Shown here piece by piece: positions 1 through 35,118 of a stretch of DNA of 35,118 nucleotides; the stretch's first letter is position 1; every line of letters begins with the position of its first letter. The notes under the pieces were generated by a model. The model saw nothing but the letters and a program-made list of their open reading frames with translations. It was not told the DNA's origin and ran no database searches. The translations under genes were made by a program, and so were the position numbers. The DNA is from Campylobacterota bacterium (GTDB lineage: Bacteria; Campylobacterota; Campylobacteria; Campylobacterales; Sulfurovaceae), in contig WGAM01000068.1 in NCBI GenBank assembly GCA_015494795.1, positions 1 through 35,118 of the forward strand, in the 5' to 3' direction.

Positions 1-122
1 AGCTCTTTGCACATTCCTGCTACTAAGCCTAGATGTCCTAATTTTTTTGTTTTTATTTTATTTACTTTTGTGAAACAGATAGTTTTTCCCTTATTTTTGA
101 ATTGGTTTGGTATTATATTCGT
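1..122 (-). pseudogene. IS1634-type (DUF4277) transposase, N-terminal relic cut by the window edge
   Basis: An open minus-strand frame runs off the left edge. Its last visible residues read LGHLGLVAGMCKEL, which matches the start of the DUF4277 domain at the N-terminus of IS1634-family DDE transposases. No ATG, GTG or TTG lies in frame upstream of this motif. An ATA at 54-56 sits where the start would be expected, five codons before the motif, so the start may have been lost by mutation. The frame is closed upstream by a stop just above position 122. Most of the element lies outside the window, so intactness, terminal repeats and target duplication cannot be judged. The family call rests on about 14 residues. 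Confidence 0.5.
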
Positions 123-295
123 TTAAGGTTATAGGTTTGATGAAAGTCGGTCATAATTATTTTAACTTTTAAATTATGCTTAACTCTATTTCTAGTTTGA
201 TAACCATACAATTTTCTATCTATTTTTCTTGCCTTATTTATAAAAATATTGTATAATATAATATTATTTATTCACATATTTTAAAGGATTTTATT
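123..295. other. Intergenic region between the transposase relic and the first lipoprotein gene
   Basis: No convincing gene is seen. A minus-strand frame without a start codon stays open for about 50 codons and encodes a basic, Tyr/Lys-rich sequence that I do not recognise. It may be decayed DNA beside the IS relic. The right end carries an AT-rich promoter-like stretch (overlapping TATAAT-type hexamers at about 252-268) and the AAAGGA ribosome binding site of the gene that starts at 296. Confidence 0.4.
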
Positions 296-613
296 ATGAA
301 AAAATTAAGACTATTTTTTAGTACTACTCTCTTAATGATATTTTTTATTGGCTGTACACCAAAAACAGCAGGTATGGATTCAGCTTATTTAAATAGAAAT
401 CGTGGAGCAGCAGGAGCTCAAATTAGTGCAGCAGAAGCAGAGCAGTATCATAGACAACAAGCATTGACAGCAGATGAGATTAGATTAGAAAATATGAAAA
501 GAAGACAGACAACAGATAGCATAGAAGAGGGTGCATCTGCTGCTAGTTCAACTGCTGGTGCTATTAATGATAGTGTTAGTGCAATTAGAACACTAAAAGA
601 TTTATTTAATTAA
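296..613 (+). CDS. Small lipoprotein of unknown function
   Basis: A 105-residue protein with a classic lipoprotein signal: Lys-Lys-Leu-Arg at the N-terminus, a hydrophobic stretch, and a lipobox ending IGC with Cys20 as the lipidation site. The mature part is Ala-, Glu- and Gln-rich (residues 35-100) and looks helical, with no recognisable domain. The start is supported by AAAGGA about 10 bases upstream. The next gene starts two bases after the stop and also encodes a lipoprotein, so the two probably share a transcript. Function is unknown. Confidence 0.75.
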   Translation: MKKLRLFFSTTLLMIFFIGCTPKTAGMDSAYLNRNRGAAGAQISAAEAEQYHRQQALTADEIRLENMKRRQTTDSIEEGASAASSTAGAINDSVSAIRTLKDLFN

Positions 614-615
614 AA

Positions 616-1050
616 ATGAAATATAGTATTATTATATATATACCATTATTGTTAATAGGGTGTTCTAATTCACCTCAATTCCCTACAAATAGTATCCCTA
701 ATAAAGGAAAAACTTTTGTAAAAGATGAAAATATAACCTTAAAAAATTATAAAAAAGATATTTATAAAAATAGTTTTGGTGATGAGTTTGATTTTTTTAA
801 TGAGTATGGATACTTTTGTAATGGAAGATACTATCCTTATAATGATAGATATATCTATGAAGATAGACTCTATCATAGAGGCTACTTTAGACCAACTGTA
901 AGACACATTAGAGTATATGAAGAGAGTGAAAGTGGAGATGACTACTACTATCCTATATATAACAGAGTACCTAAGAGAAGAGTAATGCACCCTGAATATA
1001 TTGAGGAGAGGCATATAGGCTCTGGTGGATATAGAAATCTAAAATATTAA
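616..1050 (+). CDS. Tyr/Arg-rich lipoprotein of unknown function
   Basis: A 144-residue protein with a short signal peptide and lipobox LLIGC (Cys16). The mature chain is very rich in Tyr, Arg and Asp between residues 70 and 140 (runs such as GRYYPYNDRYIYEDRLYHRG), which suggests a low-complexity or extended region, perhaps cell-wall associated (inference). I recognise no domain. It follows the previous lipoprotein gene by two bases with no clear ribosome binding site of its own, so translational coupling is likely. Its stop overlaps the stop of the convergent OmpA-like gene by four bases. Confidence 0.65.
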   Translation: MKYSIIIYIPLLLIGCSNSPQFPTNSIPNKGKTFVKDENITLKNYKKDIYKNSFGDEFDFFNEYGYFCNGRYYPYNDRYIYEDRLYHRGYFRPTVRHIRVYEESESGDDYYYPIYNRVPKRRVMHPEYIEERHIGSGGYRNLKY

Positions 1051-1784
1051 TTCATACAAGGATCAATAACTGAGTTATGATTAGGGTATAAATATACTTC
1101 AACTCTTCTATTTAATGCCCAATTTACAGGGTTTGTATTTGGTGCTATAGGTTTAGAGAATGAACACCCTTTAGAGTATATAGGATTAGCAATTCCACCA
1201 TTTTTAAGTATATTTGCAACAGATACAGCTCTCTGCTCTGATAATCTTAAATTATATTCATAACTACCTCTATTATCTGTATGCCCTACTGTTTGTATTA
1301 TCATGTTTGGATATTTTCTAAATACAGGTAACATATGTTCTATCTCAGCTCTAGCTGATGGTGTTGGATAAGCAGAGTTTGTTGCAAACATTCTTCTTGA
1401 ACGAAACATAATCTTTACAAATTTATCTGTATTTGATACAACTAAATCTTTATTTGGATTTTTTTCTGCTGTTGGGCTATTATCTACATTTGTATGTAAA
1501 ACTTGTGCTACCTCTTTTGCCTGTTGGTCTAAACTATATCCAATAGCAGCACCAATAGCAGCACCTGATGCAGCACCAATTGCAACTCTTCTGCCTCTAT
1601 GTGTATGTTTAGTATCAGTTGCCCCACCAACAATAGCACCAAGAACAGCACCTCCAATTGCTCCCATTTGTGCTTTACTCATTCCACTATTAGCTCCTCC
1701 CTGATTGGTTGCTGTACAACCAACTAATAGTAAAAGAGTTATAGATGATGATATAACATCTGTTAATAATTTTTTTCTAATCAT
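1047..1784 (-). CDS. OmpA-family lipoprotein with glycine-zipper segment
   Basis: A 245-residue outer-membrane lipoprotein. It has a signal peptide with lipobox LLVGC (Cys23), then a glycine-zipper region at about residues 37-85 (repeated GAIGGAV/GAAIGAAIG patterns) followed by DQQAKEV. A C-terminal OmpA-like peptidoglycan-binding domain spans about 120-235. The conserved OmpA signature is visible: GHTDNRGSYEYNLRLSEQRA, then NWALNRRVEVYL. This is the YiaD-like architecture: lipid anchor, membrane-inserting zipper and peptidoglycan contact, expected to help tether the outer membrane to the wall. It stands as a single minus-strand gene, convergent with and overlapping the small lipoprotein gene by four bases. 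Confidence 0.88.
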   Translation of the reverse strand: MIRKKLLTDVISSSITLLLLVGCTATNQGGANSGMSKAQMGAIGGAVLGAIVGGATDTKHTHRGRRVAIGAASGAAIGAAIGYSLDQQAKEVAQVLHTNVDNSPTAEKNPNKDLVVSNTDKFVKIMFRSRRMFATNSAYPTPSARAEIEHMLPVFRKYPNMIIQTVGHTDNRGSYEYNLRLSEQRAVSVANILKNGGIANPIYSKGCSFSKPIAPNTNPVNWALNRRVEVYLYPNHNSVIDPCMN

Positions 1785-1840
1785 ATATTTTCCTTATTTT
1801 TTATTAATTATAGGAGATTTTTGTATATTTTTTGTGAAAA

Positions 1841-2449
1841 TTAACTCTCTCTACTACCTGGTTTTATAGCTTGGCTACCACTTTTACACATAGGACACTC
1901 ATTAGGAGAAAACATCTCAAATCTAAAATCTGCTAAAGCAAAAAATGGTATATCTTTTGGAAGTTTACACTCTTTTTGTGACTCTATAGAAGTATTTTCT
2001 CTTTTGCAAAAACCCCTATTAGCTAAAGATGCAAAGGCTACAACCTTGCCACCAAGCTCTTGTACTACCTTAGATGCTTCCATTGCAGAGCCACCTGTTG
2101 TAATAATATCTTCACATATTAATATTTTTTCTCCATCTTTTATATCAAATCCACGACGAAGTTGCATAGCTCCATCTTTTCTCTCTACGAAAATAGAACG
2201 AACTCCTAATGCACGAGCAAGTTCATATCCAGCCAATACTCCACCTAATGCAGGGGCACATATTGTATCTATCTCTATATTACTATCTTTTATCTGTTTA
2301 GCTAAAGCAGAAGCTAAAATTTCTGCTCTTTTAGGCTCTTCTAAGACTTTTGCACTCTGGAGATAACGATTTGAGTGATTTCCACTAGATAGAATAAAGT
2401 GACCCTCTAATAGAGCATTAGCATCTCTATAAATAGCTTCTATATCCAT
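1841..2449 (-). CDS. pyrE: Orotate phosphoribosyltransferase
   Basis: Converts orotate and PRPP to orotidine 5'-phosphate, the fifth step of pyrimidine synthesis, in the cytoplasm. The protein has 202 residues, usual for the Campylobacterota form. The PRPP-binding signature [14 protein letters not shown] lies at residues 109-122, the N-terminal substrate region reads [16 protein letters not shown], and the loop around 89-100 ([12 protein letters not shown]) carries the expected basic residues. A C-terminal CPMC motif is typical of this lineage's PyrE and may bind metal (inference). It starts directly after frr on the same strand with one base between the genes, which supports cotranscription. 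Confidence 0.95.
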
Positions 2450-2450
2450 T

Positions 2451-3008
2451 TTAAACCTTTAATATATCAGCTTGTTTTGTTGAAAAGAGTCTATCAACTT
2501 CAGCTATACTACTATCTGTAATTTTCTGAATTTCGCTATGAGCTTTTTTTGACTCATCTTCAGTTATCTCTTTCTCTTTCTCTAACTCTTTAATATCCTT
2601 ATTGCTATCTTTTCTTATATTTCTAATAGCAATTTTAGCCTTCTCACCCATTGCTTTTGCCTGTTTTACAATCTGTTGTCTCTGTTCACTTGTCATTGCA
2701 GGGAAATATAGCTTAATAAAATCTCCATCATTATTTGGATTTACACCTATATTTGCACTCTGAATTGCCTTTTCAATTGGAGAAAGCATACTTTTCTCCC
2801 AAGGAGTAATAGATATAGTTGTAGCATCTAAAGCTATAACATTTCCAACTTGATTTAGTGGTGTTGGTGTTCCATAGTAATCAACTCTAATGTGGTCAAC
2901 AATATTTGTTGTTACCTTACCTGTTCTAAGTGTAGAGAAATCTCTCTTTAAAGCCTCAATACTCTTTTTCATCTGCTTTTTTGTATTATCATAGATTTCA
3001 TTTAACAT
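2451..3008 (-). CDS. frr: Ribosome recycling factor
   Basis: Releases 70S ribosomes from mRNA after termination, together with EF-G. The length, 185 residues, is the family norm. The N-terminal helix ([21 protein letters not shown]), the conserved [20 protein letters not shown] segment shape at about 27-46, and the [10 protein letters not shown]-like stretch followed by [16 protein letters not shown] are characteristic. The start has GGA about 10 bases upstream. It sits between secG and pyrE. A hairpin just upstream suggests that part of the secG transcript ends before frr. Confidence 0.95.
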
Positions 3009-3071
3009 TATAATATCCTTACTGTTAAGTTTTAGTAGGGAATTTTACCTTTTTTTTGCTTGATAAAGAGT

Positions 3072-3099
3072 TTAAAAAGATGGAGGAGTTAGACCTCCA
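3072..3099 (-). terminator. Rho-independent terminator after secG
   Basis: On the minus strand, TGGAGG and CCTCCA form a 6-bp GC-rich stem with a 7-base loop (3081-3099), directly followed by TCTTTTT. It lies about 5 bases beyond the secG stop and 64 bases before the frr start, so it should attenuate or end secG transcription. Confidence 0.65.
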
Positions 3100-3103
3100 G
3101 AAG

Positions 3104-3457
3104 TTATTTTGCTATAGCACTATTACTATCTACAGTTTTAAGAACTTTTGAATTTATTGGAGAGCTATTATTATCTATAGTTTTAGGGACTGCTGTTGAA
3201 GTTGATATTTTATCAGCTACAGATTTATTTTTATCTTGATTATATAGATAACCCATCGCTAATGTATTCATTACAAAAAGTAGTGCCAATACAAATGTAG
3301 CTTTTGCTAAAAAACTAGCAGGACCTTTAGCTCCAAACATCGACTCATTACTGCCACTATATGCACCAAGACCAATACTTGAACTTTTTTGTAATAAAAC
3401 TGCAATAATAATAGCAATTGCTAAAATAACTTGAATAACTAATAGGGTTGAAGTCAT
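3104..3457 (-). CDS. secG: Protein translocase subunit SecG
   Basis: The small membrane subunit of the SecYEG channel. The 117 residues include two hydrophobic segments (about 3-20 and 53-73) joined by the hallmark SecG loop (LLQKSSSIGLGAYSGSNESMFGAKG) and the following phenylalanine. The C-terminal 35 residues are hydrophilic, Ser/Lys/Asn-rich and poorly conserved, as in other Campylobacterota SecG proteins. It is the first gene of the secG-frr-pyrE block, with its promoter in the gap shared with the divergent methyltransferase gene. Confidence 0.93.
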   Translation of the reverse strand: MTSTLLVIQVILAIAIIIAVLLQKSSSIGLGAYSGSNESMFGAKGPASFLAKATFVLALLFVMNTLAMGYLYNQDKNKSVADKISTSTAVPKTIDNNSSPINSKVLKTVDSNSAIAK

Positions 3458-3542
3458 CTGTTTCCTCTTAATAGTTGGAGATTTATCTCCAAATTGGGTA
3501 TAATTTGGGCGATTATACCCTAAATTAATTGAAATAGAGATT

Positions 3543-4244
3543 ATGAATGTAATAGAAGAGTTTTCAAGGTTTGCAGACCTTTATGATAGATATAATACTA
3601 TACAGAGTAGAGTTGCAAAAAGGCTTACTTCTAAAATAGATATTAAAGAGTACAATAGACTCTTAGATATAGGTTGTGGAAGTGGGTTAATATATAAAAA
3701 TATAATAAAAAAGATTAAATTTAATAAGTTTATAGCATTAGACTTCTCTAAAGAGATGTTAGACATTCATCCAACTTCTAAAAATATAGAAAAAATATAT
3801 TTTGATTTTAATAGTAGAGAGGATTTTAAAAAATTAAATAGGAATAGTTATGATTTTATCATATCGTCATCTGCACTTCAATGGAGTAGGGATTTGGATA
3901 TGACTCTAAAAGAGATAAGCAAACTATCTAATATATTCTATTTTTCTATCTTTACATCAAATACTTTTAAAACACTACATAAAATAGCAGGTCTTAAATC
4001 ACCAATATACTCTAAAGAGGAGCTAGAAGATACTATTAAAAAATATTATTATATTACCTCTTTTGAAATCATTAATTATAAGTTAGAGTTTTCTAGTGTA
4101 TATGATATGTTAAGATATATAAAAAGAAGTGGAGTGAGTGGTGGCAAGAGAGAGTTAAGTTATATTCAGATAAAAGATATTATTAGAAACTATCCTCTCA
4201 ACTATTTAGAGTTTGAGGTGCTTTTTATAAAAGCAACCTCTTAA
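3543..4244 (+). CDS. Class I SAM-dependent methyltransferase, BioC-like
   Basis: A 233-residue protein with SAM motif I LLDIGCGSG at residues 40-48, an acidic residue after beta-2 (ALDFSKEML) and post-motif segment FDFIISSSALQWS-like at about 104-116. The N-terminus (FSRFADLYDRYNTIQSRVAKRL) and the LQW motif match the pattern of BioC, the malonyl-ACP O-methyltransferase that starts biotin synthesis. No other bio gene is nearby, so the substrate is inferred. It is transcribed divergently from secG and converges on nadA with one base between the stops. A generic methyltransferase is the alternative. Confidence 0.7.
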   Translation: MNVIEEFSRFADLYDRYNTIQSRVAKRLTSKIDIKEYNRLLDIGCGSGLIYKNIIKKIKFNKFIALDFSKEMLDIHPTSKNIEKIYFDFNSREDFKKLNRNSYDFIISSSALQWSRDLDMTLKEISKLSNIFYFSIFTSNTFKTLHKIAGLKSPIYSKEELEDTIKKYYYITSFEIINYKLEFSSVYDMLRYIKRSGVSGGKRELSYIQIKDIIRNYPLNYLEFEVLFIKATS

Positions 4245-4245
4245 T

Positions 4246-5253
4246 TTAACTTATATCTAACATTCTATTTAGTGCTAAATTTGCATATTTAATAGTATTT
4301 TCATCTACAAATATCTCATTAATTGGATTATTATCTTCTATTGATTTTAGAGTTAGATATAAATCTTTTAGTGTAGTCTCATTCATAGTAGGACACTCAG
4401 GTTTTGTAGAGGAGAGTACAAAAGTATTTCCATTTGGACGCATTCTATTTACTAAATTATACTCTGTTCCAACTGCTACTTTCTGCTCTGGGTCAAGCTC
4501 ATTTACATATTTAATAAGTTGTGAAGTAGAACCTGCAAAATCAGACGCTTCTACTATTTTGGGGTCACACTCAGGGTGTACTGCAATTAATATATCAGGG
4601 TATCTCTCTCTATAGAACTTAATATCATCAAGAGTAAATAGTTGATGAACAGAACAGAAACCATTAAAACAGATAATATCAGCCTCTTTGGGGTCACACT
4701 CCCCCTCTCCAATTACACAAGATTTTAAACCCATAGAGTTTGCAAAATTTTGTCCTAAACATCTATCTGGAACAAATAGTATCTTTTTACCACTCTCTAA
4801 ACCCTTCTCAATTATCTTATAAGCATTAGATGAGGTACATACCATTCCCCCCATCTCTCCAACTTTTGCTTTAACTGTAGCATCACTATTAATATATGTA
4901 ATTGGTAAAATATTCTCTTTTGGAATACCTCTCTCTACCATATAGTTAACACTATCTTCGAAATAGCTACTATCTATCATTCTAGCCATTGCACAACATG
5001 CAACTTTTGGCATAAGAACTCTCTTTTCAGGTGCAATAACCTTTACACTCTGTCCCATAAATCCAACACCACAAAATACAACCCATGGATTATCATCAGC
5101 TTTACATTTTCTAGCTAACTCTAAACTATCGCCAGTAATATCTGCCATCTCAAAGACTTCATCTCTTTGATAAAAGTGTCCTACAACTGTAACTAGCAAC
5201 TTATCTTTTAATCTCTTAATCTCTGCTCTATAATCTATACTCAAACTATTCAC
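4246..5253 (-). CDS. nadA: Quinolinate synthase A
   Basis: Condenses iminoaspartate with dihydroxyacetone phosphate to quinolinate in de novo NAD synthesis; it is a [4Fe-4S] enzyme. The protein has 335 residues. The three cluster ligands expected in the family can be placed at Cys87 (VACCAMARM), Cys200 (FNGFCSVHQ) and Cys287 (KPECPTMNE). Substrate motifs GHFYQRDEV (25-33) and HPECDP (226-231) are intact. Its usual partner nadC is not in the window. It is a monocistronic minus-strand gene, convergent with the methyltransferase gene. Confidence 0.95.
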   Translation of the reverse strand: MNSLSIDYRAEIKRLKDKLLVTVVGHFYQRDEVFEMADITGDSLELARKCKADDNPWVVFCGVGFMGQSVKVIAPEKRVLMPKVACCAMARMIDSSYFEDSVNYMVERGIPKENILPITYINSDATVKAKVGEMGGMVCTSSNAYKIIEKGLESGKKILFVPDRCLGQNFANSMGLKSCVIGEGECDPKEADIICFNGFCSVHQLFTLDDIKFYRERYPDILIAVHPECDPKIVEASDFAGSTSQLIKYVNELDPEQKVAVGTEYNLVNRMRPNGNTFVLSSTKPECPTMNETTLKDLYLTLKSIEDNNPINEIFVDENTIKYANLALNRMLDIS

Positions 5254-5404
5254 CTATTTTTTAATCTAAAAATAACATATTTTTATTTAAGCTTATCTAA
5301 TTTAGAATTTTGAGTATTAAACTTTTTTACAATTGTTTATATTGTTTATTTTTCTTATTTTTAATATTTTTTCCTTAATAATAACAAAAATACAATTAAA
5401 GATA

Positions 5405-5413
5405 TGCTATAAT
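5405..5413 (+). promoter_or_regulatory. Extended -10 promoter of the Ig-like lipoprotein gene
   Basis: TGC followed by TATAAT, an extended -10 element, lies 31 bases upstream of the start, with an AAAGGAT ribosome binding site between. No good -35 is seen, as is usual for Campylobacterota sigma-70 promoters. Confidence 0.5.
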
Positions 5414-5444
5414 ATTAGTAATTTAATTTTTTAAAGGATATAAA

Positions 5445-6578
5445 ATGAGAAAGATTAATATATTAGCATTTATGTTAATAATGACTCTATATACTACAAC
5501 TATATTTACAGGGTGTGGTGGTGATGATAATAACTCTACTGCATCAGATGGAGAAACCCCTACTATAACTCTTCAGGGAAGTACCGATATTGAAATTCCA
5601 TTAGGTACAACGCAAATTCCAGAAGATGGTTATAGTGCTTTTGATTTTCAAGATGGAGATATAACAGATAAAGTTGAAAGAAGTAATAATATAGATTTTA
5701 ATAGAGCAGGAGATTATGAGGTTACATATAGTGTAACAGATAGTGATGGAAATGTAGGTAGAGCTGTTAGACATGTAAGAATTGTAAATAGTAATAGTGA
5801 TTCTCTCTATAATGGAGGTGGAACTAATGGAGTAGATAATAGTGGATATGATAATAATTATCAAGGCTCTGCTCCTGTTATATCTTTTAATCAAGATACT
5901 GTATATCTAAGTCTAGGAGAGAGTTTCCGTACCTCTATTTACTATAATGACTATAGAGCTACAGATGCTGAAGATGGAGATTTAACAAGAGAAGTTTTAA
6001 TTGATACTAGTGGATTAAATATTAATAGTCCAGGAACTTATACTGTTGTATATAGTGTAACAGATAGTGACGGGAACTATGTTGTTAAAGATAAAATAGT
6101 CGTGGTTCAAAATAGTTATAATAATAATTATAACGATAATAACTATAATAATTATAGTAGTGAGTTAGATAATTTTAAGTCATGGTATAGAAATACTTGT
6201 GGAGGTATATTTAATGATTCACTATATAATGCTTCAACTCATAAATATCATGGTAAAATAGACTGTTCTCATAGAGGATTAAGTAGTATTGATTTATCTC
6301 ATTTAAGCATTTTTGATGGAATTGATGACCTTGATTTAAGCTATAATAACCTTAGCGATATTGACTTTAGCCCTATTAGAGATATACATGAGATGTGGGG
6401 ACTTCATATAGACCATAATACACAAACTTTAAAAAATAGATATGATACTGTATCAGAAAGAAACGCACTCTTTAGATTTTTTACAAATATTCATGGAGGG
6501 AAGGGTAATACTGGTGACAAAGACGCAGGGCTATATATATACTTTAAACCACATCCGATTATAAAAATCTTTTTTTAA
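5445..6578 (+). CDS. Lipoprotein with two DUF5011-type Ig-like domains and a leucine-rich segment
   Basis: A 377-residue protein. The signal peptide ends in lipobox FTGC (Cys24), followed by a Gly/Asp/Asn-rich spacer. Two Ig-like domains (about 40-113 and 143-222) each show the pattern DGDIT/DGDLT...GTYTVxYSVTDSDGN typical of DUF5011 domains in surface adhesins. A Tyr/Asn low-complexity linker (about 222-242) leads to a leucine-rich-repeat-like stretch (about 268-315, with DLSHLSIFDGIDDLDLSYNN). The last residues (YIYFKPHPIIKIFF) are oddly hydrophobic and basic, so the end may be a truncation or frameshift product. It probably acts at the outer membrane surface; the ligand is unknown. A hairpin terminator follows. 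Confidence 0.75.
   Translation: MRKINILAFMLIMTLYTTTIFTGCGGDDNNSTASDGETPTITLQGSTDIEIPLGTTQIPEDGYSAFDFQDGDITDKVERSNNIDFNRAGDYEVTYSVTDSDGNVGRAVRHVRIVNSNSDSLYNGGGTNGVDNSGYDNNYQGSAPVISFNQDTVYLSLGESFRTSIYYNDYRATDAEDGDLTREVLIDTSGLNINSPGTYTVVYSVTDSDGNYVVKDKIVVVQNSYNNNYNDNNYNNYSSELDNFKSWYRNTCGGIFNDSLYNASTHKYHGKIDCSHRGLSSIDLSHLSIFDGIDDLDLSYNNLSDIDFSPIRDIHEMWGLHIDHNTQTLKNRYDTVSERNALFRFFTNIHGGKGNTGDKDAGLYIYFKPHPIIKIFF
5726..5746 (+). repeat. 21-base direct repeat, copy 1 (end of first Ig-like domain)
   Basis: An exact 21-base sequence encoding the YSVTDSD part of the first DUF5011 domain. It recurs perfectly at 6050-6070, although the surrounding domain sequences have diverged. Confidence 0.9.
6050..6070 (+). 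repeat. 21-base direct repeat, copy 2 (end of second Ig-like domain)
   Basis: Identical over 21 bases to 5726-5746, at the equivalent place in the second domain. Confidence 0.9.
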
Positions 6579-6584
6579 TAATAG

Positions 6585-6606
6585 TGAGTAGATTAATTTC
6601 TACTCA
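6585..6606 (+). terminator. Hairpin terminator after the Ig-like lipoprotein gene
   Basis: TGAGTAGA and TCTACTCA form a perfect 8-bp stem around a 6-base loop, seven bases after the stop codon. A T-containing AT-rich tract follows (TAATATATTTTAAT), so it is a plausible but not textbook terminator. Confidence 0.55.
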
Positions 6607-6669
6607 TAATATATTTTAATATTAACCAACTGTTAATTTTTGGTTTTCCATCTGTTTATAAAATAGATA

Positions 6670-6675
6670 TATAAT
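6670..6675 (+). promoter_or_regulatory. -10 element in front of the structured intergenic segment
   Basis: A perfect TATAAT lies 12 bases before the left arm of the 12-bp inverted repeat. A transcript would begin near 6682-6684, a few bases before the repeat. No -35 consensus is visible at 17 bases. Confidence 0.35.
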
Positions 6676-6687
6676 ACCATTATGAAA

Positions 6688-6918
6688 GATGCAGATAGAT
6701 ATACCTCCTTTTTCATATCTGCTTTGAAATCTTTGTAGTAGTAGATTTCAAAATGAGATTAGTTCTTTATAGTAGATTTTATATAATAGTAAATATTTTT
6801 ATGAATAAAACTCCCCCTCCCTTACTCCTTTTACTTTAGAACTATCTTATATCTTTCTAAATCTTTACATATAAATTTTTTATTATTAGGAGCATAGAAA
6901 AATAGCTCTATCTGCATC
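6688..6918. repeat. 231-base segment bounded by a perfect 12-bp inverted repeat
   Basis: The arms are 6688-6699 and 6907-6918, exact reverse complements of GATGCAGATAGA. A third, partial copy (TATCTGC, 6716-6722) faces the left arm. No target-site duplication is visible in the flanks, which weakens a transposon reading. Confidence 0.8.
6831..6917 (-). CDS. Possible 28-residue small protein, antisense to the candidate RNA
   Basis: This minus-strand frame starts with ATG inside the right arm of the inverted repeat, preceded at 4 bases by GGAG, and encodes a short chain beginning MQIELFFYAPNNKK. It has no signal peptide, membrane segment or recognisable motif. Open frames of this size are common by chance in AT-rich DNA. 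The good ribosome binding site is the only support. It may be a remnant of a longer, decayed gene. Confidence 0.2.
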   Translation of the reverse strand: MQIELFFYAPNNKKFICKDLERYKIVLK

Positions 6919-7016
6919 ATTCTCCATGGAGAGAAGTTAAAAAAAGTATAGTTTTCCTTGATTTGAGGAGTAACTTATATTAGACACTTAAAATCCTATT
7001 TTTACACGAATTATAT

Positions 7017-7022
7017 TATAAT
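7017..7022 (+). promoter_or_regulatory. -10 element for the sugar transferase gene
   Basis: TATAAT lies 22 bases before the start codon, with TTGGAGA serving as the ribosome binding site. No clear -35. Confidence 0.4.
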
Positions 7023-7044
7023 ATATGTAAAAATTGGAGATTAT

Positions 7045-8367
7045 ATGATTAATAAAAATATAATGAGCTTTATAATCTTATCTCTTATTGATATAATAGT
7101 ATTAATTTTACTTTTTTATATAACTGCCTTTATTAGAGATAATCTATATATTAGTAATATTCCTCCTTTTAATAAAATAGAGTTTATAGACTTCTCCTTT
7201 GCTATTATTATAGCACTATTTCTCTTTTTTAATGAAAAAATATACTCATTTAGATATGATTTTTGGCAAGAGTCTAAAAAGATAATTAAATCTCTATTTT
7301 TAACATATCTACTAGTTTTAACTATATTAGCTCTAATGAAAACAAATCAAGAGTACTCAAGACTATTTATAACTATATATTTTATACTAGCAATATTTTT
7401 AATTCCTATTATCAAAATATATAGTAAAAGAGTGTTATACTCATTTGATTTTTTAAAAAAAAGAGTTCTTATTATTGGAGAAGAGAGCGAAAAAAATAGA
7501 TTTAAAAGAGAATTTAAAATAAACTTCTATTTAGGAGAGTGTTATGATGAAAAAAATTATGATACAGTTATTATTATCTCAAAAAATATGAGAGTTGATA
7601 GATTAAATAGTTTAATATATAAATATAGAGATATTAGTGGTGGAGTCTATATTGTTCCATATATTACAGATATAAATTTTGCATACTCAACTATTATGGA
7701 GTACTCAAATATTCAATTAAACTCTATATTTATTGAGAATAGACTACTTATAAAGAAAAATATAATTTTAAAAAATATTTTTGATAAGCTTGTAGCTATC
7801 TTAATTATGCCTATATTTATACCAATTCATATAGTTATATCTATCTTAATAAAAGTAGATTCAAAAGGCTCTATTTTATTTAAACAGCCCCGTTTAGGAA
7901 AAGATAATAGCACTTTTTTATGTTATAAATATAGAACTATGTATGAAAATTCAGATACCATACTAGAAGAGTATCTACTTAAAAATCCTGATGAGATAGA
8001 CTATTATAGTAAATATCATAAATATAAAAATGACCCAAGAGTCACTAAAATTGGCTCACTTCTTCGCTCAACCTCTCTTGATGAACTTCCACAGATTTTA
8101 AATATATTAAAAGGGGAGATGAGTCTAGTAGGTCCTAGACCATATATGTTAAATGAGGCAGAAAAATTAGGAGAAGATAGAGATTTAATCTTAAAAGTGA
8201 AACCTGGGATTACAGGACTTTGGCAGGTTAATGGAAGAAACAATCTAACCTTTAAGCAGAGAAATGAGTTAGAGGTTTGGTATATTAAAAATTGGCTATT
8301 TTGGGATGATTTTATTATTTTAATCAAGACTATTAAAGTAGTTATACTAAAAGTGGGAGTTAATTAA
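7045..8367 (+). CDS. Polyprenyl-phosphate sugar-1-phosphate transferase (WbaP/PssY-like initiating transferase)
   Basis: Transfers a sugar-1-phosphate from a UDP-sugar to undecaprenyl phosphate, the first step of a surface glycan. The protein has 440 residues. About four N-terminal membrane segments (within 8-30, 48-66, 83-98, 107-126) lead to a degenerate nucleotide-binding-like region (138-210). The conserved catalytic bacterial sugar transferase domain spans 243-440, with a membrane re-entrant helix at about 247-270, PRLGKD, KYRTM, the Asp-Glu dyad in SLDELPQ (344-350), MSLVGPRP (359-366) and KPGITGLWQVNGR (386-398). This long form matches WbaP. No other glycan genes are in the window, so the sugar is unknown. 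Confidence 0.88.
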   Translation: MINKNIMSFIILSLIDIIVLILLFYITAFIRDNLYISNIPPFNKIEFIDFSFAIIIALFLFFNEKIYSFRYDFWQESKKIIKSLFLTYLLVLTILALMKTNQEYSRLFITIYFILAIFLIPIIKIYSKRVLYSFDFLKKRVLIIGEESEKNRFKREFKINFYLGECYDEKNYDTVIIISKNMRVDRLNSLIYKYRDISGGVYIVPYITDINFAYSTIMEYSNIQLNSIFIENRLLIKKNIILKNIFDKLVAILIMPIFIPIHIVISILIKVDSKGSILFKQPRLGKDNSTFLCYKYRTMYENSDTILEEYLLKNPDEIDYYSKYHKYKNDPRVTKIGSLLRSTSLDELPQILNILKGEMSLVGPRPYMLNEAEKLGEDRDLILKVKPGITGLWQVNGRNNLTFKQRNELEVWYIKNWLFWDDFIILIKTIKVVILKVGVN

Positions 8368-8383
8368 TCTCTGTAAAATAGGA

Positions 8384-8389
8384 TATAAT
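8384..8389 (+). promoter_or_regulatory. -10 element before the small membrane protein gene
   Basis: GGATATAAT lies 27 bases before the start, which suggests the following genes can be transcribed apart from the sugar transferase gene. Confidence 0.35.
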
Positions 8390-8415
8390 TATAAAAAAAT
8401 GACAAAAGAGTTTTT

Positions 8416-8925
8416 ATGATTTTTCAGATATTATCTAAATTTATCCCATCACTGCTATATAGTATTATCTTTTTAGGATTTTTCTATTGGCAATTTATAT
8501 ATATATATAGCTTAATTATTAAACACTTTTCAACATATAGACTATTTATACTATATGGATATATGTTTATATATCTTTTTGGAGTACAAATAGTAACAGT
8601 ATCACTTATTAATCTAATAGATAGATATTTAATAAAAAAAGCTAGTTTTACTATCATCTCCATATCAACTATGATTATCTTTTATATACTCTCTTTTCAT
8701 AATTTTTATCATGTTATAGACTATTTTATAAAATATCCACTATCATATAGTGCTATAATAGGTATAGTGTTTTTCATACTATTATCTTTTGGATATAGTA
8801 TATATAGCATAGTTCTAGCCATATTAAAAAAAACTATTCCACTGTGGCATATATCTGTTTTTTTAATATTAGCAGTGATATATAGTATTGGATTTATCTA
8901 TTTTTATTCTATACCACTTGTTTAA
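8416..8925 (+). CDS. Five-span membrane protein of unknown function
   Basis: A 169-residue, highly hydrophobic protein rich in Ile, Tyr, Phe and Ser. Five membrane segments can be drawn at about 11-34, 43-66, 76-94, 111-135 and 142-165, with short loops and few charges. I recognise no family. A ribosome-binding AAAAGAG precedes the ATG. The TPR protein gene begins 31 bases downstream on the same strand, so a shared transcript and a role at the membrane with that protein are possible (inference only). Confidence 0.6.
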   Translation: MIFQILSKFIPSLLYSIIFLGFFYWQFIYIYSLIIKHFSTYRLFILYGYMFIYLFGVQIVTVSLINLIDRYLIKKASFTIISISTMIIFYILSFHNFYHVIDYFIKYPLSYSAIIGIVFFILLSFGYSIYSIVLAILKKTIPLWHISVFLILAVIYSIGFIYFYSIPLV

Positions 8926-8956
8926 AATATGTTAGAATATAAGAAAAAGGTATAAA

Positions 8957-10006
8957 TTGGATAAAATTCTTCCATCATATAGTGACCCTCTATTTAGTAT
9001 TTTAATAATTACAATACTCATACTTATAGTTGCTCTTGTCTCATATTTTTTAGGTAACTATAAAGAGGAGAGAGAGAAAAAAAATTTAAAAAAATTTTTA
9101 GGAACAATTAATATTGATAACTCAATATTAGATATTAATAAGTTACCATTTGAAACATCATTAATCTCACCTCTATCTATGGTTGCTAAAAGTTTTGCTA
9201 CTAATGGTGAATATCAAAAAGCTATTAGTATATATCTATATCTTATTAATCATATTCAACAATTTTTTCAAAAAGAGTATCTACTACAGGAGTTGGGAGA
9301 GACATATTTTAAAGCAGGTTTTTTAAAACGCTCAGAGTCTATATTTTTAGAAATTTTAAAAAAGCACCCAAGAAATAGAGAAGTTTTATACTCACTAGAG
9401 ATTATATATGAGCGTCTAAATGAGTATAAAAGAGCTAAAGAGACTCTTATTCCTCTTGAGATTATGGGGGAGAATATTGAAAAATTAAGAGTAAATTTAG
9501 AGTTATCTACTCTTCTTAAAGATAGTACTATCTATAAAGATGAGAGAGTAAAAAGAGTAATAGAGTTTATGAAAAAAGAGCCATTTTTATATAGAAGAGC
9601 AATAAGAGAGCTTTTCAAAATAGATAGTAATATTGCTTGGAATAATTTAGATATGGATAAAATTGATATAATTATTGATATTCTATGGTTATTACCCTCT
9701 TCAAACCTCAATTTTGATATAATCTCATCTAATGAGATACTAAAGAGTATCTACACTGCAAAGGGGATTTTACATATAGAAGATAGTCTGCCTAATATTG
9801 GTATATTTGTTATTGATACTATTAACTCTGCACAGAAAGGAGGCTCTTTTAATATTGATTTAAACTTTAGTTATAGCTGTAGTAGATGTAGAGATAGTTT
9901 TCCTATATCATTTGATAGATGTCCTAGATGTTATGCTATAAATTCAATAATATTAAATAGTACAATAACAGAAAAAAGAGCATATAGAGGCTACTCTCTA
10001 TTTTAA
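8957..10006 (+). CDS. Membrane-anchored TPR protein with C-terminal zinc ribbon (LapB/YciM-like layout)
   Basis: A 349-residue protein starting at TTG, supported by AAAAAGG about 8 bases upstream. One N-terminal membrane segment (about 13-31) is followed by a basic stretch, TPR-like helices (about 68-200; YQKAISIYLYL, AGFLKRSESIFLEILKKHP, YKRAKETL) and a less repetitive helical part. The C-terminus carries CSRC...CPRC, a rubredoxin-like metal site. This order of parts is that of LapB (YciM), which in E. coli ties LPS assembly to FtsH-controlled LpxC turnover. The match here is architectural, so the function is inferred. The rnc gene follows 36 bases later. Confidence 0.7.
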   Translation: MDKILPSYSDPLFSILIITILILIVALVSYFLGNYKEEREKKNLKKFLGTINIDNSILDINKLPFETSLISPLSMVAKSFATNGEYQKAISIYLYLINHIQQFFQKEYLLQELGETYFKAGFLKRSESIFLEILKKHPRNREVLYSLEIIYERLNEYKRAKETLIPLEIMGENIEKLRVNLELSTLLKDSTIYKDERVKRVIEFMKKEPFLYRRAIRELFKIDSNIAWNNLDMDKIDIIIDILWLLPSSNLNFDIISSNEILKSIYTAKGILHIEDSLPNIGIFVIDTINSAQKGGSFNIDLNFSYSCSRCRDSFPISFDRCPRCYAINSIILNSTITEKRAYRGYSLF

Positions 10007-10042
10007 TTGTATATAATATAAAAATTTTAATAAAGGAAAGAA

Positions 10043-10726
10043 ATGAGCAAATTTAAAGCTTTAGAAGATGCTTTAAACTATAGTTTTAAAAATGAAAATC
10101 TCATCACCGAAGCACTCACTCATAAAAGTTATAAAAAACCCTATAATAACGAGAGATTGGAGTTTTTAGGTGATGCTGTTCTTGATTTAATAGTAGGTGA
10201 GTATCTTTTTAAAAAATTTGAAAAAGAAGATGAGGGGATTTTATCTAAAATTAGAGCATCTCTAGTCAATGAGAAGGGTTTTACAAAATTAGCACAAAAT
10301 ATAAATTTAGGAGACTCTATATTTATATCTTTAGCTGAAGAGAATAATGGAGGTAGAACTAAACCATCTCTACTATCAAATGCATTTGAGGCTGTAATAG
10401 GGGCTATATATTTAGAGAGTGGATTGGTTACTGCATCTAAAATAGTAGTAGAGCTTATTGAAAAGAGCTATGATAATATAGATTTAAACTCCCTCTCAAA
10501 AGATTTTAAGACAGCACTTCAGGAGTTAACACAAGCTGATTTTGGAGAGACACCAAACTATAAGATGATTAGAGCATTTGGTCCAGACCATAAGAAGGAG
10601 TTTGAGATAGCAGTTGAGTTACAAAATAAAATAATATCTACTGCTATTGGAAGAAGCAAAAAAGAGGCACAACAGAAGGCTGCTGATATTGCATTAAAAA
10701 AGCTTAAGGGAGAGAGTATTGAATAG
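10043..10726 (+). CDS. rnc: Ribonuclease III
   Basis: Cleaves double-stranded RNA during rRNA maturation and mRNA decay. The 227 residues include a catalytic domain (1-150) with the signature [11 protein letters not shown] at 36-46, the second acidic cluster in [13 protein letters not shown], and a C-terminal dsRNA-binding domain (about 153-222, ending [16 protein letters not shown]). AAAGGAAAG precedes the ATG. Its last eight bases overlap the start of aroC, so translation of the two should be coupled. In Helicobacter pylori rnhA lies directly before rnc; here a TPR gene does. Confidence 0.96.
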
Positions 10727-11795
10727 ATTTGGAGAGAGATTTTCAATTACAACTTTTGGAGAGTCACATGGTAAGGCTATTGGGTGTATTGTTGATGGAG
10801 TTCCTGCTGGATTAAAGATAGATGAAGAGTATATTCAAAATGAACTAGATAGAAGAAAACCGGGTAAAAGTAGATTAGAGACAGCAAGAAAAGAGGATGA
10901 TATAGTAGAGATACTATCTGGTACTTTTGAGGGAGTATCTACTGGAACTCCTATTATGATGATAATCTATAATAGCAATCAAAAGAGCCGTGATTATGAT
11001 AGTATTAAAAATCTATTTAGACCATCTCATGCAGATTTTACATATCATCATAAATATGGAGTTAGAGACTATAGAGGAGGTGGTAGAAGTTCAGCAAGAG
11101 AGACTGCTAGTAGAGTAGCAGGGGGAGCTATTGCTAAACTCATCTTAAAGAGTATTGGCATAACTATAGAGTCTGGTATATCTGAAATTGCAGGAATAGA
11201 GGCTAAAGAGTATGATTTTAATCATGCCAAAAAGAGTAAATTATACGCATTAGATAAAAATATAGAGCCACTTCAAGAGAAAGCTATCTTAGAGGCTAAA
11301 AATAGTCATGACTCTGTTGGTGGAGTGGTTGTTACTATTGCAAAGGGAGTTCCTATTGGATTGGGTGAGCCTATATATTATAAGTTAGATGCTATTTTAG
11401 CAGATGCAATGATGAGTATAAATGCCTCAAAAGCTGTAGAGATTGGAGATGGTATATTATCTACTAAAATAAAAGGTAGTCAAAATAATGATGAAATTAC
11501 TCCAGATGGATTTAAATCTAACCACTCAGGAGGTACTCTTGGAGGTATATCTAACGGAGATGATATTATTGTAAAGACCTACTTTAAACCAACTCCATCT
11601 ATATTTAAACCACAAGATACTATAGATAAAAGTAAGAAACCTGTAGTATGTGAACTAAAAGGGAGACACGACCCATGTGTTGCTATTAGAGGCTCTATTG
11701 TATGTGAGGCAATGATGGCATTGGTACTAGTTGATATGTTACTCTTAAATATGGGTAGTAAAATGGAGCATATTAAGGCTATATACCAATATTAA
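10719..11795 (+). CDS. aroC: Chorismate synthase
   Basis: Forms chorismate from EPSP, the last step of the shikimate pathway, using reduced FMN. The length, 358 residues, is normal. The start is TTG inside the end of rnc, with AGGGAGAG at the right distance. It gives the canonical N-terminus [20 protein letters not shown], so I prefer it to any later ATG. Other family signatures are [15 protein letters not shown] (about 122-136) and KGSQNNDEI. The shikimate product it needs would come from genes elsewhere. Confidence 0.96.
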
Positions 11796-11830
11796 CTATA
11801 TAAACTACCCGATTGAACAATCAATGACTA

Positions 11831-11888
11831 TTTTATAAAAGTAAACTTTTGTAAAAAAAAAGATAAACCCCACTATTTTAAATAGTGG
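11831..11888 (-). terminator. Double hairpin between convergent aroC and yeiH-like genes
   Basis: CCACTATTT and AAATAGTGG (11870-11888) form a 9-bp stem with a one-base centre. On the minus strand it is followed by GGTTTATC and a run of nine T, a good terminator for the transporter gene. A second near-perfect 12-bp arm pair (11831-11842 with 11845-11856, one G-U) lies beyond. The stem may also stop aroC transcription, but the plus side lacks a T-tract. Confidence 0.65.
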
Positions 11889-11897
11889 AGAGTAAAA

Positions 11898-12962
11898 TTA
11901 TATTATGCTACAGACTATTTTTGTAACAATAAATCCACCAATAACAAGCCATACAAACATACCTAAAGCTGTATATACAGGTGCTAAACCTAAACCTTTA
12001 AATTTAGAAAATCTAGTTCCCATACCAAGTGCTGTCATTGCCATAGTTAAAAGAAATGTATCTATGCTATTAATAATATTTACAATATTTTGAGGAATTA
12101 AATGGAATGAGTTAAATCCTGCTACACCAATAAAGTAAACAGCAAACCAAGGAATAACAAGTTTAACAGCATTACCATTTCCACCCTCTTTTTTTGCACT
12201 ATAACTTAGATAAATCCCTAATATAATTAACATAGGTGCAATCATAATAACTCTAGTCATCTTTACAATAACAGCATTGTTTGCCATTTCTATTGGAGAG
12301 TTTGGAATAGAGAACGGAACAGCAACAACTTGTGCAACCTCATGAATTGTTCCACCAACATAGATACCAAACTGTGAAGGAGTCATGTGAAGAAAGCCTT
12401 TAGCTGGTTCTATAATTACAGAGTATAAAACAGGATATAGAAACATAGAGATAGTTCCAAATAGGACAACCATAGATACAGCAATAGCAGTCTTATGTCC
12501 TTCTGCTTTTAGTACAGGCTCTGTAGCTAAAACAGCTGCAGCTCCACATACAGAAGCTCCTGATGCTGTTAACATAGATGTATCTTTCTCCATACCAAAG
12601 ATTTTAGTTCCAAGCCAACTACCAAATATAAATGTAGTTGAGAGCATTATTAGAGATACTAAAAATCCCTCCAATCCAACATCCATTATCTGTTGAAATG
12701 TAATTCTAAATCCATATATTACAATAGCAAAACGGAGGATTTTTTTTCCTGAAAATGTAATACCTGTATCCCATGCATCTGGAATATGGTTATGTAGTAT
12801 ATTTGCATAAAAAATACCCATAACAATACCAATAACAAGTGGAGATAACCCCAAAGCATGAATTGGAGCTAATCCTGCAATATATGTAGCTGCTGCTGAA
12901 AATATAGCAACAAATAGGATACCACTCATAGTACCTGAACGATTTTCTGGTGAAAATGCCAT
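11898..12962 (-). CDS. YeiH-family (UPF0324) putative sulfate/anion exporter
   Basis: A 354-residue integral membrane protein with about ten hydrophobic segments. Family-typical stretches include SPLVIGIVMGI, the GKKILRFAIVIYGFRITFQQI segment near 73-93, and ASGASVCGAAAVLATEPV (about 134-150), which is the most conserved part of the YeiH family. Members are annotated as putative sulfate exporters; YeiH itself is poorly characterised, so the substrate is uncertain. It is monocistronic on the minus strand with a strong terminator after the stop, and no LysR-type regulator is adjacent, unlike E. coli yeiE-yeiH. Confidence 0.85.
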   Translation of the reverse strand: MAFSPENRSGTMSGILFVAIFSAAATYIAGLAPIHALGLSPLVIGIVMGIFYANILHNHIPDAWDTGITFSGKKILRFAIVIYGFRITFQQIMDVGLEGFLVSLIMLSTTFIFGSWLGTKIFGMEKDTSMLTASGASVCGAAAVLATEPVLKAEGHKTAIAVSMVVLFGTISMFLYPVLYSVIIEPAKGFLHMTPSQFGIYVGGTIHEVAQVVAVPFSIPNSPIEMANNAVIVKMTRVIMIAPMLIILGIYLSYSAKKEGGNGNAVKLVIPWFAVYFIGVAGFNSFHLIPQNIVNIINSIDTFLLTMAMTALGMGTRFSKFKGLGLAPVYTALGMFVWLVIGGFIVTKIVCSII

Positions 12963-13084
12963 AAAGTTCCCTTTATATTAAAATATTTGATAAAATTATA
13001 AGATTTTTATATTTAAAAAGAGTAGATAAGTTAATTTTATTAATATTTTTTTTTTAATATGTTTCATTTATTAAAGGGGTAAAG

Positions 13085-13693
13085 ATGTCTTTTAAATATG
13101 CTATTGCTTTGACTGGTGGAATTGCTACAGGTAAAAGTACAGTTGCTAAGAAATTTATAGATTTTGGATTTAATCTTATAGATGCTGATAGGATAGCTCA
13201 TATAATATTAGATAGGAATTATTTAGAGATAGCTAAACTATTTGGACGCAGATATATTAGAGATAATAGAGTAGATAGAAAATTATTAGGTAGTTTAATA
13301 TTTTCAGATAAAAAAGCTAAAAAGTCTCTTGAAGAGTTACTACACCCTCAAATATATCAAGAGATTAAGAGATTATCTATAGAGCAGGATAGTCTAAAGA
13401 GACCCTATTTAGTTGATATTCCTCTATTTTTTGAGACAAATCGCTATCCTATAAAAAGAGTCATAGTTGTATATACACCAAAAGATATACAGCTAAAAAG
13501 ATTAATGAAAAGAGATAATATATCATTAGAAGATGCTAAAAAAAGAGTTAATTCACAGCTAGATATAGAGACTAAAAGATTAAAAGCCTCATATTTAATA
13601 GATAATAGTAAAAATTTAAAATCTCTTCAATATGAGTGTGATAAGGTTAAGGAACAGATTTTATTAGATTTTAAAAGGGGATATTATGTTTAG
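13085..13693 (+). CDS. coaE: Dephospho-CoA kinase
   Basis: Phosphorylates the ribose 3'-OH of dephospho-CoA, the last step of coenzyme A synthesis. The 202 residues are standard. The P-loop GGIATGKST lies at 11-19, the substrate region DADRIAH at about 34-40, and LHPQI followed by VDIPLFFE is typical of CoaE. AAGGGG precedes the ATG by 5 bases. It overlaps the L,D-transpeptidase gene by eight bases, so the two form an operon, probably with comM. Confidence 0.95.
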   Translation: MSFKYAIALTGGIATGKSTVAKKFIDFGFNLIDADRIAHIILDRNYLEIAKLFGRRYIRDNRVDRKLLGSLIFSDKKAKKSLEELLHPQIYQEIKRLSIEQDSLKRPYLVDIPLFFETNRYPIKRVIVVYTPKDIQLKRLMKRDNISLEDAKKRVNSQLDIETKRLKASYLIDNSKNLKSLQYECDKVKEQILLDFKRGYYV

Positions 13694-14186
13694 ATGGATA
13701 ATCTTTTTAACACTTTTTTATACTTTATTGGGAGCTACTGAGCTATATAATACTATAGCAGATAAGATTATTATTAAAAAATCAACAAGAATGTTATATC
13801 TATTGGCAAATGGAAAGGTATTTGCTAAATATCACATCTCTTTAGGAGCAGTTCCAAAGGGTGCTAAAGAGAGAGAGGGGGATATGAAGACTCCAGAAGG
13901 GGCTTATATTTTAGATTGGAGAAAGAGAAGTAAACTATATAATATGTCTCTTCATATATCATATCCAAACAAGAGAGATAGAGCTAGAGCAAAAAAGTTA
14001 AATGTTAATCCAGGAGGTATGATAATGATACATGGAACTCCATCTAACTGGTCACTATCTCCTATCGGAGATTGGCTTCCAATGCTTTTAGATTGGACAG
14101 AGGGGTGTATAGCTTTAAGTAATGATGATATGGAAAATGTTTGGAACCAGACAAGAGATAAAATACCTGTATATATAATACCTTAA
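13686..14186 (+). CDS. L,D-transpeptidase (YkuD domain), exported
   Basis: Expected to form 3-3 peptidoglycan cross-links, attach proteins to the wall or trim tetrapeptides in the periplasm. The 166 residues begin with a signal peptide (about 1-17). The YkuD domain fills the rest, with catalytic His116 in MIMIHGTPS and Cys141 in WTEGCIALSN. The TEGC form replaces the more common SHGC, as in the TDGCIAV-type branch found in many Proteobacteria. It is translationally coupled to coaE by an eight-base overlap. The exact cell-wall role is not deducible. Confidence 0.85.
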   Translation: MFRWIIFLTLFYTLLGATELYNTIADKIIIKKSTRMLYLLANGKVFAKYHISLGAVPKGAKEREGDMKTPEGAYILDWRKRSKLYNMSLHISYPNKRDRARAKKLNVNPGGMIMIHGTPSNWSLSPIGDWLPMLLDWTEGCIALSNDDMENVWNQTRDKIPVYIIP

Positions 14187-14203
14187 TATTTTTTTAAATA
14201 TTT

Positions 14204-15763
14204 ATGTTAAAATATCACATGAAGCAAAATAGTAGTAAATTAGATAAGAATAGTATTGTAAATAGTTTAAATTGTGCAACATTAGATGGATTGAATGCAA
14301 AACCTATTGAGGTTGAGGCGACATTTACAAAAGGGTTACCAAATTTTTTAATAGTTGGATTAGTAAGTAGTGATATTCAAGAGGCGAAAGAGAGAGTAAA
14401 ATCTGCACTTCTTACAAATAGTTTTAAATTTCCTCCATTAAAGGTTACTATTAACTTAAGCCCTAGTGATATTAAGAAGAGTGGAACACATTTTGATTTA
14501 GTTATAGCTCTTCTTATTGCATTATATGAGAAGAGAATAGAATCAAAAGATATATTTATCTTTGGTGAGCTTGGATTAGATGGTAGAGTAAAATCAAGCT
14601 CAACTCTATTTCCTATTATTCTCTCACTTAAAGAGCAAGGATTACTAAAAAAAGCAGTAGTTCCTAAAGAGGCTATGGAGTATCTATCTTATATTGCAGG
14701 AGTTGAATTTATCCCTGTTAGCTCATTAGATGAAGCGATTAATATCTTTAAAACTAACTCTTTTACATATATAACTAAAAAATTTGACTATAAAGCAAAA
14801 CATTTTATTATCAATAAAAAAAGATATTTTTATGATGATACTATTGAGATTGATTTTAAAGATATAAAGGGGCAAAGTGTTGCAAAAAGAGCCTCAATAG
14901 TTGCATCTGCTGGTATGCATAACTTTTTAATGGAGGGAAATCCAGGGTGTGGAAAGAGCATGATAGCAAAAAGATTAAGAGATATTTTACCACCTCTTAT
15001 GGAGAGTGAGATGCTATCTATTGCAAAACATCAATTTTTAGATGGGACTACTCCAGACTTTAAAGCAAAAAGACCAGTTCGTTCACCACACCACACAGCC
15101 ACATTAGCATCAATCTTTGGAGGAGGCTCACATAGAGCTAGAATTGGAGAGGTAGCTTTAGCTCATAATGGTGTCTTATTTTTTGATGAGTTACCACATT
15201 TTCCTAAAAATATATTAGAGGCACTAAGAGAACCATTGCAAGATAGAGTAGTGAATATCTCTAGGGTAAACTCAAAAGTAGAGTATGATGCAGATATTAT
15301 GTTTGTTGGAGCTATGAACCCATGTCCATGTGGAAATCTATTATCTAAAAAGAAAACTTGTAGATGTAGTAAAAGAGAGATAAAAAGATATAAAAATAGA
15401 CTATCTGACCCATTTTTAGACCGTATTGATATTTTTGTTGTAATGCAGGAGATTACTCCTACAGATAGAGGTGATATTAGCTCAAAAGAGATAAAAGATA
15501 TGGTAAACCTAGCATTTAAGTTACAAAAGAGTAGAGGACAGATTAGACTTAATGGTAAATTGGAGACTAAAGAGGTAGAGAAGTTTTGTATATTATCTAA
15601 AGAGGCAGAGAATACTCTAAATATAGCAGTAGAGAAGTTTGCTCTATCTCATAGAGCTATAGAGAGTATCAAAAAGGTATCTAGGACTATTGCAGATTTA
15701 GATAACTCTAAAAATATAGAGAAAAAACATCTATTAGAGGCACTATCATATAGAAGAAGATAA
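14204..15763 (+). CDS. comM: YifB/ComM-type Mg-chelatase-like AAA+ ATPase
   Basis: ComM is a hexameric helicase that promotes branch migration when transforming DNA is integrated. The order is N-terminal LonC-like domain (about 25-185, with PIEVEATFTKGLPNFLIVGL), AAA+ core with Walker A GNPGCGKS (245-252) and Walker B GVLFFDEL (323-330), the SPHHT motif (about 294-298), a Cys-rich insert CPCG...CRCSK, and the C-terminal lid. At 519 residues it is slightly long. Homologues usually begin near residue 22 here, and neither Met1 nor Met6 has a good ribosome binding site, so the true start is uncertain. Confidence 0.9.
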   Translation: MLKYHMKQNSSKLDKNSIVNSLNCATLDGLNAKPIEVEATFTKGLPNFLIVGLVSSDIQEAKERVKSALLTNSFKFPPLKVTINLSPSDIKKSGTHFDLVIALLIALYEKRIESKDIFIFGELGLDGRVKSSSTLFPIILSLKEQGLLKKAVVPKEAMEYLSYIAGVEFIPVSSLDEAINIFKTNSFTYITKKFDYKAKHFIINKKRYFYDDTIEIDFKDIKGQSVAKRASIVASAGMHNFLMEGNPGCGKSMIAKRLRDILPPLMESEMLSIAKHQFLDGTTPDFKAKRPVRSPHHTATLASIFGGGSHRARIGEVALAHNGVLFFDELPHFPKNILEALREPLQDRVVNISRVNSKVEYDADIMFVGAMNPCPCGNLLSKKKTCRCSKREIKRYKNRLSDPFLDRIDIFVVMQEITPTDRGDISSKEIKDMVNLAFKLQKSRGQIRLNGKLETKEVEKFCILSKEAENTLNIAVEKFALSHRAIESIKKVSRTIADLDNSKNIEKKHLLEALSYRRR

Positions 15764-15811
15764 AAATAGTATATTTTTTTACTATTAATTTAAAAAAAAA
15801 TATAAAATCTC

Positions 15812-15840
15812 TTGACATAATATTTTATTTTGACTATAAT
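15812..15840 (+). promoter_or_regulatory. Consensus sigma-70 promoter of the first tRNA cluster
   Basis: TTGACA (15812-15817), exactly 17 bases, then TATAAT (15835-15840). It is followed by TGCACTCC, a GC-richer discriminator of the type found at stringently controlled stable-RNA promoters. The start of transcription should lie near 15847, about 34 bases before tRNA-Pro. Confidence 0.85.
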
Positions 15841-15880
15841 TGCACTCCTTTTTAAGAGAGAGTTACTTTTAAAAAGTAAA

Positions 15881-15957
15881 CGGAGTGTAGCGCAGTCTGG
15901 TAGCGCACCTGGTTTGGGACCAGGGGGTCGAAGGTTCGAGTCCTTTCACTCCGACCA
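15881..15957 (+). tRNA. tRNA-Pro (anticodon UGG)
   Basis: 77 bases including encoded CCA. Acceptor CGGAGTG pairs with CACTCCG. The anticodon stem CCTGG/CCAGG carries loop TTTGGGA with anticodon TGG, and the T-arm GGTTCGAGTCC is normal. First gene of a five-tRNA operon. Confidence 0.97.
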
Positions 15958-15997
15958 TGATATTTAAAAATATGATAGTTAAATCAAAGATTTGATG

Positions 15998-16073
15998 GTA
16001 GGCGTAGTTCAGTTGGTAGAGCACCTGTTTGTGGCACAGGTTGTCGCGGGTTCGAGCCCCGTCGCCTACCCCA
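15998..16073 (+). tRNA. tRNA-His (anticodon GUG)
   Basis: Acceptor GTAGGCG pairs with CGCCTAC, and the discriminator is C followed by CCA. A G at 15997 supplies the extra G-1 that pairs with C73, the identity mark of tRNA-His. The anticodon loop TTGTGGC sits on stem CCTGT/ACAGG. Confidence 0.97.
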
Positions 16074-16106
16074 TTTTGGTAAGTAGGTGTAACCTAAAAT
16101 GACGAA

Positions 16107-16183
16107 GCGCTAGTGGCTCAACTGGATAGAGCATCAGACTTCGGATCTGAGGGTTAGGGGTTCGAGTCCTCTCTGGCGTACCA
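16107..16183 (+). tRNA. tRNA-Arg (anticodon UCG)
   Basis: 77 bases with encoded CCA. The anticodon stem TCAGA/TCTGA holds loop CTTCGGA. The acceptor GCGCTAG/CTGGCGT includes two G-U pairs. T-arm GGGTTCGAGTCC-like and normal. Confidence 0.95.
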
Positions 16184-16206
16184 CTTGATTTAATTATTCT
16201 ATTAAT

Positions 16207-16283
16207 GCACTCGTAGCTCAGCTGGATAGAGCACTCGCCTTCTAAGCGAGTGGTCTCAGGTTCGAATCCTGACGGGTGTACCA
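16207..16283 (+). tRNA. tRNA-Arg (anticodon UCU)
   Basis: 77 bases with encoded CCA. The anticodon stem CTCGC/GCGAG holds loop CTTCTAA. It reads AGA, the arginine codon that dominates the genes in this window. Confidence 0.97.
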
Positions 16284-16293
16284 CTTAAATTAT

Positions 16294-16378
16294 GCGGATG
16301 TGGTGAAATTGGTATACACGCTAGACTTAGGATCTAGTGCTTCACGGCGTGGAGGTTCGAGTCCTCTCATCCGCACCA
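16294..16378 (+). tRNA. tRNA-Leu (anticodon UAG)
   Basis: 85 bases with a long variable arm and encoded CCA. Acceptor GCGGATG/CATCCGC; anticodon stem CTAGA/TCTAG with loop CTTAGGA. It is the last tRNA of the cluster and ends five bases before the stop of the convergent NlpC gene. Confidence 0.97.
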
Positions 16379-16383
16379 TAAAT

Positions 16384-16845
16384 CTATTTAACTCTTTTTC
16401 CCCATCTAAATTTATCTTTATACCAATCATCTAAACTAGATACTGTTACAGAGTGAGCTTTTCCACTACTTGCATGTATAAATCTATGATTTCCGATATA
16501 TATGCCAGAGTGATTTACATGTCCTCTATGTGCTGTATCAAAAAATAGTAAATCTCCATCTCTTAACTCATTAATAGAGAGTTTTTTACCTCTTATTTGA
16601 GATTGTGCAATAGATGTTCGAGGTATATTAATCCCTGCCTCTTTTGTAACACGATATACAAATCCAGAGCAATCAAAACTATTTGGTCCTGTTGCTCCAT
16701 ATCTATATGGTTTTCCTAAATACTTTTTAGCAATATTAACTATTTTATCTCTACTCTTAATATTATAATTTGTTATCTTATGAGGTCTCTTTAGACACCC
16801 TGTAAATAGAGAGTATAAAATTACTAAAGAGAATAATCCTCTCAT
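16384..16845 (-). CDS. NlpC/P60 peptidoglycan endopeptidase lipoprotein
   Basis: Expected to hydrolyse D-gamma-glutamyl-diaminopimelate bonds in murein. The 153 residues comprise a signal with lipobox FTGC (Cys17) and one NlpC/P60 domain (about 32-150). The triad is complete: Cys59 in NSFDCSGFV, His112 in HVNHSGIYIG and His124 in RFIHAS. It resembles the E. coli Spr (MepS) layout in size and anchor. Its start overlaps the stop of the upstream gene of unknown function by one base (16845), so the genes are coupled. Confidence 0.9.
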   Translation of the reverse strand: MRGLFSLVILYSLFTGCLKRPHKITNYNIKSRDKIVNIAKKYLGKPYRYGATGPNSFDCSGFVYRVTKEAGINIPRTSIAQSQIRGKKLSINELRDGDLLFFDTAHRGHVNHSGIYIGNHRFIHASSGKAHSVTVSSLDDWYKDKFRWGKRVK

Positions 16846-17303
16846 TAAAAATACTCTTTTATAATATGTGGAAATGTATCAATAGTTTTTTTAGCTTTCT
16901 TTATCTTATCCTCAAATACTACTTTAGAGTGTGGAAAAGTCTCTTGAAGCTCCTCATATATCTCAATCTTCTCCTCTATATGAGCCTCCATAGCATCTAA
17001 TACCATCTGCATTCTCTCTTTGCTTACTGCATATTTCATTAGAAGCTCAAACATTCTTTTTCGTGGGTGAATTGCCATTGAGTCTCCTGCTGTATTGGCA
17101 ATATCTTTAATATCCCATCTTGATAGATATATTCCACTTACACTTGGTGCTAAAATCTTTGCATATAGTGCCTCTGTATAGCTTGGATAATCTTTTAAAT
17201 CAACCTCTTCATTAGTAGAACAGCTATTATCAATACAGAAATCTTCACTATTTTTCATAGCCTCAAACTCTGCTCTTAAATCAGATAAATCCTTATCTAA
17301 CAT
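16845..17303 (-). CDS. Helical protein of unknown function in the TorD/ferredoxin cluster
   Basis: A 152-residue soluble protein, acidic at the N-terminus with two cysteines (FCIDNSCS, about 22-28), then predicted helical, with a conserved-looking block SRWDIKDIANTAGD (about 61-74) and a long C-terminal amphipathic helical region rich in Glu and Lys (about 100-150). I recognise no domain. GGAG precedes the ATG. It lies 19 bases after the shikimate dehydrogenase-like gene and overlaps the NlpC gene by one base. It probably belongs to the same operon as the ferredoxin and TorD genes. Confidence 0.65.
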   Translation of the reverse strand: MLDKDLSDLRAEFEAMKNSEDFCIDNSCSTNEEVDLKDYPSYTEALYAKILAPSVSGIYLSRWDIKDIANTAGDSMAIHPRKRMFELLMKYAVSKERMQMVLDAMEAHIEEKIEIYEELQETFPHSKVVFEDKIKKAKKTIDTFPHIIKEYF

Positions 17304-17322
17304 ATATTCTCCTTTTTTTAGT

Positions 17323-17787
17323 TTAAATAATAGTAGGTATTAAATCGAAATCAACTTTAGCTCCATACCATCTATTTGCAAGTAACATCATTCTAATTGC
17401 TAAAATCATATTTTCATCAAAAAATTCAGGATTTTCAACTAAATTATCTATAGCTACATCAAGATTATATCCCATGATTTTACCATTAACCACTTCAACA
17501 AATCCAACTAATCCCCTAACCTTTGAGCGTTCATCTAAAATATCACAATACTCTACTGCACTCTTTTGAAACTCAGGTTCTATTATCATTCTATCTACTT
17601 TTGAGTTAGCTAGATTTTTCATAGTAAAATCAAAATGTTCATCTTTAATATTTAGTGCTATTGCTGTAGCATTTATACCATTTAATTTTAATATTCTATT
17701 GAAATAGCCTCTTCTTTTTCCCGTCTGTGCATTATATCCTATAATGGTGCATAGTTTTGTATCTGGTTTTATCTCTTCTGGTCTCAT
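17323..17787 (-). CDS. Stand-alone protein resembling the shikimate dehydrogenase N-terminal domain
   Basis: A 154-residue soluble protein. By eye it follows the substrate-binding domain of AroE throughout: LCTIIGYNAQTGKRRGYFNRIL resembles the opening strand and 'GxP..HS.SP..HN' region, a strand matching NVTVPFK reads RMIIEPEF, and VNGKIMGYNLDVAIDNL parallels 'GxxxGDNTDGxGxxxxL'. The NADP-binding Rossmann domain is absent. The SxS shikimate-binding pair and the Asn of the AVNT motif are not retained; the Asp of NTDG seems kept. It therefore probably lacks dehydrogenase activity (inference). It sits between the helical protein and the ferredoxin gene. Confidence 0.55.
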   Translation of the reverse strand: MRPEEIKPDTKLCTIIGYNAQTGKRRGYFNRILKLNGINATAIALNIKDEHFDFTMKNLANSKVDRMIIEPEFQKSAVEYCDILDERSKVRGLVGFVEVVNGKIMGYNLDVAIDNLVENPEFFDENMILAIRMMLLANRWYGAKVDFDLIPTII

Positions 17788-17839
17788 TATAATCTCCTTT
17801 TTTAGTGCGAGATATTATCTCTTTTTTGTAGAGAAATTG

Positions 17840-18928
17840 TTATGAGTTTATCTTTTTTGCATTCTGATGTAACTCCATAGCCTCTTCTTCCTCTATTTTA
17901 CATCTATCACACTCAACTAATCCACCCTTATATGTAAAATAGTTCCCACACTCATTACATCTTCTAATATTAAATGATGCTAAAGTTCTCTGTGTTGGTT
18001 CAAAAAACTCTTTTATCTCAAAACCTCTCTGAAGTTGAATAGAGTTTGGCTCACAAACATCATGACATAGATGACACTTTAAACACATCATAGCATCAAA
18101 GTTAATAACAGAAAATTTATTATCACTACTCAAAGCACCAGTAGGACATATACGATAGCAGATTTGACAATTTGTACAGCTCTCATCAATAAACTTTTGA
18201 GATGTAAAACTTATATCCTCTTGGGCTATAATATCATACTCTTTTGGTCTCTCTTGTCGTTTTAAAATAGAAAATAGAAGTTTTCGCTTATCTGGAATTT
18301 TCTTCTCTCTTATACCTGCAATTACATCAATATCTATACCAAACTCTTTAAGCTCATCTGCCGTAACTGCTTCATCAAACTCTCTTTTACTCTTTACTGC
18401 ACCCTTTAGAGATAGAAAAGAGCGTCTATCTGGTATATTATCTTCTACTTTTTTATCTCTATCATCTATAGATTTAATAACTATCTGCTTATCTGATATA
18501 CTAGATAGTATAAAATTTGCCTCTTTTATATTCTCTATAAGATGTTTTTGTAACTTATTATCTCCACACTCACATGAGTAGGCATCTATAACAATAGGTT
18601 TATCTTTTGCTAATGCTAGAGAGATAAGATGTTCTACACTTAAAACAGATAGACATGAGTATAAATCTTTTTGACATACTAGTGAAGAGTTCTCCTCCTC
18701 TAAAAATTTAAAAAAGAACTCTATAGATGAAAATCCTGAAAGAGAGAAAGCCTCTGTTGGACATACTCCAACACAACCACCACAGTTAATACACTCTGCT
18801 GGAGTAAACGCAGGAATATTATCTACTATTTTAATGGTATCAACAGGACATATATCAACACATTTACTACACTCTGAAAATTTACTACTAGCTCTTACAC
18901 AAGAGGCTACATTAAACTCTAAATGCAT
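17840..18928 (-). CDS. Four-cluster 4Fe-4S ferredoxin with C-terminal zinc ribbon
   Basis: A 362-residue cytoplasmic electron carrier or maturation factor. Cluster motifs are Cys10/20/23/27 (the first with a long spacing), Cys46/49/52/56, Cys251/254/257/261 and Cys282/285/288/292, the last three being classic CxxCxxCxxxCP-like sets. Between the pairs lies a 190-residue region with Cys85, Cys92, Cys119 and Cys121. A CNEC...CDRC zinc ribbon occupies 324-343. No signal peptide. It begins immediately after the TorD gene stop, so both should act together, probably in assembling a molybdenum or tungsten enzyme such as formate dehydrogenase (inference). Confidence 0.8.
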   Translation of the reverse strand: MHLEFNVASCVRASSKFSECSKCVDICPVDTIKIVDNIPAFTPAECINCGGCVGVCPTEAFSLSGFSSIEFFFKFLEEENSSLVCQKDLYSCLSVLSVEHLISLALAKDKPIVIDAYSCECGDNKLQKHLIENIKEANFILSSISDKQIVIKSIDDRDKKVEDNIPDRRSFLSLKGAVKSKREFDEAVTADELKEFGIDIDVIAGIREKKIPDKRKLLFSILKRQERPKEYDIIAQEDISFTSQKFIDESCTNCQICYRICPTGALSSDNKFSVINFDAMMCLKCHLCHDVCEPNSIQLQRGFEIKEFFEPTQRTLASFNIRRCNECGNYFTYKGGLVECDRCKIEEEEAMELHQNAKKINS

Positions 18929-19564
18929 CTACTCTAACTCTTCTAACTTATTAGATATATACTCAAAATCACTGAGTAGAAACTCTAATGCTAACTCTGC
19001 TCCATCATGATATAGTGCTGTTCTTGCCTCTCTTTTCATATTTATTAAGAACATAGGTGACCAATCTAATAGATGCTCCTGCATAAACCCCTTTTGAACT
19101 TGTAAAATCTCTCTCATACCATCTTTATCATCTGCTCTAAAAGCCTTTTTTAGTGCTGTAGTCAACATATAGATAAACTCTAGCTCAACACCAATATGGT
19201 CAGGACTTACAACTCTTGCCTTATCTAGCTCAACTCTAAAATCTAAGCTATTATATAGACTAAGTACAGGATTATCTCCTCCACTCTCTATCATCTGGTC
19301 ATCTCTCTTATAGAAACTCTCATAAGGTACTAAATGTAATAGAAAAAGGTTAGCATAATCTACATCTAAATATCTCTCTTTTAAAATCTTATTGCTAAAC
19401 TCTTTTCTCTTATCCCACTCTTTATAGTTTGGAAATAGCTCTAAGATATTTTGATTTTTCTCAATAAACTCTAAAAACTCCATATCAACTTCTATAATCA
19501 TCAATCTTGATATAAGAGAGTAGAGTGTTATTCTATTATCTATCTCCTCTTCTGTAATGCTCAT
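18929..19564 (-). CDS. TorD/DmsD-family molybdoenzyme chaperone
   Basis: A 211-residue, all-helical cytoplasmic protein. The family core is visible: DYANLFLLHLVPYESFYKR (about 89-107), then VSPDHIGVELEFIYML (about 138-153) and LDWSPMFLINM (about 176-186). TorD-type chaperones bind the apo-form or Tat signal peptide of a molybdopterin oxidoreductase until cofactor insertion. No such oxidoreductase is encoded in the window, so its client is unknown. It is the first gene of the minus-strand cluster that continues through the ferredoxin to the NlpC gene. Confidence 0.83.
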   Translation of the reverse strand: MSITEEEIDNRITLYSLISRLMIIEVDMEFLEFIEKNQNILELFPNYKEWDKRKEFSNKILKERYLDVDYANLFLLHLVPYESFYKRDDQMIESGGDNPVLSLYNSLDFRVELDKARVVSPDHIGVELEFIYMLTTALKKAFRADDKDGMREILQVQKGFMQEHLLDWSPMFLINMKREARTALYHDGAELALEFLLSDFEYISNKLEELE

Positions 19565-19646
19565 AATTATCCTTTTTTATATTAATTGGGATATTTTACA
19601 ACATTCAATTTAAATATAAGATATAAAAATTTTAGAGGATAAGTTT

Positions 19647-19766
19647 TTATTTATATTTTCTCTTAAACCACTCAACTACTAAGAGTCCAACTACTACTAA
19701 TATTAAAATAAATATTATAGAGCCTATAACAACCTCATTACCTATAGGCTCTCTTAGATTAAACAT
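19647..19766 (-). CDS. 39-residue single-span membrane peptide overlapping the end of ileS
   Basis: The ATG lies within the last codons of ileS (the stop of ileS falls inside its second and third codons), in a different frame. The chain has a short N-terminal soluble part (MFNLREPIGNE), one strong membrane segment (VVIGSIIFILILVVVGLLVV, residues 12-31) and a basic tail (EWFKRKYK), which predicts a single span with the C-terminus in the cytoplasm. No family is recognised. Overlap with ileS suggests translational coupling. It is too short for routine gene callers. Confidence 0.55.
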   Translation of the reverse strand: MFNLREPIGNEVVIGSIIFILILVVVGLLVVEWFKRKYK

Positions 19767-22515
19767 CTACTACCTTTTGACATCTATCACATAGAGTGTT
19801 TTCTTCTTCACTTTTATATCTCCAACATCTTGGACACTTATTTTTATCTACTAATGAGATAGTATACTTAGAGTTATCTATAGTAAATTGAGCTAACTCT
19901 TTACCTGATGTTGTTATATCTACTCTACTAACTACAAACCAATCTTCTAAATCTTCTCTATTTTTAATAGGGAATTTAGATATATCTCCAATAATCTCTA
20001 ACTCTAGTGTTGATTTAATAATCTTCTCTTTTTTAAGTCTATCAACTATTTCAGAGAAGCTATCTCTAGCTTGTAGAAGAAGTTTATCATCAAAACTAGC
20101 CTCAACAGTAGGTATCTCTTCATATATTAAATCAAATACACTCTCCATATCACCTTTTAATATAGCAGGAGCATAATCTAATACCTCATCAACTGTATAT
20201 GTTAGAGTAGGAGCAATTAATCCTAACATAGATTTAGTAATTAATAACATAGCAGACTGTGTAGCTCTTCTTGTTTGACTATCTTTTTCATCACAATAGA
20301 GTCTATCTTTTGTAATATCCATATAGATACCACTCAACTCATTAATAATAAAATTATTTAAGATAGAAAATCCTCTTAAGAAGTCATACTCATCAAAGCT
20401 ACTCTTAACTGAACTAAAAACATCTCTAGCTTTAGTTAAAATCCATCTATCAAGCTCTCTATACTCGTTAATCTCAACTAAACTCTCTAATCCATCTATA
20501 TTTGCCATAAGAAATCTAAGAGTATTTCTAATCTTTCTATACTGTTCTGCTGTCTGTTTTAGGATATTATTAGATATTTTAAGGTCATTTTGATAATCAC
20601 TTAGTGCTACCCATAATCTTAGAATTTCAGAACCATACTGTTTTATTACCTTATCAGGTGCTATTACATTACCTTTAGATTTACTCATCTTCTCACCCTT
20701 CTCATCAACAGTAAATCCATGAGTGATGAGGTTTTTATATGGTGATACTCTATTAATAGCAGAGCTTAATAGTAGTGAAGATTGAAACCACCCTCTATGT
20801 TGGTCACTCCCCTCTATATATAGAGATGATGGATACTCTCCTGCATCATAGTTTCCACTCTTTAATACTGCATTCCAAGTTGAGCCACTATCAAACCATA
20901 CATCTAAAATATCATTAATCTTCTCTAACTCATCTGGATTATATTTTGACTCTTCTGGTAGTAACTCCTCTATGCTCATATCATACCAAGCATCAGCACC
21001 TCTATTTTCAAATATTGAAGCGATATTCTCTAAAATATCTCTATCTAAGATTATCTCTTTAGTAGATTTTTTTCTAAAAAATGCAATAGGTACACCCCAA
21101 CTTCTCTGTCTTGATATACACCAATCGGGTCTCCCCTCTATCATAGGTTTTAATCTATTTTTTGAAGTAGATGGATAGAATTTTACATCTTCTAGTGCAT
21201 CTAAAGCGACTTCTCTTAAACTCTTATCTTCACCTTTTATCTTATCATCAATGGATATAAACCACTGATTTGTAGCTCTATATATTAGAGGTTTTTTTGT
21301 TCTCCAACAGTGTGGATAGGAGTGGGTGAATTTAGTAACCTTTAAAAGATTTTCTCCTAATAGCTCTAAGATAGGCTCATTTGCTTTAAAGATATGCATA
21401 CCTACAAACTCTTTAGGATTTGGAATTAGATTTAATCCAACTACCAACTCATCAAAACAGCCTCTCTCATCAACAGGCATAATAACATCAAGATTATATT
21501 TTAATCCAACTCTATAGTCATCTTCTCCATGACCCGGAGCTGTATGAACAGAACCAGTTCCACCGTCCATTAATACATGCTCACCTAATACTATGGTGGA
21601 GTTTCTGCCATTTAGTGGATTTATAGCAGTTAGATTTTCTAAATCTTTAGAGTTAAATCTTTTAATAATCTCTCCCTCTACTACACCCTCTTCTACCATA
21701 GCACTATATCTAGCCTCTGCTACAATATAGCCATCACTACTTAAGATATATATCTCTTCAGGATTTAGAGAGATACCTGTATTTGATGGGAGTGTCCAAG
21801 GTGTAGTAGTCCATATAATTACTCCTGCTTCTCCATCTATATCTAATCTCTCTTTAGCCTCATTAGATAGCTCAAAATTAACATAGATAGAGTAGTCCTC
21901 TTTATCCTCATACTCAACCTCTGCGTCAGCTAAAGCAGTTCTTGCTGCCCATGACCAAAATATCGGTTTATGTCTCTCAACTAAGAGTCCTTTCTCTGCA
22001 ATATCACAGAGAGTTCTATAGATATTTGCCTCAAATTTAAAATCCATTGTTAAATATGGATTATCCCAATCTGCCATAATTCCAAGTTGTTTAAAGCCTT
22101 TTTTCTGTCCATCAATAGCTTTCTGTGCTGTAATTCGACAAATCTCTCTAAATTTAGAGATAGATAGAGACTCTTTTTTAGCTCTTCCCATTTTATCTTC
22201 AACTTTCTGCTCAATTGGAAGTCCATGACAATCCCAACCGGGAGTAAAACGGATATTTTTGCCATTAAAATAGTTATATTTTGTAATAATATCTTTTAAA
22301 ATCTTATTTAGTGCATGTCCAATATGAATATTACCATTTGCATAGGGTGGGCCATCATGTAGAGTAAACATCTCTGCACCCTCTCTTTTTGCTTTCATCT
22401 TCTCATATAGCTTCTCATCATACCATCTTTTATATCGTTTTGGTTCACTGTTTGGTAGATTTCCACGCATTGGAAATTTTGTTTTTGGAAGTAGTAATGT
22501 ATCTTTGTAATCCAT
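19759..22515 (-). CDS. ileS: Isoleucyl-tRNA synthetase
   Basis: Charges tRNA-Ile and edits misactivated valine. The length, 918 residues, is normal for the bacterial type with a C-terminal zinc site. HIGH is at 64-67 (GNIHIGHALNK) and KMSKS at 609-613. The editing domain carries the WTTTPWTLPSN stretch (235-245) and GTGSVHTAPGHGEDD (319-333). The C-terminal zinc knuckle uses Cys894, Cys897, Cys909 and Cys912. It has a promoter-like TATAAT in the short gap shared with the divergent pncC gene. Confidence 0.98.
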   Translation of the reverse strand: MDYKDTLLLPKTKFPMRGNLPNSEPKRYKRWYDEKLYEKMKAKREGAEMFTLHDGPPYANGNIHIGHALNKILKDIITKYNYFNGKNIRFTPGWDCHGLPIEQKVEDKMGRAKKESLSISKFREICRITAQKAIDGQKKGFKQLGIMADWDNPYLTMDFKFEANIYRTLCDIAEKGLLVERHKPIFWSWAARTALADAEVEYEDKEDYSIYVNFELSNEAKERLDIDGEAGVIIWTTTPWTLPSNTGISLNPEEIYILSSDGYIVAEARYSAMVEEGVVEGEIIKRFNSKDLENLTAINPLNGRNSTIVLGEHVLMDGGTGSVHTAPGHGEDDYRVGLKYNLDVIMPVDERGCFDELVVGLNLIPNPKEFVGMHIFKANEPILELLGENLLKVTKFTHSYPHCWRTKKPLIYRATNQWFISIDDKIKGEDKSLREVALDALEDVKFYPSTSKNRLKPMIEGRPDWCISRQRSWGVPIAFFRKKSTKEIILDRDILENIASIFENRGADAWYDMSIEELLPEESKYNPDELEKINDILDVWFDSGSTWNAVLKSGNYDAGEYPSSLYIEGSDQHRGWFQSSLLLSSAINRVSPYKNLITHGFTVDEKGEKMSKSKGNVIAPDKVIKQYGSEILRLWVALSDYQNDLKISNNILKQTAEQYRKIRNTLRFLMANIDGLESLVEINEYRELDRWILTKARDVFSSVKSSFDEYDFLRGFSILNNFIINELSGIYMDITKDRLYCDEKDSQTRRATQSAMLLITKSMLGLIAPTLTYTVDEVLDYAPAILKGDMESVFDLIYEEIPTVEASFDDKLLLQARDSFSEIVDRLKKEKIIKSTLELEIIGDISKFPIKNREDLEDWFVVSRVDITTSGKELAQFTIDNSKYTISLVDKNKCPRCWRYKSEEENTLCDRCQKVVDV

Positions 22516-22598
22516 ATAAATAACCTTATCTTAATAATTGGCGTGATTATATCTAAAAGTTAGTTTGGATATAATTATCAAAAAAAGTGTAGCAAAGT

Positions 22599-23057
22599 AT
22601 GGTAAAAAAGGTTATAGATATATTAAGTAGTAGAGGGCATAGCTTAACATTTGCAGAGAGTTGTACTGGTGGATTGATAGTATCAACATTCACAGCAGTA
22701 GCAGGGGTATCATCTATATTAAATGGTGCAGTAGTGAGTTACTCTAATGAGATAAAATCTAAATGGTTAGGAGTAAAAGAAGAGACTCTAATTAAATATG
22801 GAGCAGTTAGTAAAGATACTGTTAATGAGATGTTAGATGGAGTTATTAAGCTATCTAATGCTAATGGAGCTATAGCTGTTAGTGGAATAGCAGGGCCTGA
22901 TGGAGGAACTAAAGATAAACCCATTGGAACTGTTTTTATTGGAGTTAAATATTTAGATAGAGTTATAATTAAAAGATTTAATTTTAGAGGTAGTAGAGTA
23001 GAGATACAGAGAGAAGCAACAACTACAGCAATAGAGCTTTTTATAAAAATTTTATAA
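22599..23057 (+). CDS. pncC: Nicotinamide-nucleotide amidohydrolase PncC (CinA C-terminal domain)
   Basis: Deamidates NMN to nicotinate mononucleotide in pyridine nucleotide recycling. The 152-residue protein is the stand-alone CinA C-domain: TFAESCTGGLIVSTFT (about 16-31), GAVVSYSNEIKSKWLGV (43-59) and GIAGPDGGTKDKPIGTVFIG (about 102-121) are the three conserved blocks. The N-terminal MoaB-like domain of full CinA is absent. It is divergent from ileS, and its stop is followed 16 bases later by the tRNA promoter. Confidence 0.93.
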   Translation: MVKKVIDILSSRGHSLTFAESCTGGLIVSTFTAVAGVSSILNGAVVSYSNEIKSKWLGVKEETLIKYGAVSKDTVNEMLDGVIKLSNANGAIAVSGIAGPDGGTKDKPIGTVFIGVKYLDRVIIKRFNFRGSRVEIQREATTTAIELFIKIL

Positions 23058-23073
23058 AAAATTATAAAAACTC

Positions 23074-23102
23074 TTGACATATTATCTCTCATAGGCTATA
23101 AT
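23074..23102 (+). promoter_or_regulatory. Consensus sigma-70 promoter of the second tRNA cluster
   Basis: TTGACA (23074-23079), 17 bases, TATAAT (23097-23102), followed by TCCGTCCA as a GC-rich discriminator. It shares CTCTTGACAT and CTATAATT with the promoter at 15812. Confidence 0.85.
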
Positions 23103-23127
23103 TCCGTCCACTTATTTAAAAATCTGT

Positions 23128-23203
23128 GACCCGTTAGCTCAGTCGGTAGAGCAACTCCCTTTTAAGGAGTGGGCCCTAGGTTCGAATCCTAGACGGGTCA
23201 CCA
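23128..23203 (+). tRNA. tRNA-Lys (anticodon UUU)
   Basis: 76 bases with encoded CCA. Acceptor GACCCGT/ACGGGTC; anticodon stem ACTCC/GGAGT with loop CTTTTAA. First gene of a four-tRNA operon. Confidence 0.97.
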
Positions 23204-23230
23204 CGAAAAATTGTTGTAGGTCAAAAAGAT

Positions 23231-23306
23231 GACCCTTTCATCTAGTGGCCAAGGATATTGCGTTTTCATCGCAAAAACAAAGGTTCAAATCCTTTAGGGG
23301 TCGCCA
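23231..23306 (+). tRNA. tRNA-Glu (anticodon UUC)
   Basis: 76 bases with encoded CCA and G73. Acceptor GACCCTT/AGGGGTC (one G-U pair); anticodon stem TTGCG/CGCAA with loop TTTTCAT. The T-arm reads GGTTCAAATCC. Confidence 0.95.
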
Positions 23307-23338
23307 AAGTTTTTTATCTAATTAAACAGTTTATTTAA

Positions 23339-23414
23339 GGTCGATTAGCTCAGTTGGTAGAGCGCTACCCTTACAAGGTAGATGTCACTGGTTCGAGTCC
23401 AGTATCGACCACCA
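23339..23414 (+). tRNA. tRNA-Val (anticodon UAC)
   Basis: 76 bases with encoded CCA. Acceptor GGTCGAT/ATCGACC; anticodon stem CTACC/GGTAG with loop CTTACAA. Confidence 0.97.
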
Positions 23415-23425
23415 TCTATATAGGT

Positions 23426-23502
23426 GCGGCGGTAGTTCAGTTGGTTAGAATACCTGCCTGTCACGCAGGGGGTCGCGAGTTCGAGTCTCGTCCGCCGCGC
23501 CA
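23426..23502 (+). tRNA. tRNA-Asp (anticodon GUC)
   Basis: 77 bases with encoded CCA and G73. Acceptor GCGGCGG/CCGCCGC; anticodon stem CCTGC/GCAGG with loop CTGTCAC. Last gene of the Lys-Glu-Val-Asp cluster; no terminator hairpin with a T-tract is evident after it. Confidence 0.97.
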
Positions 23503-23588
23503 TCTTTACTATTTAATTTTTACTTAAAAATCCATAATAATAATCTTTTCTTTTATAAAACTCTTAAATTACAATCAATACACATTTA

Positions 23589-23597
23589 TGTTATAAT
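23589..23597 (+). promoter_or_regulatory. Extended -10 promoter of lpxC
   Basis: TGT followed by TATAAT lies 30 bases upstream of the lpxC start, with AAAGGAA as ribosome binding site. It gives lpxC a promoter separate from the tRNA operon. Confidence 0.5.
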
Positions 23598-23627
23598 ATA
23601 ACTATTATAAAAACAAAGGAATAGAGT

Positions 23628-24512
23628 ATGAACCAAAGAACTATTCGTAAACCAGTTGAAGTTACAGGTATTGGACTTCACAAAGGTGAGCCGATTAAAT
23701 TAAGACTTGAACCTTTAGGTGAAGATGCAGGTATTATATTTTATAGAGAAGATTTAGCATTAAATATACCACTATCCCCAAAAAATGTTATTGATACTAA
23801 AATGGCTACTGTTATTGGTAATAAGAGGGGTTATATATCTACTATTGAACACTTTTTATCTACTGTTTATGCTTATGGTATTGATAATCTAAGAGTTATT
23901 GTTAATGGAAATGAGATGCCAATTATGGACGGTAGTGCAAGTTCATTCTCTCTACTTTTAGATGAAGCCGGAATAAAAGAGCAGAGCAGTCCTAAAAAGA
24001 TTATGCGTATTAAAAAAGCTGTTGAGGTGAGAGATGGAGCTAAATTTGTAAGATTAGAGCCAAGCAAAAAAGCAACATTTAATTTTACAATAAATTTTAA
24101 CCACCCTATTATTGGAAGAGAGACTCAAAAGTTTACCTTTGGAACAAAAGAGTTTATAAATGAGATTGCAAGAGCTAGAACATTTGGATTTGCTAGAGAT
24201 ATTCAATATCTACAGAGTATAAATTTAGCATTAGGAGCAAGTTTAGATAATGCTATTGGTTTAGATGATAATAGAGTATTAAATCCAGAGGGGTTAAGAT
24301 ATAATAATGAGTTTGTAAGACATAAAATTTTAGATGCTATGGGTGATATGATGGTTATAGGGTATAATATATTAGGTGCATATAGCTCTTATGCAGGAAG
24401 CCATAAATTAAATCATGAGTTGACCCTTAAACTCTTAGCAGATGCCTCAAACTATGAGATAGTAACCGTTAAAAAATCAAAAAGTAGAAGTTTTGAAAAA
24501 AGTTTTGCCTAA
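23628..24512 (+). CDS. lpxC: UDP-3-O-acyl-N-acetylglucosamine deacetylase
   Basis: Zinc enzyme that commits UDP-acyl-GlcNAc to lipid A synthesis, so the organism makes LPS or LOS. The 294 residues begin with the typical TIRKPVEVTGIGLHKGE. Zinc ligands by alignment with E. coli are His75 (STIEHFLS), His232 and Asp236 (FVRHKILDAMGD), and the catalytic His259 lies in AGSHKLNHEL. Glu74 is the expected general base. Its last 20 bases overlap the TTG start of tsaB, so lpxC, tsaB and tsaC form an operon. Confidence 0.97.
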   Translation: MNQRTIRKPVEVTGIGLHKGEPIKLRLEPLGEDAGIIFYREDLALNIPLSPKNVIDTKMATVIGNKRGYISTIEHFLSTVYAYGIDNLRVIVNGNEMPIMDGSASSFSLLLDEAGIKEQSSPKKIMRIKKAVEVRDGAKFVRLEPSKKATFNFTINFNHPIIGRETQKFTFGTKEFINEIARARTFGFARDIQYLQSINLALGASLDNAIGLDDNRVLNPEGLRYNNEFVRHKILDAMGDMMVIGYNILGAYSSYAGSHKLNHELTLKLLADASNYEIVTVKKSKSRSFEKSFA

Positions 24513-24960
24513 ATATGAGATAGTTATAGTATCTATATCTTCACCACTTCTTATTGGAGTCTATAGAGATGGAGTTTTAATTGAAGAGATAGAAAAAGAT
24601 GAAAAGACCTCTGAAATCTTATTAAAAGTTTTAATGGATATTCGAAGTAGATATGATTATGAGCATATTATATATACTAATGGGCCGGGTTCTTATATGG
24701 CAATAAAATTGACATATATTACACTTCGCTCATTAGAGATTTTAAAAGATATAAAATTTAGTAGTTGTGATGCCTTTTCACTTAATAATCAAAATCCAAT
24801 AAAAGCTATGGGGAAACTCTATTTTATTAAAGATAAGGGGAAGATAGTTACTAAAGTATTTGATGAGGTTTTAAAGCAGGAGTTTAAACTTCCAAAAGAG
24901 CTTAGTGAGATTACTCTATTAGATAGTAATCTACCACTATATATTATACCAGCAGTTTAA
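24493..24960 (+). CDS. tsaB: TsaB-like t6A biosynthesis protein
   Basis: TsaB is the inactive ASKHA-fold partner that scaffolds TsaD in making N6-threonylcarbamoyl-A37 of tRNAs. The 155-residue protein is shorter and more diverged than E. coli TsaB (231), but keeps the N-terminal strand pattern (YEIVIVSISSPLLIGVYRDG) and the diagnostic NGPGSYMAIKLTYITLRSL block (about 64-82), where canonical members read GPGSFTGLRIG. The start is TTG inside lpxC; no in-frame ATG fits. It is followed by a TsaC-like gene with a TAATG overlap, which strengthens the assignment. Confidence 0.7.
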   Translation: MKKVLPKYEIVIVSISSPLLIGVYRDGVLIEEIEKDEKTSEILLKVLMDIRSRYDYEHIIYTNGPGSYMAIKLTYITLRSLEILKDIKFSSCDAFSLNNQNPIKAMGKLYFIKDKGKIVTKVFDEVLKQEFKLPKELSEITLLDSNLPLYIIPAV

Positions 24961-25394
24961 TGCAAGAGTATCTATATTTAACTAAGACCGATACAACTAT
25001 TGGTTTTGTATCTAAAGATAGCAGTAAAATAGATATAGCAAAAAATAGAGCAGATAATAAGAAGTATATTAGAGTAGTAAAAGATTTAAAGACTCTAAAA
25101 TCTTTTACTAGAGTCCCTAATAGATATAAAAATCTTGTTCGTCGCTCTACTAAAAAGACATTTATTATGCCAAATGGAGACTCTTTTAGAGTTGTGAAGG
25201 ATACTAAACATAATTTACTATTAGATAGATTAGATTATGCTTTTAGCTCTTCTGCTAATCTTAGTGGAGAAGTTTATAATAGAGAGTATGCTATTAATCA
25301 AGCAGAGGTTATTATAGCTGAGCCAAATAGTAAAAATCTTAATCCATCTAAGATATATAAATTAGGGGTGGAGAGTATAAAATCTATTAGGTAA
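24960..25394 (+). CDS. Short Sua5/YrdC/YciO-family protein, TsaC-like
   Basis: Probably forms threonylcarbamoyl-AMP from threonine, bicarbonate and ATP for t6A synthesis. The visible family marks are TDTTIGF at 10-16, a KxR element (AKNRADNKK, about 27-35), FRVV, and SSSANLSGE (about 96-104) containing the SxN motif. At 144 residues it is about 40-50 residues shorter than E. coli TsaC, so some nucleotide-binding parts are trimmed. A YciO-like paralogue without TsaC activity is the alternative. The start ATG shares its A with the stop of tsaB. Confidence 0.7.
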   Translation: MQEYLYLTKTDTTIGFVSKDSSKIDIAKNRADNKKYIRVVKDLKTLKSFTRVPNRYKNLVRRSTKKTFIMPNGDSFRVVKDTKHNLLLDRLDYAFSSSANLSGEVYNREYAINQAEVIIAEPNSKNLNPSKIYKLGVESIKSIR

Positions 25395-25414
25395 CTATTG
25401 AGGTGTTATAGTTA
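25392..25414. terminator. Hairpin spanning the stops of convergent tsaC and TPR lipoprotein genes
   Basis: TAACTAT (25392-25398) and ATAGTTA (25408-25414) form a 7-bp stem with a 9-base loop, overlapping the last codon or stop of each gene. Two further G-U pairs are possible. No clear T-tract follows on either strand, so its efficiency is doubtful. Confidence 0.35.
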
Positions 25415-26162
25415 TTGGTTCTAGTTTAATCTCTTGATTACTCTTAGCAAGTTTAGCATACTCTCTTGCATGTGGATAATCTCCCATTGTATAGTATAGT
25501 AGTGCTATATTTTTATAACTATTTTGAGTAATTGGATGGTTATCTCCAAATATCTTCTCATTAATTTTTAGAGATTTCATATAGTTATCTAGTGCCTTTT
25601 GATACTCTCCTAGCTCTTCATGAAGTACAGCTAAGTTATTGTAGCTAACGGCTGTCTCTTGTAGCTCTTTTTTAATAATCGCCTCTTTAATCTTAACTGT
25701 TTTTTCAGTATATTCTAATGCATTTTGGCTATCTCCCATTTTTGCATAGAGTGTTCCTAAATTGTTATAACTCTCTGCTGTTTGACTATCATTTTGTCCT
25801 AAAATATCCTCTCTTATCTTTAGAGAGGCATCTATATATGCTAGTGCCTTTTTAAACTCTCCAACTCTTTTATATGCAAGTCCTATATTATTATAGGTTG
25901 AAGCTAAACTTAAATTCTCTCTATTAAATACTCTCTTTTTTATTGCTATAGATTTTTTATATAATAGTATTGCTTTTTCATAATCTCCATTATGATATGC
26001 TCTCACTCCTTGATTGTTTAGAGTATTAGCTCTTTTTAATAGAGTTCTCTTTTCTACTATTGATATATTATTAAAAATACTATTATTATAAAAATCTATA
26101 CTACAACCTGATATAAATATTACTAATATAGTTATTACTATGTATCTCAAATATCTCTCCAT
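25395..26162 (-). CDS. Lipoprotein with kinesin-light-chain-type TPR repeats
   Basis: A 255-residue protein with lipobox FISGC (Cys20). Five TPR units follow from about 45 to 240, of the longer KLC type (LASTYNNIGLAYKRVGEFKKALAYIDASLKI shape, repeated with YNNLGTLYAKMGD, YNNLAVLHEELGE and YKNIALLYYTMGD). Such repeats mediate protein-protein contact. The mature protein would lie in the periplasm at one of the membranes, with an unknown partner. It converges on tsaC with zero spacing. truD lies upstream on the same strand, 25 bases away, so it is probably cotranscribed. Confidence 0.85.
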   Translation of the reverse strand: MERYLRYIVITILVIFISGCSIDFYNNSIFNNISIVEKRTLLKRANTLNNQGVRAYHNGDYEKAILLYKKSIAIKKRVFNRENLSLASTYNNIGLAYKRVGEFKKALAYIDASLKIREDILGQNDSQTAESYNNLGTLYAKMGDSQNALEYTEKTVKIKEAIIKKELQETAVSYNNLAVLHEELGEYQKALDNYMKSLKINEKIFGDNHPITQNSYKNIALLYYTMGDYPHAREYAKLAKSNQEIKLEPITITPQ

Positions 26163-26187
26163 AATTTTTGCTAATGTTATCTAAAAA

Positions 26188-27267
26188 TCACTTTAAAGTT
26201 CTCTTAGCAATCTCTTCTAAAAATGTAGTTGCATAAGAGCCTTTTGGAAGATAGAATTGAAATCTAAGTTGAGCCTTTTTCTCATTATAACTAAATGATA
26301 AATTTTCTGGCCAAATCCAAGCAAATCTTCTATCTCCTTTTAGACAATAGAGTTCAGCATCATCAAATTTTGCCTCTAAATATCTAGCATCAGATAATAC
26401 TCTATCTGTCTTTGCTCCACAGATTAGACCTGTGGGACTCTCTAATCTTGCTAAGAAACGGCTACAAGAGAGATTGAAATCTTGAAGAGGATATGATTTC
26501 CCATCAGGATAATATCTCATATCATCACCAATAAAGAGCTTAAAAAAATTTGGTTGTTGTGCTAAAACTTTTATTAACTCTTTAGGGTATGAGAGGAGTT
26601 GAGAGGCTCTATCTAAACTATTGTTGTCTATTATTTTAGATATTGATATTCTAGTTGATAACCACTCATTAAATAGATGACTCTGATATGCAGAGACTAA
26701 TAGTTTCTCTTTAGCACCCTTTAATCTCTTTCCAGAGTGTGCTATCTCTTTACCTTGAATATAACTTTTATTATCCTCTCCAAATCTCTGATAACCATAA
26801 TAGTTTGGCATTCCTCCTTTATGTATATTCTGTGCTACTTCTCTTATCCTTAAGTTTGCTTTGGGAGTAACTCTATTTAAGATAATAGCAAATTTATTTC
26901 CTTTTAGTTGACCAATTTTAATTGGAAATTTACTATAACTCTTTTCTAAAATCTCTATCTTTTTAGTAGTAATATTTGATATGGTATCTTTCTCATATTC
27001 TCTAGGAATAGATATATATTGAATAGTAGTGGCATTTTTATCTTTTAGTCCTGCATATCCAATATCTCTATACTTTAAGTTAGTAGCTTGTGAGATTACA
27101 CTAATAAGTTTAAATGTACTCATATCACTCTTTTTAATCTTAAGAATTAAATATGAGCCATGATTTATAAAGTTAAAAAGAGGTATCTCTTCTACAAAAA
27201 ATCTCTCAACAGTCTGTTTAAAATCAAAATATATAGGTTGATGGTTATAAGCATAAATTTTTTTCAT
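26188..27267 (-). CDS. truD: tRNA pseudouridine(13) synthase TruD
   Basis: Isomerises U13 of tRNA-Glu and others. The 359 residues are typical. The catalytic Asp76 lies in GYAGLKDKNATTIQYISI (70-87), the TruD signature. The N-terminal RFFVEEIPLF and the NYYGYQRFGEDN block (about 155-166) are conserved, as are AYQSHLFNEWL and the TRUD insertion domain around 195-290 with GLICGAK. Start ATG at the end of an AT-rich gap. It is followed by a TPR lipoprotein gene on the same strand. Confidence 0.95.
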   Translation of the reverse strand: MKKIYAYNHQPIYFDFKQTVERFFVEEIPLFNFINHGSYLILKIKKSDMSTFKLISVISQATNLKYRDIGYAGLKDKNATTIQYISIPREYEKDTISNITTKKIEILEKSYSKFPIKIGQLKGNKFAIILNRVTPKANLRIREVAQNIHKGGMPNYYGYQRFGEDNKSYIQGKEIAHSGKRLKGAKEKLLVSAYQSHLFNEWLSTRISISKIIDNNSLDRASQLLSYPKELIKVLAQQPNFFKLFIGDDMRYYPDGKSYPLQDFNLSCSRFLARLESPTGLICGAKTDRVLSDARYLEAKFDDAELYCLKGDRRFAWIWPENLSFSYNEKKAQLRFQFYLPKGSYATTFLEEIAKRTLK

Positions 27268-27303
27268 GACAAAATTATATCATTAATCCTTAGATTATTG
27301 ATT

Positions 27304-28233
27304 TTAATCTCTATTTAAAGCAACTAATAAGCCTGAAGTAATAACTAAAACTATGCCTAATGTAGTTAAAAAATCTGGAAAATCATCACCTAAAGAGACA
27401 CCTATAATGGTAGCAAATACAATATTTGAGTAACTAATAGTTCCTACAACTCCTGCTTTTGTATGTTCATAAGCTTTTGTCATCATAATTTGAGAAAATG
27501 TAGCTGATAATCCCATCATAACTATATAAAACCACAATATTCCATCTGGCATAATAAATTTAGAGAACATAAAATCTAACTCTTTAGGTGGATTTATATA
27601 TGGAGTAATTATCATTAAAAGAAGAGGAGCAATAGTTCCAACTCCCATAAAACTCATTACAATTGCTCTTGTATCATAATAGACTCTAAGCTCTCTAATA
27701 GATGTATATGCGAGTGCTGCACCAACTCCTGAAAATATCCCTAAAATATCATACTTATCAAATGAGCTATTTTGAGGTTGAGCAATTAAAATAATGCCAA
27801 TAAATCCTAAGATAATTGCAAAAATAGCCCATATATTTAACTTCTCTTTTAAAAAGATATATGCAAATATAGCTACAAATATTGGTGAAGTCTTATTATA
27901 TGTTACAACTTCAGCTAATGGTATATATGCAATAATATAAAAATATGCTAAGAGTGCTAAAAATCCCATAACTCCACGAAATAGAAGTAGAAGAGGTTTT
28001 CCTCCAATCTGTTTAAGAGGCGATTTATAGATAGCAAATCCTACTATTGCTACTCCAAAAATATTTCTAAAGAATGTAACTTCAACTCCCGGTAGAGTCT
28101 GACTAACAATTTTTGCAAATCCTCCCATAAATGCAAATGATAGAGATGCTAAAAGCATAAATATAATGCCTCTATCTATACTTAATATATATTTTTTCAA
28201 TAATTTTCCTAATTTTTTATGGAAGTTTAGCAT
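27304..28233 (-). CDS. EamA/DMT-family transporter
   Basis: A 309-residue inner-membrane permease with ten hydrophobic segments in two EamA halves (about 22-152 and 163-305). Family features are the early ASLSFAFMGGFAKI segment, RNIFGVAIVG in helix 2, and the YIPLAEVVTYNKTSPIFVAIFAY helix 3-4 region, which groups with RhaT/YdcZ-like DMT exporters. The substrate is unknown; homologues export amino acids or other small metabolites. The N-terminal 20 residues are basic. It is divergent from the phosphatase gene, sharing a 60-base promoter gap. Confidence 0.87.
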   Translation of the reverse strand: MLNFHKKLGKLLKKYILSIDRGIIFMLLASLSFAFMGGFAKIVSQTLPGVEVTFFRNIFGVAIVGFAIYKSPLKQIGGKPLLLLFRGVMGFLALLAYFYIIAYIPLAEVVTYNKTSPIFVAIFAYIFLKEKLNIWAIFAIILGFIGIILIAQPQNSSFDKYDILGIFSGVGAALAYTSIRELRVYYDTRAIVMSFMGVGTIAPLLLMIITPYINPPKELDFMFSKFIMPDGILWFYIVMMGLSATFSQIMMTKAYEHTKAGVVGTISYSNIVFATIIGVSLGDDFPDFLTTLGIVLVITSGLLVALNRD

Positions 28234-28293
28234 AATCTATATATTAGATTAATAGTCCATATAATATAATATACAAAATATAGGAGAAGTTAT

Positions 28294-28839
28294 ATGATAT
28301 ATTTAAAAAAACTTATAAAGATATTAATACTATTAGCACTTTTTTATATTGGATATGGTCTTATTTATGGTAATTTTCATAAATTAGATAAAAATAGTTA
28401 TCGTTCAGCACAACTCTTTAGTTTTAATATGCCTTATTATCTAAAAGAGTATAAGATAAAGACAGTTTTAAATTTAAGAGGTGAGCAGAGAGGAAAATCG
28501 TGGTATGAGAATGAGAAAAAGATTACAGATGAGCTTAATGTTACTCTAATTACCTATAAGATGAGTTCAAGAAAATATTTAGATTTTAATAAAACTTCAA
28601 AATTAGTAGAGATATTAAGAAAATCAGAGAAACCAATTTTAATTCATTGTGAAGGGGGTGCAGATAGAACATCTTTAGCTTCAGCTCTATATAGATATAC
28701 TATTTTAAAAGAGTCTAAAGAGGAGGCTATCGAGGAGTTTAGTTTTATATATGGACATATTCCACTTATTCGTCCAAAAGTTATTGCAATGGATAGAAGT
28801 TTTAACGATTATATTAAAAATATTGAGAAAAAAAGATAA
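28294..28839 (+). CDS. Membrane-anchored tyrosine/dual-specificity phosphatase
   Basis: A 181-residue protein with an N-terminal membrane segment (about 6-26) after a basic start, then a compact phosphatase domain. The P-loop CEGGADRT matches CX5R with Cys119 and Arg125, preceded by ILIH. The general-acid region around KMSSRKYLDF is less clear. The NSYRSAQL motif (35-42) near the start of the domain is typical of bacterial tyrosine phosphatase-like proteins of the DSP/PTP4A-like group. Depending on topology the domain would act in the periplasm or at the inner face of the membrane. Substrate unknown (protein, lipid or phytate-like). Confidence 0.78.
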   Translation: MIYLKKLIKILILLALFYIGYGLIYGNFHKLDKNSYRSAQLFSFNMPYYLKEYKIKTVLNLRGEQRGKSWYENEKKITDELNVTLITYKMSSRKYLDFNKTSKLVEILRKSEKPILIHCEGGADRTSLASALYRYTILKESKEEAIEEFSFIYGHIPLIRPKVIAMDRSFNDYIKNIEKKR

Positions 28840-28905
28840 TTTCATATTTATTACTAAATTATATATTAAAATTTTATAATATAATTTAAAATAAAGGATT
28901 TTAAA

Positions 28906-29013
28906 ATGAAAACAGTATCTTCTCTTTTAGTACTTATACTTTTACAGTCATCTTCACAATTTGCATGTAAAACTCGTCGTTATATACAGAAAAGTATGAT
29001 TGAATACTTCTAA
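28906..29013 (+). CDS. Possible 35-residue secreted peptide or gene remnant
   Basis: ATG with a strong AAAGGAT ribosome binding site and a TATAAT upstream (about 28874-28881). The product has a signal-like N-terminus (MKTVSSLLVLILLQSSSQFAC, hydrophobic residues 4-13) with a cysteine at 21 in an FAC context, then a basic tail (KTRRYIQK) before the stop. It could be a small exported peptide or the 5' stub of a decayed gene. A hairpin follows within 30 bases. The remaining gap up to 29176 shows nothing else convincing. Confidence 0.4.
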   Translation: MKTVSSLLVLILLQSSSQFACKTRRYIQKSMIEYF

Positions 29014-29060
29014 TGACAAAAATGCTACTACTGTACCTCAGTAGTTGTCAATTTTAATCT
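29014..29060 (+). terminator. Hairpin after the 35-residue frame
   Basis: ACTACTG and CAGTAGT form a 7-bp stem around a 5-base loop, and outer TGACA/TGTCA can extend it with a bulge. ATTTTAATCTTCTCT follows. It is consistent with a terminator for the small transcript. Confidence 0.45.
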
Positions 29061-29176
29061 TCTCTCATCATTTATTGAACTTACTATTTTTTAAAATATA
29101 TCCATACTAATATCTAAAAACATTAATATATTAAGATAAATTGATATATCTTTTAAAAATAAAGATAGAAGATTTA

Positions 29177-29773
29177 TTAACCTTTATCTTCTTCTAAAAC
29201 TTTTAACTCCTCTTTTCCTAATTTAACATATTTTTTAAACATAGTTAATAGAATATCTCTAGGCTGTTTAAACTCTTTAATAAAAAATGCTGTTGGGTCA
29301 CTCTCATCAATAGAGCTAGTATCAGCAAGATTATCAATAAAACTATCAAAACTATGTCCTGCCATAACAGCACAAGCGTGTATCATCATTGCATCTTTTA
29401 ACTCATCATCTTCTATTGTATAGTGTAGAACTAAAAATATCTCTTTAGCACCCTTTATATCATTTTCACTATATCTCTGAATACCATGCTCATATATAGC
29501 TCTAGCAGTTGATAACTCCTCTGGATTATCTAAACTAAATCCTTTATGTTCTGTAAGATACTCTGCAAGTCTATCAAATGCTTGATTGACGATAAAAGTA
29601 AATAGTTCATCTATCTCATCTTGTGAAGCCTCTATTGCTAACTTTGTGCCTAAGAGTCTATAGGCTTTATCTATACTCTTTTCACTCTCTACCTCATCTT
29701 CTAACTTTTTTAAATCTTTAATAAAATTCTCATCTTTCTTTAATGCCTCTATATCTATCTCTGGCTGTTTCAT
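29177..29773 (-). CDS. Helical acidic protein of unknown function, coupled to the aminotransferase
   Basis: A 198-residue soluble protein, strongly acidic (many Asp and Glu), predicted almost wholly helical. A stretch with TPR-like spacing (ARAIYEHGIQRYSENDIKGAKEIFLVLHY, about 90-118) suggests a helical repeat fold. No catalytic motif or signal peptide. I do not recognise the family. Its start overlaps the stop of the DapC-like gene by one base (29773), so the two are translationally coupled. Its role may be connected with that enzyme or purely operonic. Confidence 0.65.
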   Translation of the reverse strand: MKQPEIDIEALKKDENFIKDLKKLEDEVESEKSIDKAYRLLGTKLAIEASQDEIDELFTFIVNQAFDRLAEYLTEHKGFSLDNPEELSTARAIYEHGIQRYSENDIKGAKEIFLVLHYTIEDDELKDAMMIHACAVMAGHSFDSFIDNLADTSSIDESDPTAFFIKEFKQPRDILLTMFKKYVKLGKEELKVLEEDKG

Positions 29774-30906
29774 TAAATCTTTTCCTTATTAAGTGCTTTT
29801 TTCAATCTATTTAGTGCTTCTCTTGTCTTATCTTCATCATATACTAATGCTAATCTTATAAAACCTCTACCCTCTTCATCTCTTCCTAAAAATGAACCCG
29901 GTATAACTTTTAGATTATACTCTCTATATAATCTTTTAGTAAACTCTATCTCATTATTAACCTCTAACCATATATAAAAAGTGGCTAATGGTGGATTAAC
30001 GCCCAAAATATTTTTTGCTATTTGAAAATTTTTAATATATTTAGCTCTAAACTCATCTACATGAGACTGGTCTGCCCACGCTTTAGCTGAAGCATATTGA
30101 AGTGGAAGAGGAGAGGCACACCCTACATAGGTTCTATATCTCATATACTCTTTTAATATATTCTCATCTCCTGCTATAAATCCACTTCTAAGCCCCGGAG
30201 CTGATGAGCGTTTAGATATGGAGTTAACAACTAATATATTTTTAAAACTACTATTTCCAACCTCTATACTAGCATTTAGTAGTGATGGGAGAGGTTTATC
30301 TAAATATAGGTCAATATAACACTCATCATTTAGTAGAGTAAAATTATATTTTAGTGCAAGTTCTACCCATTTTTTTAGCTCATCTATTAACATAACTGAT
30401 GAGGTTGGATTATTTGGAGTATTTATTATAACTAGGTGGCATCGACTAAGCTCTTCTTCATCTATTTGAGGTTTAAAAGAGTTTTGGGGAGTTAGGTTGA
30501 GATAAATAACTTCTGCTCTGCTAGCAATTGATGCCCCCTCATATATCTGATAGAAAGGATTTGTAAATGCCATTTTGGGATTTTTTATATTATGGAGTAG
30601 AAATTGAGGAAAATTAAACAGAACCTCTCTTGTACCAAATATTGGTATAATTTGCGAACTATCTAAATCTAAATCAAAACGATTATTTAGGTAGGTTAAT
30701 ATCCCTTTTCGTAAAATAGGTTCACCTGAACTCTTAGGATACTTGTTTAATAAGTATGCTTTACTATTTAACTCATCTAAAATAAATTTTGGTGTGGAAA
30801 ATTGTGGCTCTCCTATAGTTAGGCTAAGTGGCTCTAAATTTGGATTTGGGGTAATATCTTGTAGTAGATTATTTAATTTTTCAAATGGATATGTTTTAAA
30901 GTTCAA
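29773..30906 (-). CDS. Class I/II aminotransferase, probable succinyldiaminopimelate aminotransferase (DapC)
   Basis: A PLP enzyme of 377 residues. SLTIGEPQFSTP (28-39) and INTPNNPTSS (161-170) are class I marks. The Schiff-base lysine is Lys232 in NSISKRSSAPGLRSGF, and Arg240 is the expected phosphate contact. The sequence fits the branch annotated as succinyldiaminopimelate transaminase in Campylobacterota, for lysine and meso-diaminopimelate synthesis, but aspartate or LL-DAP specificities are not excluded. The start is TTG, with AAGAGGA 6 bases upstream and TATAAT further up. No ATG fits the conserved N-terminus. Confidence 0.8.
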   Translation of the reverse strand: MNFKTYPFEKLNNLLQDITPNPNLEPLSLTIGEPQFSTPKFILDELNSKAYLLNKYPKSSGEPILRKGILTYLNNRFDLDLDSSQIIPIFGTREVLFNFPQFLLHNIKNPKMAFTNPFYQIYEGASIASRAEVIYLNLTPQNSFKPQIDEEELSRCHLVIINTPNNPTSSVMLIDELKKWVELALKYNFTLLNDECYIDLYLDKPLPSLLNASIEVGNSSFKNILVVNSISKRSSAPGLRSGFIAGDENILKEYMRYRTYVGCASPLPLQYASAKAWADQSHVDEFRAKYIKNFQIAKNILGVNPPLATFYIWLEVNNEIEFTKRLYREYNLKVIPGSFLGRDEEGRGFIRLALVYDEDKTREALNRLKKALNKEKI

Positions 30907-30937
30907 TACAATCCTCTTTTTTAAAAAGGATTATATC

Positions 30938-30965
30938 AAAAGAAAGATATAAATATCTTTCTTTT
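30938..30965 (-). terminator. Long palindromic hairpin after the secreted cysteine-containing protein gene
   Basis: AAAAGAAAGATAT (30938-30950) and its exact complement (30953-30965) make a 13-bp stem starting one base beyond the stop codon. On the minus strand the right arm itself ends in CTTTCTTTT, giving the U-rich tail. It separates this gene from the downstream DapC-like gene. Confidence 0.6.
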
Positions 30966-30966
30966 T

Positions 30967-31326
30967 CTACTCATCACCTTCACAACTTCCATCTGTTTGA
31001 GTTGTAGGTAACTCTTTATAGTTATAGTCATTAAGTTTTGCAGGTTTTAGTTTTTTACAATCAACTTTATCACATGGTACAGTTTTAGCCATAGGATAAT
31101 CAACAAATACCTCACCTTTAGCCTCTTCTAAATCTTCACACCCTTTACCCTTTTTAAGTTTAGGATTAGTTGGTGCTGACTTATCTACTTTTAATTTAAT
31201 AACAGGTAAATCAATATCTGTTTTTGCTTTTTTAACTTTTGATTTGGTATCTGCTTGACAGTTTACTCCTAACCCAACAATAATTAATACACTCAATGCA
31301 ATACATTTTGATACTACATCTCTCAT
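30967..31326 (-). CDS. Secreted Lys-rich protein with several cysteines, unknown function
   Basis: A 119-residue protein with a signal peptide (about 1-25, hydrophobic SVLIIVGLG). The cleavage site may follow CQA. The mature part is Lys-, Pro- and Asp-rich with five cysteines (GKGCED, TVPCDKVDCKK, DGSCEGDE), which suggests disulfides or metal binding in the periplasm. No domain is recognised. A strong AAAGGAG ribosome binding site precedes the ATG. The neighbouring divergent gene encodes a thioredoxin-like protein, so a redox link is conceivable (inference). Confidence 0.65.
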   Translation of the reverse strand: MRDVVSKCIALSVLIIVGLGVNCQADTKSKVKKAKTDIDLPVIKLKVDKSAPTNPKLKKGKGCEDLEEAKGEVFVDYPMAKTVPCDKVDCKKLKPAKLNDYNYKELPTTQTDGSCEGDE

Positions 31327-31488
31327 ATGTTCTCCTTTATTAATAATTATGCTTAATCGTATAATACACCATTTTTGTTTAGTTAGACATAAATTTTAAA
31401 AATAAACTTAATATTATATAGTATATTTAACATAAAAATAATAGAATTTCATATATAATTTAATAAAAACTAAGAAAAGGGAAAATAG

Positions 31489-32262
31489 ATGAAAAATTTT
31501 CTATTGTTACTATCAATTCCAGCTATACTAATCTCAGGAGGGTTGAAAAACTCTCTTATTAAATCTAAAAAAGAAAATAGACCTGTTATGGTACTTGTAA
31601 CAGCAGAACATTGTAAATATTGTGCAAAGATGAAAAAATATACTCTAAGTAATCCAGATGTTAAAGCAAATTTAGAGGGATTTATATTCACAAAAGTTGA
31701 TAAAAATAGCTTAGATGCACAAAAGTATCTACCATATACTAGATATACACCAACTGTATATTTTATATCTCCAAAATTTCATGTTGTAAATACTGTAAAA
31801 GGGTATCTTAATGCTTATGATTTTAATATGTGGATTGATGATACTAGAAAAAAACTTGGAATGGGTACACTATCACATATTGCAAAAACTGATACAATAG
31901 AGAGTTATGTAAAACCTGAAAAGGACTCGATATGGATGTATGATATTGCATCTGCTATTGATTTTGCTAATCAGACAGATAAAAATATTATGATTTTTGT
32001 TGGCTCTACAAAATCTAAATGGTCAAAAAAGATGGAGACTACAACTCTAAAAGACAAAAATATAATAAAAAAACTAGATAAGTTTGTTTGGGTAAAACTA
32101 AATCATGGAGATAAAGATGCAAAAACTTATGGTATAAACCCTAAACATGTTCCAGTAGTATATTTTATGAGAGCTGATATGAGTAACATAGCTACAGCTA
32201 AAGGGTACTATAAGAGTAAAGATTTTGAAAAATGGATAAAGTATGCAAAATCTAAAATTTAA
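31489..32262 (+). CDS. Exported protein with two thioredoxin-like domains, the second without cysteines
   Basis: A 257-residue protein with a signal peptide (about 1-18). Domain 1 (about 20-125) carries the redox motif in TAEHCKYCAKMKK (Cys42, Cys45) and the cis-proline region YTPTVYFISP, as in SoxW/DsbC-like or thioredoxin_7-type proteins. Domain 2 (about 145-255) repeats the fold (NIMIFVGSTKSKWSKKM...HVPVVYFMRAD), but its motif reads STKSKW, with no cysteine. One active and one structural domain are therefore expected in the periplasm. AAGGGAA is the ribosome binding site. Converges on the rhodanese gene. Confidence 0.8.
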   Translation: MKNFLLLLSIPAILISGGLKNSLIKSKKENRPVMVLVTAEHCKYCAKMKKYTLSNPDVKANLEGFIFTKVDKNSLDAQKYLPYTRYTPTVYFISPKFHVVNTVKGYLNAYDFNMWIDDTRKKLGMGTLSHIAKTDTIESYVKPEKDSIWMYDIASAIDFANQTDKNIMIFVGSTKSKWSKKMETTTLKDKNIIKKLDKFVWVKLNHGDKDAKTYGINPKHVPVVYFMRADMSNIATAKGYYKSKDFEKWIKYAKSKI

Positions 32263-32268
32263 TAATTT

Positions 32269-32937
32269 TTAAAAGAGAGTTAATCCTAACTCTCGCCAAC
32301 TATATACTCCACCCCTATAGTATAAAATCTTGTTTTTAGGATACCCTATTTTAATTAGACTCTCTATCATTTTAGTATCTCTATTATCTAAAATACCATT
32401 ATCAAAAATAAGAAGTTTATATACATATTTAAAGTACCACCCCTTTTTTAATTTTTTAACACCTAATAGTTTTAATATCTCTTCTCTATATTTACTATTG
32501 GGAGTTAACATACTATATGGAATATTTACAGCAGTTGGAAGAGTGTTTTTTTTATACTCTATAGAGCTTCTAGCATCAATAAGCAGTCTATTTCTACTTT
32601 TTTTTAAAGATTTTATAAACTCTATAGTCTCTAATTCACCTATAGTTTTAATATTATCAATTTTTATTGGAGATATGCAATATGGAGGACACTCTTTATC
32701 ATCAATTCTCTCTATTAAAAACTCCTTTTTTTGAAAAGTAACTATAATAGATTTTAAATCTTTGGTTATTTTAACCTTTTTAAATTTCTCTTTCTTCTGT
32801 TTTGTTATAGATTTGGTATTTAAATCTATTAATGGATTATCTCTACTACACTCTTTTTTAATACTATCAAATTTACAACCTAACTCTATGCCATATAGAT
32901 ATAGATTAAATAGGAGTATAATAATTAATCGTATCAT
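32269..32937 (-). CDS. Periplasmic rhodanese-like protein lacking the catalytic cysteine
   Basis: A 222-residue protein with a signal peptide (about 1-17). The N-terminal part has five cysteines (LGCKFDSIKKECS and ECPPYCISP), then TIGELETIEFI leads into a rhodanese domain (about 105-222) with LLIDARSSIEYKKNTLPTAVNIPY and YYRGGVYSWRELGL. The active loop reads IFDNGILDNRDTK and contains no cysteine, so sulfur transfer by the usual persulfide is not possible. The CPPYC element may hold the redox function (inference). One base separates it from the TlpA-like gene, with which it must be cotranscribed. Confidence 0.8.
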   Translation of the reverse strand: MIRLIIILLFNLYLYGIELGCKFDSIKKECSRDNPLIDLNTKSITKQKKEKFKKVKITKDLKSIIVTFQKKEFLIERIDDKECPPYCISPIKIDNIKTIGELETIEFIKSLKKSRNRLLIDARSSIEYKKNTLPTAVNIPYSMLTPNSKYREEILKLLGVKKLKKGWYFKYVYKLLIFDNGILDNRDTKMIESLIKIGYPKNKILYYRGGVYSWRELGLTLF

Positions 32938-32938
32938 A

Positions 32939-33535
32939 TTATTCTTTTAACTCTTCTCTAAAGAGTGCATGATGCATAAGTTCAGATAGATTATAAGATT
33001 TTACTCCAACCTCATAGGCCAAAATATTACCTTCTTTTCCTAAAACAATAGTAAGAGGAATTAATCCACTCCAACCATAATTACTCTTTAAGTAGTCATA
33101 AAATCTCTTTTGATTATTGCCATTTACTATATCATAATTAATTCCATACTTTTTAATATACTCTAAAGACTCTTCATTAGTATGCTTCTCTGCCTCTATT
33201 GCAATAATTCTAAAAGAGTCATCTAAATTTTTCTTTAAATGTATGAGTTGTGGTATCTCTTTTTTACAATATTGACAATCCCAACCAAATACTTTTAAAA
33301 AGATTATCTTATCCTCTAACCCTTCAACTATCATCTTTTTTTTACCTGTCTTTAGTTTAAATACTCTATTATCCACTGTTTTAAACTCAAAACTATTATC
33401 TAATGGAATAGGTATAGTAGGTTTTTCCCCAAAATATACCTTTGTTCCAACTTCACGATTATAAAAGTAATAACCTAAAAATAGTAATAATACTACTACT
33501 AAAAAAGCAATAATTAAATTTAATATCTTTTGCAT
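32939..33535 (-). CDS. TlpA/ResA-like membrane-anchored thioredoxin
   Basis: A 198-residue protein with one N-terminal membrane segment (about 7-25) and a periplasmic thioredoxin-fold domain. The active site is WDCQYCKKE (Cys87, Cys90), and the cis-proline loop is GLIPLTIVL (about 156-164). Insertions match the TlpA/ResA group, which reduces disulfides in the periplasm, for example apocytochrome c or other thiol clients. It is the first gene of a two-gene unit with the rhodanese-like gene. The client is unknown. Confidence 0.85.
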   Translation of the reverse strand: MQKILNLIIAFLVVVLLLFLGYYFYNREVGTKVYFGEKPTIPIPLDNSFEFKTVDNRVFKLKTGKKKMIVEGLEDKIIFLKVFGWDCQYCKKEIPQLIHLKKNLDDSFRIIAIEAEKHTNEESLEYIKKYGINYDIVNGNNQKRFYDYLKSNYGWSGLIPLTIVLGKEGNILAYEVGVKSYNLSELMHHALFREELKE

Positions 33536-33579
33536 ATATTTCCCTCGTATAAAATTAAGCTCTTAGAATATCAAAAAAA

Positions 33580-35118
33580 TCATTTAGATATACTTTTAAG
33601 CTCTTCAAGAGGTCTAGGCTTATCAAAGTAATAACCCTGCCCATATTTAATATCAAAACCCTTTAAAATATCTAATATATCTATATTTTCTACAAACTCT
33701 GCAATAACTTCTATATTGTTCTGTTTACAAAATAGCGATAGTGCAGAGATTAGAGTATGTGATTTTTTATCTTTATGTATATTTTTAATAATAGAACCAT
33801 CTATCTTAAGATAATCTATAGATATATTTAATAGATGACCTAGATTAGAGTATCCAGAGCCATAATCATCAATACATATCTTATATCCAAATAGTTTTAA
33901 CTTCTGTATTGAGGTTTTAACTCTATTAAAATCAATATTTTTTGTCTCCAAAATCTCTATAAACATTCTATATGCTATATCCGAATTTTTAATTAGAAGA
34001 TTAATAATAGACTCATTTAATAAATCATCTGAACTAAGATTAATACTAATAGTAAAATTACTATTATCTCTTAAAATCTTTACATTATACTCTATTATTT
34101 TCATACTAATTCTACTATAAAAGTAGCTATCTTCAAGTTCTGGCAAAATCTCATCAGGATAGATAATATTATCTCCATCTTTTAATCTTAAAAGTGCTTC
34201 ATAATGATTAGTCTTTTTAGTATATAGATTTACAATAGGTTGATAGAAACAGATTAGCTTATCTTTATCTATCATATCTTTTAACTGCTCACGATATAAT
34301 ATTTTACTTTTAGATATATCAAAATATGATATTGTATTTCTTCCATTATGTTTACTCTCATATAGAGCTGAATCGGCCTTATGTATAACATCTTGAAGAG
34401 AAGTTGAGGTCTCCGTTTGAATAAATCCTCCAATAGATACTGTTATCTTGACTATATCTCCTCTAATTTTAATATTTAAATTCTCTATCATTTTACGAAT
34501 TTGTTCTAACTTATCTTTAAAATCTTTTATAGTTATATTTTTTTTATATATAAAGATTAAAAACTCTTCACCACCATACTGTATAAAAATATCTCTATTT
34601 AGTAGTGTGGCTGATATTCGTTTTATAACTCTATTTAATACTCTATCTCCAATATTATGTCCATATATATCATTAATCCTTTTAAATAGGTCAATATCTA
34701 TTAGTGCTACATAATAATTTGAAAAATTTATTTTTTCATAGTTATCAACTAAATAACTTCTATAAAAGGTCTCTGTCTCTGGATTTATATACATTCTATA
34801 TCTAATATATATATTTTTTAGATAGAAAAATATAAAAATTGTAAATAGTATTATTAAAATAATAATAGATGTCATAATAAGCTTTGTACTTATATTAAGA
34901 AGGGAAAATAGAGAGTTATAAGTTTTTTGAGTATAATCAATCACTAAAAAAGCATCAATATGACCATCTATTATAATGGGTTTAATAAGAGTAAATCCTA
35001 AATCTTTAATACTATTTTGAATATATACCTGTTTTTTACCAGATTTTTTTACTCTATTAAAGAAGTTTAAATCTGTATCATCTAATATAAAAGGAGTAAT
35101 TTCATTACTACTATTATC
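33580..35118 (-). CDS. GGDEF-EAL cyclic-di-GMP protein with periplasmic sensor domain, 5' end beyond the window
   Basis: The frame stays open to the right edge. 58 codons precede the GTG at 34944, so that GTG is not the start. Numbered from the first visible codon: part of a sensor domain (1-78, ending GHIDAFLVIDY), a membrane helix (about 80-100), a GGDEF domain with active-site GGEEF (182-186) but no RxxD inhibitory site before it, and an EAL domain with EALLR (307-311), NLSSDD, DDYGSG (417-422), KIDGS and AEFVEN (473-478). Both cyclase and phosphodiesterase catalytic residues appear intact, so either or both activities are possible. Confidence 0.92.
   Translation of the reverse strand, partial: DNSSNEITPFILDDTDLNFFNRVKKSGKKQVYIQNSIKDLGFTLIKPIIIDGHIDAFLVIDYTQKTYNSLFSLLNISTKLIMTSIIILIILFTIFIFFYLKNIYIRYRMYINPETETFYRSYLVDNYEKINFSNYYVALIDIDLFKRINDIYGHNIGDRVLNRVIKRISATLLNRDIFIQYGGEEFLIFIYKKNITIKDFKDKLEQIRKMIENLNIKIRGDIVKITVSIGGFIQTETSTSLQDVIHKADSALYESKHNGRNTISYFDISKSKILYREQLKDMIDKDKLICFYQPIVNLYTKKTNHYEALLRLKDGDNIIYPDEILPELEDSYFYSRISMKIIEYNVKILRDNSNFTISINLSSDDLLNESIINLLIKNSDIAYRMFIEILETKNIDFNRVKTSIQKLKLFGYKICIDDYGSGYSNLGHLLNISIDYLKIDGSIIKNIHKDKKSHTLISALSLFCKQNNIEVIAEFVENIDILDILKGFDIKYGQGYYFDKPRPLEELKSISK

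Follow-up and report, generated by a model that had tools for sequence, protein, structure and literature searches.

The DNA analysed here (the window; 35,118 nucleotides from a Campylobacterota bacterium of the family Sulfurovaceae) carries a small RNA gene whose homologues argue for a real, conserved and multicopy RNA family, previously uncatalogued and absent from Rfam 15. By comparison of homologues, the RNA, its structure, its conserved loops, its multicopy nature and a promoter box common to degP and a regulator gene are all recognizable. The RNA family apparently shares its activator, a cell-envelope regulator, with the protease DegP and probably shuts off the translation of chosen genes. 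The link of the family to an envelope regulator and degP, drawn from shared promoter sequence, is new evidence that points to its function. A first-pass annotation of this DNA, which had proposed a trans-acting RNA that masks ribosome binding sites, is partly supported: its core idea stands and its anatomy is corrected.

Anatomy of the small RNA gene

The RNA gene is located in an intergenic gap without gene-sized reading frames, between a lipoprotein gene (5445-6578) and a WbaP-type sugar transferase gene (7045-8367). It occupies positions 6684-6857 of the plus strand, as indicated by the conserved ends GAAAGAU...AUCUUUC of the homologues, by covariation and by the fold (z = -4.30, with 0 of 200 shuffles as good). 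Both ends are inferred from the conserved terminal helix, and the start possibly lies at 6682-6684. The -10 element TATAAT (6670-6675, plus strand) is nearly invariant among 38 homologous promoters. It is preceded by a conserved box of 11-bp direct repeats, TTAAC-N6-TTAAT-N6-TTTTC-N5-GTTTA (6622-6658, plus strand), which was defined by an ungapped alignment of the 38 promoters and by model R2 and is a candidate site for an OmpR-family response regulator.

The RNA consists of a closing helix and three enclosed elements, all on the plus strand. The closing helix P0, identified by homologue comparison, pairs GAAAGAU (6684-6690) with AUCUUUC (6851-6857). The loop of the P1 hairpin (6691-6722) copies the 16S rRNA 3' tail with ACCUCCUUU at 6703-6711. 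The 10-bp P2 hairpin (6723-6752) is missing in many shorter family members. The P3 stem (6753-6850; 6753-6766 paired with 6838-6850) closes a large loop that contains CUCCCCCUCCC (6811-6821) and ACUCCUUUU (6824-6832), and these loop strings are present in all close homologues. The C/U-rich strings lie in loops left open by the computed fold. No canonical terminator was found 3' of 6857 (region 6858-7044), and transcription may run on from the RNA into the sugar transferase gene (7045). The window also contains two tRNA clusters, at 15881-16375 (five genes) and 23128-23499 (four genes).

The sequence elements reported by the first-pass annotation are present, including the TATAAT 12 bases ahead of the left arm of a 12-bp inverted repeat (GATGCAGATAGA, 6688-6699; TCTATCTGCATC, 6907-6918), the 10-bp stem TTTGAAATCT/AGATTTCAAA (6723-6732/6743-6752) and the three C/U strings ACCTCCTTT (6703-6711), CTCCCCCTCCC (6811-6821) and CTCCTTTT (6825-6832). 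Genus-wide conservation indicates that the C/U strings, nested stems and promoter exceed chance. Its RNA extent of 6684-6940 is retained at the 5' end and shortened at the 3' end to 6857 by the conserved terminal helix; the longer 257-nt stretch has a fold z of -2.63.

The 12-bp repeat had been taken as the closing stem, a role that belongs to the conserved GAAAGAU/AUCUUUC pairing. Its left arm belongs to the RNA, and its right arm corresponds to the MMQIE codons of a capsule-synthesis (PF05159) gene, of which the window retains a remnant on the minus strand (6858-6988). In two relatives (G016 and G006), this gene is intact and encodes 373 amino acids on the minus strand, and the counterparts of 6600-6876 and 6856-7030 are set apart by ∼970 bp containing the rest of it. 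A frame comparison shows that the remnant consists of the frameshifted first codons of the gene, fused at a TAAAGATTTAGA repeat to the gene's end; ∼970 bp were lost between short TAAAGATTTAGA direct repeats. Since the right arm sits in the remnant of a deleted gene, the 12-bp repeat is accidental; the relatives have the right-arm sequence ∼970 bp further off and do not share the repeat. It is also unremarkable in number, because the window contains 12 twelve-mers with their own reverse complement no more than 260 bases away. An RNA antisense to the capsule gene was considered and rejected, as such a neighbour occurs in this lineage alone.

Conservation and covariation of the RNA family

The unit of ∼250 bp at ∼6612-6861 is conserved in related genomes (92% in G016, 87% in G006, 79% in G017 and 71% in G031). 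It is conserved out of context, beside a capsule gene in G016 and G006 and beside degP in G017. In the aligned homologues, the start (TATGAAAGAT) and the end (ATCTTTC, or CTTTC) are both constant and pair mutually. Between these ends, P1, with CCUCC or ACUCCUUU in its loop, is followed by an optional P2 and by P3, whose large loop holds at least one C/U string. Elements of this architecture were found 37 times in the sequences examined. Their loops match either the 16S 3' tail (ACCUCCUUU) or the complement of AAAGGAG, and most members keep the exact complement of AAAGGAG(G).

Covariation was examined by aligning eight long members with MAFFT, without fitting to structure. Paired cells amounted to 91.2%, compared with 33-51% in slid controls, over which the tested structure is somewhat favoured because it came from the window's own fold. 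Both sides had changed in 15 of 39 pairs (shuffles, 8.0; sd 1.6) and in 29 cells (shuffles, 10.8). The changed pairs are distributed over P1 (6 of 9), P2 (3 of 10) and P3 (6 of 13); the seven P0 pairs are invariant and therefore give no covariation. RNAalifold returned the same helices from the same alignment. Model R1, built from 3 sequences, misaligned longer members and was excluded from the conclusions. Homologue comparison therefore supports the plus-strand RNA with conserved anti-Shine-Dalgarno-like loops and covarying stems that the first-pass annotation had proposed, and covariation in the homologous gaps, which it had singled out as a check, is found.

A conserved reading frame was looked for as an alternative to the stems, and none was found; a small protein starting at the ATG in TATGAAAGAT was rejected on account of early stops in several members. 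A minus-strand RNA was likewise rejected, given its weaker fold (z = -1.96) and the plus-strand orientation of the promoter and terminal helix. Rfam 15 gave no match over the window element or other family members, even at permissive E-values, and the 6S RNA model had no match in the window's genome. In one locus (L064), a HEARO RNA is matched at 1865-2082 (plus strand; 87.2 bits, gathering 83), ∼190 bp downstream of a family member.

The window's genome contains at least three copies of the RNA gene, and other genomes contain more. Besides the window copy (contig C68), one copy lies on the minus strand of contig C103 near 14.6 kb and another near 18.0 kb on contig C41; in this last copy, a 13-bp stem encloses a loop that contains three anti-Shine-Dalgarno strings.

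A promoter box common to the RNA family, degP and a regulator gene

The box has the consensus TTAAC-N6-TTAAC-N6-TTnTC-N5-GTTTA, with an 11-bp repeat of the type used by OmpR-family regulators. A sequence-only promoter model covering -66 to +9 was run over 34 genomes of the genus and gave ∼67 sites with E below 1e-8, counted by hand and leaving regulator-linked sites aside; ∼65 relatives in the genus have this box in common. Model R2 located the box in 33 of the 34 genomes, and also in other families ahead of degP and other small-RNA-like genes.

Sites that had not been used for the model and were long enough (27) served as a held-out set. By the set criterion, all 27 have a terminal helix, and their C/U motifs number 3.1 per 100 nt versus 0.29 on the reverse strand. 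With shuffle control, the terminal helix is present at 26 of 26 promoter-only sites versus 38% of shuffles, and C/U motifs occur at 3.9 versus 1.3 per 150 nt; the effective held-out number is somewhat smaller, because a few sites are near-identical sister-genome pairs and the 3' end chosen at a few sites is the first to be acceptable and not the best one.

The box is located directly ahead of degP in several genomes of another family (f8) and, with no RNA between, in one genome of the window's genus (G014). In G383, it precedes an operon of degP, an OmpR-type regulator gene and a kinase gene, the same order as htrA-cprR-cprS in Campylobacter jejuni. An orthologous OmpR-type regulator gene is present in 31 of the 34 genus genomes, and nearly all of those with intact upstream sequence have the box and a second RNA upstream of it. 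This second RNA has a nearly invariant loop, in which GAACUCCUUUGAAAUA, UACUCCCUUGAUA and ACCUCCUUUGUAAUA lie, and a 15-bp closing stem that varies. Mostly three anti-Shine-Dalgarno strings are found per regulator-linked RNA (e.g. L188 1281-1480, L212 and L187-L196). The two regulators share 60% identity across families, and the kinases adjoining both are assigned to the ArsS family by NCBIfam (397 bits, cut-off 250). Neither the box nor the RNA was found upstream of the orthologous regulator gene in the window's genome (contig C106), and degP of the box-linked type was found neither there (G000) nor in G016, G006 and G019 at E 1e-70; both negatives weigh against the mechanism proposed below. 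From these co-occurrences, the box is proposed as a putative site of the OmpR-family regulator.

The RNAs driven by the box differ in other genera, where they have canonical terminators and contain C/U strings, for example UUCCUUGUUU or CUCCCUCCUUUAA. In family f8, box-driven small RNAs that possess terminators stand in tandem, ∼180-205 bp apart (L149, L152 and L160). A further box-driven type occurs within the window's family, in genera other than the window's own (L135-L139, L141 and L144); it combines a local GAAAG..CTTTC hairpin with several occurrences of UUCCUUGUUU, and some of these RNAs end in a terminator-like hairpin.

In many genomes, the element immediately precedes degP or the regulator gene with the same orientation, and it could accordingly be a 5' untranslated region that controls the downstream gene rather than a free RNA. 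This is unlikely, however, as the next gene is convergent or unrelated in the window and at other copies, and related box-driven RNAs of other families have their own terminators.

Proposed mechanism

The family is best explained, with good though not high confidence, as a trans-acting RNA, present in several copies, through which an ArsRS/CprRS-like envelope-stress system blocks ribosome binding sites. An OmpR-family regulator of the ArsRS/CprRS type, which would also act on degP, is predicted to bind the TTAAC repeats and thereby to induce RNA expression under envelope stress. The ends of the RNA form the closing helix, and its stems expose at least two C/U-rich anti-Shine-Dalgarno copies. 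These loops may pair with the strong G-rich Shine-Dalgarno sequences of chosen mRNAs, with a predicted block of ribosome binding; the predicted target set plausibly comprises envelope proteins.

Direct pairing with Shine-Dalgarno sequences is the simplest reading of how the loops may act, and LhrC of Listeria works in this way with its three redundant CU-rich sites (PMC4132741). The exact patterns ATCAAGGGAG-ATG and TTACAAAGGAGG-ATG mostly retrieved the complements of the RNA genes themselves and no conserved target, and these two patterns gave no long complementarity to mRNA leaders beyond the Shine-Dalgarno sequence. Duplex energies against the 39 main start regions of the window indicate that strong Shine-Dalgarno sequences would bind best (e.g. 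-14.6 kcal/mol for chorismate synthase at 10719), and no target was drawn from them. A simple pattern recognizes a Shine-Dalgarno sequence in only 16 of these 39 regions, and the loop could therefore still discriminate.

The multiple C/U-rich loops, together with the lack of long target-specific complementarity in the search with the two exact patterns, would also suit a sponge that titrates a protein or another RNA, such as a C/U-loop-binding protein or free G-rich RNAs, and does not bind mRNA start sites. The retention of the AAAGGAG(G) complement in most members makes such a role improbable. A CsrA sponge in particular is unlikely because the repeated loop GGA of CsrB-type RNAs is lacking, with zero GGA in 6684-6857. 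A MITE-like or degenerate element without RNA function, or one bounded by the 12-bp inverted repeat, would account for several dispersed copies per genome but is refuted by the covariation and has hardly any probability left, given that stems change with pairing kept, that loop and promoter sequences are conserved, that no conserved terminal inverted repeat is seen outside the RNA helix and that relatives lack the 12-bp repeat.

The trans-acting RNA arm may extend beyond this genus. We give an even chance to the proposal that, throughout the Campylobacterales, an ArsRS/CprRS-type envelope system controls a large number of seemingly unrelated RNAs that share only several exposed copies of the 16S anti-Shine-Dalgarno sequence, some of these RNAs being encoded directly ahead of the regulator gene. 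If true, bacteria in which no sigma-E-like RNA regulon is known would have an RNA branch of their envelope-stress response. How small RNAs control envelope stress is little understood in Campylobacterota; the family offers a directly testable RNA branch of the envelope response and an independent parallel to Listeria LhrC. The promoter model makes it possible to list family members and genes under common control for every genome of the order.

Comparison with known systems

RepG of Helicobacter pylori, the precedent named in the first-pass annotation, holds for the chemistry only, and LhrC is the closer functional match. RepG is not known to form a multicopy family or to have a degP-linked promoter box. 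RepG comes from the same class of bacteria and pairs a C/U-rich loop with a G-rich mRNA leader, but it has one C/U site, located in the terminator loop and directed at a G-repeat in tlpB, and is encoded beside hp1043 (PMC8295292). The C/U loops of the window RNA are instead in P1 and P3, and no terminator-like 3' site, as in the Rho-independent terminator of RepG, was found.

LhrC1-5 of Listeria monocytogenes are multicopy RNAs, each with three redundant CU-rich sites complementary to the G-rich Shine-Dalgarno region, and all copies depend on the envelope-stress two-component system LisRK (PMC4132741). The present family similarly has several copies per genome (three in the window's genome and more elsewhere) and redundant CU-rich sites, with three strings in the window RNA and mostly three in the regulator-linked RNA. 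LhrC is controlled by LisRK under envelope stress; a comparable control is predicted here from the box that the family shares with degP and an ArsS-type system. The lineages are unrelated, with no sign of homology, and the sites of LhrC include one in a terminator loop and one that is single-stranded, whereas this family forms an end-to-end helix, lacks a canonical terminator in the genus and has a promoter box in common with degP and the regulator gene. Because no terminator follows 6857, membership in LhrC is not claimed and the two are set side by side by description.

The proposed regulatory system resembles CprRS of C. jejuni and ArsRS of H. pylori, which have an OmpR-type regulator (PMC9449129, PMC4518328). 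The regulon of the essential regulator CprR has been called poorly known (PMC9449129), and none of the papers searched places a small RNA under CprR. CprRS is reported to affect htrA and other envelope genes (PMC4518328), and the kinases encoded at the present loci fall into the ArsS family by score.
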